From an uncultured Agathobaculum sp. (GTDB taxonomy: Bacteria > Bacillota > Clostridia > Oscillospirales > Butyricicoccaceae): a stretch of DNA of 44,221 bases. The notes under the pieces are model-generated. The model did not search any database. It was given only the letters and a program-made list of their open reading frames with translations, and was not told the origin of the DNA. The translations under genes and the position numbers were made by a program. Below are positions 1-44,221 of this stretch, in pieces. The stretch is from positions 1 through 44,221 of the forward strand of contig NZ_CALWJK010000013.1 in the NCBI RefSeq assembly GCF_944380975.1, given 5' to 3'. The number at the start of each line of letters is the position of its first letter. Position 1 is the stretch's first letter.

Positions 1-52
<52 letters not shown>

Positions 53-294
53 TTGTATCGAAAGAGCCGAAGCTCATTCAATCGACTTTAGAGTCTGACG
101 TGTCACTTTGTTTTAAGTGGAGTTGTGACTTCCACCGATTTACCAAGAGTAAAACTCTTAGAATTTCAGGTTCGCACTACACTTGATATAAAACCAAGTT
201 AAGCTTTCTCGTTGTTTAATTTACAAGGTGCAATCCGCTGTTTTCGAGGACTTTTCAGAACTTTTTCAAGTTCTTTACCGTTCTCGGTGACAGC
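53..294 (-). other. rRNA operon leader (untranslated)
   Basis: This non-coding stretch lies between the most proximal rRNA promoter and 16S. On the minus strand it contains inverted repeats, including GAACTT-GAAA-AAGTTC near 257-272 and a GTGGAAGT/ACTTCCAC-type repeat near 118-140. Such elements are usual in leaders that feed RNase III processing or antitermination, but I cannot assign either role. No protein gene is visible in 1-592. The rest of that stretch is the promoter array. Confidence 0.7.
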
Positions 295-300
295 TTATTT

Positions 301-329
301 ATTATATCAGATCGTTTTCAGTTTGTCAA
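301..329 (-). promoter_or_regulatory. rRNA promoter, proximal
   Basis: On the minus strand TTGACA (329-324) is followed after 17 nt by TATAAT (306-301). Both hexamers match the sigma-A consensus exactly. An A-rich UP-like tract (repeated AAAAAGTT and GAAAAA) lies just upstream of the -35. Confidence 0.92.
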
Positions 330-393
330 GAACTTTTTCAAGTTTTTCAAACTTTTTTCGACCCGCGCCGCTTCTTTCTGAAGCAGCTTGATT

Positions 394-422
394 AATATAT
401 CAAACTCGGCAGGATTTGTCAA
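394..422 (-). promoter_or_regulatory. rRNA promoter, middle
   Basis: On the minus strand TTGACA (422-417) is followed after 17 nt by TATATT (399-394). The -10 lies 93 bp upstream of the proximal one, and the A-rich tract before the -35 resembles that of its neighbour. Confidence 0.9.
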
Positions 423-485
423 GAAGTTTTTTCAACTTTTTTTCTTTTCGCTTTGTTTGACCGTCTCTTTGTTTGAGACTTGTAT

Positions 486-514
486 AGTATACCCCTCTTT
501 TTTACTTTTGTCAA
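486..514 (-). promoter_or_regulatory. rRNA promoter, distal
   Basis: On the minus strand TTGACA (514-509) is followed after 17 nt by TATACT (491-486). The -10 lies 92 bp upstream of the middle promoter. It is only about 55 bp from the divergent metA promoter -10. Confidence 0.9.
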
Positions 515-545
515 CAGTTTTTTCCGGCATTTTCATTTTTTCAGC

Positions 546-574
546 TTGAGGTTTTTTTCACTCCCTGCTATAAT
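546..574 (+). promoter_or_regulatory. metA promoter
   Basis: TTGAGG (546-551) is followed after 17 nt by TATAAT (569-574). The expected start near 581 leaves a leader of only about 33 nt before the TTG start at 614. That is too short for a SAM riboswitch or T-box. Confidence 0.75.
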
Positions 575-613
575 AAGAATATTATAATAATTTTGCGAAA
601 AGGAGGGGTCGGC

Positions 614-1528
614 TTGCCAATCAAAATAGCCGACAGTCTGCCTGCGCGCGCTGTGCTGGAAAGCGAAAATATCTTTGTAATGACCGAGCACCGCGCGACC
701 ACACAGGATATACGACCGCTGCGCATCGCCTTGCTCAACCTGATGCCATTAAAGATCATTACGGAAACGCAGATCCTGCGCTGCCTGTCCAACACACCGA
801 TTCAAATTGAAGTTGATTTGATTCAAACCAAGAGTTACCACTCCAAAAACACACCGGAAGATCATCTGCTGACTTTTTACAAAACCTTCGATGACATCCG
901 CGATCAAAAATACGATGGCTTCATCATCACTGGCGCACCGGTAGAGAATATGCCTTTTGAAGATGTGGAATATTGGGACGAACTGGTCGAGATCATGGAT
1001 TGGAGCAAAACCCATGTGCACTCCACCCTACATATCTGTTGGGGCGCACAGGCTGGACTGTACCATCATTACGGCATTCCAAAGTATCCGTTGCCGCGTA
1101 AGATGTCCGGCATCTTCCGTCATCACGTCCTGTTCCCCAAAGAACCCTTGCTGCGCGGATTTGACGATGTTTTTTCGGCGCCGCATTCCCGTCATACCGA
1201 AGTCCGTGCCGAGGATATTCGCCGGGATGACCGCCTCCGCTTGTTGGCTGAATCCAACGAGGCAGGCGTATACATCGTGGAGGCGATGAACGGCCGTCAG
1301 ATTTTTGTGCTGGGCCACGGAGAATATGATTCCGACACGCTCAAGCGCGAATACGAACGCGATTTGGCCAAGGGTCTAAATCCCGACATCCCAGCCCATT
1401 ACTTTCGCAACGATGATCCGGACGATGAGATTCTTGTCACTTGGAAAGCGCATGCGCATCTGTTCTATACCAACTGGGTCAATTACTATGTATACCAAAC
1501 CACACCCTATCTTCTGGACAGAATGTAA
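614..1528 (+). CDS. metA: homoserine O-acetyltransferase (MetA/HTS family)
   Basis: This 304-residue cytoplasmic enzyme acylates homoserine in methionine synthesis. I chose the TTG at 614: AGGAGG lies 7 nt upstream, and this start puts the family residues at their classical numbers, with Cys142 in ICWGAQ, and His235 and Glu237 in GHGE. Residue 111 is Glu (TGAPVE). In characterised homologues Glu at this site favours acetyl-CoA, whereas E. coli MetA has Gly and uses succinyl-CoA, so acetyl transfer is inferred. A TTG at 593 would add residues with no family match. The gene is monocistronic, divergent from the rRNA operon, and closed by the hairpin at 1537. Confidence 0.95.
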
Positions 1529-1536
1529 ATGGATAC

Positions 1537-1570
1537 AAAAAAGAAACGGCCTATTGGCCGTTTCTTTTTT
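1537..1570. terminator. bidirectional terminator between metA and rex
   Basis: An 11-bp stem (1541-1551 with 1556-1566, TATT loop) is flanked by A and T runs, so it can stop metA on the plus strand and rex on the minus strand. The rex stop codon falls in its T tract. Confidence 0.9.
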
Positions 1571-2207
1571 ATTCTTCTGTTGTACTGACCAAGTGGCACA
1601 GTGTCATCAAGCTATCGGACAGATGGACATTTTCCACTGGTACTCCCAAGCCGCCCAAGTGGAGATCTTCTCCCGTGAAGTTCCACAAGCCACGGATGCC
1701 TTGATCGACCAGTTCCCGCGCAATTTCAGGCGCATTTTTCCGCGGGATGGTGAGAACCGCCACATCCGGCTTGTGCGCTGCGATAAACGACGGTAAATCA
1801 TCGCTGCTGCGCACGGAATATCCACCAAACGCTTTTCCTTTCAGTTCAGGATTGGCATCAAACGCGCAAAGCAGCTTAAAGCCGCTGGCGGAAAAATCAA
1901 AGTTATTGAGCAGCGCCCGGCCCAGATTGCCGGCGCCCAGCAAAATCGCTGTGCGGCCTGCACGGAGGCCGAGAATAGACCCCAATTCCTCCATCAGCTT
2001 ATCAATATTGTAGCCATAGCCCTGCTGTCCGAAGCCACCGAAACAGTTAAAATCCTGCCGGATTTGTGAAGCCGTTAATCCCATGCGCTCTGCCAGCGCA
2101 CGCGAGGAGATGCGCTGCACACCTTCAGCCTTCAGTTCACAGATATTCCGGTAATAGCGCGGCAACCGCTGAATGACCGCTTTGGAAACCTCTTGCTTTC
2201 GTTCCAC
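1569..2207 (-). CDS. rex: redox-sensing transcriptional repressor Rex
   Basis: Rex represses fermentation and respiration genes and leaves DNA when NADH rises relative to NAD+. The 212 residues show the N-terminal winged helix (LPRYYR, then SSRALAERMGLTASQIRQDF, about residues 14-52) and a Rossmann NAD(H) fold starting at LLGAGNLGRAL (about residue 90). The length is normal for the family. The start is GTG with AAGGAG upstream. It lies 39 nt downstream of icd with no visible terminator, so the two are probably co-transcribed from the icd promoter, which carries a Rex-like operator. That arrangement would be autoregulatory. Confidence 0.96.
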   Translation of the reverse strand: MERKQEVSKAVIQRLPRYYRNICELKAEGVQRISSRALAERMGLTASQIRQDFNCFGGFGQQGYGYNIDKLMEELGSILGLRAGRTAILLGAGNLGRALLNNFDFSASGFKLLCAFDANPELKGKAFGGYSVRSSDDLPSFIAAHKPDVAVLTIPRKNAPEIARELVDQGIRGLWNFTGEDLHLGGLGVPVENVHLSDSLMTLCHLVSTTEE

Positions 2208-2246
2208 AGGCTCTCTCCTTCTTCCTTAAATTGCGATATGCAACAA

Positions 2247-3404
2247 TTACAGCTTCGCGATGGTATCCAGCACGTAATCCGTAAATTCCTGTGCAGTCGC
2301 GCCGGTATCCCGACCGGTAACGACCACTTTTTTCTCTTCAAACATGCAGATATCCAGTGCACGGTCGAGTTTTTTCGCCAGTTCGATCTCGCCGATATGC
2401 TCCAGCAGCATGACCGATGCACGCAGCACGGACGACGGGTCGGCGTACTTTGCACGGCCTTCCTGCACCATGCGCGGTGCCGAACCGTGGATCGCCTCGA
2501 ACATCGCGTAACGCTTACCAATGTTCGCCGAACCTGCCGTACCAACGCCGCCCTGAATCTCAGCGGCCTCATCGGTGATGATATCGCCGTACAGGTTGGG
2601 CAGCACGACCACCTTAAAGTCGCGACGGCGCTTGTCGTCCAGCAGCTTTGCGGTCATGATATCGATGTACCAGTCGTCGAACTCGACTTCCGGATATTCC
2701 TTTGCGACCTTCTGGCAGGTATCAAGGAACTTGCCGTCAGTCGTTTTGATGATATTCGCCTTGGTGACGCAGGAAACGCGGTTCTTGCCGGTCTTACGTG
2801 CATAGTCGAATGCCAGACGGGCAATACGCTCGCAGCCCTGCGAGGTGGCAACCGTGAAATCCAGGAACAGGTCATCGTCGATCTGCATGCCCTGCGAACC
2901 GACAGCATACCCGCCTTCGGTGTTTTCACGATAGAACGTCCAGTCGATGCCAAGTTCAGGCACCTTGACCGGGCGCACGTTGGCAAACAGGTCGAGCGCC
3001 TTGCGCATCGCCACGTTTGCAGATTCCACATTCGGCCACGGATCGCCCTTGCGCGGGGTCGTGGTCGGCCCCTTCAGAATCACATGGCACTGCTTGAGCT
3101 CTTCCATCACATCGGGCGGGATCGCGCAGCCAAGCTCGGCGCGGCGCTCGATGGTCAGGCCGTCGATCACGCGGAACTCCACCTTGCCCGCCTTCACTTT
3201 GTCCGCCAGCAGTGTCTCCAGCGCATGCTGCGCCATGCCGGTGATCATCGGGCCGATGCCGTCGCCGCCGCATACGCCGATGACGAGCTTATCGAGTTTG
3301 GAATAATCAATAAAGTCGTCCTGCGCCTTCATATCCGCAATACGCTTGCGCTGGCTTTCGACGACTGCTTCAAACTTTTCCAGAATGGACTGGTCGATAG
3401 ACAT
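2247..3404 (-). CDS. icd: isocitrate dehydrogenase, NAD-type (isocitrate/isopropylmalate DH family)
   Basis: The enzyme oxidatively decarboxylates isocitrate to 2-oxoglutarate, the carbon skeleton for glutamate. Its 385 residues carry GGDGIGPMI near residue 46, the substrate-loop motif YRENTEGGYAVGSQ, and the metal and cofactor segment NLYGDIITDEAAE. The RENTEG loop fits isocitrate rather than isopropylmalate. NAD over NADP preference is inferred from resemblance to short clostridial NAD enzymes, not read from a proven residue. The RBS is GGAGGA. It lies downstream of aconitase, the preceding enzyme of the pathway, but has its own promoter. rex follows. Confidence 0.9.
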   Translation of the reverse strand: MSIDQSILEKFEAVVESQRKRIADMKAQDDFIDYSKLDKLVIGVCGGDGIGPMITGMAQHALETLLADKVKAGKVEFRVIDGLTIERRAELGCAIPPDVMEELKQCHVILKGPTTTPRKGDPWPNVESANVAMRKALDLFANVRPVKVPELGIDWTFYRENTEGGYAVGSQGMQIDDDLFLDFTVATSQGCERIARLAFDYARKTGKNRVSCVTKANIIKTTDGKFLDTCQKVAKEYPEVEFDDWYIDIMTAKLLDDKRRRDFKVVVLPNLYGDIITDEAAEIQGGVGTAGSANIGKRYAMFEAIHGSAPRMVQEGRAKYADPSSVLRASVMLLEHIGEIELAKKLDRALDICMFEEKKVVVTGRDTGATAQEFTDYVLDTIAKL

Positions 3405-3424
3405 GGGAACGTCCTCCTACTGAA

Positions 3425-3442
3425 TTGATATTATTTTAACAA
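3425..3442. promoter_or_regulatory. candidate Rex operator
   Basis: On the minus strand the site reads TTGTTAA-AATA-ATATCAA. The left half matches the clostridial Rex half-site exactly and the right half matches TTAACAA at 5 of 7 positions. It overlaps the icd -10, where bound Rex would block initiation. One weak half-site keeps confidence moderate. Confidence 0.5.
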
Positions 3443-3461
3443 AAATTCTATGTTCTGTCAA
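3433..3461 (-). promoter_or_regulatory. icd-rex promoter
   Basis: On the minus strand TTGACA (3461-3456) is followed after 17 nt by TAAAAT (3438-3433). It lies about 30 bp upstream of the icd start. Confidence 0.85.
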
Positions 3462-3470
3462 GAAAAGCAG

Positions 3471-3502
3471 GTCAGAGAGAGCGCTGCGGCTCCCTCTGAC
3501 AC
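3471..3502 (-). terminator. terminator after aconitase gene
   Basis: A 12-bp stem with one G-U pair (3471-3482 with 3491-3502) is followed on the minus strand by CTGCTTTTCTT. It separates acn from the icd promoter. The T run starts a few bases late, so readthrough is possible. Confidence 0.7.
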
Positions 3503-3509
3503 AAGTAAT

Positions 3510-5432
3510 TTATTTCACGTTCTGACGGGCGTAATTGAGCGTACCCCCGGCAAGCAGCGCACCTCTCTGACGATCGGACACATCGCAGTCTGCCTTGAAG
3601 GTTTTGCCGCCGCACACAATAGTGACCTGCTGGCCATTTTTCACTTCTTCCAGCACATTCGGCAGAGAAATCTCATCCAACAGGCTGATTTCGTCATAAT
3701 CTGCCGGGTTTGCAAAGGTCAGCGGCAGGATGCCGGAGTTGACCAGATTTGCCTTGTGGATGCGTGCAAACGACTTGCACAGCACCGCCTTCACACCCAG
3801 ATACAGCGGAACGAGCGCCGCGTGCTCACGCGACGAACCCTGACCATAGTTAGCGCCGCCTACGATGATGCCGCCGCCCTGCTCCTTGCAGCGTGCCGGG
3901 AACTCCGAATCAACGTTGATAAAGCAGTAGTTGGAGTAATACGGCACATTCGAGCGATACGGCAGCAGCTTTGCGCCTGCCGGCAGGATGTGGTCGGTCG
4001 TGATGTTGTCCTCGGTCTTGAGTACGACCTTGCCCGTATAGCTTGCTTCCAGCGCCTTACCCAGCGGGAACGGCTTGATATTCGGGCCGCGCACAACCTC
4101 CACCTCGTCCGGATTTTCCGCAGGCTTGACAATCAGATTATCGTTAATGACAAAGTGCTCGGGCATCTGGATTTCCGGCATCTCGCCCAGCGTGCGCGGG
4201 TCGGTCAGCACGCCAGCCAGTGCGCTCGCCGCCGCAACTTCAGGCGACACCAGATAGATCTGCGCGTCCTGCGTGCCCGAACGGCCCTCAAAATTGCGGT
4301 TGAAGGTGCGCAGGGAGACACCTGCGGACTCCGGCGACTGGCCCATGCCGATGCAGGGGCCGCAGGCGCATTCCAGAATGCGTGCCCCCGCGGAAATGAT
4401 GTCTGCCAGCGCACCGTTCTGCGCGAGCATATTGAACACCTGCTTAGAACCCGGGCTGATGGTCAGCGAAACGTCCGGATGAACGGTCTTGCCCTTCAAA
4501 ATGGCCGCGACCTTCATCATATCGTAATAAGAAGAGTTGGTGCACGAGCCAATGCAGCACTGATTGACCTTGATTGCACCGATCTCGGACACCTTCTTTA
4601 CGTTGTCCGGCATATGCGGCATCGCGGCCAGCGGCTCAAGCGCGGACAGATCGACCGTATACTCCTCGTCGTAAACCGCATCCGGGTCGGAGGACAGCTC
4701 TACCCATACATCGCCGCGCCCTTGCGCCTCAAGGAACTTTTTTGTCTCCTCGTCGGACGGAAAAATCGAAGTCGTCGCGCCCAGCTCCGCGCCCATGTTC
4801 GTGATGGTCGCGCGCTCCGGTACGGACAGGGTCTTGACGCCTTCGCCTGCGTACTCCACGATCTTGCCGACGCCGCCCTTGACGGTCATCTGGCACAGCA
4901 CGTCCAGAATAACATCCTTCGCCGACACCCACGGAGACAGCTTACCCGTCAGATTGACACGTACCATCTTAGGCATCGGGATGTAATATGCACCGCCGCC
5001 CATCGCGACCGCAACATCCAGACCGCCCGCGCCAAATGCAAGCATGCCAATGCCGCCGCCGGTCGGGGTGTGGCTGTCCGAGCCGATCAGCGTCTTGCCC
5101 GGCGCGCCGAAGCGCTCGAGGTGCACCTGATGGCAGATACCGTTGCCCGCCTTGGAATAGTAGATACCGTGCTTTTTCGCGACCGAGCCGATATATTTGT
5201 GGTCGTCCGCGTTTTCGAAGCCGGACTGCAGGGTGTTGTGGTCAATGTAGGCAACCGACCGCTCGGTCTTGACCTGATCGACGCCCATCGCCTCGAATTG
5301 CAGATAGGCCATCGTGCCGGTCGCGTCCTGCGTCAGCGTCTGGTCAATCTTGAGGCCGATTTCCTGCCCCTGTACCATCTCGCCGTCCACCAGATGCGCT
5401 TTCAGGATTTTCTGCGCAATTGTCATACCCAT
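3510..5432 (-). CDS. aconitate hydratase
   Basis: This 640-residue enzyme isomerises citrate to isocitrate through a 4Fe-4S cluster. Cluster ligands are visible in CCIGSCTNSS and in ECACGPCIGMG. The swivel domain carries GSSREHAALVP. It is shorter than AcnA (about 890 residues) and fits the compact clostridial type related to isopropylmalate dehydratase. I chose the ATG at 5432, with AGGA 7 nt upstream. An ATG two codons later is possible, and a reading extended to 5570 lacks family sequence. It forms the 2-oxoglutarate branch with icd. No citrate synthase is in the window. No clear promoter is seen upstream, so it may be fed by readthrough of the tsaD terminator. Confidence 0.93.
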   Translation of the reverse strand: MGMTIAQKILKAHLVDGEMVQGQEIGLKIDQTLTQDATGTMAYLQFEAMGVDQVKTERSVAYIDHNTLQSGFENADDHKYIGSVAKKHGIYYSKAGNGICHQVHLERFGAPGKTLIGSDSHTPTGGGIGMLAFGAGGLDVAVAMGGGAYYIPMPKMVRVNLTGKLSPWVSAKDVILDVLCQMTVKGGVGKIVEYAGEGVKTLSVPERATITNMGAELGATTSIFPSDEETKKFLEAQGRGDVWVELSSDPDAVYDEEYTVDLSALEPLAAMPHMPDNVKKVSEIGAIKVNQCCIGSCTNSSYYDMMKVAAILKGKTVHPDVSLTISPGSKQVFNMLAQNGALADIISAGARILECACGPCIGMGQSPESAGVSLRTFNRNFEGRSGTQDAQIYLVSPEVAAASALAGVLTDPRTLGEMPEIQMPEHFVINDNLIVKPAENPDEVEVVRGPNIKPFPLGKALEASYTGKVVLKTEDNITTDHILPAGAKLLPYRSNVPYYSNYCFINVDSEFPARCKEQGGGIIVGGANYGQGSSREHAALVPLYLGVKAVLCKSFARIHKANLVNSGILPLTFANPADYDEISLLDEISLPNVLEEVKNGQQVTIVCGGKTFKADCDVSDRQRGALLAGGTLNYARQNVK

Positions 5433-5536
5433 TTGTGTTTCCTTCGCTCCTTTATGTCCCACACGCGCGGCGTTTTCTGCGCCCCGCGCCCCATCCCGAT
5501 GCAGGGACGGGCGGTTGCGGCTTCCACAGCCTTCTC

Positions 5537-5559
5537 CACGGCGCGCAAAACGCGCCGTG
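5537..5559. other. GC-rich perfect hairpin upstream of aconitase
   Basis: CACGGCGCG (5537-5545) pairs perfectly with CGCGCCGTG (5551-5559) around a CAAAA loop, without a following T run on either strand. It lies about 105 bp before the aconitase start in a stretch with no recognisable promoter. Its role is unknown. Confidence 0.5.
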
Positions 5560-5573
5560 CCCAAAAACAAAAC

Positions 5574-5606
5574 AGAAGTGGCCTTTGCAGCGCAAAGACC
5601 ACTTCT
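5574..5606 (-). terminator. terminator of the polA-tsaD unit
   Basis: A 14-bp stem with one mismatch (5574-5587 with 5593-5606) is followed on the minus strand by GTTTTGTTTTT. It lies 40 bp beyond the tsaD stop. Confidence 0.88.
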
Positions 5607-5646
5607 ATTTTACAACAATATGCCTGTTTTGAAAAGCCCTTTTCCC

Positions 5647-6672
5647 CTATCGCTTTTCACAAATATTCTCACCGATCTCCGCAGTGGCGAAAGCATTTTG
5701 CAAGGTCGTGCCTGTGTTGCCTGCAAGATACTCGAAATACGCCTGACTGCCGATCATCGCAGCATTGTCACCGCACAGATTCAGCGGCGGCAGATACAGC
5801 TGGGTATGCGTGCGTTTTGCCATCTCACCGAGCGCTGCGCGCAGGAAAGAGTTTGCCGCCACACCGCCCGCGCATACCACGCGCCGCGCGTGCGTCTGAT
5901 GGACTGCCTGCTCCAGCCGCGGTACCAACGTGCGCACGACCGCCGCGCAGAACGAAGCTGCCAAATCGTTTTTGTCAATCGCCTCGCCCTTCTGCTCGGC
6001 ATTGTGCGCAAGGTTAATAACTGCTGTTTTTAACCCGGAGAAAGAAAAATCGAGCGGCGCGTCCTTGATGTGCGAATCCGGCAGCTTGTAGCGTGTCGGA
6101 TCGCCCTCCTGCGCAAGCTTGTCGATTTTCGGCCCGCCCGGATAGCCCACGCCGAGCACGCGCGCGACCTTATCGAACGCCTCACCCGCCGCGTCGTCCC
6201 GCGTACCGCCGAGGATATCAAAATCCGTATAATCGCGCACCATGACAATCTCACTGTGCCCGCCCGACGCAATCAGCGTCAAAAACGGCGGCTTGAGATC
6301 GGGATACGCCAAATAAGTCGCCGCGATATGCCCGCGAATGTGATGCACCGGAATAAACGGCTTGTTCAGCGCAAAAGCCAGCGACTTGCCGAAATTTGCA
6401 CCGACCAGCAGCGCGCCAATCAAGCCCGGCGCACAGGTCGCCGCGACTGCGTCCACCTCATGTTTGTCCATCTTAGCGTCCGACAGTGCCTGCTCGGTCA
6501 CGCGCACGACCGCCTCCATATGGCGGCGCGAGGCAATTTCCGGCACCACGCCACCGTACAGCGCGTGCGTTTCGATCTGCGTGTCCACCACACTGGAAAG
6601 AATGTTCCGTCCGTCCTCGATAACGGCTGCCGCCGTTTCATCACAGGAGGACTCGATAGCCAAAATTCTCAT
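5647..6672 (-). CDS. tsaD: tRNA N6-adenosine threonylcarbamoyltransferase TsaD
   Basis: TsaD transfers the threonylcarbamoyl group to A37 of ANN-decoding tRNAs (t6A), working with TsaB, TsaE and TsaC, none of which is in this window. The 341 residues begin MRILAIESSCDET. The metal ligands are His111 and His115 (HHIRGH), and a late LCGDNAAMIG motif carries the metal-binding Asp. The length is normal. The start at 6672 gives the canonical N-terminus; a reading open further upstream lacks similarity. It is the last gene of an overlapping unit that includes rimI, a common partner of tsa genes in Bacillota. Confidence 0.96.
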   Translation of the reverse strand: MRILAIESSCDETAAAVIEDGRNILSSVVDTQIETHALYGGVVPEIASRRHMEAVVRVTEQALSDAKMDKHEVDAVAATCAPGLIGALLVGANFGKSLAFALNKPFIPVHHIRGHIAATYLAYPDLKPPFLTLIASGGHSEIVMVRDYTDFDILGGTRDDAAGEAFDKVARVLGVGYPGGPKIDKLAQEGDPTRYKLPDSHIKDAPLDFSFSGLKTAVINLAHNAEQKGEAIDKNDLAASFCAAVVRTLVPRLEQAVHQTHARRVVCAGGVAANSFLRAALGEMAKRTHTQLYLPPLNLCGDNAAMIGSQAYFEYLAGNTGTTLQNAFATAEIGENICEKR

Positions 6673-6689
6673 GCGTTGATAACCACCCG

Positions 6690-6899
6690 TCAAAATGAAT
6701 ATGTCACAAAAAGCAGCACCCGAATCACCGCCGCGATCGGCAGCAGTAACGCGCCGCTTAGGCTCACCTGCAGGCGCACAACCTGCGCTTTTGGATCTCC
6801 GCCGCCCTGTACTGCGCGCAGCGCATCGCACAGCGCATGGGCGAACACACAGGCACACATCACCGTTCCGATCAGGCAAAACGCCAGAAACACAATCAT
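6690..6899 (-). CDS. small membrane protein of unknown function
   Basis: This 69-residue protein has an N-terminal hydrophobic segment (MIVFLAFCLIGTVMCACVF, about residues 1-19) and a second one near residues 46-66, with a short polar stretch (RAVQGGGDPKAQ) between. Two membrane helices are therefore likely. Its ATG overlaps the stop of the upstream acetyltransferase by 4 nt, with GAGGAGG before it, which supports a real, coupled gene. I do not recognise the family. Its place directly before tsaD says only that it is co-expressed with the t6A gene. Confidence 0.75.
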   Translation of the reverse strand: MIVFLAFCLIGTVMCACVFAHALCDALRAVQGGGDPKAQVVRLQVSLSGALLLPIAAVIRVLLFVTYSF

Positions 6900-7372
6900 G
6901 CCTGACCCTCCTCGACCGAAAGCGTTTTTTCAAAACAGCGGCAGTTTTCCGCGCCTGCGGGACTGCCGTAATAAGGAATTTCGCGGAAGCCCAGCTTATG
7001 ATACAGCGCCGCCGAATCATCGGTCGTGCGGGCGGTCTCCAAAATTGCGCGTGCATAACCATGTGCGGCAGCATCCTGCTCCAGCGCACGAATCAGCGCA
7101 CTGGCAACGCCCTTCCGCCGGAAAGCTAGAGAAACGAAAATGCGCTTGATTTCCGCGGTTTCCGCGTCGATTTTTTTCCACGCGCCGCAGCCTGCCGCCT
7201 TGCCATCCACGTAGGCTACCATGCGCGCATCCAGCAAATGCGGGTCGTTGTATTTGGCATAACGCCGATGCACTTCACCCACTACTTGAAAATAGTACTC
7301 GTCCAGCTGCTGCACGAGCGCCAGAAAATCTGCGTTTTCCGCGTCAACAAACCGAATCTCTATGCGTATCAC
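6896..7372 (-). CDS. GNAT family N-acetyltransferase
   Basis: This 158-residue protein has the single-domain GNAT plan. The acetyl-CoA pyrophosphate loop is the RRKGVASALI segment (about residues 87-96), preceded by strand beta-4 (AEIKRIFVS), and the end contains ALYHKLGFREI. The substrate is unknown. It differs from the adjacent rimI, so it is not a simple duplicate. The start is a GTG that overlaps the rimI stop (GTGA) by 4 nt. AAGGA abuts the GTG directly, so initiation probably depends on translational coupling. Confidence 0.85.
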   Translation of the reverse strand: MIRIEIRFVDAENADFLALVQQLDEYYFQVVGEVHRRYAKYNDPHLLDARMVAYVDGKAAGCGAWKKIDAETAEIKRIFVSLAFRRKGVASALIRALEQDAAAHGYARAILETARTTDDSAALYHKLGFREIPYYGSPAGAENCRCFEKTLSVEEGQA

Positions 7373-7803
7373 TCCTTCAGAAACAGGGTCATCAGCACCG
7401 CATCCTCAGTCGGCACAATGTAAAAATTCTTACGCACGCCAACACGAACAAAGCCTGCGCTCTCATACAGCGCAATCGCGGGCACATTGGATGTACGCAC
7501 TTCGAGCGTGACAAATGCCAGTGCCTGCGCACGCGCCTCGTCAGTCAGTTCCGCAATCAGCGCGCGAGCGATGCCCTGCCTGCGGCAGTCCGGCGACACC
7601 GCAACATTGGTGATGTATCCTTCATCCAGCACGGTCTGACAGCCGACATAGCCAACTGCCTGTCCGTCCCGCTCGGCCACGAGGAAAATGCCCTTGTCAA
7701 GCTCCTCCCGCAGCATTTTTTCGCTCCAAGGCGCGTGAAAGCACGCGTTTTCGATTGCTTCCAGTGCCGTCAGATGGCGCTCCGCCATCGGTACGACCGT
7801 CAT
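7369..7803 (-). CDS. rimI: ribosomal protein S18-alanine N-acetyltransferase RimI
   Basis: RimI is a GNAT enzyme that acetylates the N-terminal alanine of S18, and in many bacteria sits next to t6A genes. The 144 residues show the N-terminal ENACFHAPWSEKMLREEL segment typical of RimI, the pyrophosphate loop RRQGIARALI, and the C-terminal NVPAIALYESAGFVRVGVRKNFY. It overlaps the phosphatase gene upstream by ATGA, with GGGAG 9 nt before the start. Substrate assignment is by family; the motif set alone does not prove S18. Confidence 0.9.
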   Translation of the reverse strand: MTVVPMAERHLTALEAIENACFHAPWSEKMLREELDKGIFLVAERDGQAVGYVGCQTVLDEGYITNVAVSPDCRRQGIARALIAELTDEARAQALAFVTLEVRTSNVPAIALYESAGFVRVGVRKNFYIVPTEDAVLMTLFLKE

Positions 7804-8231
7804 GCGCCGAGTCTCCCGATGATGCTGCGCACGCCCTCGTCGATCTCAGATGCCGCGCGGCGGTAAGTATCCAAATCGCCGCCAAACGGGTCGGATACGT
7901 CGCGCTGGGTCAGCGTGAACACCTTGTCCGCGCAGTCCGGGAACAATTCGCATACGCGGTCGTAATGTGCGCCTGTCATGCAAACCAGATAGCGTGCGTT
8001 TTGCGCCATCTCGTGCGTCAGCACACGCGAACGGTGCGCGGAAATATCCGCGCCTAGTTCCTTCGCCGCTGTCACAGCGTTGTCCGACGCAGGCAGACCG
8101 TCCTGCGTGAACAGCCCAGCGGACGCGGCGGCAAGTCCGGTCTGCTCCTCGCCGCCATGCGCACGGAACAGCCCCTCTGCCATCGGAGAACGGCAGGTGT
8201 TGCCCGTGCAAATAAAGATGATTGTATCCAT
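7800..8231 (-). CDS. low-molecular-weight phosphatase, probably protein-arginine phosphatase (YwlE-like)
   Basis: This 143-residue protein carries the LMW phosphatase loop CTGNTCRS with nucleophile Cys8 and Arg14, and the general-acid loop SDPFGGD. The residue at position 12 is Thr. In B. subtilis YwlE the equivalent Thr11 directs specificity to phosphoarginine, while tyrosine phosphatases usually have Ile or Leu there. I therefore infer a role in reversing McsB-type arginine phosphorylation; no McsB gene is visible here. AGGAGA precedes the ATG. It overlaps rimI by 4 nt and follows polA by 31 nt. Confidence 0.87.
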   Translation of the reverse strand: MDTIIFICTGNTCRSPMAEGLFRAHGGEEQTGLAAASAGLFTQDGLPASDNAVTAAKELGADISAHRSRVLTHEMAQNARYLVCMTGAHYDRVCELFPDCADKVFTLTQRDVSDPFGGDLDTYRRAASEIDEGVRSIIGRLGA

Positions 8232-8262
8232 CCAAATTCTCTCCTGTCAGGTTCCAACAAAA

Positions 8263-10896
8263 TTATTTTGTGTCGTACCAGCTGTGCCCCGCCTTGGCTT
8301 CCGCAACCAGCGGCGCATCCATTGCGAATGCTGCTTCCATCTCCTCACGCAGCAGCTGCATGGCCGTCTCCTGCTCGGATTTAGGCGCTTCCAGAATCAA
8401 TTCGTCGTGCACCTGCAAAATCAAGCGGCTTTCCAGCCCCTCCCGCAACAGGCGGTCGCGCACGCGAATCATCGCAATTTTGATGATATCCGCCGCCGTG
8501 CCCTGAATGGGCGTGTTCATCGCTACACGCTCACCGAATGAGCGGATGTTAAAGTTGCGGCTTTGCAGCTCAGGCAACGCACGGCGACGACCGAACAGTG
8601 TGGTCACATAGCCGTTTTCCTTAGCACTCGCCTTGATATCGTCCATATATTTGGCAACGCCCGGATAGGTGGCCAAATAAGTGCGGATGAACTCACCCGC
8701 CTCCTTGCGGGTCACGCCGATATCCTGTGCCAGCGAAAAATCCGAAATGCCGTACACAATGCCAAAGTTGACCGCTTTGCACGAGGAGCGCATCTGCGGC
8801 GTGACCTCCTCAAGCGGCACATGGTACACCTTGGCTGCGGTCGCGGCGTGAATGTCCTGCCCCGAGCGGAACGCTTCGATCATGTGCGCATCCTGCGAGA
8901 TATGCGCGAGCACACGCAGCTCAATCTGTGAATAGTCTGCGTCGATCAGCACATGGTCGTCGTCCGGCGCGACAAACATGCGGCGCAGCTCACGCCCCAA
9001 CTCGGTACGCACCGGAATATTCTGCAAATTGGGATCGGTCGAAGACAGGCGTCCGGTTGCGGTGACGGTCTGCTGGAAATGCGTGTGGATACGGCCGTCC
9101 TTGGGGCTGATGACCTTGAGAAGCCCCTCGACATAGGTGCTCTTCAGCTTGCTCAGCTGACGATACTCCAGAATGCGCGGCACGATCGGGTGATCGCCCG
9201 CGATGCGCTCGAGCACTTCCACATTGGTCGAATACCCGGTCTTGGTCTTTTTCGGCGCGGGAAGATGCAGCTTTTCAAACAGCACCTCACCCAGCTGTTT
9301 GGGACTGTTGATGTTAAACTCACCGTCCGCATCGTGATAAATCTGCTGGGTCAATTCGCGGATGCGCGCATCCAGCTTGTCCCCGAAAGCGCGGAGTGCG
9401 TCCGGCTCGACCGCACAGCCGAGCACCTCCATCTCCGCCAGCACGCGCAAGAGCGGCAGCTCAATTTCATAATATAATTTGCGCATACCCAGCTGTTCAA
9501 TCTGCTCCGCCGCCTCCGCATAAATCGCGCGGATCGCTACCGCATGCTGCGCACAGGCCGCAGCGGTCGCGTCTTGCCCGCCGAGCGGCGAAACCGCCGA
9601 CGGATCATCCAAATCCAGCGCAGGCAGTTCGGTGTTGCAGTAGGCCAGCGCGACACGCAGCAAATCATAGCCCGACTGCGTCGGATCGAGTACATAGGCC
9701 GCGATGCAGGTGTCAAACCGAATGCCATCGGGCGCGATACCGCGCGTGAGCAGCGCAGCCGCAATCGGCTTGGCATCGTGCAGCACCAGCTCGATCGAGC
9801 CGTCAAACAGGCGGCGCAGCAGGTCGTCCCACTCGCTTTCTGCAAAATCGTCCGCAAACAGCACGGCTGCCGTTTCTCCATCCAGCAAACAAGCCGCGCG
9901 CAGCGTCTCACCCAGCACGGCAAACACGCGATCAGTCGCGGTCAGCGCATCGAGCAGGGCAAACGCTTCCGCTGCCTGCGTCACGCGCTGCACCTGCACC
10001 TCAGGCAGCCGCGGCGCAGCCTGCTCGCCGCTCAAATTCAGCCGTTTGATGAAATTCTTAAATTCCAGCCGCGTCAGCAAGTCATATAGCGCCGCTTCGT
10101 CAGGCTGAGCTTCGGGCAGGTTTTCCACATCCAGTTCGAGCGGCGCATTGCGGTCGATCGTTGCCAGCCAATAGCTGTCCCATGCGGACTGCTCGCCCGC
10201 CTCCAGCTTGGTGCGCGCGCCTTTCTTGATGCGCGCATCGTCCAGATGCGCGTATACGCCGTCGAGCGAACCAAAATCGTGCAGCAGCTGCATCGCCGTC
10301 TTTTCCCCAATGCCCGGCACGCCCGGAATATTATCCGACGAATCACCCATCAATGCTTTGAGGTCAATGAGGTAAATCGGGTCAAACCCGTATTTTTCGC
10401 GGAATTTCTCGGTATCGTAGCTGTCGTAAGTGGTCTGGCCCATTTTGGTCGTCACGAGCCGCACCGTCGTGCCGCCGCCGACCAGCTGCAAGCTGTCGCG
10501 GTCGCCCGTAACGACCACACACTGGTCACCGTGCTCGTTTGCGCGGCGGCTGATCGTGCCAATCAGATCGTCCGCCTCGTAGCCGGGCAGCTCGCAGCGC
10601 GTCAGCCCCATCGCGTCCAGCACCTCTTTGACCACGGGCAGCTGCGCCGCCAGTTCATCCGGCATGCCCTTGCGCGTGGCTTTATAGGAATCAAATTTCA
10701 AATGCCGGAAGGTTTTTTCCCGCACATCAAAGCAAACGACCGTGCGGTCGGGCTTTTCATCGTCCTGCAATTTAAACAGTGTGGCAAGAAAGCCATAAAC
10801 CGCATTGGTCGGCAGTCCCTCGTGGTTGGAGAGCTGCCGCACACCGTAAAACGCGCGGTTCAAAATGCTGTTGCCGTCGATCACCATGATTTTCAT
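8263..10896 (-). CDS. polA: DNA polymerase I
   Basis: PolA fills gaps and removes RNA primers. The 877 residues hold an N-terminal 5'-3' nuclease (MKIMVIDGNSILNRAFYG, GVPGIGEKTA; about 1-290), an exonuclease-like middle domain (about 300-480), and family A polymerase motifs (DADYSQIELRVLAHIS near 650, QVHDELILE near 830). The middle domain shows no DxE exonuclease motif: FAVLGET stands where FDTET would be, so proofreading is probably absent, as in several Gram-positive PolA proteins. I chose the ATG at 10896, with GGAG 9 nt upstream; an ATG five codons earlier overlaps that RBS. Confidence 0.96.
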   Translation of the reverse strand: MKIMVIDGNSILNRAFYGVRQLSNHEGLPTNAVYGFLATLFKLQDDEKPDRTVVCFDVREKTFRHLKFDSYKATRKGMPDELAAQLPVVKEVLDAMGLTRCELPGYEADDLIGTISRRANEHGDQCVVVTGDRDSLQLVGGGTTVRLVTTKMGQTTYDSYDTEKFREKYGFDPIYLIDLKALMGDSSDNIPGVPGIGEKTAMQLLHDFGSLDGVYAHLDDARIKKGARTKLEAGEQSAWDSYWLATIDRNAPLELDVENLPEAQPDEAALYDLLTRLEFKNFIKRLNLSGEQAAPRLPEVQVQRVTQAAEAFALLDALTATDRVFAVLGETLRAACLLDGETAAVLFADDFAESEWDDLLRRLFDGSIELVLHDAKPIAAALLTRGIAPDGIRFDTCIAAYVLDPTQSGYDLLRVALAYCNTELPALDLDDPSAVSPLGGQDATAAACAQHAVAIRAIYAEAAEQIEQLGMRKLYYEIELPLLRVLAEMEVLGCAVEPDALRAFGDKLDARIRELTQQIYHDADGEFNINSPKQLGEVLFEKLHLPAPKKTKTGYSTNVEVLERIAGDHPIVPRILEYRQLSKLKSTYVEGLLKVISPKDGRIHTHFQQTVTATGRLSSTDPNLQNIPVRTELGRELRRMFVAPDDDHVLIDADYSQIELRVLAHISQDAHMIEAFRSGQDIHAATAAKVYHVPLEEVTPQMRSSCKAVNFGIVYGISDFSLAQDIGVTRKEAGEFIRTYLATYPGVAKYMDDIKASAKENGYVTTLFGRRRALPELQSRNFNIRSFGERVAMNTPIQGTAADIIKIAMIRVRDRLLREGLESRLILQVHDELILEAPKSEQETAMQLLREEMEAAFAMDAPLVAEAKAGHSWYDTK

Positions 10897-10937
10897 GCAA
10901 ACATTCTCCATTTTTCTGCAAATTTCTGCTTAGATTT

Positions 10938-10943
10938 ATTATA
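10938..10943 (-). promoter_or_regulatory. possible -10 element for the polA unit
   Basis: TATAAT occurs on the minus strand about 42 bp before the polA start, in an AT-rich patch. No good -35 is found 16-18 bp upstream. It is a weak call supported mainly by position. Confidence 0.35.
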
Positions 10944-10976
10944 TCCTATAACTGCGCATATTTCCAGACAAAATAA

Positions 10977-11001
10977 GGGACGGAGCATTTCGCCCCGTCC
11001 C
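10977..11001 (-). terminator. terminator of spo0A
   Basis: GGGACGG (10977-10983) pairs with CCGTCCC (10995-11001) and is followed on the minus strand by TTATTTTGT. It lies just after the spo0A stop. Confidence 0.85.
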
Positions 11002-11016
11002 CTGTTCCTTGGTTGT

Positions 11017-11778
11017 TTACGCGCCGAACCGCATTTGCAGCCGCAGCCGGTCGGCAATCATCGAAATGAATTCAGAGTTGGTCGGTTTTCCCTTGACGCC
11101 CGAAACCGTATAACCGAAATAGCTTTGCAGCGTTTCGATATCGCCGCGGTCCCACGCCACTTCGATGGCATGTCGGATGGCTCGTTCCACACGCGAAGAA
11201 GTGGTTTTAAATTTCTTGGCAATCGAGGGATACAGCACCTTTGTGATCGCGCTCACCGCTTCCATATCATTGACCGCCATCATAATTGCTTCCCGCAGAT
11301 ACTGGTAGCCCTTGATATGCGCCGGCACGCCAACCTGATGAATCACCTCAGTCACGCGCACCTCGAGCGCTTTGCCTTCCCCCGACGGGGCTTCCTCCTG
11401 CTTTCCCTCTCGCCACAGGCGAATGCGTTCACACACCCGCTCGGCTTCCATCGGCTTGCGCAGAAACATATCCACGCCCAGCGCAGTGCATTCCGCACCA
11501 GCCTGCGGACTGGCAAAAGCGGAAAGAACCACCACCGCCGTCTTGTTCTGTTCCTGACTGCGCAGTCGGCTGATAACCGAAATGCCGTCCATCACCGGCA
11601 GCACCAGATCAATGATGAGCACATCCGGCCGCAGCTCCTGCACAGCTGCAAGGGCCTTTCCGCCATCCTCTGCCATTCCAACCAGTTCCATGTCGTCTGC
11701 TTTTTCCAGCGCCGCTGCCATACGTGCGCAAAATTCGCTGTCGTCGTCCGCGAGCAATACCCGGATTTTCTGTTCCAT
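11017..11778 (-). CDS. spo0A: sporulation master response regulator Spo0A
   Basis: Spo0A, when phosphorylated, binds 0A boxes and commits the cell to sporulation. The 253 residues comprise a receiver domain with acidic pocket Asp11-Asp13, phospho-acceptor Asp57 (VLIIDLVLP) and Lys108 (LRKP), then a linker (about 120-140), then the C-terminal DNA-binding domain with [19 protein letters not shown] and the recognition-helix segment [16 protein letters not shown]. The length is normal. It is downstream of spoIVB, the conserved order in endospore formers. It has its own promoter and three upstream 0A boxes, which suggests direct autoregulation. Confidence 0.98.
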
Positions 11779-11829
11779 GATGTCTATACCAGCTTTCCGA
11801 AAAATTAGTCGTCTCTCTTTCTTGTCACT

Positions 11830-11858
11830 AATTTACCATATAATGCCAAATAGTTCAA
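11830..11858 (-). promoter_or_regulatory. spo0A promoter
   Basis: On the minus strand TTGAAC (11858-11853) is followed after 17 nt by TAAATT (11835-11830). It lies between the 0A boxes and the spo0A start, about 50 bp from the ATG. Confidence 0.65.
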
Positions 11859-11888
11859 GGAAAATATCGAAATCCGGCATATATTTTG

Positions 11889-11915
11889 TTCGACAGCATT
11901 CGACAAAATTCGACA
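11889..11915 (-). promoter_or_regulatory. three Spo0A boxes in tandem
   Basis: TGTCGAA, the core 0A box, occurs three times on the minus strand (11915-11909, 11905-11899, 11895-11889). The copies start exactly 10 bp apart, so all lie on one face of the helix. They end about 30 bp upstream of the spo0A -35, a position suited to activation by bound Spo0A~P. They also lie just past the spoIVB stop. Confidence 0.85.
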
Positions 11916-11933
11916 AATTACAATTTTTTCCGA

Positions 11934-12947
11934 TTAGTTTTCCATTTCCTCAATCATGCGTTCGATACCGATTGCATAACCGCAGGTCGGGTCATTTACC
12001 AGTACATGCGTCACCGCACCGATCAGTTTGCCGTTTTGCAGAACAGGCGAACCGGACATACCCTGCACGATACCGCCGGTTTTTTCAATCAGCTCCGGAT
12101 CGGTCACGCGCAGCATCATACCGCGCCCATATTCATCGTCCTCCGGATAAATTTTTTCCACCTGCACAGAATACCTTTCGACCGTATCGCCTTCCACATT
12201 GGTCAGGATTTCCGCTTCACCCACCTCGATTTCATCCGCCGAGGCTACTGGAACGGATTCCAGCGACGAATAGATCGAGCTGTCGGTCAGCGTGCCGAAG
12301 ATACCGCTTTCTGTGTTTTCGTCCACGGTACCAATCGCATTGTCCGAGTCAAACTCGCCCTGCAATGCACCCGGTTCACCGACCTCGCCGCGCTGCACTG
12401 AGCCGACCGAGGACTCAATCAGACTGCCGTCCCGCAGCGGGATCAGCACACCGGCTTCGTTGTCACAGATACCGTGACCGAGCGAACCGTATGCGCCCGT
12501 TTCGGGATCGACATAGGTCAGCGTACCGATACCAGCCATGCCGTCACGCGCGAGCACGCCGATGCGATACACGCCGTCCTCATCCGCGCACGGTGTCACG
12601 GTCACTGTTCGGCTGCTGCCATCACTTTCGAGCGTCAGCTCCACCGGTTGCCCACCGGAAAGCGCGATCTGTTTTTGCAGATCATCGTTGGCGCTGATTT
12701 CCGCTCCGTTGACCCCTATGATCAGATCTCCTTCCTGCACGCCTGCCTCCCGCGCAGGGCAGACCGCACCGTCCGCTGTCTGCACATCATCCAGCCGCAC
12801 GACCAGCACACCATCGGCGCTCATCTGAATGCCGACCGTATGGCCGATTGGAATGAGGGAGGAAATCTCGGCCGCCTGCGCGGAAACCAGCATCGCAAGG
12901 GTCAAAATCAGGGAAACTACGATTTTTCTTGCATTTTTTTGCTGCAT
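11934..12947 (-). CDS. spoIVB: SpoIVB, sporulation serine peptidase (S55)
   Basis: SpoIVB is secreted from the forespore and triggers pro-sigma-K processing by cutting SpoIVFA. The 337 residues show an N-terminal signal or anchor helix (about 8-25), a PDZ domain (about 60-120, with REAGVQEGDLIIGVNG), and the S55 domain. The proposed triad is His158 (SLGHGI), Asp283 (VTDPEL) and Ser298 (GMSGSP), and the Asp-to-Ser spacing equals that of the B. subtilis protein. It is shorter than the Bacillus protein at the N-terminus. GGAGGTG precedes the ATG. The 264 bp upstream hold no gene, and I see no convincing sigma-F or sigma-G promoter there. Confidence 0.95.
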   Translation of the reverse strand: MQQKNARKIVVSLILTLAMLVSAQAAEISSLIPIGHTVGIQMSADGVLVVRLDDVQTADGAVCPAREAGVQEGDLIIGVNGAEISANDDLQKQIALSGGQPVELTLESDGSSRTVTVTPCADEDGVYRIGVLARDGMAGIGTLTYVDPETGAYGSLGHGICDNEAGVLIPLRDGSLIESSVGSVQRGEVGEPGALQGEFDSDNAIGTVDENTESGIFGTLTDSSIYSSLESVPVASADEIEVGEAEILTNVEGDTVERYSVQVEKIYPEDDEYGRGMMLRVTDPELIEKTGGIVQGMSGSPVLQNGKLIGAVTHVLVNDPTCGYAIGIERMIEEMEN

Positions 12948-13158
12948 TTTTTCACCTCCGCGTTTACTATGCCACGGATGTGCCGCAAAAACGCCTGTGA
13001 ACCTTTGCTATTCCCATACGTTTTTTGGCTGCGCGAAAAGACTTTGGTGATGGGAAGTTTTTCTCCTGTGCAAAAACAGCGATTTCCGCGCACTTCTGTG
13101 GGGGAAACCGCCGTCTAATGAAAAATTTACAAAAGAATTAACTTGCAAATAACGTAAG

Positions 13159-13196
13159 ACAGCGGCTTGTCCGAGTCAAACCGGACAAGCCGCTGT
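13159..13196 (-). terminator. hairpin after the P1 peptidase gene
   Basis: A perfect 15-bp stem (13159-13173 with 13182-13196) lies 16 bp beyond the peptidase stop. On the minus strand the following sequence is only moderately T-rich (CTTACGTTATT); on the plus strand it is GTTTTT. Probably the terminator of the peptidase gene. Confidence 0.7.
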
Positions 13197-13211
13197 GTTT
13201 TTATCTTCTGC

Positions 13212-14198
13212 TCAAACCGTGCCGAGCGTCTGCGCGCAGGGCAGACCAAATCCGTCGCGCGCCGCGCGCACGCCGCAGCCGATCGCCTTGGCCATGACGT
13301 AGGACGCAAGCGTGCCGACTGCATTGAGGTCAGCTTGCTCGTGACCGACCGAGCACGCGTAAATCGAGTCTCCGTCCGCCGTGGTATGCACCGGACGGAT
13401 CGCGCGCGCAAAGCCGTTGTGCGCCATCGAAGCCACGCGCGTCAGCTCCGCTTTGCTGAAAGCCGCGTTGGTTACGATTGCGCCGATCGTCGTATTGGTC
13501 GCCGTCTTTTTATTGGCGGAAAACGGGTTGCGCGCCGTTTCGATGCCTGCATACATCTGCTCCTCGGTCAAGCGCAAGCCGCGCCCATCCTCGGTGCGCA
13601 AACCCGCGATCTGGCGGCCTGTGTCCACATCAAAAATATCGCCCAGCGCGTTGACCACGACAATTGCCCCCACGCGAATCGCGCCCGCCTGCACTGCGTA
13701 CGCGCCGATGCCGCTTTTCATCGCATACGGCGCGCCGCAGAATTTGCCGACCGTTGCGCCCATGCCGCCGCCCACACAGCCGAGTTTCAACTCAGTGCGC
13801 GAAGCCTGCTCGCATGCGCGATACGCCATCGCGCCATCCGGCCGCACGGTTTTGTCGCCAACCGCAAGGTCAAAAATACAAGATTGCGCCACCAGCGGCA
13901 CAGGCGTGATGCCTGTGTCAAAGCCGATGCCGCGCTCTTCCAGAAAACGCATCACGCCGCCCGCGGCGTCCAGCCCGAACGCTGATCCGCCCGAAAGCAC
14001 CAGCGCGTGCAGTCCTGCCGCATCTGCGACCGGCGCAAGCAGCGGCGTTTCGCGGCTGGCTGGGCCGCCGCCACGAATATCCACACCTGTCGGCGCGCAC
14101 TCGTCAAACAGCAGCACAGTCACGCCCGTACCCGCTGCCTCGTCCTGTGCCTGACCAACCTGAAACCCGCCGACCTGCATAAAATCTATCTGTTGCAT
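13212..14198 (-). CDS. P1 family peptidase (DmpA/S58-like)
   Basis: This 328-residue protein belongs to the Ntn-type P1 (S58) family, whose members self-cleave to expose a Ser or Thr nucleophile and act as aminopeptidases or amide hydrolases. Family sequence is clear: GGGPASRETPLL, HALVLSGGSAFGLDAAGGVMRFLEERGIGFDTG and, for the probable processing region, TNTTIGAIVTNA (about residues 235-246) with a Thr nucleophile. Known members release D-residues, beta-alanine or aminohexanoate; the substrate here cannot be read. AGGAGG precedes the ATG. It follows the ECF gene on the same strand, beyond a strong terminator. Confidence 0.9.
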   Translation of the reverse strand: MQQIDFMQVGGFQVGQAQDEAAGTGVTVLLFDECAPTGVDIRGGGPASRETPLLAPVADAAGLHALVLSGGSAFGLDAAGGVMRFLEERGIGFDTGITPVPLVAQSCIFDLAVGDKTVRPDGAMAYRACEQASRTELKLGCVGGGMGATVGKFCGAPYAMKSGIGAYAVQAGAIRVGAIVVVNALGDIFDVDTGRQIAGLRTEDGRGLRLTEEQMYAGIETARNPFSANKKTATNTTIGAIVTNAAFSKAELTRVASMAHNGFARAIRPVHTTADGDSIYACSVGHEQADLNAVGTLASYVMAKAIGCGVRAARDGFGLPCAQTLGTV

Positions 14199-14214
14199 AC
14201 CGTTCCTCCTGTGA

Positions 14215-14242
14215 AAAAAAGCTGCAAAAATGCAGCTTTTTT
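14215..14242. terminator. terminator of the ECF gene
   Basis: A perfect 12-bp stem (14215-14226 with 14231-14242, AAAA loop) contains A6 and T6 arms, so it is symmetrical. It lies 13 bp beyond the ECF S-component stop. Confidence 0.9.
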
Positions 14243-14255
14243 ATTGATTCTTCCG

Positions 14256-14915
14256 TCAGGCTGCGCCCTGCTGCGCATTTTTTGCGCCGCGGCGACCGAA
14301 AATGCCGATCAGCACCTTGCCGACCGCCAGCGTCAATACCGCAGCGATAAGCGCTTCGGGCACACCGTTGATGCACACGACACCCATAATGACCTTGAGC
14401 AGCAGATCAAAGCTCTGGCCACCTGCCGCCGCATATTGCTCGCCAAACAGCAGGTAAATCAGGCCCATCACGCCGATCGTGTTGACCATCGAGCCGATGA
14501 ACCCTGCCACCGGCAGCGCGACCGCCTGTTTATCATGCGAAACGCACATGATGAACTGGAATACTAGTCCCGCAATCACGCCGATCACCACGCGCGGCAC
14601 GATCGCCACGATCAGGCTGGTCCAGTTGCCGGAAAACTCCGGACTGAAGCTGTAAAATGGGGTAAACACGAACGAGGTCAGGTTGGGGGTGACCGTCGCA
14701 CGGATGACGCTCGTCACGCCGAACACCGCGCCCAACACGCCGCCCATTTTCGGCCCCAGCAGACACGCACCCAGAATGACCGGGATGTGCATGGTGGTCG
14801 CGTTCATAAAGCCGAGCGGTATGTAGCCCAGCGGCGTAAACGCCAGCACCAGTTCGAGCGCCACCAGCAGCGCCATTTGCGCCAGCAGCCTTACGTCTGT
14901 CTTTTTTTGATTCAT
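14256..14915 (-). CDS. ECF transporter substrate-binding (S) component, possibly for pantothenate
   Basis: This 219-residue integral membrane protein has about six hydrophobic helices and the usual S-component plan: LLAQMALLVALELVLAFTPLGYIPLGF at the start, then HIPVILGACLLGPKMGGVLGAVFGVTSV. S components capture a vitamin and share an energising module (EcfT with ATPases) encoded elsewhere; none is in this window. The substrate is inferred only from the upstream neighbour, a CoaX-like protein, which hints at pantothenate (PanT-like). Thiamine-precursor or folate types are not excluded. GGAGGA precedes the ATG. It shares the promoter at 15789-15817. Confidence 0.85.
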   Translation of the reverse strand: MNQKKTDVRLLAQMALLVALELVLAFTPLGYIPLGFMNATTMHIPVILGACLLGPKMGGVLGAVFGVTSVIRATVTPNLTSFVFTPFYSFSPEFSGNWTSLIVAIVPRVVIGVIAGLVFQFIMCVSHDKQAVALPVAGFIGSMVNTIGVMGLIYLLFGEQYAAAGGQSFDLLLKVIMGVVCINGVPEALIAAVLTLAVGKVLIGIFGRRGAKNAQQGAA

Positions 14916-14983
14916 ATTCTGTTTTCCTCCTGCTCCCGTCCCGCCCTTTTCGTCGGGTACAGGGCTTATTCGGTCAATACGTT

Positions 14984-15754
14984 TCAGGAACGGTTGCGTT
15001 TCCAGATCAGATGCAGTCCATCCAGCAGCAGATTTTTGTCATACTCGCACGGAACATGTAAGTATGGCAGCACCAGCGGCGCACAATCGCCCGTGACAAC
15101 CACATGCGGGGTCTGTCCGAGCGCATCGGCAAACCGCGCGACCATGCCATCCACCATGGCGGCCGCACCGTAAACCGCACCCACGCGCATCGCGTCAACC
15201 GTGTTGCGTGCCAGAACGCTCTCGTTTTTGGCTTCGAGCGCCACCGACGGCAGCTGTGCCGCCTGCTCACGCAAAGCCTCCACACTCAGCCGCACGCCCG
15301 CGGTAATCGCAGAACCGACCAGCGCACCGGCTGCATCAAGCACAGTGAAGGCCGTTGCCGTACCAAGACACACCACCACGCAGGGCAGCTTTCCTTTGGC
15401 GCGCGCAGCCACCGCGCCCGCCACGCGATCCGAGCCAACCTGCCGCGGCTGCTCCGAACGGATGTTGAGGCCGGTTTTCACTCCGCTGGACACCTCGATC
15501 ACATCAGTGACACCCAGCAGGCGCAGCGCATCCTCCAGCACGGACACCATGCCCGGCACCACCGAGCTAAGCACCGCGCCGCGAATGCGTCCGGACGGCA
15601 CGCCATACAGGTCAAAGACCTGCCGCAGCTTGCAGGCGTAGTCATCCCCGGTCTGCTTGGGCTCGGTCGCGATGGAAGCGGCAAAAACCTGCGCGTCTTC
15701 CTCATAACCGCCCAGCAAAACGTGGCTGTTTCCTGCGTTCACTGCGATCAGCAT
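14984..15754 (-). CDS. type III pantothenate kinase paralogue with altered active site (CoaX-like)
   Basis: This 256-residue protein has the acetate/sugar-kinase fold of CoaX and aligns without gaps to the canonical CoaX at 22194-23036 over residues 1-140. Key acidic residues differ: Asp6 becomes Asn6 (VNAGNS), Asp129 becomes Cys129 (VCLGTAT) and Asp137 becomes Thr137; Asp109 (GSDR) is kept. In known CoaX enzymes the first Asp and the VDxGTA Asp contribute to nucleotide, metal or substrate binding, so kinase activity is doubtful and a sensing or regulatory role is possible. ATG at 15754 has AAGGAAG upstream. The gene precedes the ECF S component by 68 bp. Confidence 0.88.
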   Translation of the reverse strand: MLIAVNAGNSHVLLGGYEEDAQVFAASIATEPKQTGDDYACKLRQVFDLYGVPSGRIRGAVLSSVVPGMVSVLEDALRLLGVTDVIEVSSGVKTGLNIRSEQPRQVGSDRVAGAVAARAKGKLPCVVVCLGTATAFTVLDAAGALVGSAITAGVRLSVEALREQAAQLPSVALEAKNESVLARNTVDAMRVGAVYGAAAMVDGMVARFADALGQTPHVVVTGDCAPLVLPYLHVPCEYDKNLLLDGLHLIWKRNRS

Positions 15755-15788
15755 GGCGTTTCTTCCTTTCCGGCGTATTGCCACCGCT

Positions 15789-15817
15789 ATTATACGCCCG
15801 TGACGTCCGCTTGGCAA
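15789..15817 (-). promoter_or_regulatory. promoter of the CoaX-like/ECF unit
   Basis: On the minus strand TTGCCA (15817-15812) is followed after 17 nt by TATAAT (15794-15789). Initiation is expected near 15782, about 28 bp before the ATG. Confidence 0.8.
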
Positions 15818-15821
15818 GCAT

Positions 15822-16175
15822 TTATTTGGGCAGCATAACCGGCGCGGCCAGCAATGTCCACAGCGCCGCATATTTGGGACAGATTTGTCCCTGAATATTG
15901 CCCTTTTCCTGCGAATAGTCCCACACATCCATGTGATAAACGCGGTTGACCGTGCAGCCGACCACAAATTCCGCCGCTGTGATGCATGCCGCGCCGCACA
16001 GGCAGCGCGCAAGCGGCTTTTCCTCACGCACATGACTGCGCAGCCGGTGCAGCCCGACCAGCACCGCGCCGCCGGTCAGCGCCATCGTCCAATGCGTGTA
16101 GCCGCGCCAAAGGATCTCGATAAGTGAATAACCACCCGCGCCCAACAAAAAAAGTCCCGCTGTTTGTCCTTTCAT
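15822..16175 (-). CDS. CmpB-like small membrane protein (putative ABC_trans_CmpB family)
   Basis: This 117-residue protein has about three to four hydrophobic segments and the phrase VWDYSQEKGNIQGQICPKYAALW. That phrase resembles the PF06541-type family loosely named putative ABC transporter type IV, where a WDYS..-xx-nxxGxIc core recurs. No ATPase partner is present, so a transport role is unproven. The start is the ATG at 16175 (a GTG lies one codon upstream); the RBS is weak. A longer relative lies at 16693-17241, with one gene between them. Confidence 0.7.
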   Translation of the reverse strand: MKGQTAGLFLLGAGGYSLIEILWRGYTHWTMALTGGAVLVGLHRLRSHVREEKPLARCLCGAACITAAEFVVGCTVNRVYHMDVWDYSQEKGNIQGQICPKYAALWTLLAAPVMLPK

Positions 16176-16215
16176 CACAAATCACCGGAACTTATTTTGC
16201 CTGTTTTGTCTTTTT

Positions 16216-16668
16216 TTATGCCTGTTCTGCGCGGCAAGCCGCAAGCGCTGCGGCAAAATCGCCCTCGACAATGCACGCGCTGCAAGCCAGCATCAGATTG
16301 AGCGGCAGGCCGAAATTCTCGACCGAAAAGCCGTTGTCATCCTGCTCACCCAGCTTTTCGCGCAGGCTGCGCGCATCCGACACATAACCGTACACCGTTT
16401 TGCCCTTAGCAATGGCATAGCCGACCTCAAAGCAGGTGCCGCTGTCCGGCTCCGCGCCACGGAAGGGGTTGAGGTTGGCGATCACGATATCCGCACTGTC
16501 GATCAGCCCGCAGTTGCCCGCAAAAATCTCCTGCGCGGTATCCGCCTCGTTGTCAAACGGATACAGGCCAACAAAACCCTTTTCTGCACACATCATTTTC
16601 ATTTTCGCGCCGCGCTGTACCGCATCCGGCGCAAACACATCAAAGCCCGCAAGATAAATCTTTTTCAT
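16216..16668 (-). CDS. nucleoside 2-deoxyribosyltransferase family protein
   Basis: This 150-residue protein starts MKKIYLAGFDVFAPDAV, the typical beta-1 and nucleotide-base pocket of the family, and carries IVIANLNPFRG followed by EPDSGTCFEVGYA, which holds the catalytic Glu (near 81). Family enzymes swap bases between deoxynucleosides for purine and pyrimidine salvage; some relatives hydrolyse nucleotides. The length is normal. AAGGAGAG precedes the ATG. It is flanked by two CmpB-like membrane protein genes on the same strand. Confidence 0.9.
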   Translation of the reverse strand: MKKIYLAGFDVFAPDAVQRGAKMKMMCAEKGFVGLYPFDNEADTAQEIFAGNCGLIDSADIVIANLNPFRGAEPDSGTCFEVGYAIAKGKTVYGYVSDARSLREKLGEQDDNGFSVENFGLPLNLMLACSACIVEGDFAAALAACRAEQA

Positions 16669-16692
16669 TGTCCTCTCCTTTTCTGCTCCGCA

Positions 16693-17241
16693 TCACAACA
16701 CACGACAGATGCAATCCACGACAAACAATAGAAACAGCACTGTAAACAAAATCTGCCGCCATTTTTCACTTAGCCGCGCCATGCCCTTTTCCAGCAGCGG
16801 CTGCAAGCCGTACAGGATCACCATACCGCCCACCCCGAAGCGCAGGCTGGCCGAGAGGCAGATGCGCCCCTGCCACTGGATGGTGTACCGCGTGTAATCC
16901 CACAACCAGCCGCCGGTCGTCCACTCAAGCAGATAACTGGCAATCAGCTCCACAACGGTCGTCAGCACGACCACCGCGGCGAACACCACAACCGGCATTA
17001 TATTGACCCTGCCAACCCGCAGCGGTCTGCGCGACAGTCCGCGCAAGCACCCCAGAATCAGCAGCGCCCCAATCCCGTATACCGGCAAATACGGCCCGAA
17101 CAGAAAACCACGATTGGAAAAGCCCCAGCGGTATACCACGACCTCCAAAAACACCTCATAAATCCATCCAAGCGCCGCATACACCCAGAAATACAGGAAA
17201 CCCGTCTGGAAGCGCTCGAACCCCGTCTTGTTCTCTGCCAC
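16693..17241 (-). CDS. CmpB-like membrane protein (putative ABC_trans_CmpB family)
   Basis: About 182 residues with five hydrophobic segments. Family-like phrases include FWVYAALGWIYEVFLEVVVYRWGFSNRGFLFGPYLPVYG and GGWLWDYTRYTIQWQGRICLSASLRFG. Relatives are loosely annotated as ABC transporter permeases, but no transport evidence exists here. I chose the GTG at 17241 because the GGGGG core lies 7 nt upstream. An ATG at 17247 would be only 1 nt from it, and an ATG at 17289 lacks an RBS. It is related to the shorter protein at 15822-16175. Confidence 0.78.
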   Translation of the reverse strand: MAENKTGFERFQTGFLYFWVYAALGWIYEVFLEVVVYRWGFSNRGFLFGPYLPVYGIGALLILGCLRGLSRRPLRVGRVNIMPVVVFAAVVVLTTVVELIASYLLEWTTGGWLWDYTRYTIQWQGRICLSASLRFGVGGMVILYGLQPLLEKGMARLSEKWRQILFTVLFLLFVVDCICRVL

Positions 17242-17310
17242 TGCCATACCCCCTATCAATCGTACCAGCAGTATATCATACTTTTGCATGCGGGAAAAGC
17301 GGGCAAAACA

Positions 17311-17337
17311 AAAGCGGTCGCATAAAGCGACCGCTTT
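17311..17337 (-). terminator. terminator of the acyltransferase gene
   Basis: A perfect 11-bp stem (17311-17321 with 17327-17337, ATAAA loop) is followed on the minus strand by TGTTTTG. It begins 11 bp beyond the acyltransferase stop. Confidence 0.87.
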
Positions 17338-17347
17338 CTATGTAAAA

Positions 17348-18475
17348 TCACGTTTTGGCTTGACCGCGGATTTTCCGAATTCCATGACGTACTATCGCTA
17401 CCAGACTGTCCACCGCCCATGCGATGAGCACCGCACCCAAAATCGTACACACGGTCAGCACCGCATAAAACACATATCGGTTCATTTCCGGCCAATGCTC
17501 GAGCAAAAAGCGAGAGCAACGGGTCAGAACCAGCACATGCGCCAAGTACGCTTCATAGGAATGCTTTCCCACGAAACCGCACACGCGCTGCACCGCACGC
17601 CAATGCGCCAGCCATTCCGCCGCCCCATATAAAAACAGAATGGAAACCATGGTCAGCACCGCATAGCCGGGCGAAAAATAGCTGACGCAGTTGAAATTGA
17701 CCGCGCCCTCCTGATACACTGCGCGCACGCTCAGCCACATCGCATAGCCCACCGCGCCCACGCTGATCAGTCCCGCCGGCACGATCAGCCGACGCGCCCA
17801 TTTGGCAAAGACTTCAGGAGTTAAACCGCACAGCGCGCCCAACGCAAAATAGCCCGTCCACAGCAAAAAGCCGCGCGTGCGCCAAGTGACCAAAATCTGA
17901 TGCGCCCAGCCATCACTCGGACGGAAAGCGAGCAGCAGCAGCCATGCGCCCAGCAGTACCGCAGATGCCACAATCATCCGTCTCTTGGTCGTGCAGCACC
18001 GCCGCAATCCGTTCCGCGCCGCAAAAAGCAGCGGCACCAACACGACGAATTGCAAAATCATCGTCACATACCACAGATGATAGCTCGCGTCGCCATACAC
18101 CATGCCTCGCGCTACGCCGCGCAGCGTCACCGGCTTTTCCGCGTACCACAGATACACCGCCGTCCATATCGCATAGGGAATCACCAGCTGCCGCACCCGC
18201 TTTGCCAGATACGGCGCATAGCGCGGCGGTTCCCGATAAACATAAAACAATGCCGCGCCGAACAGCATCACAAACAGCGGTACGGCAAAACGAAGCGGCT
18301 CAAACGAAGCGGCAATGATCACCTTTTCGCTCGAACCGATGTCATACCGACGTGCGTATGCACCCAATATATGCTGCACCGCGACCGCCGCAAATGCGGC
18401 GGTACGCAGTACATCCCATGACGGCATATGCGGCCTGCGTGCAACGATAACCGCGCCGTCTTTTGTCTGTGTCAT
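17348..18475 (-). CDS. acyltransferase 3 family membrane protein
   Basis: This 375-residue protein has about ten hydrophobic segments and acyltransferase-3 features: an early SWDVLRTAAFAAVAVQHIL with the conserved His (near 38), FAVPLFVMLFGAALFYV, RQLVIPYAIW, and YHLWYVTMILQFVVLVPLL. Members O-acetylate surface or exported sugars at the membrane; the acceptor here is unknown. The ATG at 18475 has no good RBS, so the exact start is uncertain. It follows pgi by 26 bp on the same strand and may be co-transcribed. Confidence 0.85.
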   Translation of the reverse strand: MTQTKDGAVIVARRPHMPSWDVLRTAAFAAVAVQHILGAYARRYDIGSSEKVIIAASFEPLRFAVPLFVMLFGAALFYVYREPPRYAPYLAKRVRQLVIPYAIWTAVYLWYAEKPVTLRGVARGMVYGDASYHLWYVTMILQFVVLVPLLFAARNGLRRCCTTKRRMIVASAVLLGAWLLLLAFRPSDGWAHQILVTWRTRGFLLWTGYFALGALCGLTPEVFAKWARRLIVPAGLISVGAVGYAMWLSVRAVYQEGAVNFNCVSYFSPGYAVLTMVSILFLYGAAEWLAHWRAVQRVCGFVGKHSYEAYLAHVLVLTRCSRFLLEHWPEMNRYVFYAVLTVCTILGAVLIAWAVDSLVAIVRHGIRKIRGQAKT

Positions 18476-18501
18476 TGGAGCAAACCTGAATGCGTTCCCT
18501 T

Positions 18502-19833
18502 TTACAGGCGCGCTTCCAGCTCGCGGCGGCGCTCCTCAAAGCCCGGCTTGCCCAGCAGCGCAAACATGTTCTTCTTGTATGCCTCTACACCCGGCTGGTT
18601 GAACGGGTTGACACCGAGCAGATAGCCCGAAATGCCGCAGGCCTTTTCAAAGAAGTAAACCAGATAACCGAAGTGCCATGCGTCCGCCTTGTCGATCTCC
18701 ACAATGATGTTAGGCGTACCGCCGTCCATATGCGCCATCAGCGTGCCCTGATATGCCTTGGAGTTGACAAACTGCACGCTCTTGCCCGCCAGATAGTTCA
18801 GGCCGTCGATATCCTCAGCAGTCTCCTCGATATAGCTCTCAGAGCGCGGCTCCTTGACCCAAACCACAGTCTCGAACATGTTGCGGCTGCCATCCTGAAT
18901 GAACTGACCGATCGAGTGCAGGTCGGTCGAGAAGTTGGCAGAAGTTGCAAACAGTCCCTTGTGATCCTTACCCTCGGACTCATCAAACAGCTGCTTGAAC
19001 CACTCGCCGAGCATAACAAGAGCCGGCTCGTAGTTGACGAGAATTTCCATTGCCTTGCCCTTCTGATGCAGGATGTTGCGCAGCGCTGCATACTTGGCGC
19101 AGTCGTGATCGGTACCATCGGCAAACGCCTTGCGTGCCTCAGCCGCACCAGCCATCGCCGCGTCGATATCCAAACCGGCCGCCGCCATCGGCAGCAGGCC
19201 AACCGCCGTCAGCACGGAAAAACGGCCGCCAACGTCGTCCGGCACAACAAAGGTCTCATAGCCCTCGTCATCCGCAAGCTTCTTGAGCGCGCCGCGCGCC
19301 TTGTCGGTGGTTGCGAAGATGCGCTCCTTCGCACCTTCCTTGCCGTACTTCTCTTCGATCAGCTTTTTGAAGATGCGGAACGCGATGGCCGGCTCGGTCG
19401 TCGTACCCGACTTGGAAATCACGTTGATGCAGAAGTCGCGCTCACCGATGATTTTGATGACGTCGTTGAGATAGGAGGACGAGATGTTGCTGCCAACAAA
19501 GTAAACCTCCGGGATACCCTCCGGACGGATGCCGTTATACATCTGGCCGTTAACGAACTCGATTGCAGCACGTGCGCCCAGATAGGAACCGCCGATGCCG
19601 ATCACAACCAGCACATCGCAGGTCTGCTGAATTTTCTTGGCTGCCTGCTTGATGCGGGCAAACTCTTCCTTGTCATATGCTTCCGGCAGGTCGACCCAGC
19701 CCAGAAAATCATTGCCCGCACCGCTTCTGTTGTGCAGCGTATCCTGTGCCGCCTTCACCAGCGGCGCCATGCAGGCCAGTTCTTCCTCGCCCACAAAACC
19801 CTGTAATCCTGTCAGTTTCAATTCCATCGACAT
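18502..19833 (-). CDS. pgi: glucose-6-phosphate isomerase
   Basis: This 443-residue cytosolic enzyme interconverts glucose-6-phosphate and fructose-6-phosphate. Motifs of the short bacterial form are present: [18 protein letters not shown], the phosphate loop [16 protein letters not shown], and [19 protein letters not shown] followed by [17 protein letters not shown] at the end. The length matches Bacillota PGI. The promoter at 19900-19927 lies about 65 bp upstream. Confidence 0.97.
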
Positions 19834-19899
19834 AACTGCATTTCCCCTTCGTTCATATTCTCCAAAGTCATTGAATTAACTTTCAATAACGCTTTTATT

Positions 19900-19927
19900 A
19901 GTATACCATATCTTTGCAAAAGCGCAA
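19900..19927 (-). promoter_or_regulatory. pgi promoter
   Basis: On the minus strand TTGCGC (19927-19922) is followed after 16 nt by TATACT (19905-19900). The -35 is imperfect. Confidence 0.6.
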
Positions 19928-20013
19928 GGCGATTGTTGACCTTCTACAAAACCGCTCCTTGACCGACATGTAAATACGGTATTTTTGCCCACTTCGTTGC
20001 TATGAAATGGGAA

Positions 20014-20042
20014 AAAGCCACTCCCGACGTGGGAGCGGCTTT
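20014..20042 (-). terminator. terminator of glyA
   Basis: A 12-bp stem with one mismatch (20014-20025 with 20031-20042, GACGT loop) is followed on the minus strand by TTCCC after a run of Ts in the arm. It lies 5 bp beyond the glyA stop. Confidence 0.85.
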
Positions 20043-20046
20043 GCCT

Positions 20047-21291
20047 TTAACGGTAGATCGGGAATTTCGCGCAAATATCGCAAACATTGTGACGGATTTC
20101 TTCTGCCTTATTGTCGAAATCGGTCGCTGCCTGCCAGATAAATTCCGCAATATGCAGCATTTCCGGCTCACCGAAGCCACGCGAAGTAACCGCCGGCGTG
20201 CCGACGCGCTGACCGGAAGTGACAAACGGGCTCTCCGGATCGTTCGGGATCGCGTTCTTATTGGCAGTGATATACACCTCGTCCAGACGGTGCTGCAATT
20301 CCTTGCCGGTGATGCCGGTCTTGCGCAGGTCGATCAGCATGAGGTGGTTGTCCGTGCCGCCGGAAACCAGATCAAAGCCCTGATCGAGCAGCGCCTTTGC
20401 CAGCACGCGCGCATTGGTGATGACCTGTTGCTGGTATGCCTTGAACTCGGGCTTGAGCGCCTCGCCAAAGCAGACTGCCTTGGCCGCGATCACATGCTCC
20501 AGCGGGCCGCCCTGCGTACCCGGGAAAATCGCCTTGTTGAACTTCTTGCCCAGTTCCTCATTGTTGGACAGGATCACGCCGCCGCGCGGACCGCGCAGCG
20601 TCTTGTGGGTGGTGGTGGTCACTACGTCCGCATAGGGCAGCGGGCTCATGTGCAGGCCGGCTGCAACCAGACCCGCGATATGCGCCATATCGACAAACAG
20701 GTATGCGCCGACCTCGTGCGCAATCTCTGCAAACTTGGCAAAGTCAATGGCACGCGGATACGCGGACGCACCTGCGATAATCATCTTGGGCTTTTCCTTC
20801 TTGGCCAGATCACGCACTGCGTCATAATCAATATAGCCGTTTTCATCCACACCGTAAGATACGATATGGTACAGCAGACCGGACTGGTTGACCGGCGAGC
20901 CATGCGTCAGATGGCCGCCATTGTCCAGACTCATACCCAGCACGGTATCGCCCGGCTGGCACAGCGCCTGATACACCGCCATATTGGCCTGTGCGCCCGA
21001 ATGCGGCTGCACATTGGCGTACTTTGCGCCGAACACTTCACACACACGTTTGATGGCCAGATTCTCGACCTCGTCTACACATTCGCAGCCGCCATAGTAG
21101 CGCTTGCCCGGATAGCCTTCCGCATACTTATTGGTCAGCACCGAACCCATCGCAGCCATAACAGCTTCGCTGACGATATTCTCAGACGCGATCAACTCAA
21201 TGTTGCGAGCCTGACGATCGTATTCTGCCTGCATCATACGACCCAACTCGGAATCATACGCCTTTACAAATTCCATTGCTTCGCGTACCAT
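20047..21291 (-). CDS. glyA: serine hydroxymethyltransferase
   Basis: GlyA converts serine and tetrahydrofolate to glycine and methylene-tetrahydrofolate. The 414 residues are typical. Visible are [24 protein letters not shown], the PLP-lysine motif [14 protein letters not shown] (Lys near 226), and [16 protein letters not shown] precedes the ATG. The 200-bp region upstream, shared with divergent nth, holds no glycine riboswitch that I can recognise. Confidence 0.98.
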
Positions 21292-21432
21292 TTTTCAACC
21301 TCCAAAACGTGCGATTTCATTCTGCTATTTAATTAAACCATATTTTAACCCTTGATTCTATTGGCAAACAGATAGATTTTGCTCCTGCTTCTCCCCGCAT
21401 TATGTTGAAAATGTTAAATTGGAGAACTTGTC

Positions 21433-21460
21433 TTGCATTCTCCACCAGATATGGTATGAT
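21433..21460 (+). promoter_or_regulatory. nth promoter
   Basis: TTGCAT (21433-21438) is followed after 16 nt by TATGAT (21455-21460). The RBS AGGAGAGG begins about 20 bp further on. Confidence 0.65.
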
Positions 21461-21492
21461 AGTATCATATACGCTGTCAGGAGAGGATTCCC

Positions 21493-22131
21493 ATGACCAA
21501 GAAAGAACGCGCTCGCGCGGTGACCGAACTGCTGCGCGAGGTCTATCCCGAAGCGATATGTGCGCTGCACTATACCCATGATTACGAGCTGCTGTTCGCC
21601 ACCCGGCTTTCCGCCCAGTGTACGGACGCACGCGTCAATATCGTCACCGAAACACTGTTCAAGCAATTTCCCACGCTGGAAAGCTATGCCGAGGCTCCGG
21701 AAGAGGAAATCGCGGAAGCGATCAAGACCTGCGGCCTGTTCCGCACCAAGGCGCGCGACCTCAAAGCCTGCGCGATCATGCTGCTGAGCGAATATGACGG
21801 CAAAGTCCCCGACAACATGGAGGATTTGCTCAAGCTTCCCGGCGTTGGCCGCAAGACGGCGAACCTGATCCTCGGCGATATTTTCGGCAAGCCTGCCATT
21901 GTGACCGACACGCACTGCATCCGCCTGTCCAACCGCTTGGGCTTTGTGAAAAACGAAAAAGACCCCGTCAAGGTGGAAAATGCGCTGCGCAAGCTGATCG
22001 ACCCGGCTGAGTCCTCTGACTTCTGCCACCGTCTGGTGCTGTTTGGCCGGGAGCACTGCACCGCGCGCAACCCCAAATGCGAAAACTGCCCGCTCGGTGC
22101 GGTCTGCCCTTCTTATCCTGTCACAAAATAA
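21493..22131 (+). CDS. nth: endonuclease III
   Basis: Nth is a base-excision glycosylase and AP lyase for oxidised pyrimidines. The 212 residues contain the helix-hairpin-helix LPGVGRKTAN with catalytic Lys121, the catalytic Asp139 (VTDTH), and a C-terminal 4Fe-4S set in CTARNPKCENCPLGAVC. Residue numbers sit one beyond E. coli Nth (Lys120, Asp138). AGGAGAGG precedes the ATG. It stands alone on the plus strand. Confidence 0.97.
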   Translation: MTKKERARAVTELLREVYPEAICALHYTHDYELLFATRLSAQCTDARVNIVTETLFKQFPTLESYAEAPEEEIAEAIKTCGLFRTKARDLKACAIMLLSEYDGKVPDNMEDLLKLPGVGRKTANLILGDIFGKPAIVTDTHCIRLSNRLGFVKNEKDPVKVENALRKLIDPAESSDFCHRLVLFGREHCTARNPKCENCPLGAVCPSYPVTK

Positions 22132-22150
22132 TACCTTTCAAACGCAAAAA

Positions 22151-22174
22151 ACGACGCAGGCATGCCTGCGTCGT
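22151..22174. terminator. bidirectional terminator between nth and coaX
   Basis: A perfect 10-bp stem (22151-22160 with 22165-22174, CATG loop) is flanked by A6 and T6, so it can serve the convergent nth and coaX genes. Confidence 0.92.
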
Positions 22175-22193
22175 TTTTTTATCCAATCCGGTG

Positions 22194-23036
22194 TTACTTG
22201 GTATCCCAGCCGTTTTCCTCGGTCGCTTCGATCAAACAGGTTTCACTGTTCAGTCCGCGCCCCTCAAAGGCCGGGCGGTTGTTTTCATAAATCAGCCGCA
22301 GCCCTTCCAGCGTCAGGTTGGGGTCGACCTCGTCAATCAGGTCGCAGTACTCCGCCATCATGCGGCCCATGCCGCCCGTGGCGATCACGCGCGCATTGCC
22401 GCCCAGTTCTTCGCGAATGTCCGTGATGATGCCGCTCAGCGCCCCAACATAGCCGCGCACCGCGCCCGACTGCATAGACTGCACCGTGGTTTTGCCGATA
22501 GCGTGCTCCGGACGCTCGATATCCACGCGCGGCAGCTTGGACGCCTTGAGGAACAGCGCCTCCATTGCGACCTTGATACCCGGGAAGATCGCGCCGCCCT
22601 GATACGCGCCGCTTTCGTCGATCGCATCAAACGTGGTGGCCGTGCCAATATCTACGATTACCAGCGGCTTGCCATACTTGCGTACTGCCGAAACAGCATT
22701 GACCAGCCGGTCTGCGCCGACTTCGCGCGGGTTTGCATAGCAGTTTTCAATGCCGATATCCACGTCGCGGCCCGCAATGACCGGGCGCACCCGCAGATAC
22801 TTGCGGATTGCATTGATGAGTGTGTACATCACCGGCGGCACAACCGACGCGATGATAACCGCCCGCGTCTCGTTGCGGTCAATGCCATGAAAATGATAAT
22901 ACTGCGAGATCTGCATGCCAAGCTCGTCCGAGGTTCGCTCGGCGTTGGTCGAAATACGGAATGTACCGCGCAGCCGCTCCCCTTCATATAATCCAAACAC
23001 CATATTGGTGTTGCCTACGTCAATTGCCAAAAGCAT
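22194..23036 (-). CDS. coaX: type III pantothenate kinase
   Basis: CoaX phosphorylates pantothenate in the first step of coenzyme A synthesis. The 280 residues retain the expected acidic sites: Asp6 (IDVGNT), Asp109 (GADR), Asp129 (VDIGTATTF) and Asp137. ATG at 23036 has GGGGA upstream. It follows the phosphodiesterase gene by 19 bp and shares its promoter. A second, altered paralogue occurs at 14984-15754, so this copy is probably the working enzyme. Confidence 0.96.
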   Translation of the reverse strand: MLLAIDVGNTNMVFGLYEGERLRGTFRISTNAERTSDELGMQISQYYHFHGIDRNETRAVIIASVVPPVMYTLINAIRKYLRVRPVIAGRDVDIGIENCYANPREVGADRLVNAVSAVRKYGKPLVIVDIGTATTFDAIDESGAYQGGAIFPGIKVAMEALFLKASKLPRVDIERPEHAIGKTTVQSMQSGAVRGYVGALSGIITDIREELGGNARVIATGGMGRMMAEYCDLIDEVDPNLTLEGLRLIYENNRPAFEGRGLNSETCLIEATEENGWDTK

Positions 23037-23055
23037 ATCTTTTCCCCTTAGCTTT

Positions 23056-23571
23056 TTAATGTCCAATTCTCTCACACCGCAGCAATGCTCCATCCTCATC
23101 AAGGAGTTCGATCCGCTGCGGCTGCCCGTTTTCCACTGTCAGCCGACCATAGCTGGCCGGACCGCCGCGCGGCAGGCTGATACTGCCCGGATTGCAGACC
23201 AGAACACCGTGTACGCGCTCCAGATACATACGATGCGTATGCCCGAAAAAGGCAAGTCCGCAGTTTTCTTCCCGTGCGTGCTGCGCTACCAGCTTGCCTT
23301 CGCGCATGTAGACCTGTTCCCGATGCCCATGCGTGAGAAAAATACGCACGCCGCCGGACGTGACCACCGCATGTTCTGGCATATCGCGGTCAAAAAAATC
23401 ATTATTGCCCCGCACCCCGCACACGGTCAGCTGCGGAAACACATGCTGAAGTTCACGCGCATCATCCGTGTGGTCGCCCAGATGCAGCACCATATCCGGT
23501 GCCTCCCGCTCAACCGCACAGGCCATGCTCACATTATAGCCATGTGAATCCGAAAAAATCAGTATCTTCAA
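23056..23571 (-). CDS. YfcE/MJ0936-type metallophosphodiesterase
   Basis: This 171-residue calcineurin-like phosphodiesterase carries the metal-binding series SDSHG (residues 8-12), LGDHTDD, GNNDFFD, LTHGH and FGHTH. Family members act on phosphodiesters; the natural substrate is often unknown. The start is a TTG at 23571 with AAGGAGG 7 nt upstream, which gives MKILIFSDSHG; an upstream reading has no similarity. The promoter at 23603-23631 fits, and coaX follows. Confidence 0.92.
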   Translation of the reverse strand: MKILIFSDSHGYNVSMACAVEREAPDMVLHLGDHTDDARELQHVFPQLTVCGVRGNNDFFDRDMPEHAVVTSGGVRIFLTHGHREQVYMREGKLVAQHAREENCGLAFFGHTHRMYLERVHGVLVCNPGSISLPRGGPASYGRLTVENGQPQRIELLDEDGALLRCERIGH

Positions 23572-23602
23572 GGCTCTGCCTCCTTTCCGGCGACACAGCA
23601 GT

Positions 23603-23631
23603 ATTTTACAACGGGATTGCACGCTTGTAAA
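23603..23631 (-). promoter_or_regulatory. promoter of phosphodiesterase-coaX
   Basis: On the minus strand TTTACA (23631-23626) is followed after 17 nt by TAAAAT (23608-23603). It is back to back with the sigma-E-like promoter at 23641. Confidence 0.7.
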
Positions 23632-23640
23632 CCCTCTTGC

Positions 23641-23669
23641 TCACATTTTTCCATTTCGCCGCATATACT
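23641..23669 (+). promoter_or_regulatory. candidate sigma-E (sporulation) promoter
   Basis: TCACATT (23641-23647), then 14 nt, then CATATACT (23662-23669). The B. subtilis sigma-E consensus is KMATATT with CATACAMT and a 13-15 nt gap; here one base differs in each element. A sigma-A reading would need a 21-nt spacer. The expected start near 23676 leaves about 28 nt to the ATG. Confidence 0.6.
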
Positions 23670-23703
23670 GGCAACAAACGATGCATGGAAAGGGATGGGA
23701 ACA

Positions 23704-23973
23704 ATGCCCAATCAAGAGGAAATTCTCCGCCGTATTGCGGAGCAGGCCGGAAAAGCCGATGCTCTTGCGCAGCTGCAAGCCGCTCTGCACACACCGGACG
23801 GACAAAAAGCCGCCCGGATCATTTCAGACCGCCACGCGGCCGATCTGGAACGCGCCGCACAGGCCGCCCAACGCGGCGATATGGGCGAAGCCGCCCGTCT
23901 GGCGCGGCAGCTGATGCAGACCGAGGAAGGCGCAGGCCTTGCCGCACAGCTGAAAAAAATCTTCGGCAAATAA
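23704..23973 (+). CDS. small protein of unknown function, gene 1 of a three-gene unit
   Basis: This 89-residue, charged, Ala/Gln-rich protein is probably all helical (AARIISDRHAADLERAAQAAQRG, then ARLARQLMQTEEGAGLAAQLKKIFGK). It has no signal peptide or membrane helix and no motif I can assign. I chose ATG 23704, with GGAAAGGG upstream; an in-frame ATG three codons earlier is possible. From memory, similar short helical proteins occur before genes like the next two in other clostridia, but I cannot verify this. The promoter has sigma-E character. The unit ends in its own terminator. Confidence 0.8.
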   Translation: MPNQEEILRRIAEQAGKADALAQLQAALHTPDGQKAARIISDRHAADLERAAQAAQRGDMGEAARLARQLMQTEEGAGLAAQLKKIFGK

Positions 23974-23988
23974 GAAGGAGGCCCCGCT

Positions 23989-24375
23989 ATGGATAACGAT
24001 ATGCTGTCCTCCCTGCTGAGCGACCCGGAAGCGCTGCAAAACGCGATGAAAACCGTCTCCGGTATGCTGGGCGGCACGGAACAGTCCGCGCCGTCCTCCG
24101 TCAATGACTACGATCCCACCGCCGAGTGGATGGAGCGGGCGCTTCCCGTGTTCGGCGCGATCGTCCAGAGCGGGCAAGGCGCGGTGAAACAGGAAAAGCG
24201 CGCCCTTTTGGGCGCGCTCAAGCCGTTCGTCACCGATGAAGTTGCAGGCCAGTTCGATCACGCCATGCGTCTGGTCAGCATGGCGCGCATGGCGCGCGCA
24301 GCGCTCGGCCAGTTCGGCCAGCTGCGACGCTCGGACGGCGCTGCGCCGCCCGATGACAACACACGCGCGCTTTGA
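23989..24375 (+). CDS. small protein of unknown function, gene 2 of a three-gene unit
   Basis: This 128-residue protein begins MDNDMLSSLLSDPEALQNAMKTVSGMLGG, has an acidic linker, then a basic helical segment (EKRALLGALKPFVTDEVAGQFDHAMRLVSMARMARAALG, about residues 69-107) that looks like the conserved core. No membrane helix or enzyme motif is visible. AAGGAGG lies upstream of the ATG and only 15 bp separate it from gene 1. I do not recognise a named family. The unit's promoter suggests mother-cell expression during sporulation, which is inference. Confidence 0.8.
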   Translation: MDNDMLSSLLSDPEALQNAMKTVSGMLGGTEQSAPSSVNDYDPTAEWMERALPVFGAIVQSGQGAVKQEKRALLGALKPFVTDEVAGQFDHAMRLVSMARMARAALGQFGQLRRSDGAAPPDDNTRAL

Positions 24376-24397
24376 AGCGAAAGGAGGGCAACCGTTT

Positions 24398-24673
24398 TTG
24401 TACAACCGCTATCTGACCGAAGCCGCGCACAGCGCGCCGCTACATAACGAACCGCCACCGCAGCCCCCACCGCCCCCACCGCAGAGCGGGCAAGCCGCCT
24501 CCGTACTGGCAGACCTGTCACGCGGTCTGTCCGGCCGCCTGCAAAACATCCGTCTGGATGCGGACACCATTATCGCGCTGGTCATCGTCTGGTTTCTGCT
24601 TTCCGACGATGGCGGCGAGGTGGACTGGGAGCAGCTCATCCTGATCGGCGTGCTGCTCGTTCTGGGGATCTGA
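24398..24673 (+). CDS. small proline-rich membrane protein of unknown function, gene 3 of a three-gene unit
   Basis: This 91-residue protein starts at a TTG at 24398, with AGGAGG 10 nt upstream, giving MYNRYLTEAAHS. It has a polyproline stretch at about 19-28, an amphipathic part, a hydrophobic segment at 57-69 (DTIIALVIVWFLLS), an acidic turn (DDGGEVDWE), and a second hydrophobic segment at 80-91 that ends the protein. A short membrane hairpin is likely. An open frame extends further upstream from 24236 but overlaps gene 2 and lacks an RBS. The function is unknown. Confidence 0.78.
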   Translation: MYNRYLTEAAHSAPLHNEPPPQPPPPPPQSGQAASVLADLSRGLSGRLQNIRLDADTIIALVIVWFLLSDDGGEVDWEQLILIGVLLVLGI

Positions 24674-24693
24674 CCCGCGTCAGATCCCTTTTT
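24665..24693 (+). terminator. terminator of the three-gene unit
   Basis: A perfect 10-bp stem (24665-24674 with 24679-24688, CCGC loop) is followed by TTTTT. The stop codon of the third gene lies inside the stem. Confidence 0.9.
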
Positions 24694-24707
24694 GCATGCC
24701 CACCATT

Positions 24708-25577
24708 TTATTGCGCCTGTAATCGTTCAGCCGCAGCATCTGCCAACTTTGCAAACTCTGCAAGGCTGAGCCGCTCGCCACGCACGCGCGTATTCAATCC
24801 GATCGACTCGATGAGCGATGTGATGCCGTCCTTGCCAAGTCGGTCGCCCAGTACTGGGCCGAGTGCATTGACCAGCGTCTTGCGGCGCATATTGAACGCC
24901 GCACGCACCAGCGCAAAGAACAGCTTTTCGTCCCGCGTTTCGACCGCGGGACGCTCAAGCGGGGTCAGCCGCAGCACGGCAGAATCCACCTTAGGCCGCG
25001 GCACGAAGCAATCCGCGGGCACGTCGAACAGAATTTCCGCCGCCGCATGATATTGCACATAAATCGAGAACGCGGAGTATGCCGCCGTGCCGGGCGCGGC
25101 GCAGATGCGCTGCGCGACCTCCTTCTGCACCATGACCGTGATCTTGTCAAACGCGCGGCTCTCAAGCAGCGCGGTGATTGCGGGGGTGGTAATATAATAC
25201 GGCAGGTTGGCGCAGGCAACGGCGTGTGCATCTCCGAATTTCTCCGCGCACAGCGCGGCAAGATCGAGCGCGAGCACATCGCCCTGCACGACCTCAAAAT
25301 TGTCAAACTCCGCCATGGTTTCATCCAGCACAGGCAGCAGCGCGCGGTCCAGTTCGACCGCAACCACCCGCCCTGCCGTGCGGCACAGTTCCGCGGTCAG
25401 GCAGCCCATGCCCGGACCGACTTCGACCACGTTGCCGGCTTCCGCCGCGCCGCTCATAGCGGCAATGCGCTGCGGCACGGAAATATCGGTCAGAAAATTC
25501 TGTCCGAGCGATTTGGAAAAGTGGAATCCGTGCTTTGCCAGCACCGCACGGATCACATCAATATCACAAAGGTTCAT
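24708..25577 (-). CDS. rsmA: 16S rRNA dimethyladenosine transferase RsmA/KsgA
   Basis: RsmA dimethylates two adjacent adenosines near the 3' end of 16S rRNA during 30S assembly. The 289 residues show FSKSLGQNFLTD, the SAM site VVEVGPGMGCLTAEL (about 50-64), the NLPYYITTP catalytic motif and FVPRPKVDSAVL. ATG at 25577 has AAAGGA upstream. A reading open to 25658 is not supported. The hpf terminator separates it from the ribosome hibernation gene upstream. Confidence 0.96.
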   Translation of the reverse strand: MNLCDIDVIRAVLAKHGFHFSKSLGQNFLTDISVPQRIAAMSGAAEAGNVVEVGPGMGCLTAELCRTAGRVVAVELDRALLPVLDETMAEFDNFEVVQGDVLALDLAALCAEKFGDAHAVACANLPYYITTPAITALLESRAFDKITVMVQKEVAQRICAAPGTAAYSAFSIYVQYHAAAEILFDVPADCFVPRPKVDSAVLRLTPLERPAVETRDEKLFFALVRAAFNMRRKTLVNALGPVLGDRLGKDGITSLIESIGLNTRVRGERLSLAEFAKLADAAAERLQAQ

Positions 25578-25596
25578 TTGTTTCCTTTCCTCAGAA

Positions 25597-25626
25597 AAGG
25601 CCGGCGGCAGAAGTGCCGCCGGCCTT
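25597..25626 (-). terminator. terminator of hpf
   Basis: A perfect 13-bp GC-rich stem (25597-25609 with 25614-25626, GAAG loop) ends in TTTTC on the minus strand. The T run is short. Confidence 0.8.
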
Positions 25627-25678
25627 TGTTTTGTTGTGTCAATGGAGCCTGTCCACACTTGGACGCCCCAATGTGTAT

Positions 25679-26206
25679 TTATTCCTCGCCTTCGATCAGG
25701 CCGTAACCGCCTGCCGCACGCTTGTAAACGACCGCATGAATATTGTTGTCGTCCGCATTGCGGAAGAAGTAGAACTGATGGTCGAGCAGATTCATCTGCA
25801 GGATCGCTTCGTCCACGCTCATGGGCTTAACGTCAAACTTCTTGCGGCGCACGATATCGAAATCCTCTTCCGACAGCGCGGCCTGCTGCTCCGCGATCTT
25901 ATCAAACGCGCCCTCACGCAGGCGCTTTTCCAAACGGGTCTTGTGCTTGCGGATCTGGCGCTCGATGCTGCTGATGGCACCGTCCACGGATGCAAACATG
26001 TCGGTCGTGGTTTCCTCCGCGCGCACGACCAGTCCGGCCTGGCGCACTGTAATTTCCACGGTTTGCTTGCCGCGCAGCTCGCTGAAGGTCAGTGTCGTGT
26101 CGGAATCCTGATGAAAATACCGATCCAGCTTTTCGACCTTGCGCAGCGCGTATTGCCGCAGATCGTCGTCAATTTTCATTTTTCTCTCGACGATGGTAAA
26201 CTTCAT
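25679..26206 (-). CDS. hpf: ribosome hibernation promoting factor, long form
   Basis: Long HPF binds the 30S decoding region and pairs two ribosomes into inactive 100S dimers in slow growth or stress. The 175 residues show the N-terminal S30AE domain (about 1-100, MKFTIVERKMKIDDDLRQYALRKVEKLDRYF) and the C-terminal dimerisation domain (about 122-175, KKFDVKPMSVDEAILQMNLLDHQFYFFRN). AGGAG precedes the ATG. About 170 bp upstream hold no gene. They contain TATACT at 26304-26299 with a TTGGAC 19 nt away, a weak promoter guess. Confidence 0.96.
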   Translation of the reverse strand: MKFTIVERKMKIDDDLRQYALRKVEKLDRYFHQDSDTTLTFSELRGKQTVEITVRQAGLVVRAEETTTDMFASVDGAISSIERQIRKHKTRLEKRLREGAFDKIAEQQAALSEEDFDIVRRKKFDVKPMSVDEAILQMNLLDHQFYFFRNADDNNIHAVVYKRAAGGYGLIEGEE

Positions 26207-26379
26207 AACATCATCTCCTATCGGGCAGAATGCCCAAGATACTTTGGCGTTGCCGTCCGCCGATGGCTGCGGCCGCCATATGGGGTTTTGCTATATTCAG
26301 TATACCACGCCTTCGGGCAAAATGTCCAATCTATTTTACGTAAGTTCACAAATTGTTCAGCAGTTTCCCTAACCGTTCC

Positions 26380-27222
26380 TCAAATCTCGCCCTCTGCATG
26401 GCGCGTGACATGGCAGGAGATATTCACCACGCACGGCAGGCCTGCGATATGCGTGCCGAACGGCTCGATCGCACAGGAAAGCGCGGTCACTGTGCCGCCG
26501 AGTCCCTGCGGGCCGACGCCCGAGGCATTGACCTTGTCCAGAATCGCCTGCTCCATTTCCGCATACAGCGGATCGGCGTTGTGTTCTCCCACCGGACGCA
26601 GCAGCGCGCGCTTGGCCAAGAACGCCGCCTTATCGCTCGTGCCGCCCAAACCTACGCCAATCACGATCGGCGGGCAGGGGTTTGAGCCTGCGTTGATGCA
26701 GGCATCCGCAATGAAATCCACGATCTGCTCTTTGGTCGCGGCGGGCGTGAACATCTTCATCGCGCTCATGTTCTCCGAGCCAAACCCCTTGGGCGCAACC
26801 GTAATGCGCACCTTGTCACCCGGCACGATCGAGGTATACAGCACGCATGGCGTGTTGTCGTTCGTATTCTCGCGGCGCAGCGGATCGCCCACGACGGACA
26901 GGCGCAGATAACCGTCGATATAGCCGCGGCGCACGCCCTCGGTCACCGCGTCCTCAAATGCGCCGCCCGTCAGGTGCACATCCTGTCCGACCTCGGCAAA
27001 CACGATCGCCATGCCGGTGTCCTGACAGACCGGCACATCGTTTTCGCGCGCCAGATCACAGTTTGCGATCATCTCACCGAAAATCTCCCTGCCAAGCGGC
27101 GACTGCTCAGCCTGCTGGCCGTCCACGAACGCCTGCCGCAGATCAGCGGGCAGGTAATAGTTTGCGTCGATGCACAGCTGCCGCACCAGCTTTGTTACTT
27201 CCGAAACGTCGATCGTTCTCAT
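26380..27222 (-). CDS. class I fumarate hydratase (or tartrate dehydratase) alpha subunit
   Basis: The alpha subunit of two-subunit, oxygen-sensitive 4Fe-4S hydratases interconverts fumarate and malate in the TCA or reductive branch. The 280 residues carry three candidate cluster cysteines in PVCQDTG, GSNPCPP and NISCHVTRH. The beta subunit, normally the adjacent gene of about 185 residues, is absent: only 173 bp separate this stop from hpf. ATG at 27222 overlaps the amidohydrolase stop by 4 nt, with GGAGGA inside the upstream gene, so the two are translationally coupled. Tartrate dehydratase specificity cannot be excluded. Confidence 0.9.
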   Translation of the reverse strand: MRTIDVSEVTKLVRQLCIDANYYLPADLRQAFVDGQQAEQSPLGREIFGEMIANCDLARENDVPVCQDTGMAIVFAEVGQDVHLTGGAFEDAVTEGVRRGYIDGYLRLSVVGDPLRRENTNDNTPCVLYTSIVPGDKVRITVAPKGFGSENMSAMKMFTPAATKEQIVDFIADACINAGSNPCPPIVIGVGLGGTSDKAAFLAKRALLRPVGEHNADPLYAEMEQAILDKVNASGVGPQGLGGTVTALSCAIEPFGTHIAGLPCVVNISCHVTRHAEGEI

Positions 27223-28391
27223 GTTGTCCTCCTGTATTCCAGTGCGCCGTTTACCCAAACGGCCTGCACTTGAGTTGCAAAATCCAGCGGGTCGCCGCTC
27301 CACAGCACGCAGTCTGCATCTAGCCCAACCTGCAAACTGCCGATACGCTGCGCCATGCCCGCAATCTGCGCCGGCACCGACGTGACCGCGCGCAGCGCAT
27401 CGGTTTTATCCATCCCCGCGCGCACGGCAAGCATCAGCGCCATCGGCAGAAGCCGCAGCGGAATCTCCGGATGATCGACCGTGATGGCGGTCGGGATGCC
27501 CGCGCGGGCAAGAATACCCGGTGCTGCATCGGTCAGGTTTCGCAATTCCGGCTTGGAGCGATCGGTCATATACGGCCCGCTCACGACCGGCACGCCCTCT
27601 GCCGCCAGCAAATCGGCCACCAAATGCGCTTCCGTGCCGTGCACAATGACCGGCTTGATAGCAAACTCCTTGGCAATACGCAGCGCGGTAAAGATATCGT
27701 CCGCGCGGTGGGCATGGAAATGCGCCTCGATCTTACCCCAGAGCAGCGGCAGAAGCGCCTCCAGCTTTGCGTCGTAGTCCGGCCCGTCGTCCTCCGGGTC
27801 ACTCTCAGCACGCTCTTTCCGCGCCAAATACTCCTTGGCCTTATATAACTGCTCCCGCATCAGCGCAGCCGTCGCCATGCGGGTGACCGGGCTTTCATCC
27901 TTATCGTGATAGACTGACTTCGGGTTTTCTCCGAGCGCAAATTTGATCGCCAGCGGCGCTTTGAGCACCATATCGTCCACCCGACGTCCCGCTGTTTTGA
28001 TGAGCGCAATCTGCCCGCCGATTGGGTTCGCGCTGCCCGGGCTGACCGCGGTCGCGGCCACACCGGCCTCGACCGCTTCGCGGAACGCGCGGTCCATCGG
28101 ATTGATGCCGTCGATCGCGCGCAGATGCGGCGTGACGGGATCGGTGTCCTCGTTGCCGTCCGCGCCCTCGAAGCCCAGCCCGTCCTCATACAGACCGAGA
28201 TGGGAATGAATGTCGATCAAACCGGGTGTCAAAACACCGCCCGCGCCATCGAACACCTGCTCGCAGTCCGGTGGTGCCTGCGTGCCTGTGGCGACGATTT
28301 TCCCATCCTCGATGAGTACCCAGCCGGAGAAGCGCGTGTCCGCCTCGTCCATCGTCCAAACGGTTACGTTTTGAATCAGCAGTTGTTTCAT
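27219..28391 (-). CDS. amidohydrolase family protein
   Basis: This 390-residue protein has the amidohydrolase TIM-barrel plan: the N-terminal beta domain (about 1-55), then GLIDIHSHLG with metal ligands His62 and His64, later EAHFHAHRADD, VIVHGTEAHL and AITVDHPE, and the closing beta domain GSLQVGLDADCVLWSGDPL. Relatives are called imidazolonepropionase-like or prolidase-like; no substrate can be read. ATG at 28391 has GAGG upstream. On the minus strand TTCAAC, 17 nt, CATATT in the region overlapping the divergent small RNA promoter is a possible promoter. The coupled fumarase subunit is unexplained. Confidence 0.88.
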   Translation of the reverse strand: MKQLLIQNVTVWTMDEADTRFSGWVLIEDGKIVATGTQAPPDCEQVFDGAGGVLTPGLIDIHSHLGLYEDGLGFEGADGNEDTDPVTPHLRAIDGINPMDRAFREAVEAGVAATAVSPGSANPIGGQIALIKTAGRRVDDMVLKAPLAIKFALGENPKSVYHDKDESPVTRMATAALMREQLYKAKEYLARKERAESDPEDDGPDYDAKLEALLPLLWGKIEAHFHAHRADDIFTALRIAKEFAIKPVIVHGTEAHLVADLLAAEGVPVVSGPYMTDRSKPELRNLTDAAPGILARAGIPTAITVDHPEIPLRLLPMALMLAVRAGMDKTDALRAVTSVPAQIAGMAQRIGSLQVGLDADCVLWSGDPLDFATQVQAVWVNGALEYRRTT

Positions 28392-28413
28392 GAAAACCTC
28401 TTTGAAAAAAGCA

Positions 28414-28442
28414 TTGACATAACTGGCAAAATATGGTATATT
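28414..28442 (+). promoter_or_regulatory. promoter of a candidate small RNA
   Basis: TTGACA (28414-28419), 17 nt, TATATT (28437-28442): one mismatch to consensus. No protein gene lies downstream on this strand, and a terminator follows within 100 bp. Confidence 0.85.
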
Positions 28443-28446
28443 AACC

Positions 28447-28537
28447 ATGGCAGTTGAAAAGCTGCCATGCACCGTTCATATCTTTATCCCCACAATCCTA
28501 CTTTTGGCGCTCTTCCGCGAGGAAGGGCGCATTTTTT
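28447..28537 (+). ncRNA. candidate small RNA, about 90 nt
   Basis: From the expected start near 28447, the transcript would form a 10-bp hairpin closed by a GAAA tetraloop (28446-28469), an approximately 37-nt unpaired, C-rich linker (28470-28506) with CCCC (28488-28491) and AATCC segments, and a GCGA-tetraloop terminator (28507-28530) followed by T6. The linker could pair with G-rich Shine-Dalgarno regions, as C-rich loops do in Gram-positive sRNAs such as RsaE/RoxS. The sequence matches no family I know. It lies between the divergent amidohydrolase gene and the convergent S1-protein gene. No ORF with an RBS fits it. Confidence 0.62.
28507..28537 (+). terminator. terminator of the candidate small RNA
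   Basis: A 10-bp stem (28507-28516 with 28521-28530, GCGA loop, one G-U pair) is followed by A and T6. Confidence 0.88.
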
Positions 28538-28579
28538 GCGTGTTTCCGCAAAATCTGTCGGATACGGCGGGATAAAAAC

Positions 28580-28603
28580 AAAACCGAGGTCGCCCTCGGT
28601 TTT
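28580..28603. terminator. terminator after the S1-domain gene
   Basis: A perfect 10-bp stem (28580-28589 with 28594-28603, TCGC loop) with A4 and T4 arms lies 5 bp past the minus-strand gene and can also stop plus-strand readthrough of the small RNA. Confidence 0.9.
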
Positions 28604-28608
28604 TCTGT

Positions 28609-29064
28609 TTATCTGCGGCGACGCGAACCGTTTTTACGGTCGGTCGCATGACGAACATCCGCCTGACGGCTTTCGCTGTCCGACATAAACGCCTTCAATT
28701 TATCCTCGAAGCTCATCGTCGCAGGGTCCTTCGGCTGCTGTGCCGCACGCCCGCGCGGTGCAGCGGAACGCTGCTGAAAACGCGGTTGACGGGCCGCAAA
28801 ACCGCCTGACCGCTCCGGCCGCTGCTCCTGTGGCTGCGCTTTCTTGATCGACAGGTTGATGCGTCCGGCCTGGTCAATGTTGATGATCTTGACCTTGACC
28901 GTCTGCCCTTCCTGCAGAAAATCTTTGATATCGTTGACAAAGCTGGACGCAACCTCAGAGATATGCACCATGCCCGACTTGCCCTCCGGCAACGCAACGA
29001 ACGCGCCGAATTTGGTAATGCCCGTTACCTTACCTTCTACAATCGTTCCCACTGCCAAATCCAT
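28609..29064 (-). CDS. S1 domain RNA-binding protein (YabR-like)
   Basis: This 151-residue protein has one S1 domain at about 1-72 (VGTIVEGKVTGITKFGAFVALPEGKSGMVHISEVA), then a low-complexity, Arg/Gln/Pro-rich tail ending in SRRRR. YabR and GSP13-like proteins associate with ribosomes or stress responses; the role here is inferred. Position after divIC matches B. subtilis yabR. ATG at 29064 has GGAGG 14 nt upstream, a rather long spacing. Confidence 0.9.
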   Translation of the reverse strand: MDLAVGTIVEGKVTGITKFGAFVALPEGKSGMVHISEVASSFVNDIKDFLQEGQTVKVKIINIDQAGRINLSIKKAQPQEQRPERSGGFAARQPRFQQRSAAPRGRAAQQPKDPATMSFEDKLKAFMSDSESRQADVRHATDRKNGSRRRR

Positions 29065-29098
29065 ATAAGTTTTTTTGCCTCCGTTAATCTTTTCCCTT

Positions 29099-29380
29099 TT
29101 ACCGGCTGGAGGTGTCCACAAAAACACGTTCCCCGGGTTCCGCATAGCTCAGCTCCGAACGGGCCAGTTCGCCGATGTCCTCTTCAGTAATGCCGTTCTG
29201 CATTTCCTGCCGCAGCTGCTCGTTGGCTTCCTCATATTCCAGCACCTGCTGGCTCAGGGAGTCGAGCTCTGCCCGTTTATCCGCGATCTGCGATTGCAGC
29301 CGAACGATTGTGACCACCGCATAAAGCAAAAACGCCAGCATCGCTATTTTTACCACAACCGGCATTTTCCGCTTTGACAC
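29099..29380 (-). CDS. divIC: septum formation protein DivIC (FtsB family)
   Basis: A 93-residue bitopic membrane protein of the divisome, which works with FtsL and DivIB at the septum. A basic start (SKRK) precedes one membrane helix (about 8-27), then a coiled coil (RLQSQIADKRAELDSLSQQVLEYEEANEQLRQEM, about 27-61) and a short globular end (ARSELSYAEPGERVFVD), which is typical. The start is GTG with GAGGTGA upstream. Conserved neighbour of yabQ and the S1 protein. Confidence 0.93.
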   Translation of the reverse strand: MSKRKMPVVVKIAMLAFLLYAVVTIVRLQSQIADKRAELDSLSQQVLEYEEANEQLRQEMQNGITEEDIGELARSELSYAEPGERVFVDTSSR

Positions 29381-29427
29381 TGTTATCTCACCTCGTACTG
29401 TCTGTCCGCGTCAAACTGATCCGAATT

Positions 29428-29886
29428 TTATTTTATACCTTTCCCACGAAAAATGGAAGAGGGTTTTGCAAACTTTTTCGCGAAAAATCGAATTTTCCCC
29501 ACCAGCGGGCTTTGCCGCCAGCGCTGCCGGATGGTCCGGCCCAGCCAGCAGAGACCGGCGATCAACTGTACAATTCCCCGCAGCACGCCCTCGAGCACGG
29601 CAAGCACAGCAGCGCTGATCAGCTGAAAATACAAAACCGCGCCGCCGGCCGCGCCGGCCAGCACAAAATAGCGGCTCTGCCCCATCGCAAACAGCAGATT
29701 AAATTCGAAGAGTGCCGCCAGCAGCACCAGCCAGAACAATGCGTCGCACACCGCCGTCGCCAGCCAACCAAACCCGAACACCCGCCTCGGCGCGCGCAGC
29801 AGGTCATACACCGCGCCGATGCCCACGCCCAGCAGAATGCTTTGCAGAAACAGCCGCAGCTGCTCCTGATTGGAAAACACCTCCAT
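29428..29886 (-). CDS. yabQ: spore cortex protein YabQ
   Basis: This 152-residue integral membrane protein, needed for spore cortex synthesis in B. subtilis, has about four hydrophobic segments and the family N-terminus (MEVFSNQEQLRLFLQSILLGVGIGAVYDLLRAPRR), followed by a basic C-terminal tail. It lies 6 bp after yabP and 48 bp before divIC. Assignment rests on the sequence and the exact yab gene order. Confidence 0.9.
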   Translation of the reverse strand: MEVFSNQEQLRLFLQSILLGVGIGAVYDLLRAPRRVFGFGWLATAVCDALFWLVLLAALFEFNLLFAMGQSRYFVLAGAAGGAVLYFQLISAAVLAVLEGVLRGIVQLIAGLCWLGRTIRQRWRQSPLVGKIRFFAKKFAKPSSIFRGKGIK

Positions 29887-29892
29887 GCCGTT

Positions 29893-30177
29893 TCACCCGC
29901 CGAACAGCCGTTTGAACCAACTGCCGCGCGGCTGCACACTATCGTCATATTCGATCAACCCGATCTCACCTTCCACGATCAGTTCCCCAGCCTCCAGCTG
30001 CAGCCGCTCGACATGCAGCCCCTGCCCCCGCACGACAACCATCCCGCGCACGGTTTCCAGCAGCACCTGTTCCTCGTCAAAGCTCTGCACATCCAAAACA
30101 CCGGAAATGGACAGCTTCTCCCGCCCTTCCAGAATGATATTGTGCGGCATTTCCCTGTTGCGATCTTCGGATGCCAT
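29893..30177 (-). CDS. yabP: sporulation protein YabP
   Basis: This 94-residue soluble protein of the YabP/YqfC family acts at cortex formation in the mother cell. The body carries HNIILEGREKLSISGVLDVQSFDEEQVLLETVRGMVVVRGQGLHVERLQLEAGELIVEGEI, the typical repetitive beta-rich fold. I chose ATG 30177 with GGGAGG upstream; an ATG 14 codons earlier falls in the terminator. A strong terminator lies just upstream, so yabP needs its own promoter or readthrough. I find no clear sigma-E site. Confidence 0.92.
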   Translation of the reverse strand: MASEDRNREMPHNIILEGREKLSISGVLDVQSFDEEQVLLETVRGMVVVRGQGLHVERLQLEAGELIVEGEIGLIEYDDSVQPRGSWFKRLFGG

Positions 30178-30200
30178 CAGCCATTCCCTCCCTGCAAAAA

Positions 30201-30240
30201 AACATCCCGCTCCCTTCATCCTATGAAGAGGCGGGATGTT
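30201..30240 (-). terminator. terminator after the S4-domain gene, inside the yab block
   Basis: A perfect 10-bp outer stem (30201-30210 with 30231-30240) plus an inner CTTCAT/ATGAAG arm is followed on the minus strand by T7. It splits yabO from yabP. Confidence 0.9.
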
Positions 30241-30251
30241 TTAGCACCAAA

Positions 30252-30494
30252 TCAGGAAATCTCCCGATACATAGCGGCTGCGTCTGCCTTGAGGGCATGC
30301 TCTGCGATGGCAAGCACCTCCACCTTCATGGTGCGCTGGCCGAACGCAATTTCAATGATGTCACCCATTTTGACCTGATACGAAGCCTTGGCAGGCTTGC
30401 CGTTGACCGTGATACGCGCAGCATCACACGCATCGTTCGCCACGGTACGGCGCTTAATCAGGCGGGAGACCTTGAGGTATTTATCCAGTCTCAC
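30252..30494 (-). CDS. S4 domain RNA-binding protein (YabO/RqcP-like)
   Basis: An 80-residue, single S4 domain protein (RLDKYLKVSRLIKRRTVANDACDAARITVNGKPAKASYQVKMGD). The B. subtilis YabO homologue (RqcP) helps ribosome-associated quality control by adding alanine tails with RqcH; that role is known of the family. The start is the GTG at 30494, 1 bp after the HU stop, with AAGGTGG upstream, so it is coupled to HU. A longer open frame upstream is an overlap with HU in another frame. Confidence 0.93.
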   Translation of the reverse strand: MRLDKYLKVSRLIKRRTVANDACDAARITVNGKPAKASYQVKMGDIIEIAFGQRTMKVEVLAIAEHALKADAAAMYREIS

Positions 30495-30495
30495 G

Positions 30496-30774
30496 TTACT
30501 TGTTATCCACCTTATCCTTGAGAGTCTTGCTGGGCTTAAAGACCGGCGTGATCGCGGCAGCGATCTCGATCTCTTCACCCGTGCGCGGGTTATGCCCCGT
30601 GCGTGCCGCGCGCTGCTTGGTTTCAAACGAACCAAAGCCGCCGATCTGCACCTTATCGCCGGCAGCAAGCGCATCGCCGATGGCTGCAAACAGCGCGTCC
30701 ATCGTTTTTTCCGTATCCTTTTTCGACAATCCGGTTTTGTCCGCAATCAGCGTGACAAAATCTCCTTTCTTCAT
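30496..30774 (-). CDS. HU family DNA-binding protein
   Basis: This 92-residue nucleoid protein dimerises and bends DNA. It has the HU plan: MKKGDFVTLIADKTGLSKKDTEKTMDALFAAI, then VQIGGFGSFETKQRAARTGHNPRTGEEIEI with the intercalating Pro, and a short KPSKTLKDKV end. GGAGG precedes the ATG. It lies between mazG and the S4 gene, an insertion relative to B. subtilis yabN-yabO, but common in other clostridia as far as I recall. Confidence 0.95.
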   Translation of the reverse strand: MKKGDFVTLIADKTGLSKKDTEKTMDALFAAIGDALAAGDKVQIGGFGSFETKQRAARTGHNPRTGEEIEIAAAITPVFKPSKTLKDKVDNK

Positions 30775-30792
30775 GCCGTATTCCTCCGTTCT

Positions 30793-31584
30793 TTATTCCG
30801 CTGCTTTCGCTTTGTTCCAAAGCGCGTCCAATTCCTCCAGCGACAAATCAGACAGCGTCTTTTCCTCCTCATGCGCCTGCCGTTCCATCGACGCAAAGCG
30901 GCTGATGAATTTGTCGCATGTTTTTTCCAGCGCGCGCTCCGGGTCGACCTTCAAGTGTCGCGCGACGTTGACCATCGCAAACAGCAGATCGCCCAATTCC
31001 TCTTCCACGTCGCCGCTGCCGTTCATCGCCTGCTGCAATTCCGCGGTTTCTTCTTCGACCTTATTCAGTGCGCCCTGCACGTTTTCCCAGTCAAAGCCAA
31101 CCTTTGCCGCTTTCTTTTGCAGCTTTTCCGCGCGGATCAATCCGGGCAGGCTGCGCGCCACACTGTCGAGCGCAGAGGTGTCGGTCTCCTGATGCTTTTC
31201 CACACGCTTGAGCGCATCCCAGTTGCGCAAAATCTCCTCGGAAGAGCCGACCTCGACCGATCCGAAGATGTGCGGATGCCGGAAGATCAGCTTTTTGCAC
31301 ACGCCGTCCGCAACGTCTCCGATGTCGAATACGCCCTTCTCCTTTTCCATCTGCGTATGGAACACGACTTGCAGCAGCACATCGCCCAGTTCTTCCTTCA
31401 AATGCTCCGCATCCTGCTCATCGATCGCCTCACAGACCTCGTAGGTTTCCTCGATAAAGTTGCGGCGGATGGACTGGTGATCCTGCTCCCGATCCCACAT
31501 GCAGCCATCCGGCGCACGCAGGATTTCCATGATCCGCAGCAGATCCTCAAACTCATATTTATCTTTTTGCTGAAAATCAACCAT
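30793..31584 (-). CDS. mazG: nucleoside triphosphate pyrophosphohydrolase MazG
   Basis: MazG hydrolyses NTPs and dNTPs to the monophosphate and pyrophosphate, which removes damaged nucleotides. The 263 residues show two MazG domains: FIEETYEVCEAID...EELGDVLLQVVFH (about 40-75) and KVEEETAELQQAM...EELGDLLFAMVNVARHL (about 170-210), each with the ExxE and ExxD metal sets. The B. subtilis homologue YabN has an extra N-terminal tetrapyrrole methylase domain, absent here. ATG at 31584 has GGGAAG upstream; a GTG three codons earlier is possible. Confidence 0.93.
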   Translation of the reverse strand: MVDFQQKDKYEFEDLLRIMEILRAPDGCMWDREQDHQSIRRNFIEETYEVCEAIDEQDAEHLKEELGDVLLQVVFHTQMEKEKGVFDIGDVADGVCKKLIFRHPHIFGSVEVGSSEEILRNWDALKRVEKHQETDTSALDSVARSLPGLIRAEKLQKKAAKVGFDWENVQGALNKVEEETAELQQAMNGSGDVEEELGDLLFAMVNVARHLKVDPERALEKTCDKFISRFASMERQAHEEEKTLSDLSLEELDALWNKAKAAE

Positions 31585-31600
31585 TTTTCGCACTTCCCGC

Positions 31601-33235
31601 TCACTTCAAATGTAGTATATTGGCAATTTTTTCGCCCTTCGGCAGCAACAGCACATCCTCGCGCTCCACTGCGCGCAACAGCAGCAGCAAAACGACATAC
31701 ACCACCGCTGCAACTGCAATTGCAATCAATGTTGCCAGCTTATCCAAAAGCGTACCCGGCGCCGTATCCAGCACACGCAGCAGCACCGTATGGCTGAGAT
31801 AGGTTGCCGCTCCCATGCCGATTGTAGCCGCGAGCGGCCGCCCTACTGTTTTGCCGAGCGGCGGCAGCGCATGCGACAGCCGCGCAATATGGAACAGATT
31901 GAGCAGCGCAATCAGCCAGTAGCACACTGCCGTGCTGATCGGTGCGCCCAGAATGCCAAACTCCGGATTGCCGATCAGATAATAATCGCCCAGCATCTTG
32001 ACCACCGCGCCCAAGAACATGGAGATCAGCGGCAAATCAATGCGCCCGAACGCCTGCAAAGTGGCGTTCGTCACCGCAACCAGCGCTACCGCCGGCACAG
32101 CAAAGCCCAGCATCGCCATAAGCGGGCCGCCCTGCTCGGATACGCCCACCGAATAGAACATCCGCAGGATCGGGCCGGACAGCAACAGGAATCCCGCACC
32201 TGCCGGCAGCGTGATAATCATAGTCAAACGCATAGCCGTTCCCATGGTTTTGGACACCTTAGTAAAGTTCTGCGATGCCCGCGCACTGGCAATAGTAGGT
32301 AATACGCTCACCGCAAGCGCTGTAATCAGTGTCTGCGGCAGGTTGAAGAAATTCACCGTACCCGTATAGATGCCGTAGGCGGTCGTTGCCGCCTCAGCCG
32401 TCATGCCGACCGCCGGGCTTTGCAGCCGCGCGGCAATCAGCGCCACATCGATCAGGTCAGTCAGGCTCATAACCGCCGAACTGATCGTGATCGGAATGGA
32501 AAGCGAAAGCAGCGTTTTGACCAGCTCCCGCGTCGGCCGCACCGCGTCGCTGAGCAGCTGTACCCTCTCACTGCGGCGGCGGCTGATGCCCGCCTGAATC
32601 ATCATATAACCGGCTGCCACCACTTCGCCCAATGTAACACCCAGCACGGTCAGCGCTGCAACGACCGAATCGTCCATACCGTTCTGTTTGGCATAGTACG
32701 CAAGACCCAGACCGGCAAACAGCTTGCCCATCGCCTCGATCACCTGCGAAACCGCGGTCGGCACCATGTTCGCGCGTCCCTGATAATATCCGCGGAATAC
32801 CGAGATGATAGCGACCATCGCAACGCTCGGCGCAATCGCCATGACTGCCAGCCGCGCATCCGGGTTTTTGATCCAGCCTGCAAACGTACCCGCGCCGAAG
32901 AACAGCACTACCGTCGCCAGCACGCCGACCGGCACAAAAATGCCCGCCGCCACGCGCACGATGCGGCGCACCTCACGCTCACGCCCGCAGGCGGTCGCCT
33001 CAGCCACCATTTTGGACAGCGCAGCAGGCAGGCCGACCGTCGAGATAATGAGCATCGCGGTATAGATGCGGTAGGCCGCGCTGAACAGGCCGAACGCCGG
33101 GGACTCCTCCCCGCCGATCATGTTCTGCAGCGGAATCTGGAAAAACGCGCCGATCACTTTTACAATCAGGCTCGCCACCATCAAAATGACCGCGCCTTGG
33201 ATAAAATTCTGTTTTTTTCGCTGCAAACAATACAC
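31601..33235 (-). CDS. polysaccharide/lipid flippase, SpoVB/YabM (MOP) family
   Basis: This membrane protein of up to 544 residues has about 14 hydrophobic segments and MOP-family features: NFIQGAVILMVASLIVKVIGAFFQIPLQNMIGGEESPAFGLFSAAYRIYTAML at the start and DVALIAARLQ mid-way. SpoVB-type relatives flip lipid-linked wall precursors during sporulation, and this locus corresponds to yabM. The GTG at 33235 has no clear RBS and a TTG three codons later is possible. A sigma-E-like promoter lies just upstream, in keeping with a spore role. Confidence 0.9.
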   Translation of the reverse strand: MYCLQRKKQNFIQGAVILMVASLIVKVIGAFFQIPLQNMIGGEESPAFGLFSAAYRIYTAMLIISTVGLPAALSKMVAEATACGREREVRRIVRVAAGIFVPVGVLATVVLFFGAGTFAGWIKNPDARLAVMAIAPSVAMVAIISVFRGYYQGRANMVPTAVSQVIEAMGKLFAGLGLAYYAKQNGMDDSVVAALTVLGVTLGEVVAAGYMMIQAGISRRRSERVQLLSDAVRPTRELVKTLLSLSIPITISSAVMSLTDLIDVALIAARLQSPAVGMTAEAATTAYGIYTGTVNFFNLPQTLITALAVSVLPTIASARASQNFTKVSKTMGTAMRLTMIITLPAGAGFLLLSGPILRMFYSVGVSEQGGPLMAMLGFAVPAVALVAVTNATLQAFGRIDLPLISMFLGAVVKMLGDYYLIGNPEFGILGAPISTAVCYWLIALLNLFHIARLSHALPPLGKTVGRPLAATIGMGAATYLSHTVLLRVLDTAPGTLLDKLATLIAIAVAAVVYVVLLLLLRAVEREDVLLLPKGEKIANILHLK

Positions 33236-33257
33236 GCCCTTTGCTTTTTCTTATATT

Positions 33258-33286
33258 ACCGTATGGCAGGGCGCTCCGAAATATGT
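33258..33286 (-). promoter_or_regulatory. candidate sigma-E promoter of the flippase gene
   Basis: On the minus strand ACATATT (33286-33280), 14 nt, CATACGGT (33265-33258). The ATATT and CATAC cores match the sigma-E consensus; the other bases differ. A sigma-A reading (TTTCGG, 17 nt, TAATAT) overlaps it, so the assignment is tentative. Confidence 0.45.
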
Positions 33287-33288
33287 GT

Positions 33289-33681
33289 TCACAGCGCGCC
33301 GCCGCAGCCCGAGCAATACGCATCCTCTCGGCTGCATGTTTTGCCGCAGTGCGGGCAGACCACGATCGTCTTCATGCCCGCCAGCTCCTCACGCAAAGCC
33401 GCGATCTTCTCCTGCTTTGCGTCTACCGCGGCGATTTTTTCATCCATTTCGTCGTTTGAAACCGCGCTGCCGCGGTGCAGCTCATAAACCATTCGCCCAA
33501 TCTCCTTGTAGAGCACCTCGCACTCGGTATTGAGATCGGAAATCTGCAAATTGATGCGGGTCGCACCGGCCAGCTCGGTCGCCTTTTTGCCCGCGACATC
33601 CGCCGCACGGCCGGCAACCTTGCCGGTTTTTTCCGCCATCACTTTGATTTTGTCCAGAAACGATTGTACCTTTGCATCCAT
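33289..33681 (-). CDS. zinc-ribbon protein with coiled-coil region, function unknown
   Basis: This 130-residue protein has a helical N-terminal part (MDAKVQSFLDKIKVMAEKTGKVAG, then a segment like short coiled coils to about 105) and a C-terminal zinc ribbon with CPHCGKTC and YCSGCG (about 109-127). No signal peptide or enzyme motif is visible. ATG at 33681 has GGAG 9 nt upstream. Proteins of this layout are common in clostridia but without a named role that I know. Confidence 0.82.
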   Translation of the reverse strand: MDAKVQSFLDKIKVMAEKTGKVAGRAADVAGKKATELAGATRINLQISDLNTECEVLYKEIGRMVYELHRGSAVSNDEMDEKIAAVDAKQEKIAALREELAGMKTIVVCPHCGKTCSREDAYCSGCGGAL

Positions 33682-33771
33682 CGCCCATCGCTCCTTCCAC
33701 GCGGCCAAAGACCGCCATATTTGGTTTATTATACTTCACACCCTGCCAAAAAGCAAGGTTTTGTGCCTGTT

Positions 33772-34695
33772 TCAGCCGATAAACTCATGCAGCACCGAAT
33801 CCTCCGGCAGGAAATCCATATAATCAATCGGCGCCACCTGCCCAAGCACTGCGCCGATCGGCGCAAGATCTGCTGCGGGCAGCGCCTCTGCATACTGCTG
33901 CAGCCGCAGCGTCAATTGCTGCATCAGGATGCACAGTTCATACGGCAAAAACGTATCCACCGTCAGGTTAGCCTGCCCACGATACGGCGCGATATACAGA
34001 CGCTCGCCCCGTCGCACCGAATTCCACTGATGCAGGGTTTCCTCAACCGGGGAGTTGCGGAACAGACTGTCGCGCATGGCGCGGCGCAAAAAGCGCAGCA
34101 TATATGGCTCCAGCCGTGTTCCCTCTTCGGAGACGACCGCGCTGGCCACCGACAAATACACGCCAGTCGACGCATGCGCCAGATCGCCCATGATAACGGG
34201 ATTGAACGAATGGATGCCCTCGATGAGCACCACCTCGTCCGGGTCGAGCCGCAGCGTGCGCGCATCTGGAATCGAAGTGCGCGTTTCAAAATCAAACCGC
34301 GGCAAACTGATTTCTTGTCCTTCCGCCAGCTGCGCCAGATGCTGACTGAGCAGCGGCAGATTCATGCAGTCCGGGCTTTCCAAATCGGGTACACCGTTTT
34401 CCGGGTCGGGCGGAATCTCGTAGGTGCCGACCGTGCGATAATAATCATCCATTGAGATCATCTCGGCATGGATGCCATGCGCTTTCAACGCGCGCGCGAT
34501 GCGGTCATTGGTCGTGGTCTTGCCCGAAGAGGACGGCCCGTTGATGAGCACGATCGGCTTGTGCGTGCTGTTGCGCGCGATCTCTTCCGCCACGAAAAGC
34601 ACTTGCTCATGATATTGCTGTTCACAATCCCGGATAAACTCCGCCGCATCATACCGCGCGCGGTGATTGATATATTTGAGCGTGTATTCCGCCAT
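33772..34695 (-). CDS. uridine kinase-like P-loop kinase
   Basis: This 307-residue protein has a nucleotide-binding Walker A at residues 53-61 (GPSSSGKTT), the kinase substrate segment ISMDDYYR, and VVLIEGIHSFNP. It resembles the uridine kinase/phosphoribulokinase superfamily, with an extra N-terminal helical part (about 1-45) and a long C-terminal region (about 215-307). Clostridial relatives are often annotated as uridine kinase although the substrate is unproven. AAGGAGG precedes the ATG. It is 14 bp after hemZ and likely co-transcribed. Confidence 0.85.
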   Translation of the reverse strand: MAEYTLKYINHRARYDAAEFIRDCEQQYHEQVLFVAEEIARNSTHKPIVLINGPSSSGKTTTNDRIARALKAHGIHAEMISMDDYYRTVGTYEIPPDPENGVPDLESPDCMNLPLLSQHLAQLAEGQEISLPRFDFETRTSIPDARTLRLDPDEVVLIEGIHSFNPVIMGDLAHASTGVYLSVASAVVSEEGTRLEPYMLRFLRRAMRDSLFRNSPVEETLHQWNSVRRGERLYIAPYRGQANLTVDTFLPYELCILMQQLTLRLQQYAEALPAADLAPIGAVLGQVAPIDYMDFLPEDSVLHEFIG

Positions 34696-34709
34696 AACCC
34701 GTTCCCTCC

Positions 34710-36173
34710 TTATTGCTTGGGAAATAGTAGCTTGCGTTTGCCATCTGCCAGCCGGTCGGCGGCTCGGATGTACTCGAGCGGATATTTGGGATTGTTCGTC
34801 CGCTCAATCCAGCCGGTCGCGCGCTCAACGCGCTTGGACACGCCGCCCGCGCCCAGCGACAAAATGGTCTGCAATTCCTCCATCATGGTCACATTGTAAA
34901 AGCATTCGGTATCCGGTTTACACCAGCCGACGTTTTCAAAGCCGCCGGCAGTGAACTTCTGCCGGTACAGATAGTATGGCCCGTACCCCGCCGTTTGCAG
35001 CGCTTGCGCCGCGCCGTCCAGCATGCGCGAAACCGTATCACGCTGTGCAGAGGCCGCCGCTTTATCCGTCAAATCTGCGCCGCGCTTGATCGCCAGCGTG
35101 TGCACCGTGATATTTTCAGGCGCAAGACCGATCAGCGTGTCGATCGTGCGGGCGAAGCTGTCCGCCGTGTCTCCGGTTAGACCCGCGATCACATCCATGT
35201 TGATTGCATCGAAGCCTGCCCGCCGCGCTTCTTGATAGGCGCGCAGCACGTCCTGTGCGCTGTGCCGCCGTCCGATAGCGGCGAGTACCGCATCCTCCAT
35301 GGACTGCGGATTGATGCTCACGCGCCCGACGCCTGCCGCCCGCAGCGCCGCCAGTTTTTCCGGCGTAATCGTATCCGGTCGCCCCGCTTCCACAGTATAT
35401 TCACGGAGTGCGGAAAAATCAAAGCTTTTTTCCAGCACCGCGAGCAGACGCGCCAGCTGTTTTTCGTCCAGCGTAGTCGGCGTGCCGCCGCCGATATACA
35501 CACTCTGCACCCGCTTGCCCGTCTCGCGCACGAGCGCAGCGGTCTCCTCGATCTCTCGGCACAGCGTATCGAGGTACGGCTCGATCAGATGACCCGACTG
35601 CGCGGTCGTGGACGAAACGAACGAGCAATAATAGCACCGCGACGGACAAAACGGAATGCCGACATAGAGCGAAATATCGTCCGGCCCGATCGCGCGGTCG
35701 AGTTCCATCGCGGTCGCCGCCGCACGAATGGTCAGCGCCGTGCGGGCAGACGAGACATGGAAATGCTCCCGCAAATACTGGGCGGCCTCGCCGCGGCTCA
35801 TGCCGCGCTCAATGAGTCCGCGCGCGAGCTTTGCCGGACGCACACCGGTCAGGCTGCCCCAAACGGGCGACTGCGGCAGCGCGGGCACGACCGCGTCGTA
35901 TACGGTCGTTTTGACCAGTTCAGTTACCGTGCGTTTATAGTCGAGCGGCTGCAATCCTGCAACCGACGCACTACGCACACTTTCCCGCACCATACCGTCC
36001 AGACAGACGATTGCTTTTGCCTGCGCCTGTCCGTTAGTCTCGGTTAAAATACTGCGGCACCAGTCGCCATCCTCTACCGCGTCCACACGCGTCAGCGTAA
36101 TGGTCGGCAACAGATGGAACAACATTTCCTCCACGGCATGCTTGAGCGCATGCCCTTCCATGGTATAAACCAT
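34710..36173 (-). CDS. hemZ: radical SAM coproporphyrinogen dehydrogenase-like protein HemZ
   Basis: Oxygen-independent coproporphyrinogen oxidase family. The 487 residues show an N-terminal HemZ-specific part (about 1-165), then the radical SAM domain with CPSRCYYCSF (CxxxCxxC) and the glycine-rich YIGGGTPTTL. HemZ-type proteins act in heme synthesis in B. subtilis; in anaerobes without a full heme pathway the reaction is less certain. ATG at 36173 overlaps the MBL gene's TGA; a GTG one codon earlier is possible. No other heme genes are in the window. Confidence 0.9.
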   Translation of the reverse strand: MVYTMEGHALKHAVEEMLFHLLPTITLTRVDAVEDGDWCRSILTETNGQAQAKAIVCLDGMVRESVRSASVAGLQPLDYKRTVTELVKTTVYDAVVPALPQSPVWGSLTGVRPAKLARGLIERGMSRGEAAQYLREHFHVSSARTALTIRAAATAMELDRAIGPDDISLYVGIPFCPSRCYYCSFVSSTTAQSGHLIEPYLDTLCREIEETAALVRETGKRVQSVYIGGGTPTTLDEKQLARLLAVLEKSFDFSALREYTVEAGRPDTITPEKLAALRAAGVGRVSINPQSMEDAVLAAIGRRHSAQDVLRAYQEARRAGFDAINMDVIAGLTGDTADSFARTIDTLIGLAPENITVHTLAIKRGADLTDKAAASAQRDTVSRMLDGAAQALQTAGYGPYYLYRQKFTAGGFENVGWCKPDTECFYNVTMMEELQTILSLGAGGVSKRVERATGWIERTNNPKYPLEYIRAADRLADGKRKLLFPKQ

Positions 36174-36805
36174 CACTTACCAACCGCCTGCAGCATATAC
36201 GAATTGGCAACACGTTCCTCGGACAAGGTCGAAAGCCCCTCATGTCCGGGCAGCACCTTATAGTCGCCCTCCAGATCGTGCAGACGCTTGAGCGAGTGCA
36301 GCATCTGGCTGAAATCGCCTCCCTCAAGGTCGCAGCGGCCGCATTCATGGCGGAACAGAGTATCTCCCGTGAACAGGCAGTCCTCAATCTGAATGACCGA
36401 CGAGCCGGGCGTGTGTCCCGGGGTGTTCATATAGGTCGCGATCAGGTTGCCAAAGGTGACCTGCGTGCCCTCGGTTGCCACAATATCCGGCGTGTCCTCG
36501 ATATAGCCGCGCGCCAGTGCGCGGAACGGGCGCATGTTCTCGTGCTTGAGCAACCACAGGTCTCCCTCCGGCACGACATATTTTGCGCCGGTCTTTTCCA
36601 GCACCTCATGCGCGGCGAGAATATGGTCGAAATGCGCATGCGTCAGCAGCACATACTTGACCGTCAGCTTTTCCTCCGCCACGGCATGCAGAATCGAGGG
36701 CGCGTTGTCGCCCGGGTCGATCACCGCGGCCTCACGGCTGTTTTCGTCATAAACAATATAGCAGTTGGTAGCTACCGCACCAACGCAAAGCTGCATGATT
36801 TTCAT
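36173..36805 (-). CDS. MBL-fold hydrolase (glyoxalase II-like)
   Basis: This 210-residue metallo-beta-lactamase fold protein carries the metal motif THAHFDHI (HxHxDH), then TPGHTPGSS, TGDTLFRHECGR and PGHE. It resembles YqgX-type hydroxyacylglutathione hydrolase-like proteins; the substrate in a glutathione-poor clostridium is unknown. I chose ATG 36805, where AGGAG lies 9 nt upstream; ATG 36811 is too close to it. The stop overlaps the hemZ start. Confidence 0.9.
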   Translation of the reverse strand: MKIMQLCVGAVATNCYIVYDENSREAAVIDPGDNAPSILHAVAEEKLTVKYVLLTHAHFDHILAAHEVLEKTGAKYVVPEGDLWLLKHENMRPFRALARGYIEDTPDIVATEGTQVTFGNLIATYMNTPGHTPGSSVIQIEDCLFTGDTLFRHECGRCDLEGGDFSQMLHSLKRLHDLEGDYKVLPGHEGLSTLSEERVANSYMLQAVGK

Positions 36806-36824
36806 AAGCATGATCTCCTTTCCG

Positions 36825-37274
36825 TCACCGCATCTGCGCGGTGTCCATCCACAGGGTAACCGGTCCATCGTTGAGCAGATCGACCTTCATATCCGCGCCG
36901 AACTCACCGGTCTCGACCGGCAGGCCGCTCTCGCGGCAGCGCGCAATAAACGCTTCGTAGAGCGGGATCGCAGTCTCCGGCCGCGCCGCCGCGGTAAAGC
37001 TCGGGCGGTTGCCCTTTTTGCAGTCGCCGTACAGCGTAAACTGCGATACGACCAGAATCCCGCCGCCCACATCCGACAGTGAGCGATTCATTTTATCGTT
37101 TTCATCGGTGAACACACGGAGTTTGACCGTTTTATCGGCCAGATAAACCGCGTCATCCACCGTATCTCCGTCCGTGATACCGAGCAGGACGAGAAAGCCT
37201 TGCCCGATTTGCCCGCGCACTGCGCCGTCGATCGTGACCGACGCGCGCGACACACGCTGAATCAGTGCCCGCAT
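36825..37274 (-). CDS. dtd: D-aminoacyl-tRNA deacylase
   Basis: Dtd removes wrongly attached D-amino acids (and glycine from tRNA-Ala) from tRNA. The 149 residues show [36 protein letters not shown], and the closing GxPVT segment [10 protein letters not shown] near residue 140. ATG at 37274 has GAGGGAA upstream. It follows metG after a terminator and could use readthrough, since no promoter is visible. Confidence 0.97.
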
Positions 37275-37320
37275 AGTTTCCCTCATTTCCGGCGCGACTG
37301 CCGCGCCCTCCTTATTTGGA

Positions 37321-37350
37321 AAAGGGGCTGCGACAGCACGCAGCCCCTTT
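37321..37350 (-). terminator. terminator after metG
   Basis: A perfect 12-bp stem (37321-37332 with 37339-37350) ends in TTTTCC on the minus strand, a short T run. Confidence 0.8.
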
Positions 37351-37362
37351 CGCTCTTTCATT

Positions 37363-39297
37363 TTAGCACAGCTTCGAGCCGGCTTCAATCGCATCATCGA
37401 GCATGAGCAGATTGAGTTTGCCGTCCTTCTCGGCGGACAGCAGCATACCGTTCGACTCCTGCCCCATCATCTTGCGCGGCGGCAGGTTGGTGACGGCAAC
37501 AACCGTCTTGCCGACAAGTTCCTCCGCCTTATAATACTTGGCAATACCCGACAGGATCTGGCGCGGCGTGCCCGAGCCATCATCCAGCTGGAATTTGAGC
37601 AGCTTTTCGCTCTTCTTGACATTCTCGCAAGCCAGCACCTTGCATACGGTCATATCGACCTTGCAGAAGTCGTCAAACGGAATATCCGGCAGGAAGGTGA
37701 CAGCCGGCTTTTCCGGCTCCATCTGCGCCTTCTTCTCCTCCTCAATCTCGGCCAGCTTCTTCGGGATGTCGATGCGCTCGAACAGAATGGACGCTTCGCC
37801 CACCGATGCGCCCGCGGTCATGCCGCCGAACGCTGCAAGGCTCTCGACGCCCTTGTCCTCGGTGCCCAGCTGCGCGAAGATCTTGTCCGCCGTCTCCGGC
37901 AGATACGGGCGCAGCATGGTCGCCGCAAAGCGGATGGATTCAAGCAGGTTGTACAGCACCGTGCCCAGACGGCCCTTCTTGGCTTCGTCCTTCGCGAGCG
38001 CCCACGGCATGGTCTCGTCGATATACTTGTTCGAGCGGCGCAGCAGCGCAAACACCTCATCGATCGCGTCCGCAACGTGCAGGTCGGCCATGCGCTTTTC
38101 AACCGCAGCAGGCAGGCCAAGCGCAACTGCCTTCAGCTCGTCATCCACCGGCTCGGCATCCGCCAGAGCAGGCACGATACCGTCAAAATACTTTTTGGTC
38201 ATCGCAATCGTGCGATTGACCAGATTACCGAGTACGTTTGCAAGCTCCGAGTTGATACGCTCGCAGATCAGCTCATAGGAGATCACGCCGTCGTTGGCAA
38301 ACGGCATCTCATGCAGCACATAGTAGCGCACCGCGTCAACACCGAACAGACGCACCAGATCGTCTGCATAAATCACGTTGCCGAGCGACTTGGACATCTT
38401 GCCCTCGCCCACGAGCAGCCACGGGTGACCGAATACCTGCTTGGGCAGCGGCTCGCCCAGCGCCATCAGGAAGATCGGCCAGTAAATCGTGTGGAAACGA
38501 ATGATATCCTTGCCGATCAGGTGCACATCCGCCGGCCAGAACTTCTTGTAATGCTCGTCATGGTTGCCGTCCGGATCGTAGCCGCAGAAGGTGATATAGT
38601 TGGTCAGCGCGTCCAGCCACACATACACAACGTGACCGGGGTCGAAATCAACTGGGATGCCCCACGAGAACGAGGTGCGCGATACGCACAGGTCTTGCAG
38701 GCCGGGCTTCAAGAAGTTGTTGACCATCTCATTCTTGCGGCTCTCCGGCTGGATGAACTCCGGATGCTCCTCGATGTGCTTCATCAGACGATCGGCATAC
38801 TTGCTCATGCGGAAGAAGTAAGCCTCCTCCTCCTCATCCACGACCGGGCGGCCGCAGTCCGGGCAGCAGCCATCCTTGAGCTGGCTCTCGGTCCAGAAGG
38901 ACTCGCAGGGCTTGCAGTACTTGCCCTTATAGCTGCCCTTGTAGATATCGCCCTGATCGTACAGCTTCTTGAAAATCTTCTGCACTTTCTTCTCATGCAT
39001 CGGGTCGGTCGTGCGGACAAACTTGTCGTAGGTGGTGTTCATCAGGTCCCAGATCTCCTTGACCTGTCCTGCGACATTGTCGACGTGCTGCTGCGGCGTG
39101 ATGCCCGCAGCCTCCGCCTTTTCCTGAATCTTCTGGCCGTGCTCATCGGTGCCGGTCTGGAAATAAACGTCATAGCCAGTCAGGCGCTTATAGCGCGCGA
39201 TGGCGTCGGCCAGCACGATCTCATACGTGTTGCCGATATGCGGCTTTGCCGAGGTATAGGCAATCGCCGTCGAGATATAGTAGGGTTTCTTGTCCAT
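37363..39297 (-). CDS. metG: methionyl-tRNA synthetase
   Basis: MetG charges tRNA-Met. The 644 residues show HIGN (HIGH box, near 20-23), a zinc knuckle (YCKPCE and CCPDCGRP, about 126-150), KMSKSLGN near 300, and a C-terminal EMAP-like tRNA-binding domain (about 540-644, with [12 protein letters not shown]). This is the typical form of Bacillota. AAAGGAG lies 9 nt before the ATG. Its leader is a Met-specific T-box, so uncharged tRNA-Met should release transcription. Confidence 0.98.
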
Positions 39298-39365
39298 CTT
39301 TTCCTTCTCCTTTATCCTTAGGTTTGCGAAATTTTATCCGTTTTCATACGCATGTTGGCAAAGAA

Positions 39366-39660
39366 ACAAAAAGCCCTCCTCCCCGAATGAATATCATCCA
39401 AGGACGAGAGCAAACCGCTTCCGTGTTACCACCTTGCTTCACGCGCCCCTCGCGGCGGCGCGCCTTAACGGGTACTGCCATACCCCGATCCGATAACGGG
39501 AATCCCCCGCCGCAGCCTATGGCGGGCATACCGCCGGTCGGTGCGGTGCTCCGAGGCCATTTTCCGCCGCGCCCTTCGCATCCCGCTTGCACCATCCGGG
39601 ACTCGCTTTGCCGTACTGCGCCGCGTACTTTCCTCTTCATCGCCGTGTTGCCGATAGAAT
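39366..39660 (-). promoter_or_regulatory. T-box leader, methionine-specific, with terminator
   Basis: Evidence on the minus strand: the T-box sequence AAGGTGGTAACACGG (39435-39421) with the acceptor-pairing TGGT; Stem I signs GAAGAGGAAAGTA, GCGAGTCCCGG and GGTGCAAGC; and a specifier ATG (39560-39558) followed by G. The terminator is a 17-bp stem with one mismatch (39373-39389 with 39395-39411), then TTTTTGTTT. The transcript start is near 39660. The Met codon and the metG gene agree. Confidence 0.93.
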
Positions 39661-39666
39661 GGTTTC

Positions 39667-39695
39667 ATTATAGCATTGCCCGTGAGCACTGTCAA
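39667..39695 (-). promoter_or_regulatory. metG promoter
   Basis: On the minus strand TTGACA (39695-39690), 17 nt, TATAAT (39672-39667): exact sigma-A consensus. Confidence 0.95.
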
Positions 39696-39700
39696 GCGCG

Positions 39701-39728
39701 CGAAACGGCGGGAAAACCCGCCGTTTCG
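39701..39728 (-). terminator. hairpin after the DUF975 gene
   Basis: A perfect 12-bp stem (39701-39712 with 39717-39728, AAAA loop) lies 15 bp after the DUF975 stop, directly upstream of the metG -35. It lacks a T run on the minus strand, so termination may be weak or Rho-aided. Confidence 0.55.
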
Positions 39729-39742
39729 ATCTTCATTTTGGT

Positions 39743-40738
39743 TTATTGCGGGGTGCCGTCTCCGCCCTGTCCCGGCCAAGAGTCGGTCAAAGAGGTGTCC
39801 TGCGGTCCCATGACCGGCGTTATCGGTGTGGAAAGATACTCGTACATGCCGAAGAAGGAAGTCATCTCATAAGCATTCAGGAATGCACCCAGCAGAATCC
39901 CAAGGCAAAGCGCCGCGATGAGCGCCGTCACCAGAATTGCAATGCCGGTGCCGCCCTGTACCAGAACCAGACCGGCAACGCCAAGACCGCTGCACAGATA
40001 AACAGCGCCCAGCAGCAGGATATACCAGCCAATAAAGCTAAGCACAAACACAAACAGCTTGCCGTACTGCCATTTAAAGGCCGCAGACGCTTCACGCGTT
40101 GCATCCCAGACGCTGTGCGTCTCATCATCGCACAGGATGGCCCAACCCGCGCTGTAAGTCATCACCTTGATCTCGATCGGGATGAGCGCAATGATGTACA
40201 GAATATTGAGAACCGTCAGCACCACGGAAACACTGTTCGCATTGCCGTTCATCGCCGCGCTGATTGCCAAAGAAAACGCCAGCACCATGTACACAATGGT
40301 CGGCGCGATCATCCACAGGATCGAGCGGAACGCCAAACAAAATTCCATCTTGATGCCTGCCCATGCCGAACGGAGCGAGGTGAAGGGCTTGAACAGGGTG
40401 CTGACACCCGGTTCCTCCCCACGCTGCAATCCCAGATAAAACCGCATCATGCCCAAGGAAAGCGGGCCGCTGATAACGATCATCAGGAACACCACGATCC
40501 AAACGGTATTCATGCTCTGTGTCAGTGCCATGCTGAGCATATACTCATCGGTGTATCCCGCCATCATCATGAAAAACACCCGGCCGAACATCGACAGATA
40601 CATCATCAGAAACAGCAGCACAAACGGCACTGCATACAAAAAGTTGATGCCGATACAGCGTCCCAGATTGTTCATCACCCGTCCCTTACAGGCTTTCTTG
40701 ATCTCTTTGCGCGTCTGCGCGGTAAACTCTTGTTTCAT
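39743..40738 (-). CDS. DUF975 family membrane protein
   Basis: This 331-residue membrane protein has about six hydrophobic segments. It resembles the DUF975 family, whose role is unknown, with the usual amphipathic start (ELRKEIKKACKG-like: KQEFTAQTRKEIKKACKGR) and ISGPLSLGMMRFYLGLQRGEEP mid-way. AGGAGG precedes the ATG. It lies downstream of the VanW gene by 54 bp. The C-terminus is Gly/Pro-rich and short. Confidence 0.85.
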   Translation of the reverse strand: MKQEFTAQTRKEIKKACKGRVMNNLGRCIGINFLYAVPFVLLFLMMYLSMFGRVFFMMMAGYTDEYMLSMALTQSMNTVWIVVFLMIVISGPLSLGMMRFYLGLQRGEEPGVSTLFKPFTSLRSAWAGIKMEFCLAFRSILWMIAPTIVYMVLAFSLAISAAMNGNANSVSVVLTVLNILYIIALIPIEIKVMTYSAGWAILCDDETHSVWDATREASAAFKWQYGKLFVFVLSFIGWYILLLGAVYLCSGLGVAGLVLVQGGTGIAILVTALIAALCLGILLGAFLNAYEMTSFFGMYEYLSTPITPVMGPQDTSLTDSWPGQGGDGTPQ

Positions 40739-40792
40739 CCGTCATCCTCCTACCGATGCTGATATTTGATGTTATGAAGCCGCCTGCGTTTG

Positions 40793-42520
40793 CTAGCTTG
40801 CCGCTTCCGTTGCGCTGTCCCCGGTCGAGCCGGATGCTCCATCCGATGCGGTCTCTCCGCTGCTCGTTTCGTTTCCTCCGGTCGATGGGGTTTGCGTCGT
40901 AGTGGGTGCCGGCTGCTTGGTTCCGACATACACGATCTTATCACGCTTGACATAGTTGGACGTATTGGCCAGCACCTCGGTTGTTTTTCCGTTTTCTGTA
41001 ATCATCTTGTAGGTGCGTGTGGAATAGCCGGTGATCGGGGTCGTATCAACACGCGTCTGTCCAACCATCATCGAGCTGTCTTTTTTCTCGATTGTCTGTG
41101 GAGAATAGGTTTCCAGCACCTCGGTACGGGTTTCCACCGTTTTGTCGCTGGTCTTGGTGCCAACGATGGTCATAATCATCTTGCCATCTGTTTGCTCAGC
41201 CAAAATCTTGATGGGGTAATCCGTATTGTTTTTGAACCGGAAATCCAAATTGCCGTAATCCACGGTTGCGTCCTCTCCGAGCGGCGTATACGCCACGGTA
41301 AAGGAATGGTTGTGCCGCTCGGTGACCTCCAGATCCGCGCGCAGCACCGCCATATACAGTGTAGACGAAGGCTGGCACACGCCGCCGCCAAACTCATCGA
41401 CAACCTGCCCGTTGACATAAGCGCCTGCCGGCTTGTAGCCACGCGCTTCGGTGCGCTCTCCGACGACCGTGTTATACGAAAACTCATCGCCCGGATTGAG
41501 GATCGTACCGTTGATGGATGCCGCCGCCAACCGGACATTGTTGGTGCGTGCGGTATTGCTCTCATCCAGTGAGGTCGAGGTCTGCGCGAGCGTATCCTTG
41601 AACAGCTTGGTCTTAAGATCCTCCGCTGTCACCTTCGCAGCCGTTGTGGTGATGGGAATGGTATAGCTTTCCGCCGAGCCGTCCCCGATGATGCTTCTCG
41701 CCTCTTCCACGTCAAACTGCACGCCGACCTTTTCCGGAATGATGGTTTTGCCATCCTCCTTGCTGACCGTCGCGCTGACCGGATCACCAATCGTCTCTTC
41801 CGCGATTTTGTCGATATCAATGGCCGGAGCATCGGTCAGCTCAGTCGACACCTCATAGGGTTCAAAATCCATCAGGCGGATCTTTTCCTCCAGCAGCGAC
41901 CGCACGGCATCCGTATCAAAATTCACGCCCGGCTTGCCTGCATGGATCGTCATCGTGTCCGTGCCGATCTCCCATGTCGGTTCGACCGGCTCGGTCAGCG
42001 CCTTGGAAACGATCTCTTCCAGCGCTTCTGTCAGCCCGTCCTCGTCAACCTGTGCGGCGATCTGCGCCTCGTTCATGCCAACCGCCGCTTTCACCACATC
42101 CCACATCCGGGCAAACGGGTTGCCCGTTCGGCCCACGGCATAGGCATTTTTCACCGACTGCGTTTCGTCCACGCTTTCCAGCACATCGCGCACCGGAATG
42201 TCATACGTCGTGCCATAAATGGTCAGCGACAGCTTCGCATCTTTGTAAAGCGACTCGCTTTTACCGGCGACCTGTTTTTCCGCCTCACTCTTCGTCATCG
42301 CACCGACCGGAATGGTTCCGACCGTGACGCCGGGGAAAACATTCGGATAAAGATAGGTGAAGCCGCACAATGCAACCAGCAGCAGGGCGACCATGCCGCC
42401 CGCGATTTTCGCAGCCAGCGGCACACGCATTTGCTTTTTTCCGCTTTTGGAAGCAGCCGTCTTTGCGGTGCGCTTGGCCACATGCGTTCCTTCCTTCTGT
42501 TTATTTTTCAGGATGCTCAA
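40793..42520 (-). CDS. VanW family protein, cell-envelope associated
   Basis: Up to 575 residues. A basic N-terminus precedes one membrane helix (about 40-58), then repeated YoaR-like substrate-binding-type domains (about 65-330), then a VanW domain (about 335-475) with FSYNTVVGERTEARGYKPAGAYVNGQVVDEFGGGVCQPSSTLYMAVLRA. A low-complexity Thr/Ser/Gly tail ends the protein. The exact function of VanW proteins is unknown; they are linked to cell wall and glycopeptide responses. The start is TTG 42520 (GAGGAAG upstream); GTG 42481 (AGGA upstream) is equally plausible. Confidence 0.9.
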   Translation of the reverse strand: MSILKNKQKEGTHVAKRTAKTAASKSGKKQMRVPLAAKIAGGMVALLLVALCGFTYLYPNVFPGVTVGTIPVGAMTKSEAEKQVAGKSESLYKDAKLSLTIYGTTYDIPVRDVLESVDETQSVKNAYAVGRTGNPFARMWDVVKAAVGMNEAQIAAQVDEDGLTEALEEIVSKALTEPVEPTWEIGTDTMTIHAGKPGVNFDTDAVRSLLEEKIRLMDFEPYEVSTELTDAPAIDIDKIAEETIGDPVSATVSKEDGKTIIPEKVGVQFDVEEARSIIGDGSAESYTIPITTTAAKVTAEDLKTKLFKDTLAQTSTSLDESNTARTNNVRLAAASINGTILNPGDEFSYNTVVGERTEARGYKPAGAYVNGQVVDEFGGGVCQPSSTLYMAVLRADLEVTERHNHSFTVAYTPLGEDATVDYGNLDFRFKNNTDYPIKILAEQTDGKMIMTIVGTKTSDKTVETRTEVLETYSPQTIEKKDSSMMVGQTRVDTTPITGYSTRTYKMITENGKTTEVLANTSNYVKRDKIVYVGTKQPAPTTTQTPSTGGNETSSGETASDGASGSTGDSATEAAS

Positions 42521-42636
42521 CTTGTTCTTCCTCTTTTCCGCTATTTATATATGCAGATATGCGAAACATCATACAATTTACCGAAAAAAACAAAAATCAG
42601 CATATCCACAGCCATTCGACATGATTCGCCGCTCTT

Positions 42637-42665
42637 ATTATATACTGCAATAGTGGGGGAAGCAA
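42637..42665 (-). promoter_or_regulatory. VanW gene promoter
   Basis: On the minus strand TTGCTT (42665-42660), 17 nt, TATAAT (42642-42637), about 115 bp before the gene start. Confidence 0.7.
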
Positions 42666-42715
42666 TAACAATTCGGTAAAATAAAAAACAAGCCCATTTT
42701 TATCCCGCAAACAGC

Positions 42716-42744
42716 AGAAAGCACCGTCAAAGACGGTGCTTTCT
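42716..42744 (-). terminator. terminator of ychF
   Basis: A perfect 13-bp stem (42716-42728 with 42732-42744) lies 18 bp beyond the ychF stop. The T run on the minus strand is broken (GCTGTTTG). Confidence 0.78.
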
Positions 42745-42761
42745 GACAGTTATATAAGCTT

Positions 42762-43865
42762 TTACACATTAAAGCGGAAGAGGACTACATCTCCGTCCTG
42801 CATCACATATTCCTTGCCCTCCGAACGAACCAGACCCTTTTCCCTTGCCGCTGCAAGCGAACCGAGTTCAATCAGGTCCTTATACTGGATCACTTCCGCG
42901 CGGATAAAGCCGCGTTCAAAGTCCGAATGGATTTTACCAGCTGCCTGCGGCGCCTTGGTACCCTTTTCGATCGTCCACGCGCGTACCTCCTGCTCGCCCG
43001 CGGTCAGATAGCTCATCAGGCCAAGCAGGTCATAGCAGACCTTAATCAGACGGTCGAGGCCGGATTCATGCAGCCCCAGCTCGGACAGGAACATTTCCTT
43101 TTCCTCTGCGTCCATCCCGGCGATATCCTCTTCCAGCTTTGCGCAGATCGGCAGCACCATTGCGCCCTCCGCGTCCGCAATTTTCTGCACGGCCGCCAAG
43201 CGCTCATTTTCGGTTTTATCGCCAGTGAAACCCGCCTCGTCCATATTGGCGGCATAGATCACCTTTTTCGCGGACAGCAGATCGCTTTCCCCGATCACGC
43301 GCTGTACGTCATCATCGTCGGCAAAGCCTTCAAAGGTACGGGCCGTCTTGCCCTCCTCCAGATGCGCCTTAAGCTTTTCGAGAATCTCCACATCCGCCAG
43401 CAGCTTTTTATCTGCCTTGGCCGCCTTGCGGGTGCGCTCCAGACGGCGTTCCAGATGCTCGATATCCGCAAGGATCAGCTCCAGATTGATGGTTTCAATA
43501 TCGCGCGCCGGATCGACCGAACCTTCCACATGCACGATGTTCTCATTTTCAAAGCAGCGCACCACATGCACGATCGCATCCACTTCGCGGATGTGGGACA
43601 GGAACTTGTTGCCCAAGCCCTCGCCCTTGCTTGCACCGCGCACCAAGCCCGCAATATCCACAAACTCCACCACCGCAGGCGTGGTCTTTTTCGCATGATA
43701 CAGATCCGTCAGCGGCTGCAAACGCTCGTCCGGTACGGCAACCATGCCCACATTCGGGTCGATGGTGCAGAAGGGATAGTTTGCACTTTCTGCGCCCGCC
43801 TGTGTGATTGCGTTAAACAGTGTGGACTTTCCCACGTTCGGCAGTCCGACGATACCTAATTTCAT
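42762..43865 (-). CDS. ychF: ribosome-associated ATPase YchF
   Basis: YchF (EngD) is an Obg-like P-loop ATPase that binds ribosomes and influences stress responses. The 367 residues contain the G1 motif [14 protein letters not shown] (about 7-20), [17 protein letters not shown] (G3), the NMDE nucleotide motif of this ATP-binding group, and the C-terminal TGS domain (about 280-367, ending DVVLFRFNV). AAGGAG lies before the ATG. It is the last chromosomal gene before the mobile-element integrase. Confidence 0.97.
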
Positions 43866-43933
43866 ATATCTCTACATCTCCTTAAAAAATGCTGTATTTA
43901 CAAGGTTTTTCGCACTTTGGCGTTTTGGCTACT

Positions 43934-43959
43934 ACGCCATTTTTACGCCATTTACGCAT
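43934..43959. repeat. short repeats beside the integrase, possible arm-type sites
   Basis: ACGCCAT occurs at 43934-43940 and 43945-43951, and the shorter ACGCAT at 43954-43959, at 9-11 bp spacing. On the left, TGGCGTTTTGGC (from 43918) gives the inverted version. They lie between the integrase stop and ychF, where an element end and its arm-type sites are usually found. No attachment core can be defined from one end. Confidence 0.45.
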
Positions 43960-43978
43960 GGACTTGTATGAAGTTATA

Positions 43979-44221
43979 TCAACATACGCTGCTAAGTTGA
44001 AATTGCTTGACCGCCTGATCCAGCGTTTCATCGGTTACGTGGACATACCGATCCATTGTGGTTTTAATGCTGGCGTGTCCCAGCAACTTTTGCAGCACTT
44101 TCGGCTGCATTCCACTTTCAATCGCACGGGTTGCGTAGGTATGTCGCAGCGCGTGCATACAAAAACGGTTGATCCCCGCTTCATCGCAAAGCTTATAGAG
44201 GTGGGTATCATAGGAACTGTT
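43979..44221 (-). CDS. tyrosine recombinase/integrase, C-terminal part, cut by the window edge
   Basis: The last 80 residues of a lambda-type integrase: [15 protein letters not shown] gives the catalytic Hxx[11 protein letters not shown] the second His, and DRYVHV the nucleophilic Tyr, with the stop at 43981-43979. The N-terminus lies outside the window. It is probably the integrase of a genomic island or conjugative element inserted next to ychF. The element's other genes would lie to the right. Confidence 0.93.

Follow-up and report, generated by a model that had tools for sequence, protein, structure and literature searches.

The window analyzed here is a stretch of 44,221 nucleotides from an uncultured Agathobaculum sp. 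(Butyricicoccaceae, Oscillospirales). Between a gene for an amidohydrolase and a gene for an S1-domain protein, which we take to be YabR-like, a near-consensus sigma-A-type promoter with no gene behind it leads into a hairpin, a C-rich linker and an intrinsic terminator (Table 1). All of these elements had been placed correctly by an initial annotation of this DNA, which proposed an unannotated small RNA (sRNA) matching no known family. The promoter ranks second best among 21 promoter-like matches in the 20 kb scanned and is retained in most of 14 aligned homologous loci. The initial annotation had set the transcript start at 28447; since the -10 box ends at 28442, the usual spacing makes a start nearer 28449 more likely. 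The fold of positions 28447–28540 had an energy of −33.8 kcal/mol versus −21.4 ± 3.1 for shuffled sequences (z −4.0, none of 200 as good), and the core of the linker was predicted to be unpaired in the isolated transcript. Comparison with 4227 Rfam families returned no family at the cut-off for the window, nor any at gathering score for 20 homologous loci, in agreement with the claim that no known family is matched. With its own promoter and intrinsic terminator and no conserved ORF, the locus has the makeup of a stand-alone intergenic trans-acting sRNA gene. On the comparative evidence described below, it is a stand-alone gene for a predicted non-coding sRNA of about 89 nt, belonging to a real and apparently undescribed family. 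A second, bidirectional terminator-like hairpin was observed at 28580–28603, in the gap separating the sRNA from the convergent S1-domain gene.

Table 1. Features of the sRNA locus and its neighbours (positions in the window).
Feature	Position	Strand	Basis or remark
hpf (ribosome hibernation factor, S30AE)	25679..26206	-	Pfam; best conserved upstream neighbour
Fumarase gene	26380-27228	-	one gene beyond amidohydrolase
Amidohydrolase gene	27219-28391	-	adjoins the sRNA on the left
Sigma-A-type promoter TTGACA-17-TATATT, TG before -10 (extended -10)	28414..28442	+	11 of 12 consensus positions
-10 box TATATT	28437-28442	+	promoter element
5' hairpin (stem 1) CATGGCAGTT-GAAA-AGCTGCCATG, up to 10 bp, GAAA loop	28446..28469	+	fold and covariation; outer pairs may be untranscribed
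Whole single-stranded linker, 37 nt	28470..28506	+	sequence and fold
Unpaired core CCGTTCATATCTTTATCCCCACA, 23 nt, proposed seed	28472..28494	+	identical in 82 of 83 family loci
CCCC within linker	28488-28491	+	sequence
Intrinsic terminator, 10 pairs, GCGA loop (stem 28507-28530), then T6 (28532-28537)	28507..28537	+	sequence and covariation
S1-domain protein gene, convergent with the sRNA, beside divIC, yabQ and yabP	28609..29064	-	Pfam

A 141-base query matched 86 of the 87 genomes of the window's family at E ≤ 1, and a homologous locus containing the core was recovered from 83; the remaining four genomes (G036, G040, G068 and G077), which are 65–81% complete, produced weak or no matches. 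The only locus in which the core was not letter-identical (L028, genome G014) differs at the last base. For the 82 loci having 60 nt or more of sequence ahead of the core, mean pairwise identity was 0.998 over a 24-nt core, versus 0.431 for the preceding 24-nt block, 0.419 for the block that follows and 0.345 for the one beyond that. The unpaired C-rich linker emphasized in the initial annotation indeed holds the most conserved part of the gene. Because the gene is present in nearly every genome of the family and its unpaired core is far stricter than the sequence on both sides, it is likely to be important, and the question is posed of how a 23-nt single strand can be letter-perfect across a bacterial family while both flanking stems drift freely. 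One core site per genome was found in all 27 family genomes of the order sample. An exact 20-nt scan of a collection of 84,980 species retrieved 88 stretches; the 80 listed included Agathobaculum, Butyricicoccus, Intestinibacillus, many unnamed Clostridia and Oscillospiraceae bins and others, and one match was titled Intestinimonas butyriciproducens (L145). The viral collection yielded no core match and plasmids only three weak, chance-like ones, and spread of the sRNA by phages or plasmids was rejected on these grounds.

Covariation in relatives, which the initial annotation had named as a check of its proposal, was assessed with 24 sequences for each hairpin and was found in both, giving the gene the covarying secondary structure expected of a trans-acting sRNA. 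For stem 1, with a set of 24 chosen hairpins sharing the stem type of the window, one row being visibly misaligned, 92.0% of cells were paired and 48 were doubly changed, versus a mean of 15.5 in shuffles (none of 500 as high), and sliding the strands as a control lowered pairing to 24–53%. Two of the five measures, namely pairs changed on both sides (69 of 500 shuffles) and further pair types (329 of 500), were not beyond shuffles. No compensatory change was seen at the outermost two pairs of stem 1, unpaired in 5 and 7 rows of the 24 relatives, as expected if those pairs are not transcribed. For the terminator, using 24 sequences hand-chosen from 61 deduplicated core-to-terminator sequences, 90.2% of cells were paired and 38 were doubly changed, versus 12.0 in shuffles. 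A simple search found at least eight of nine pairs directly before the core in 43 of the 78 loci ending in CACCG, versus 2.1% of shuffles; the remaining 35 did not reach this level, many having stems of different size or offset. Genera g6 and g8 to g15 of the window's family (f1), together with family f3, have different 5' sequences, and most of their folds viewed (promoter included; four were folded as transcripts) place a predicted stem on either side of the core. Taken together, the alignments show that the gene is conserved as a predicted RNA, in which two covarying hairpins surround an almost invariant unpaired core.

The surroundings of the gene were compared across loci. The initial annotation had put the sRNA beside a fumarase gene, a position that the amidohydrolase gene in fact occupies, and an upstream fumarase gene was detected in 25 of the 54 loci whose left flank reaches 2.85 kb or more. 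In the same 54 loci, hpf lay upstream in 51, no more than 300 nt away in 11. On the right, where divIC, yabQ and yabP are all on the minus strand in the window, the S1-domain gene, divIC, yabQ or yabP was found on the opposite strand in 70 of the 80 loci whose right flank spans 1.4 kb or more. A right-hand marker was also present at 9 of 20 loci of other families (L233, L235, L237–L241, L243 and L249) and at the f3 loci L132–L134; at several other-family loci (such as L230–L232 and L234) none of the neighbour markers was found. Judged from gene order, the putative sRNA gene is shown to have been inherited mostly in place.

Sequence searches pointed to homologs in five more families of the order, f2, f3, f7, f13 and f15, beside f1. 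Family f3 has a near-exact core with CCATTCAT or CAATTCAT replacing CCGTTCAT (9 of 295 genomes of the order sample). A model built from 24 sequences (R1) gave matches at E ≤ 0.01 in 79 of the 245 order genomes searched, although many of those scoring under about 27 bits are probably terminators matched by chance, as are L242 and L245. Clear new members were found with it in f13 (e.g. G120, 1.7e-11), f7 (G200, 3.1e-10) and f15 (G122, 7.0e-8). A second model (R2), built from 20 sequences, came out without base pairs and therefore scores sequence only; at E ≤ 0.001 it matched 41 of 197 genomes, all in f1, f2, f3, f7, f13 and f15, partly by construction because members of the same families were among its training rows. 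The core reads UUCAUAUCUUUAUCCCACAACCC or similar in f7 and f13, GCUCAUAUCUUUUAUCCCCAACCC in two of the three f15 loci and GCCUAUCUUUAUCCCAUAACCC in f2; one C is missing in f13 and f7, and two of the three f15 loci carry an extra T. The f13 loci L246 and L249, with the more distant core GUUCAUUCCAUUCUCC, are less certain members. Families f7 and f13 possess a second conserved word, GCTTATCC, just after the -10 box and near the expected start (L230, L231, L233, L234 and L238), which occurred in 10 of 110 upstream regions versus 0.44 in shuffles. In class samples outside the order nothing rose above controls: the near-exact core was found class-wide in 5 of 245 genomes, two being family members, versus 5 genomes for a control pattern, and R2 gave three matches in 291 genomes, of which two were family members and the third was partial and weak. 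One sense-strand core outlier in another family (G312) lies in an open frame that, by eye, resembles a glycoside-hydrolase gene.

The window encodes Rex at 1572–2207; the initial annotation had called a metabolic role plausible from the fumarase gene and a Rex-encoding genome. RsaE/RoxS, its model for the sRNA, is under the control of ResD and Rex; a simple Rex-like operator pattern was present in none of 83 upstream regions here, and the suggested role finds no support in this result or in the inconstant presence of fumarase. Other motifs recurred. Of 110 upstream regions, each at most 200 nt long, 23 contained TTCGACA or its complement, versus 2.6 in single-base shuffles (never more than 7 over 50 rounds), and 42 contained TTTCCA/TGGAAA, versus 11.7, enrichments that we treat as leads from sequence, the shuffles ignoring relatedness. 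TTCGACA or its complement matches the Spo0A box TTTGTCGAA, and 23 of 24 such sites share one direction. The motif resembles a reversed Spo0A box and precedes the sRNA gene in families f7 and f13 and in a number of f1 genera (L232, L236, L238, L066, L079, L083 and L086). In L066, L083 and L086 (genus g13) and L079 (g15), 21 nt separate its end from the -10 box, as judged by eye in four loci of two genera, a spacing that we take to be close to that of the Spo0A-driven spoIIG promoter. The window encodes Spo0A (C-terminal domain at 11044–11355), and its own sRNA promoter is without TTCGACA. Repeats of TTTCC/GGAAA were also observed around the -35 box in L065, L050, L041, L132 and L133, with an inverted pair CAATTTCC...GGAAATTG in L065; they are perhaps the operator of some regulator.

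The initial annotation had suggested that the CCCC could pair with Shine-Dalgarno sequences and had called for target prediction with the linker. The complement of the core, GGGGATAAAGATATGAACGG, has the spacing of a Shine-Dalgarno stretch plus start codon, with GGGGATAAAGATATGA reading as a Shine-Dalgarno-like stretch, an 8-nt spacer and a start codon. No conserved target emerged from the pairing tests run, which covered 392 genes, a 15-nt wobble scan, pyrG, pepD, the neighbouring genes and hpf. Against the start regions of 392 genes predicted in 400 kb of a single relative of the window's genus, the core paired with a mean of −11.7 versus −10.9 (sd 0.74) for 60 shuffled cores keeping CCCC, about one s.d. 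stronger. A single long target was rejected: across 295 genomes, with up to three mismatches permitted, the 23-nt complement was not seen away from the sRNA loci. When the central 15 nt were searched with wobble pairs permitted, 54 genomes gave 16 matches in addition to their 54 sRNA loci, versus 9 for the reversed pattern; of the four matches inspected, one was at a start codon. In genome G041, a calcineurin-like phosphoesterase gene carries GGGGATAAAGATATGAA, a perfect 17-nt complement located exactly at the Shine-Dalgarno sequence and start codon (L327, 1501–1517), with a duplex energy of −27.8 kcal/mol; this pairing was not kept in 12 other homologs, mostly from Agathobaculum and including that of the window (−9.5 to −20.9). 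For pyrG (30 loci) the mean was −13.6 versus −11.9, with 7 of 60 shuffles as good and strong pairing at 7 of the 13 Agathobaculum loci but at 2 of the 17 from elsewhere, and for pepD, with 5 of 30 loci scorable, 4 of 60 shuffles were as good; neither is supported as a conserved target. The start regions of the amidohydrolase gene, the S1-domain gene and spoVB did not go beyond controls (z −1.1, 0.4 and −0.4), and those of hpf (50 distinct) gave −11.5 versus −9.4 with 4 of 60 shuffles as good, which is suggestive only and not significant. For pyrG, pepD, hpf and the 392 genes alike, the mean energy tends toward pairing, in no case significantly.

By analogy with RsaE/RoxS, the best explanation, which we consider probable, is that the C-rich core pairs with mRNAs. 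RNA polymerase would start near 28449, the 5' hairpin would protect the 5' end and the terminator would end the RNA; the core, kept open between the two stems, would pair with several mRNAs, on or close to the ribosome-binding site, and so block or alter translation. Counting against the pairing reading is that every letter of the 23-nt core is frozen, which is stricter than a seed needs. The main rival, to which we give a minor but real share of the probability, takes up this point: the core would bind a protein, such as an RNA chaperone, a ribosome-associated factor or a regulator, and act as a decoy or scaffold instead of by base pairing. Uniform conservation of all 23 positions with no conserved complementary target would fit such binding, as would linkage to hpf and, in many loci, to the S1-domain protein gene; yet core length and letters vary between families, unpaired C-rich stretches are typical of pairing sRNAs, and the hpf linkage may equal plain positional inheritance. 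Extreme conservation of the core and the tie to hpf would also suit pairing mainly with ribosomal RNA or another stable RNA, which appears improbable, given that on the 16S, 23S and 5S rRNAs of E. coli, taken as a yardstick, four versions of the core scored within about 1.2 s.d. of shuffled cores. Unlikely, and bolder, is the idea that the core is a near-universal antisense of a translation-start region, by which one order-wide sRNA would lower ribosome loading on many mRNAs when growth stops. If this were true, the tie to hpf and the Spo0A-box-like site of some lineages would make the sRNA an RNA arm of the translation shutdown of stationary phase and sporulation in gut Clostridia.

Readings that take the RNA out of the center fare worse. 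That the core is a DNA element which happens to be transcribed, a DnaA-box-like site or the site of another protein, is highly improbable: its segment TTATCCCCACA resembles the DnaA box TTATCCACA, and the single site in each of 27 family genomes would be in keeping with such an element, but two extra C break the box, and the hairpin and terminator that enclose the core vary in sequence while their pairing is maintained. Still harder to credit is a small protein gene or a leader for a neighbour. An ATG does open a frame at 28467 in the window (MHRSYLYPHNP...); however, this ATG is missing in many genera, the cores of other families contain indels, all codon positions are equally frozen within the family and the terminator falls inside the frame, and for a leader there is no co-directional gene close downstream in the window. 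Coding by the forward frame or by the reverse-strand frame MNGAWQLFNCHG was rejected on account of the indels and lost starts in relatives.

As described in two reports (PMC4409812, PMC5419742), RsaE/RoxS of Staphylococcus and Bacillus is a stand-alone sRNA, conserved within its group, whose C-rich stretches are unpaired and would be expected to contact ribosome-binding sites rich in G; no occurrence of Rex turned up in the text of PMC4409812. The resemblance in layout drawn in the initial annotation stands, the sRNA of the window being likewise stand-alone, Gram-positive and endowed with an unpaired C-rich stretch, but RsaE/RoxS has four C-rich regions where the window's family has one long CCCC-containing core. 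The second GCTTATCC of f7 and f13 doubles the UUAUCC word, placing one TTATCC near the 5' end beside that of the core, somewhat like the C-rich regions in RoxS. RsaE/RoxS pairs with mRNA start regions, for which the signal here is about one s.d. over controls in 392 genes. It differs, too, in belonging to other bacteria and in that the present sRNA has no Rfam match at gathering score; if included in the families compared, RsaE/RoxS was absent among the seven matches up to E 10 at the site. Work by Geissmann in 2009 on the Rsa sRNAs of S. aureus reportedly proposed that an unpaired UCCC motif hits Shine-Dalgarno sequences; a short word is involved there, whereas the whole 23-nt stretch is fixed in the window's family. 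The best sub-threshold Rfam match at the site was NmsRb of Neisseria (RF02877; 29.5 bits versus a cut-off of 52), which shares a hairpin, an open linker and a GC-rich terminator ending in GCGCAUUUUU, but stem and terminator account for most of the aligned letters. CsfG is a conserved sporulation sRNA of endospore-forming Firmicutes, and the present RNA is likewise conserved in sporulating Firmicutes; it is set apart, by description, by its sigma-A-type promoter and the lack of an Rfam match at gathering score. A literature search on the letters of the core, on Butyricicoccus small RNAs and on Oscillospirales small regulatory RNAs found no description. The sRNA may be present, unnamed, among the 3161 intergenic candidate RNA structures of human microbiomes reported by Fremin and Bhatt 2021 (PMC8040213).

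Elsewhere in the window, the T-box search of Rfam scored 65.7 bits at 39397–39695 on the minus strand, below its cut-off of 93, and the candidate was therefore missed by the search at cut-off. There, a promoter matching 12 of 12 positions (39695) leads into a probable T-box leader, which precedes a gene that, by eye, resembles that of methionyl-tRNA synthetase (37363–39297).
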